Assembly: GCA_947457975.1 (NCBI GenBank)
Contig: CANGYC010000063.1
Location: 1 to 10,173, forward strand
Length of the DNA stretch: 10,173 nucleotides
From: Comamonadaceae bacterium
GTDB lineage: Bacteria; Pseudomonadota; Gammaproteobacteria; Burkholderiales; Burkholderiaceae_C
Direction of reading: 5' to 3'
A program made the translations under genes and the position numbers. Of this stretch, positions 1 through 10,173 are shown piece by piece (within the stretch, counting starts at the first letter, position 1; every line of letters begins with the position of its first letter). A model generated the notes under the pieces. It made no database searches. It was not told where the DNA came from and worked only from the letters and a program-made list of their open reading frames with translations.

Positions 1-2475
1 CGGGAAGACGTCCGGGGCCGACAGGTACACGTCGTAGTCACCCGTGGCCGCATCGGCGGGAACGGTCACGCTCACCGCCTGCGCCGTGGAGGCCGTGGCC
101 TGCGGCGTCAGCGTGGCCAGGTTGCCGGCCCGTGCGGTGATCACCGCACCGGTGCTCTTGTGGCGCAACTGCACCACCAGCGCCCGGTCCGAGAACATGC
201 GGGACCAGCCGACGTTGCGCAGGTTCACGCTCAGCGGCAAGGTTCCGCCACGCCACACCTGCGTGTCATGCGTGGCCGAGTCCAGTTGGACGCGGTAGCC
301 CATGAAGCCCGACACCTGCGCGAAGCAGCCGCCCGACTTCCAGGCGTTGATCATGGCCGGGGCGTAGCCGCTGTTCAGCCACGTCAGGTGGTACTGCTTG
401 CCCTCGGTGAGGATGTCGTTGCAGGTGGTGCGCCAAGGGGTCTCGCCCTGGCAGGTCTCCCCGCCAAAGGCGGTCTGGGCCGACAGGGCCTGCACGTAGG
501 GACGCTGCGTGCTGTTCTGGTAAGTGCCGGTGTCGGTGGGGCCTGACAGGAGACAGTCGTTGTGCGCACCGGCACGCTTCTGCTGCGTGGGCGAGGGGTA
601 CCACTTCATCAGATCCGCCGGGTAGCGGAAGCCGATCTGCGTCGTGGTCGGCACATTGGCCAGCAGGGCGTCGCGCACGATGGCCCGGTTGATGTCAGCC
701 GTGGTGCAGGTGGTGCTGCCGGCGTTGTAGCCGCAGGAATTGCCCGACTTGGACGAGTGCCATTCGCCCCAGGCGCCGATGAAGCCGGCCCGCATGTGGG
801 GAATGACGTCGGCATTGGCCGCCAGCACCGGCCTGAGCTGCTCCAGGTGACGCTTGATCTGCGCCGCACTGGCGTCATTGCCGGTGGCGCTGAAGTCGTA
901 GTTGAACCACACCGTGGCCTTCATGCCCATGGAACGCAGGCTGGCAAAGCGCGTGTTCAAGGTGCTGAGGAAGGAGGCGGGCAAGTCGCTGGTGCGGTAG
1001 CTGTCCAGCTGCACCTTGGCCAGCACCAGGCGCATGCCGGCGTTGTAGCTGGACTGCACGCTGCCGGCGTCAAAGCCGTTGACGAAGTCGTTGCCGGCCC
1101 AACCGTAGAAGCCGCGGTCGGGGTTGGGGATGTCGGCGCTGGTGGGGCCGAAGCTCAGGTTGACGGGTGCGGTGGAAGGAGCGGGTGCCGGTGCCGGTGC
1201 CGGTGCGGGTGCGGGTGCGGGTGCGGGTGCCGGGGCCGTGCTGGTGGGCACGTACAGGGACCAGAGTGTGGGCGACCACTCCGGCGCGGAGTTCACATTG
1301 CAGTCGGTGACCGACAGAGGCGTGGCGATATAGAGCTTGCCCAGACGGGTAACGATGTCGCCCGAGGCATAGCGGGTGGTGGTGTTCCATTCCGAGTAAG
1401 CGACAGGCGCTGGTGCGGGTGCGGGTGCGGGTGCGGGTGCGGGTGTGGGTGCTGGCGCTGGTGCGGGTGCGGGTGCAGCGCCACTGACCGCCCCTTCGGC
1501 AGTGCGAAAGATGCTCAGGAACTGGTAGGCCGACTGAACCACGCCGGTGTAGTCATTGACCGGCAGCAGGCCAGCCGTGGACTGCGCCTTGTCACGTGTG
1601 AAGGCCCAGTAGCCCAGTGTGCCAATGCCGTTGGCTTTGACGAAGTCGGCCACGATCTTGGCATCGGCCAGCGTGAAGACGGTGCCATCGTCGTTCCAGC
1701 CGATCATGGGCGTGACACCCATCATCGCGTTGAGTTGCGCCAGCGTCTTGCCTGGGAAGATGGCCTTCATCTGGTCGCGCGTGGCATTGAAGGATGTGAT
1801 GGTGGCCTGCGACAGGGTGGCCGGGGTGAGCATGGTCTGGATGTTGTTGGCACCAAAGCTCTGCGTCATGGCGTTGACCATGCTCACGCGAACGCCCGCA
1901 TCCACGGCGCTTTTGACCACCTGCAGCGAGTTGGCGTTAACGCCGCGGAACCAGGCCGACAAGGTGAAGGAGGTGTAGAGGTCCGGGTACTTGGCCTGCA
2001 GGCGCAGCAACACGCGGTTGCGGCGGGCCGTGGCATCCACGTTGTTGAGGTTGGCGCCTTCAATGTCCCAGTCAATGCGGCGGGTGCCGGCGTCGACAAT
2101 GAGCTTGTCCATGAGGGCGAACATCTGGTCATCGGAGCAGGACGTCTCGACGTACACACCATCGGCGCCGCCCATGGAGATGGTGAGCTTGCCACCCTGG
2201 CTCACGAACTGGCGGGCATCGGGCAGGCGGCCGACCAGGCTGGCGTCAAGCACGCAGGAGCCGCGTGTGATGCCAAAGGCCAGGGCCGCGTTGTTCAGGC
2301 CCAGGTTGGTGCGGGCCTGGGACAAGCTGGGGGCCCACCAGCTCTCCACGTAGGGAAGGATCTCGGCGGCGCGGGCCATCTGGCTGACGCACAGGGCAGC
2401 GGCCAGGGCCAGGGTCTTGAGGGGCACGCGGCGGGCTCGTCGCTGGGCAGTGGCTGGGAATACGGGGTGTGACAT
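1..2475 (-). CDS. Secreted multidomain GH18 chitinase-like protein with CBM5/12, DUF4874 and DUF4832 regions (3' end outside window)
   Basis: The frame is open from the ATG at 2475 to the window edge: 825 codons and no stop. Residues 1-36 look like a Sec signal peptide: Arg-rich n-region, hydrophobic LALAAALCV, cleavage after ARA. Residues 38-325 resemble a GH18 barrel, with strand TISMGGAD near 98 and the catalytic DxDxE motif intact as D135-W-D137-I-E139. An Ala-Pro linker (about 333-358) leads to a CBM5/12-like module (about 360-409: Tyr-Ser-Glu-Trp start, GDIV, GKLYIA, EWSPTLW). A second Ala-Pro linker (about 414-437) follows. Next comes a DUF4874-like region (NPDRGFYGW at 451-459, IGAWGEWH at 566-573) and a DUF4832-like region (HND at 638-640, GGETC at 671-675, then beta-rich sequence). 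The GH18 family hydrolyses chitin or related N-acetylglucosamine polymers, and CBM5/12 binds chitin. The role of the DUF half is unknown; its Trp-Gly-Glu-Trp motif suggests carbohydrate handling. In-frame ATGs at 2520 and 2532 are alternative starts. 2475 is chosen because it gives a normal-length signal peptide. Confidence 0.85.
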   Translation of the reverse strand, partial: MSHPVFPATAQRRARRVPLKTLALAAALCVSQMARAAEILPYVESWWAPSLSQARTNLGLNNAALAFGITRGSCVLDASLVGRLPDARQFVSQGGKLTISMGGADGVYVETSCSDDQMFALMDKLIVDAGTRRIDWDIEGANLNNVDATARRNRVLLRLQAKYPDLYTSFTLSAWFRGVNANSLQVVKSAVDAGVRVSMVNAMTQSFGANNIQTMLTPATLSQATITSFNATRDQMKAIFPGKTLAQLNAMMGVTPMIGWNDDGTVFTLADAKIVADFVKANGIGTLGYWAFTRDKAQSTAGLLPVNDYTGVVQSAYQFLSIFRTAEGAVSGAAPAPAPAPAPTPAPAPAPAPAPAPVAYSEWNTTTRYASGDIVTRLGKLYIATPLSVTDCNVNSAPEWSPTLWSLYVPTSTAPAPAPAPAPAPAPAPAPAPSTAPVNLSFGPTSADIPNPDRGFYGWAGNDFVNGFDAGSVQSSYNAGMRLVLAKVQLDSYRTSDLPASFLSTLNTRFASLRSMGMKATVWFNYDFSATGNDASAAQIKRHLEQLRPVLAANADVIPHMRAGFIGAWGEWHSSKSGNSCGYNAGSTTCTTADINRAIVRDALLANVPTTTQIGFRYPADLMKWYPSPTQQKRAGAHNDCLLSGPTDTGTYQNSTQRPYVQALSAQTAFGGETCQGETPWRTTCNDILTEGKQYHLTWLNSGYAPAMINAWKSGGCFAQVSGFMGYRVQLDSATHDTQVWRGGTLPLSVNLRNVGWSRMFSDRALVVQLRHKSTGAVITARAGNLATLTPQATASTAQAVSVTVPADAATGDYDVYLSAPDVFP
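1183..1234 (-). repeat. Hexanucleotide array encoding Ala-Pro linker 2
   Basis: On the plus strand this is a run of GGGTGC/CGGTGC units, with four perfect GGGTGC copies at 1207-1230. On the coding strand it reads as alternating Ala and Pro codons, the flexible linker between the CBM5/12-like module and the DUF4874 region. The period of six keeps the frame, so copy-number change would alter linker length only. Confidence 0.9.
1411..1477 (-). repeat. Hexanucleotide array encoding Ala-Pro linker 1
   Basis: A second GGGTGC array, with perfect copies at 1417-1440 and degenerate units to about 1477, encodes the Ala-Pro linker between the GH18 domain and the CBM5/12-like module. It is in the same codon register and has the same unit as the array at 1183-1234, so the two could recombine without a frameshift. 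Confidence 0.9.
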
Positions 2476-2505
2476 AGGCTTGAACGTCTCGCGACGCCTC
2501 CTTTG
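2476..2505 (-). promoter_or_regulatory. Shine-Dalgarno plus tetraloop hairpin ahead of the GH18 gene
   Basis: In mRNA sense a strong AAAGGAGG (about 2504-2497) lies 21 nt before the ATG at 2475, too far for normal initiation. Between them is CGUC-GCGA-GACG (2496-2485), a 4-bp stem closed by a GNRA-type GCGA loop directly abutting the Shine-Dalgarno. Folding it leaves 9 nt (2484-2476), an ordinary spacing. That supports the 2475 start, but the pairing is an inference. Confidence 0.5.
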
Positions 2506-2653
2506 AGTTTCAGCAGACATGGCTTCGCCCATCACACGGTCGCCGGCTTTTCCGGCGGGTCCGCGGTCAAGGTGCGGGGGTGGACGCTGATCGGCCACGG
2601 CAGGTCTGCCGCGCCGTGCTGCAGAGGTGAGCTCAGCGTTGGAATGAATGCTA

Positions 2654-2681
2654 GTAGGAAGCTTCTGACTCGTCTGTAGGA
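2654..2681. repeat. Two GTAGGA direct repeats 22 bp apart
   Basis: GTAGGA occurs at 2654-2659 and 2676-2681, each within a wider (A/T)GTAGGA(A/G)G context. The 22-bp start-to-start distance is about two helical turns, placing both on the same DNA face as a dimeric activator or response regulator would need. A GAAGCTTC palindrome (2659-2666) lies between them. No regulator can be named from sequence. Confidence 0.35.
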
Positions 2682-2800
2682 GGCGGGGGCCCCAAACGTA
2701 AGAGAGTCCTTCGGTGCTTACAGTGCCACCGCCACAGTCGAGCAGAAGTTACGGCTCGACACCTCTTGGTGCCGCGCTACAGAGCGATGCCCGGCCCTTG

Positions 2801-2817
2801 CACGGGCTCAGCCCGTG
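2801..2817 (-). terminator. Hairpin spanning the CNNM-like stop codon
   Basis: In mRNA sense CACGGGC-UGA-GCCCGUG forms a perfect 7-bp stem whose 3-nt loop is the stop codon of the CNNM-like gene (2810-2808). It may end transcription or protect the 3' end. No U-tract follows, so a canonical intrinsic terminator is not shown. Confidence 0.4.
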
Positions 2818-4118
2818 TCGTCCTCGCCGCTGGTGGGCACGCGGGTGGCCAGCACCTTGTCAATGCGGCGGCCGTCGAGGTCCACCACCTCGAAGGACCA
2901 GCCTGCGCACACCACGCGCTCACCGGTGCGCAACAGCCGGCCGCTGACGGTCTGCAAGAGGCCTGCCAGCGTATTGAACAAGCCCTTGTCCTCACTGGGC
3001 AGCAGCTTGATGTCCAGCCGCACCTTCAGCTCGGAGGCCGGCATCACGCCGTCGAGCAGCCAACTGCCGTCGGGCCGCTGTACCGCCCAGGCATCCACCT
3101 GGGTCTGCGGCTGGAGCTCGCCGGTGATGGCCTCGAGCATGTCCAGCGGGGTCATCAGGCCCTGAACCACGCCGTACTCGTCCACCACCAGCAGGATGCG
3201 GGTGGAGCGGGTGCGGAACTGCTCGAGCAGTTCCATGCCGCTGAGGGTCTCGGGCACGAAGACCGCCGGCAGGGCATGGGCCTCCATGCGGTCGGGCAGG
3301 GCCTGGGCGCGGCTGGCCATGTCCATCAGGGACGCGATCTTGACCACGCCCACCACCTCATCGAGGCTGCCCCGGCAGACCGGGTACCAGGAATGGCCGC
3401 TGGCCGCAGCCTTGACCAGCGCCTGGGCCACCGTGTCACTGGCGTCCAGCCACTCGATCTCGGTGCGCGGCCGCATCAGCGAAGGCAGGGTGCGGTCATC
3501 GAGCTGGAACACGTTTTGCACCATCTGGTGCTCCTGCTCCTCGATCACGCCGGCAGTCACGCCCTCTTCCAGGCTGGCCACGATCTCCTCTTCGGTGACG
3601 GCGCGGCGGGCGCCGTTGTCCACGCGCAGCATGCGCAGCACAGCCTGGGTGCTGAAGGACAGCAGCCGCACAAAGGGGCGCGTGGCCGAGGCCACCCAAA
3701 GCATGGGGCGGGCCATGTGGCGGGCCACCGGTTCGGGGTAGAGCTGGCCGATGCGCTTGGGCACCAATTCACCAAACACGATGGTGACGTAGGTGATGGC
3801 CAGCACCACCAGGGCAGTGGCGGTCACCTCGGCAGCACCAGCGGGCATGCCCAGGCCCTGCAGCCAGGCGGCCAGGCCTGCGCTGAAGGCCGCCTCACCG
3901 ATGATGCCGTTGAGCATGCCGATGGAAGTAATGCCCACCTGCACCGAGGACAAGAACTGCGTGGGATGGTCCATCAGGTGCAAGGCTGCCACCGCACCCT
4001 TGTCTCCGGCCTCGGCCTGCGCCAGCAGCCGGGCCTTGCGGCTGGCAGCCAGGGACATCTCTGACATGGCAAAGGCGCCATTGAGCAGGGTGAGCAGAAC
4101 GATCAGGAGCAGGTCCAT
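2808..4118 (-). CDS. CNNM / CorC-HlyC family integral membrane protein (DUF21 + CBS pair)
   Basis: This 436-residue protein has the full family layout. An N-terminal DUF21 membrane domain (about 1-190) starts with the hydrophobic MDLLLIVLLTLLNGAF, followed by SEMSLAASRKARLL. It carries SVQVGITSIGMLNGIIGE (58-75) and the conserved GELVPKRIG (116-124). A CBS pair follows (about 213-335, starting at MRPRTEIEWLDA). A C-terminal CorC_HlyC domain (about 345-427) has DGVMPASEL and an ending around GWSFEVVDLDGRRID. Bacterial members, including those called hemolysins or CorC, sit in the inner membrane and are linked to Mg2+/divalent cation export or homeostasis, with nucleotide binding in the CBS pair. 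The substrate here is inference. No Shine-Dalgarno is visible before the ATG at 4118, but the N-terminus matches the family, so the start is sound. It diverges from apaH. Confidence 0.92.
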   Translation of the reverse strand: MDLLLIVLLTLLNGAFAMSEMSLAASRKARLLAQAEAGDKGAVAALHLMDHPTQFLSSVQVGITSIGMLNGIIGEAAFSAGLAAWLQGLGMPAGAAEVTATALVVLAITYVTIVFGELVPKRIGQLYPEPVARHMARPMLWVASATRPFVRLLSFSTQAVLRMLRVDNGARRAVTEEEIVASLEEGVTAGVIEEQEHQMVQNVFQLDDRTLPSLMRPRTEIEWLDASDTVAQALVKAAASGHSWYPVCRGSLDEVVGVVKIASLMDMASRAQALPDRMEAHALPAVFVPETLSGMELLEQFRTRSTRILLVVDEYGVVQGLMTPLDMLEAITGELQPQTQVDAWAVQRPDGSWLLDGVMPASELKVRLDIKLLPSEDKGLFNTLAGLLQTVSGRLLRTGERVVCAGWSFEVVDLDGRRIDKVLATRVPTSGEDDTG

Positions 4119-4142
4119 GCGGGCTTGGAGAGAATCAGGGCC

Positions 4143-5021
4143 ATGGCAATGTACTTCATCGGTGACCTTCAGGGCTGCCTGAACCCCCTGGAACGCCTGC
4201 TGCGGCTGGTGGATTTCTCGCCCAGCCGGGACACGCTTTACCCCCTGGGCGACCTGGTCAACCGCGGTCCGGACTCACTGGGGGTGCTGGAGCGCCTCGA
4301 AGCCTTGGGCGATGCAGCGCGCCCCATCCTGGGCAACCACGACCTGCACCTGCTGGCGGTGGCCGCAGGCCTGCGCCGCCCGAATGTGAACGACACCCTC
4401 GGCCCCCTTCTGGCCTCACCCAGGCGCGAGGCCCTGCTGGACTGGGTGCGCCAGCAGCCCCTGGCCCGCCAGGAGCAGGGCTGGCTGCTGGTGCACGCCG
4501 GCGTGCTGCCCACCTGGAGCGCGGCGCAGACGCTAGCCCTGGCCGGCGAGGTAGAGGCCGTGCTGCAGGGGCCGGGGCACCTGGACTTTCTGGCGCACAT
4601 GTACGGCAAGCTGCCTGCCCAATGGGACGACACACTCACCGGCTGGGAACGGCTGCGCGTGGTGGTCAACGCCCTGACCCGGCTGCGCCTGTGCACACCG
4701 CAAGGCGCCATGGACTTTGCCAGCACCGGCCCTCCCGAAGAAGCACCGCCAGGCCTCCTGCCCTGGTTCGAAGTGCCGGGACGCCAGACCCAGGGGCAGT
4801 GGATGGCCTTCGGCCACTGGTCCACGCTCTCGCTGAACCAGCCGGAGTGCCGGCCTGCTCCCCGGCAGCGCACCCTGGGCCTGGACACCGGATGCCTCTG
4901 GGGCGGCCGGCTCACCGCAGCCAGGCTGGGCCAGGCACCGGGCGAGTTCGAGCTGCTGAGCGTGGACGGCGGCAGGGCGACGCCGCGCCACGGACAGGCC
5001 CCGCAGGCGCGGCCGGACTGA
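4143..5021 (+). CDS. apaH: Symmetrical bis(5'-nucleosyl)-tetraphosphatase (Ap4A hydrolase)
   Basis: ApaH cleaves Ap4A symmetrically to two ADP, limiting alarmone Ap4A and NpnN caps on RNA in the cytoplasm. The 292-residue product is close to the roughly 280 residues of E. coli ApaH. It shows the metallophosphatase motifs in order: GDLQGC (7-12), GDLVNRGPDS (36-45), GNHD (64-67), LVHAGV (116-121) and FGHWS (223-227), which supply the metal-binding Asp, His and Asn residues. I chose the ATG at 4143 because GGAGAGA (4127-4133) sits 9 nt upstream. A TTG at 4125 in the same frame would place its codon inside that ribosome-binding region. The gene diverges from the CNNM-like gene and meets the lipoprotein gene tail to tail with a 5-bp gap. 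Confidence 0.95.
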   Translation: MAMYFIGDLQGCLNPLERLLRLVDFSPSRDTLYPLGDLVNRGPDSLGVLERLEALGDAARPILGNHDLHLLAVAAGLRRPNVNDTLGPLLASPRREALLDWVRQQPLARQEQGWLLVHAGVLPTWSAAQTLALAGEVEAVLQGPGHLDFLAHMYGKLPAQWDDTLTGWERLRVVVNALTRLRLCTPQGAMDFASTGPPEEAPPGLLPWFEVPGRQTQGQWMAFGHWSTLSLNQPECRPAPRQRTLGLDTGCLWGGRLTAARLGQAPGEFELLSVDGGRATPRHGQAPQARPD

Positions 5022-5026
5022 GGGTC

Positions 5027-5695
5027 TCAGCGCGGGCGCAGCAGCTCGCCGGTGCGGGCGTCGAAGCGCAGCTCGCTGACCTGGCCGTTCTGGCCCGGAA
5101 AATCGGCAAACACCGCCCGCACCAGCCAGGGCACGATCTGCGGCAGGGCCAGCGTACCGCTGGCCTCATGCCGCGCCGTGGACTCGAACACGGTGCGCAG
5201 CTGCGGTGGATGCGGCACGGTGTCCAGCAGGCGCAGCCGCAGGGTGCTGGTCTGCACGGTGGCCACGGCCTGCTGGTGGCCCACGATGCGCGGCCCGAAG
5301 GGGTCTGGCCCCCAGTAGCCCGGATGAATGCGGCCCCAGCTGTCGCGCCAACCAGGCCGCCACACCGGCACGTCCTGGTAGACGGGACGCAGGTAGGGAC
5401 GGCTGTCCACCTGGGCGGTGATGGACAGGTCCACCTGCAGGCGCGGGGCTTCGCCGGGGGCGGCACGCCGCATGCCCAGCCTGCTCAGCTCGGCCTCCAC
5501 CAGCGCCTCGTAGCTGGCCTGTTCGAGCTCGCGCGCGGGATCCACTGGTCGCACAAAGGCAAAGCTCGACTGGGCCAGTTCCGGACCCCAGGCGTTAAAG
5601 CGGCTGACCTGTGTGCGCAAAGGGCTGGCGCAGCCGGCCAGTAACCCCGCCAGGAGCAGGGCCTGGAACAGCAGACGAATCCATCGACACCACAT
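5027..5695 (-). CDS. DUF4136-like lipoprotein
   Basis: This is a 222-residue envelope protein of unknown role. It starts MWCRWIRLLFQALLLAG and has a lipobox L19-A20-G21-C22, so signal peptidase II should cut before Cys22. Ala at +2 predicts Lol sorting to the outer membrane. The mature part resembles DUF4136: the N-terminal FNAWGPELAQSSFAF, a central Trp/Tyr/Pro-rich stretch (WRPGWRDSWGRIHPGYWGPD) typical of these proteins, and a C-terminal helix VPWLVRAVFADFPG. The ATG at 5695 is preferred over the longer frame from 5860. In mRNA sense AAGGAG (5709-5704) lies 8 nt before it, and only this start puts the hydrophobic signal at the N-terminus. The gene is monocistronic and convergent with apaH. 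Confidence 0.85.
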   Translation of the reverse strand: MWCRWIRLLFQALLLAGLLAGCASPLRTQVSRFNAWGPELAQSSFAFVRPVDPARELEQASYEALVEAELSRLGMRRAAPGEAPRLQVDLSITAQVDSRPYLRPVYQDVPVWRPGWRDSWGRIHPGYWGPDPFGPRIVGHQQAVATVQTSTLRLRLLDTVPHPPQLRTVFESTARHEASGTLALPQIVPWLVRAVFADFPGQNGQVSELRFDARTGELLRPR

Positions 5696-5858
5696 GCAAG
5701 CTACTCCTTGGCCATGTTTGTACCCGAGGGGCACCGCCCCAGCGCAAGGCCTGTCCTTTCTAACGGCCTGGGCCGAGGCGGGCGTCAGACGGGGGCCGCT
5801 GGCAGCTGTCAGACGGGCACCTCGCCTGCCCGGGTAGGGCGTGGGACAATGCGCCCCC
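5696..5858. promoter_or_regulatory. Divergent promoter region, lipoprotein / rhlE
   Basis: This 163-bp region serves two divergent genes. For the lipoprotein gene a strong Shine-Dalgarno lies at 5704-5709, with a TACAAA -10-like hexamer in mRNA sense about 15 bp further upstream. A GGGGC-GGT-GCCCC dyad (5728-5740) sits just beyond it, where a repressor could act. For rhlE a GACAAT -10-like element lies at 5845-5850. A 10-bp direct repeat GTCAGACGGG (5784-5793 and 5808-5817, offset 24 bp) sits upstream of it. No good -35 element is visible for either gene. Confidence 0.35.
5845..5850 (+). promoter_or_regulatory. Possible -10 element of rhlE, implying a very short leader
   Basis: GACAAT lies only 8 nt before the rhlE ATG at 5859, and no Shine-Dalgarno is seen in between. 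If it is the -10 element, transcription would start at or within a few bases of the ATG. There is no matching -35 hexamer, so this rests on one weak element. Confidence 0.25.
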
Positions 5859-7325
5859 ATGACTGCATCCTTTTCGAACCTTCAGCTCAACCCTGCACTG
5901 GCCAAGGCCGTGGCCGAAATGGGCTACGAGTCCATGACGCCGATCCAGGAGCAGGCGATTCCTGTCGTGCTGCAGGGCCGGGACGTCATGGGCGCGGCTC
6001 AGACCGGCACCGGCAAGACAGCGGCCTTCTCGCTGCCCCTGCTGCAGCGGATGATGGTGCATGAAAACCCGTCCACCTCGCCGGCCCGTCACCCGGTGCG
6101 CGCCCTGGTGCTGCTGCCCACGCGCGAGCTGGCCGACCAGGTGGCCCAGCAAATCAAGCTCTACGCCAAGTACACCAAGCTGCGCAGCGCCGTGGTCTTC
6201 GGTGGCATGGACATGAAGCCGCAGACCGCCGAGCTCAAGGCGGGTGTGGAGGTGCTGATCGCCACCCCAGGCCGACTGCTGGATCACATTGAGGCCAAGA
6301 ACGCGGTGCTCAACCAGGTGGAGTACGTGGTGCTCGACGAGGCCGACCGCATGCTGGACATCGGCTTTCTGCCCGACCTACAGCGCATCCTGTCCTACCT
6401 GCCCAAAAAACGCACCACGCTGCTGTTTTCGGCCACCTTCTCCCCCGAGATCAAGCGCCTGGCCGCGAGCTACCTGCAGGAGCCGGTGACCATCGAGGTG
6501 GCCCGCTCCAATGCCACGGCCTCCACGGTGGAGCAGCATTTCTATGCCGTGGATGTGGACGACAAGCGCCGCGCCCTGGTCAAGCTGCTGCGCGAGCGCG
6601 GCATCACGCAGGCCTTTGTGTTTGTCAACAGCAAGCTCGGCTGCGCACGCCTGGCCCGCTCGCTCGAGCGCGAGGGCCTCAAGACCGCTGCCCTGCACGG
6701 CGACAAGAGCCAGGACGAGCGCCTCAAAGCCCTGGACGCCTTCAAAAAAGGCGAAGTCGAACTGCTGGTGTGCACCGACGTGGCCGCGCGCGGCCTGGAC
6801 ATCAAGGACGTGCCGGCGGTCTTTAACTTCGACGTGCCCTTCAACGCCGAGGACTACGTGCACCGCATCGGCCGCACTGGCCGCGCCGGCGCCTCGGGTC
6901 TGGCCGTGAGCTTCGCCTCGCCCAGCGACAACCGGCTGGTGTCTGATATCGAAAAACTGATCAAGACCAAGCTCGAGCTCGAGCCGCTGGAGCTCGACGA
7001 GGGCCGGGCCCGGGGCGAGCGCTTCAACGATGGGGGCCGCAGCGCGCGCGAGCCGGGTGAAGACGAGCGCGGCAGCCGATATGCACGCGAAGAGCGCACG
7101 GAACGCACGGAACGCACCGAGCGTCCGCTGCGCCCTGCCCGGCAGCCCGCCAAGCCCAAAGACCCCTTCTTTGAGCAGCCCTACGAGGCCAGCACGCCGC
7201 CGGACGTCGCACCCGCCTGGGAAGCCACGCCCAAGACCAGCGCGCGCATTTCGGCCAACATCAAACCCAAGCGCAAGGTCGCAGCGCTGTTCAAGGCCGG
7301 CGACACCGAAGCCCAGGCCCACTGA
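5859..7325 (+). CDS. rhlE: RhlE-type DEAD-box ATP-dependent RNA helicase
   Basis: This 488-residue cytoplasmic helicase unwinds short RNA duplexes, with family roles in ribosome assembly, RNA decay and cold adaptation. All core motifs are present: Q motif (F5 to Q30, with TPIQEQAIP), motif I AQTGTGKT (47-54), PTRELA, TPGRLLD, DEAD (160-163), SAT (191-193), ARGLDI and HRIGRTGR (335-342). After about residue 370 comes a charged, low-complexity tail with a TERTERTER run, ending in KPKRKVAALFK. This tail is usual for burkholderial RhlE and is thought to bind RNA. A GTG at 5841 is in frame, but the ATG at 5859 gives the family-standard MTASFSNL start. No clear Shine-Dalgarno precedes either. RhlE is preferred over other DEAD-box paralogues from the overall match and tail type, by judgement rather than alignment. 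Confidence 0.93.
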   Translation: MTASFSNLQLNPALAKAVAEMGYESMTPIQEQAIPVVLQGRDVMGAAQTGTGKTAAFSLPLLQRMMVHENPSTSPARHPVRALVLLPTRELADQVAQQIKLYAKYTKLRSAVVFGGMDMKPQTAELKAGVEVLIATPGRLLDHIEAKNAVLNQVEYVVLDEADRMLDIGFLPDLQRILSYLPKKRTTLLFSATFSPEIKRLAASYLQEPVTIEVARSNATASTVEQHFYAVDVDDKRRALVKLLRERGITQAFVFVNSKLGCARLARSLEREGLKTAALHGDKSQDERLKALDAFKKGEVELLVCTDVAARGLDIKDVPAVFNFDVPFNAEDYVHRIGRTGRAGASGLAVSFASPSDNRLVSDIEKLIKTKLELEPLELDEGRARGERFNDGGRSAREPGEDERGSRYAREERTERTERTERPLRPARQPAKPKDPFFEQPYEASTPPDVAPAWEATPKTSARISANIKPKRKVAALFKAGDTEAQAH

Positions 7326-7336
7326 GTCCGGCGCGG

Positions 7337-7349
7337 GCCCCTGGAGGGC
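7337..7349. terminator. Small GC hairpin between convergent genes
   Basis: GCCC-CTGGA-GGGC can form a 4-bp stem in the 24-bp gap between the rhlE stop and the stop of the small minus-strand gene. It could act on both transcripts, but the stem is short and no T-run follows directly. Confidence 0.25.
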
Positions 7350-7553
7350 TCAGGCCTTTGCGGCCAGCAATTGCCGGGCGTCGTCTTCCCACCAAGCCAG
7401 GGCTGCGTAGAAGCCCTCCCAGACGCAGCCATTGCAGCCGCGGCCGCAACAGCCATTAGGTTCAGGCGGTGGCGCTCGGTGCACCAAGCCCTGCTCGGCC
7501 AAGGCCTGGTGCCAGCTGGCGATCCGGGCCCGGGCATGCTCCAGATCAGCCAT
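7350..7553 (-). CDS. Small oxidoreductase-like domain protein
   Basis: A 67-residue protein matching the short oxidoreductase-like domain (Oxidored-like family). The diagnostic block is PPPEPNGCCGRGCNGCVWEGFY at about residues 28-49 followed by a C-terminal amphipathic helix with LAWWEDD; it supplies four clustered cysteines (CC..GC..C). The cysteine spacing suggests metal binding or redox chemistry. No member's reaction is known to me, so no function is assigned. The gene starts 27 bp after the stop of the TonB-like lipoprotein gene on the same strand, so the two are probably co-transcribed. No Shine-Dalgarno is evident before the ATG at 7553. It converges on rhlE. Confidence 0.8.
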   Translation of the reverse strand: MADLEHARARIASWHQALAEQGLVHRAPPPEPNGCCGRGCNGCVWEGFYAALAWWEDDARQLLAAKA

Positions 7554-7580
7554 GGGGAAAACTTAGGCGATCCGGTGCGT

Positions 7581-8246
7581 TCAGCGGCTGCGCTGGCCCT
7601 CGGTGAGGGTGTCCAGCTGGAAACGGCCGCTCTTGTCCCACAGCCAGACATCGGTCCAGGTGACCTGACCCATGCGGGTGGGCGCTGGATAGGGTGCGGC
7701 CGCGCGCACCATGCGTTCAATCTCGGCCATCACCTCGGGGGCGTGCTTGGGCGCACGCATCCAGTCCAGGCGCTGCACCTGGCCCCGCGCGTCGATGTCC
7801 ACATTGAGTACCCCCACGGCGTACAGCATGGGCGGCATCACGCCCTTATAGATGCGCTGGGCGTTCTGGGCATAGATGTGGGAGGCACCGTAGCGCCGGT
7901 AGTCGCGCGGCGTGGTGGCCGTGGCCGTGCGCAAAGGAGGGGTGACCACGGGGGCCTCAGGCGGCGGCGGGGGCACCACCACCACGGGAGGCAGGCTAGG
8001 CGGCTGGGCCACTGGCGCGGGCTGGGGTGCGGGTTGTGGCGCTGGCTGAGGCGCGGGCTGTGGCGCGGGCTGCGGCCTGGCCTGCGGGGCTGGCTGCGGC
8101 ACCGGTAAAGGCAATGGGAAAGGCTGGGGCGGCGGCAGCGGGATGGTGCAGGCGGCCAGCAGGGCCAGTGCTGCGGCCAGGACCGCGCGGGCCGACCAGC
8201 GCGCCGCGTCAACGCAAGATAGGGGAGGGACGGAGGTGGAGGTCAT
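7581..8246 (-). CDS. Proline-rich lipoprotein with TonB-like C-terminal domain
   Basis: This 221-residue protein has a signal peptide (hydrophobic AVLAAALALL, residues 21-30) ending in lipobox L30-A31-A32-C33. Thr at +2 predicts the outer membrane. Residues 35-105 are Pro-rich, with about five Pro-Ala-Pro-Gln repeats (51-79) and a poly-Pro stretch. The C-terminal part, about 115-215, resembles a TonB_C/TonB-like fold: YAVGVLNVDIDARGQVQRLD, a helix EVMAEIERMVRAAAPYP, then a final strand around WLWDKSGRFQLD. True TonB is anchored in the inner membrane by a helix and couples to ExbBD. Here the anchor is a lipid, so energy transduction is doubtful and a structural or partner-binding role is plausible. 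In mRNA sense AGGAG lies 6 nt before the ATG at 8246, fixing the start. It is followed by the small Cys-rich gene. Confidence 0.8.
   Translation of the reverse strand: MTSTSVPPLSCVDAARWSARAVLAAALALLAACTIPLPPPQPFPLPLPVPQPAPQARPQPAPQPAPQPAPQPAPQPAPVAQPPSLPPVVVVPPPPPEAPVVTPPLRTATATTPRDYRRYGASHIYAQNAQRIYKGVMPPMLYAVGVLNVDIDARGQVQRLDWMRAPKHAPEVMAEIERMVRAAAPYPAPTRMGQVTWTDVWLWDKSGRFQLDTLTEGQRSR
8010..8096 (-). repeat. Pro-Ala-Pro-Gln tandem repeat within the TonB-like lipoprotein
   Basis: An imperfect 12-nt period encodes repeated Pro-Ala-Pro-Gln units (residues 51-79). Such extended Pro-rich segments act as rigid spacers across the periplasm in TonB-type proteins. Copy number may vary between strains without frameshift. 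Confidence 0.75.
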
Positions 8247-8399
8247 CGGTGTCTCCTGGGTCAGCTATGCTTTTGGTCGATAAAGGGCGGGCCACGCCGC
8301 TTGCTCATCCTTGACTGTGATTGTGACTGCTTTGTGCACGCGGGAATACACACTGGGCGACTGCTTCGAAGCTTCACCCCCTGACTTCCAACCTGGACC
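8247..8399. promoter_or_regulatory. Divergent intergenic region, TonB-like lipoprotein / xdhC
   Basis: This 153-bp region must carry promoters for both genes. A plus-strand TTGACTG box near 8313 is followed by a near-repeat TGTGACTG, with TACACA about 17 bp after the second. That is a weak candidate for xdhC. Overlapping palindromes TTCGAA and GAAGCTTC lie at 8366-8376. xdhC has no strong Shine-Dalgarno. No regulator can be named. Confidence 0.3.
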
Positions 8400-9215
8400 A
8401 TGACGGATTTTCCCCCAGAACTGCCCGAGCTTCTGCTGGACCAGCTGGCCCGCACGCCGGGGGTGCTGGTTCGGGTGGAACGCACCCAGGGCTCAGTTCC
8501 CCGTGAGGCAGGCACCTGGATGGGCGTGTTCGCGGACCACGTAGTCGGCACCATAGGCGGCGGGCACCTGGAGCACGAGGCCATTGCCCAGGCGCGCCGA
8601 CTGCTGCACGACCAGAGCCTGCCGGCCAACGCCCAACGGGTGGCCCTCGGGCCCTCGCTGGGCCAATGCTGCGGCGGCGTGGTGCACCTGGGCTTCGAAC
8701 GCCTGGCGCAGGGCTTGCCCGTGCCGCGCGAGCGGCTGGCGATGGCCCCCATGCCTGTGGCACTGTTTGGCGGCGGCCACGTGGGCCATGCCCTGGCCCG
8801 GCTGCTGCTCACCCTGCCCTGCACGCTCACCTGGGTGGACAGCCGCGAAGGCATCTTCCCCCCGGGGCTGCCTGAGCGCGTGCGCTGCGAGCATGCTGAG
8901 CCGGTGCATGACGCAGTGCAGGACCTTCCCGCAGGCTCCCAGGTGCTCATCATGAGCTTCAGCCATGCCGAAGACCTGGACGTGGTGGCCGCCTGCCTCA
9001 AGCGCCAGCGGGCGCACGGCGACCTGCCCTTCATCGGCCTGATTGGCAGCCAGACCAAATGGGCGAGCTTTCGCCAGCGGCTCCTGGCGCAGGGCTTCAG
9101 CGAAGACGAACTGGCGCAGGTCACCTGCCCCATCGGCGTGCCGGGCCTGCAGGGCAAGGAGCCCGAGGTGATCGCCGTGGCAGTGGCCGCGCAATTGCTG
9201 ATGCGCCGGGCCTGA
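8400..9215 (+). CDS. xdhC: Xanthine dehydrogenase accessory protein XdhC
   Basis: XdhC binds molybdenum cofactor, helps its sulfuration and delivers it to the XdhB subunit of xanthine dehydrogenase in the cytoplasm. The 271-residue product shows the family landmarks: GSVPREAG (31-38), GGGHLEHEA (53-61), LGPSLGQCCGG (83-93, with the Cys pair thought to handle cofactor), a Rossmann-like FGGGHVGHALA (123-133), FIGLIGSQTKWASF (211-224) and CPIGVPGLQGKEP (243-255). The ATG at 8400 gives a standard N-terminus. In many bacteria xdhC follows xdhA and xdhB. Here the upstream gene is an unrelated divergent lipoprotein gene, so the dehydrogenase subunits must be elsewhere, perhaps beyond the right edge. 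It points the same way as puuD, 186 bp downstream. Confidence 0.95.
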   Translation: MTDFPPELPELLLDQLARTPGVLVRVERTQGSVPREAGTWMGVFADHVVGTIGGGHLEHEAIAQARRLLHDQSLPANAQRVALGPSLGQCCGGVVHLGFERLAQGLPVPRERLAMAPMPVALFGGGHVGHALARLLLTLPCTLTWVDSREGIFPPGLPERVRCEHAEPVHDAVQDLPAGSQVLIMSFSHAEDLDVVAACLKRQRAHGDLPFIGLIGSQTKWASFRQRLLAQGFSEDELAQVTCPIGVPGLQGKEPEVIAVAVAAQLLMRRA

Positions 9216-9230
9216 GAACCGGCGAGCAAC

Positions 9231-9258
9231 TGGACGATGGCGACCGTCTTTGTATACA
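9231..9258 (+). promoter_or_regulatory. Candidate sigma70 promoter for puuD
   Basis: TGGACG (9231-9236), a 16-bp spacer and TATACA (9253-9258) form the best -35/-10 pair in this gap. The -10 sits in a TGTATACA palindrome (9251-9258), which could also be an operator half. Transcription would start near 9265 and leave a leader of about 137 nt before puuD. Confidence 0.5.
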
Positions 9259-9267
9259 CTGGCGCCC

Positions 9268-9312
9268 GATCGCAGCGGAGCCGGGCCCCCTGAAAGCCCA
9301 GGAGTCGCGGTC
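9268..9312 (+). ncRNA. Candidate NMT1-type xanthine/uric acid riboswitch aptamer in the puuD leader
   Basis: The RNA can fold as a hairpin with an internal loop. The outer stem is GAUCGC (9268-9273) with GCGGUC (9307-9312), 6 bp with one G-U. The internal loop is AGCGGAG (9274-9280) facing AGUC (9303-9306). The inner stem is CC-GGGC (9281-9286) with GCCC-A-GG (9296-9302), and the terminal loop is CCCCUGAAA. A hairpin with a conserved, purine-rich internal bulge is the reported architecture of the NMT1 motif, which binds xanthine and uric acid and is associated with oxidised-purine genes in proteobacteria. Position just after a promoter and ahead of a urate oxidase fits. I am matching architecture and context from memory, not a covariance model. 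Confidence 0.5.
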
Positions 9313-9394
9313 CCTCGCAGCTCACAGCGCCCGCAGTGGTGAGCCGCCCTCCGGCCGGGCCTTTTGGCACGCTGGAGCTGCTGAATAAAGGGAC
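9310..9394 (+). promoter_or_regulatory. Possible expression platform: anti-Shine-Dalgarno pairing in the puuD leader
   Basis: GTCCCT at 9310-9315 is the exact reverse complement of AGGGAC at 9389-9394, which contains the puuD Shine-Dalgarno (AAAGGGA, 9387-9393, 8 nt before the ATG). A G-U pair extends it to 7 bp. It shares 9310-9312 with the outer stem of the candidate aptamer, so the two folds exclude each other. Between them lie a 6-bp hairpin (GCTCAC 9320-9325 / GTGAGC 9339-9344) and a short GC stem (9346-9349/9357-9360) followed by CTTTT. Confidence 0.4.
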
Positions 9395-9401
9395 TCGCCA
9401 C

Positions 9402-10173
9402 ATGGATAGCTACCTGCTCGACTGGGCCAACCTGCTGCTGCGCTGGGTGCATGTCATCACCGCCATCGCCTGGGTCGGCTCCTCCTTTTACTTTGTCTTC
9501 CTGGATTCCTCGCTCACCCCACCGGTCGATGAGGACCTCAAAAAACAGGGCGTGAGCGGCGAACTCTGGGCCGTGCACGGCGGCGGCTTTTATCACCCGG
9601 TGAAGTTTGCAGTGAAGCCACCGCAGCTGCCGGGCCACCTGCACTGGTTCTACTGGGAAAGCTACAGCACCTGGCTCTCAGGGATTGCGCTGTTTTCCAT
9701 CTCCTACCTCTGGCAGGCCGGCACCTACCTGATCGACAAGTCCAAGATGGACTGGGCACCGTCCACCGCCGTGCTGGCCGCGCTGGCCTTCCTGGTGGTG
9801 TTCTGGCTGCTCTACGACCTGATCTGCCGCACCCTGGGCCAAAAGAAAAACGGCGATGCGCTGGTGGGCCTGAGCGTGCTGGTGCTGGTGTGCGTGGCCT
9901 CCTGGCTGGCCTGCCACTGGTTCGCCGGCCGCGCAGCCTTCCTGCTGGTGGGCGGCATGATTGCCACGGCCATGAGCGCCAACGTGTTCTTCTGGATCAT
10001 CCCGGGCCAACGCACGGTGATCGCGGACATCAAGGCCGGCAAACCGGTGGACCCGATCCACGGCTTCCGAGGCAAGCAGCGCAGCGTGCACAACACCTAC
10101 TTCACGCTGCCGGTGATCTTTGCCATGCTAAGCAACCACTACAGCTTCACCTGGAGCCACCCGCAGAACTGGC
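9402..10173 (+). CDS. puuD: PuuD, membrane-bound urate oxidase (urate hydroxylase), 3' end outside window
   Basis: PuuD oxidises urate to 5-hydroxyisourate at the inner membrane. Full-length members end in a cytochrome c domain that takes the electrons, so no peroxide is made. The 257 visible residues cover the N-terminal membrane domain. Predicted helices lie at about 10-34 (RWVHVITAIAWVGSSFYFVF), 85-108, 121-142, 153-172, 177-200 and 233 onward. Typical landmarks are the periplasmic HGGGFYHPVKF (59-69), LHWFYWESYSTWLSG (80-94), NVFFWIIPGQ (194-203) and HNTYFTLPVIFAMLSNHYSF (230-249), with several His and Trp residues suited to haem or substrate contact. The cytochrome c part is outside the window. 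The start at 9402 has AAAGGGA 8 nt upstream. Context with xdhC supports the xanthine-to-urate route. Confidence 0.93.
   Translation, partial: MDSYLLDWANLLLRWVHVITAIAWVGSSFYFVFLDSSLTPPVDEDLKKQGVSGELWAVHGGGFYHPVKFAVKPPQLPGHLHWFYWESYSTWLSGIALFSISYLWQAGTYLIDKSKMDWAPSTAVLAALAFLVVFWLLYDLICRTLGQKKNGDALVGLSVLVLVCVASWLACHWFAGRAAFLLVGGMIATAMSANVFFWIIPGQRTVIADIKAGKPVDPIHGFRGKQRSVHNTYFTLPVIFAMLSNHYSFTWSHPQNW

What the first reader, a model, noticed from the sequence alone, without database searches (positions are those of the whole stretch)
9265..9401. Candidate NMT1-like xanthine/urate riboswitch in front of a urate oxidase gene
Seen: a promoter-like pair at 9231-9258, then a leader that folds into two stems around a 7/4 purine-rich internal loop (9268-9312). 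From established knowledge: NMT1 motif RNAs are hairpins with a conserved internal bulge that bind xanthine and uric acid. Inference: this leader is such an RNA, placed between the genes for xanthine dehydrogenase maturation and urate oxidation, so it would sense substrates of the pathway. I cannot check the loop bases against the NMT1 consensus from memory.
Basis: partly seen in the sequence, partly recalled or inferred. Interest (0 to 1): 0.75.

Follow-up and report, generated by a model that had tools for sequence, protein, structure and literature searches.

The report
New riboswitch-like RNA before urate oxidase

Summary
The leader at 9265-9401 is not an NMT1/xanthine riboswitch: no RF03054 or other Rfam match, and the NMT1 core is absent. 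It is a conserved structured RNA with no Rfam match. A likely pseudoknot pairs GCGG(A)GC with GCCCGC. P1 and P3 covary strongly; the pseudoknot has some compensatory changes. Model R1 matches 140 of 250 genomes of the family, 88 of 141 genera; in an order-level draw of 399 genomes 14 match, 2 outside the family. Of 148 family loci, 139 lie before puuD (urate oxidase) and 7 before NCS2 xanthine/urate-type permeases. Four same-genus genomes carry both true NMT1 and this RNA, before different genes. Best reading: a new riboswitch candidate class sensing urate or a close oxopurine, probably acting on translation. Ligand and direction are untested; novelty in print could not be checked, because all paper searches but one failed.

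The parts
9251..9258 (+). TGTATACA palindrome: likely -10 element (TATACA 9253-9258) and possible GntR-type operator
   Evidence: 130 of 206 distinct leaders carry TGTATACA, mostly 16-27 bases before P1; the operator reading is recalled knowledge
9268..9273 (+). P1, 5' strand
   Evidence: covariation
9274..9281 (+). conserved J1/2 strand AGCGGAGC; 9275-9278 and 9280-9281 form the 5' half of the pseudoknot
9283..9299 (+). P2 variable hairpin (GGGC 9283-9286 / GCCC 9296-9299)
   Evidence: variable in length; mean folding z -1.83 over 173 of 205 parsed regions
9307..9312 (+). P1, 3' strand
   Evidence: covariation
9317..9325 (+). P3, 5' strand (one A-C mismatch, 9319/9345, in the window)
   Evidence: covariation
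9326..9338 (+). P3 loop AGCGCCCGCAGUG; 9329-9334 (GCCCGC) is the 3' half of the pseudoknot
   Evidence: tabulated in 225 sequences; pseudoknot complementarity 27 of 27 rows
9339..9347 (+). P3, 3' strand
   Evidence: covariation
9387..9393 (+). likely Shine-Dalgarno AAAGGGA of puuD
   Evidence: read from sequence
9402..10173 (+). puuD, membrane urate oxidase, runs off the window
   Evidence: PF06181 Urate_ox_N, 7.5e-116
8400..9215 (+). xdhC, xanthine dehydrogenase accessory protein, upstream neighbour
   Evidence: PF13478/PF02625, TIGR02964

Best explanation
A cis-regulatory, pseudoknotted leader RNA of puuD, most likely the aptamer of a new riboswitch class. P1 closes a core in which J1/2 (GCGG-N-GC) pairs with the P3 loop (GCCCGC); conserved unpaired bases around this pseudoknot would hold a small oxopurine, most likely urate, otherwise xanthine. 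Binding would change access of the ribosome to the puuD start, 3' of P3. Because the genes are the urate-consuming enzyme and a purine importer, I expect an ON switch. Shown: conserved fold, strand, gene association. Inferred: ligand, pocket, translational control, direction.
For: Covariation far above shuffled and slid controls: 27 rows, score 0.261 vs 0.166 shuffled; 100 rows, 0.350 vs 0.169, with 155 cells changed on both sides vs 60.5. G-U pairs (e.g. UG 21, GU 7) place the RNA on the + strand. Pseudoknot pair 9281-9329 is C-G in 213, U-A in 7, U-G in 4 and C-C in 2 of 226 sequences; 0 of 100000 shuffles gave as many U-A; L337 shows a second exchange, GCAG with CUGC (by eye). Spread: 140 of 250 family genomes. 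Genes: 139 of 148 puuD, 7 NCS2 permease (two of the 7 tested as TIGR03173); second set, 69 of 70 puuD and 1 permease. Platform hint: GUGGU, where the P3 3' strand begins, ends 17-25 bases before the start codon in 38 of 139 puuD leaders, 29 of the 38 with a Shine-Dalgarno core at -18 to -4; only 2 of 139 spacers hold TTTTT.
Against: No ligand evidence. Shine-Dalgarno access calculation is inconclusive (130 leaders: up in 26%, down in 16%). Two of 148 loci precede genes not clearly tied to urate (Lumazine_bd_2 protein, L088; Peripla_BP_6 protein, L098). Pseudoknot covariation rests mainly on one position; the model-fitted alignment A2 counts only 2 U-A cells, with 59 of 500 shuffles also reaching its count of covarying pairs, and 3 sequences break the first pair. 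Narrow range: essentially one family. Some puuD leaders lack the RNA. Single-sequence folding of the window shows nothing unusual.
Confidence: 0.68

Rival explanations
1. NMT1 (RF03054) xanthine riboswitch.
For: Same pathway; true NMT1 copies exist in relatives.
Against: No match at gathering score or at E up to 10; NMT1 core strands absent; architecture differs (P3 and pseudoknot); G004, G006, G012 and G015 carry both RNAs, before different genes.
Confidence: 0.01
2. A protein-binding leader: the hairpin/pseudoknot is the site of an RNA-binding protein (autoregulation or a global regulator), with no small ligand.
For: A conserved hairpin loop not far from the start codon would suit a repressor site; no ligand is known.
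Against: Conserved bases spread over J1/2, P3 loop and pseudoknot look like an aptamer core; puuD and unrelated permeases share it, so simple autoregulation by PuuD is unlikely.
Confidence: 0.16
3. A riboswitch for a metabolite other than an oxopurine (e.g. a cofactor or pterin-like compound).
For: One copy precedes a Lumazine_bd_2 protein and one an ABC-type binding protein.
Against: 146 of 148 copies precede urate oxidase or NCS2 xanthine/urate-type permease genes.
Confidence: 0.12
4. A separate small RNA or DNA-level operator that happens to lie before puuD.
For: A conserved palindrome TGTATACA lies just upstream.
Against: Compensatory changes and G-U pairs show selection on RNA pairing on the + strand; in 138 of 139 puuD loci the GUGGU element lies within 100 bases of the start codon.
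Confidence: 0.03

Closest known systems
NMT1 / xanthine riboswitch (Rfam RF03054; Yu and Breaker 2020, PMC7373994)
   Same: Proteobacterial leader RNA tied to purine oxidation; [quoted passage not shown] section 5).
   Different: NMT1 is a P1/P2a/P2b rod with conserved GAGUAGAAGCG and GGGACAUUGCUC strands (passages of PMC8266621); this RNA has P1, variable P2, P3 and a J1/2-P3-loop pseudoknot with a different core. The NMT1 gene types listed in section 5 of PMC7373994 do not include urate oxidase, and the held main text mentions urate oxidase once, in a reference title.
Xanthine-sensing variants of the guanine riboswitch (PMC9295807, passages seen)
   Same: Leader RNA that senses an oxopurine.
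   Different: They belong to the guanine riboswitch class (its three-way-junction fold is recalled); the Rfam scans here gave no purine riboswitch match.
Pseudoknot riboswitches in general (recalled)
   Same: Ligand core formed where a junction strand pairs with a distant loop, near the ribosome-binding site.
   Different: No match to any such Rfam family in the scans made.

Membership tests
NMT1/xanthine riboswitch RF03054 | Covariance-model score at or above 36 bits | tested here: not met
   no match in the window; none at E up to 10 on 9100-9600; none in own genome
NMT1/xanthine riboswitch RF03054 | Conserved GAGUAGAAGCG and GGGACAUUGCUC strands around the junction | tested here: not met
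   consensus compared by eye with window 9262-9352 and A1
NMT1/xanthine riboswitch RF03054 | Binds xanthine/uric acid | not testable with these tools
   needs in-line probing or ITC
Riboswitch (general) | Conserved structured RNA in a 5' leader, supported by covariation | tested here: met
Riboswitch (general) | Consistent association with genes of one pathway across many genera | tested here: met
   139 puuD and 7 permease of 148 loci, 88 of 141 genera
Riboswitch (general) | Recognisable expression platform | tested here: inconclusive
   no consistent change of Shine-Dalgarno access; TTTTT in 2 of 139 spacers, so no general terminator
Riboswitch (general) | Selective ligand binding that changes expression | not testable with these tools
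   needs bench work
New puuD-leader RNA family (models R1/R2) | Window copy matches the model | tested here: met
   72.1 bits with R1 and 64.1 with R2, but the window is in the training set of both

The most novel reading that the evidence does not exclude
A previously undescribed riboswitch class, with its own pseudoknotted fold, that senses urate itself and switches on urate oxidation and purine uptake in Comamonadaceae-type Burkholderiales, working in the same cells as the unrelated NMT1 xanthine riboswitch.
Probability: 0.4. Interest if true: 0.85.

Novelty: new variant of a known kind. Interest (0 to 1): 0.77.

Why it matters
If the ligand is urate or xanthine, nature would have evolved a further, structurally unrelated RNA pocket for an oxidised purine, and a compact urate sensor would be available for biosensors and for studying how RNAs tell urate from xanthine. 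Even without a ligand, it defines a regulatory RNA family with 229 distinct sequences collected here that can be tested at once, since cultured bacteria such as Comamonas testosteroni carry it (L238, L280).

Tried and rejected
NMT1 membership: rejected by covariance model and core sequence. Single-sequence energies say nothing, so the case rests on comparative data. Terminator-type platform: TTTTT occurs in 2 of 139 spacers (L165, L190); the one terminator-like hit in the window region lies at the promoter. Shine-Dalgarno sequestration: no consistent direction. The first pseudoknot count was spoiled by an ambiguous anchor in my script and was replaced. Wider range: class draw 3 of 321 and phylum draw 9 of 349 genomes match, all in the window's family; these used stricter filters that can lose weak matches. 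Downstream genes were read only for the 68, plus L204 and L213.

Rows dropped: L191, L196 and L201 of 229 distinct sequences; only leaders that parsed, 130, 173 of 205 parsed P2 regions were long enough to fold; A2 holds 100 chosen sources, not all that were then in hand.

Literature: one search listing succeeded. So 'not in print' is not claimed.

Full report
The window ends with xdhC (8400-9215; XdhC_C and XdhC_CoxI; TIGR02964) and the first 257 codons of puuD (from 9402; Urate_ox_N, E 7.5e-116). Between them lie 186 bases.

NMT1 test. cmscan of the whole window finds no family at gathering score; a permissive scan of 9100-9600 finds only two chance-level matches, neither NMT1. RF03054 searched in 61 genomes finds none in the window's own genome (77.8% complete) and four genomes over the cut-off, all of the same genus, plus one of another family below it. 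The true copies show the consensus GAGUAGAAGCG...GGGACAUUGCUC, which the window lacks. The proteins downstream of them look like Rieske-type dioxygenases (L001+, L002, L003) and NMT1/THI5-like binding proteins (L001-, L004) (named by eye), gene types that section 5 of PMC7373994 lists for NMT1.

What is there instead. A DNA search with 9200-9420 returned, besides longer matches, 23-28 base matches inside 9320-9347 kept at 93-100% identity in leaders whose surroundings had diverged. This is a hairpin, GCUCAC-AGCGCCCGCAGUG-GUGAGC, whose stem changes in step while its loop stays. Reading the leaders of 30 puuD loci and aligning 27 RNAs gave the architecture: P1, conserved strand MGCGGNGC, variable P2, P1 closing strand, P3.

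Statistics. In A1 (27 rows) P1, P3 and pseudoknot together have 95.9% paired cells and a covariation score of 0.261 against 0.166 in shuffles; slid structures reach 0.037-0.093. In A2 (100 chosen sources, fitted to model R1, so leaning towards it) P1 and P3 have 92.4% paired cells, 11 of 15 pairs with two-sided changes and a score of 0.350 against 0.169 shuffled and 0.057-0.086 slid. G-U pairs fix the + strand.

Pseudoknot. GCGG-N-GC of J1/2 is complementary to GCCCGC of the P3 loop in 27 of 27 rows, without variation. In 226 distinct sequences (3 of 229 dropped) the last pair is C-G 213, U-A 7, U-G 4, C-C 2; all 7 sequences with A at the 3' position have U at the other. They come from four genera by their handles. 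One more sequence, L337, reads GCAG against CUGC (by eye). Against this, on the unrefined A2, sees only two U-A cells and weak significance, and three sequences break the first pair. I take the pseudoknot as likely, about 90%.

Range. R1 hits 148 places in 140 of 250 genomes of the family and 88 of 141 genera. R2 hits 14 of 399 genomes drawn from the order: the window's own, 11 others of the family and 2 of one other family; 3 of 321 from the class and 9 of 349 from the phylum, all in the family. A pattern scan of named genomes stopped at 120 stretches, of which 101 match R2 strongly, among them Comamonas, Variovorax, Limnohabitans, Polaromonas, Hydrogenophaga, Acidovorax, Delftia, Massilia, Achromobacter and Pigmentiphaga. 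The window is probably from Polaromonas: same-genus contig G004:C1 and NZ_NBZV01000001.1 of Polaromonas sp. AER18D-145 have the same length, 299304, and a 140-base stretch of L015 occurs exactly in L232.

Genes. Of the 148 loci, 139 have puuD downstream, 7 an NCS2 permease (two tested, TIGR03173 xanthine permease; five by likeness), 1 a Lumazine_bd_2 protein and 1 a Peripla_BP_6 protein; 69 have xdhC within 500 bases upstream. In L099 the permease copy lies behind a gene that reads like 5-hydroxyisourate hydrolase (by eye). In the second set 69 of 70 are puuD and 1 permease. Of 20 of the 110 RNA-negative family genomes, 12 have puuD, as do 15 of 15 RNA-positive ones tested. Of 8 of those 12 whose leaders I examined, two carry diverged copies that the fast filters missed (L337, L346); in four (L343, L349, L351, L352) xdhC ends so close to puuD that there is little room for a leader; L341 and L347 have none for no evident reason. 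Five same-genus puuD loci (L030, L031, L034-L036) show no match at E below 0.1; before three of them the sequence reads like an operonic upstream gene (by eye).

Mechanism. TGTATACA occurs in 130 of 206 distinct leaders, mostly 16-27 bases before P1, so transcripts should begin near P1. GUGGU, where the P3 3' strand begins, ends 17-25 bases before the start codon in 38 of 139 leaders and within 100 in 138; 29 of the 38 have a Shine-Dalgarno core at -18 to -4 (83 of all 139); TTTTT occurs in 2 of 139 spacers. This points to translation rather than termination. A fold calculation comparing free and aptamer-constrained leaders moved Shine-Dalgarno access up in 26% and down in 16% of 130: a faint lean towards ON, not evidence. 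Substrate logic (urate oxidase plus importer) also suggests ON with urate.

Novelty. No Rfam match in the window, in eight other loci at gathering score, or above chance in two members scanned permissively. The papers seen (PMC7373994: start of abstract, section 5, passages; PMC8266621 and PMC9295807: passages) describe other RNAs. All literature searches but one failed, so publication under another name is possible.

Noticed in passing
window 9251-9258 and leaders among L056-L293: TGTATACA palindrome conserved before the RNA; besides a -10 box it may be a GntR-family operator, which would mean double control of puuD.
   Followed up: partly
L001 1370-1432(-) and 1501-1560(+): Two divergent true NMT1 xanthine riboswitches between a Rieske-like dioxygenase gene and an NMT1/THI5-like binding-protein gene, in a same-genus genome that also carries the new RNA (L026).
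   Followed up: partly
L088 2501-2597(-): A copy of the RNA before a Lumazine_bd_2 (PF12893) protein, in a genome with three copies.
   Followed up: partly
L098 301-377(+): A copy of the RNA before a Peripla_BP_6 ABC-type substrate-binding protein: possibly a urate-related uptake gene.
   Followed up: no
L347 upstream of puuD: A puuD leader with the TGTATACA box but without the RNA: a natural comparison for testing promoter control alone.
   Followed up: no
window 1-2598 (-): Long open frame with proline/alanine/threonine-rich repeats between two parts that read, by eye, like a chitinase-type domain and a DUF4832-like domain.
   Followed up: no
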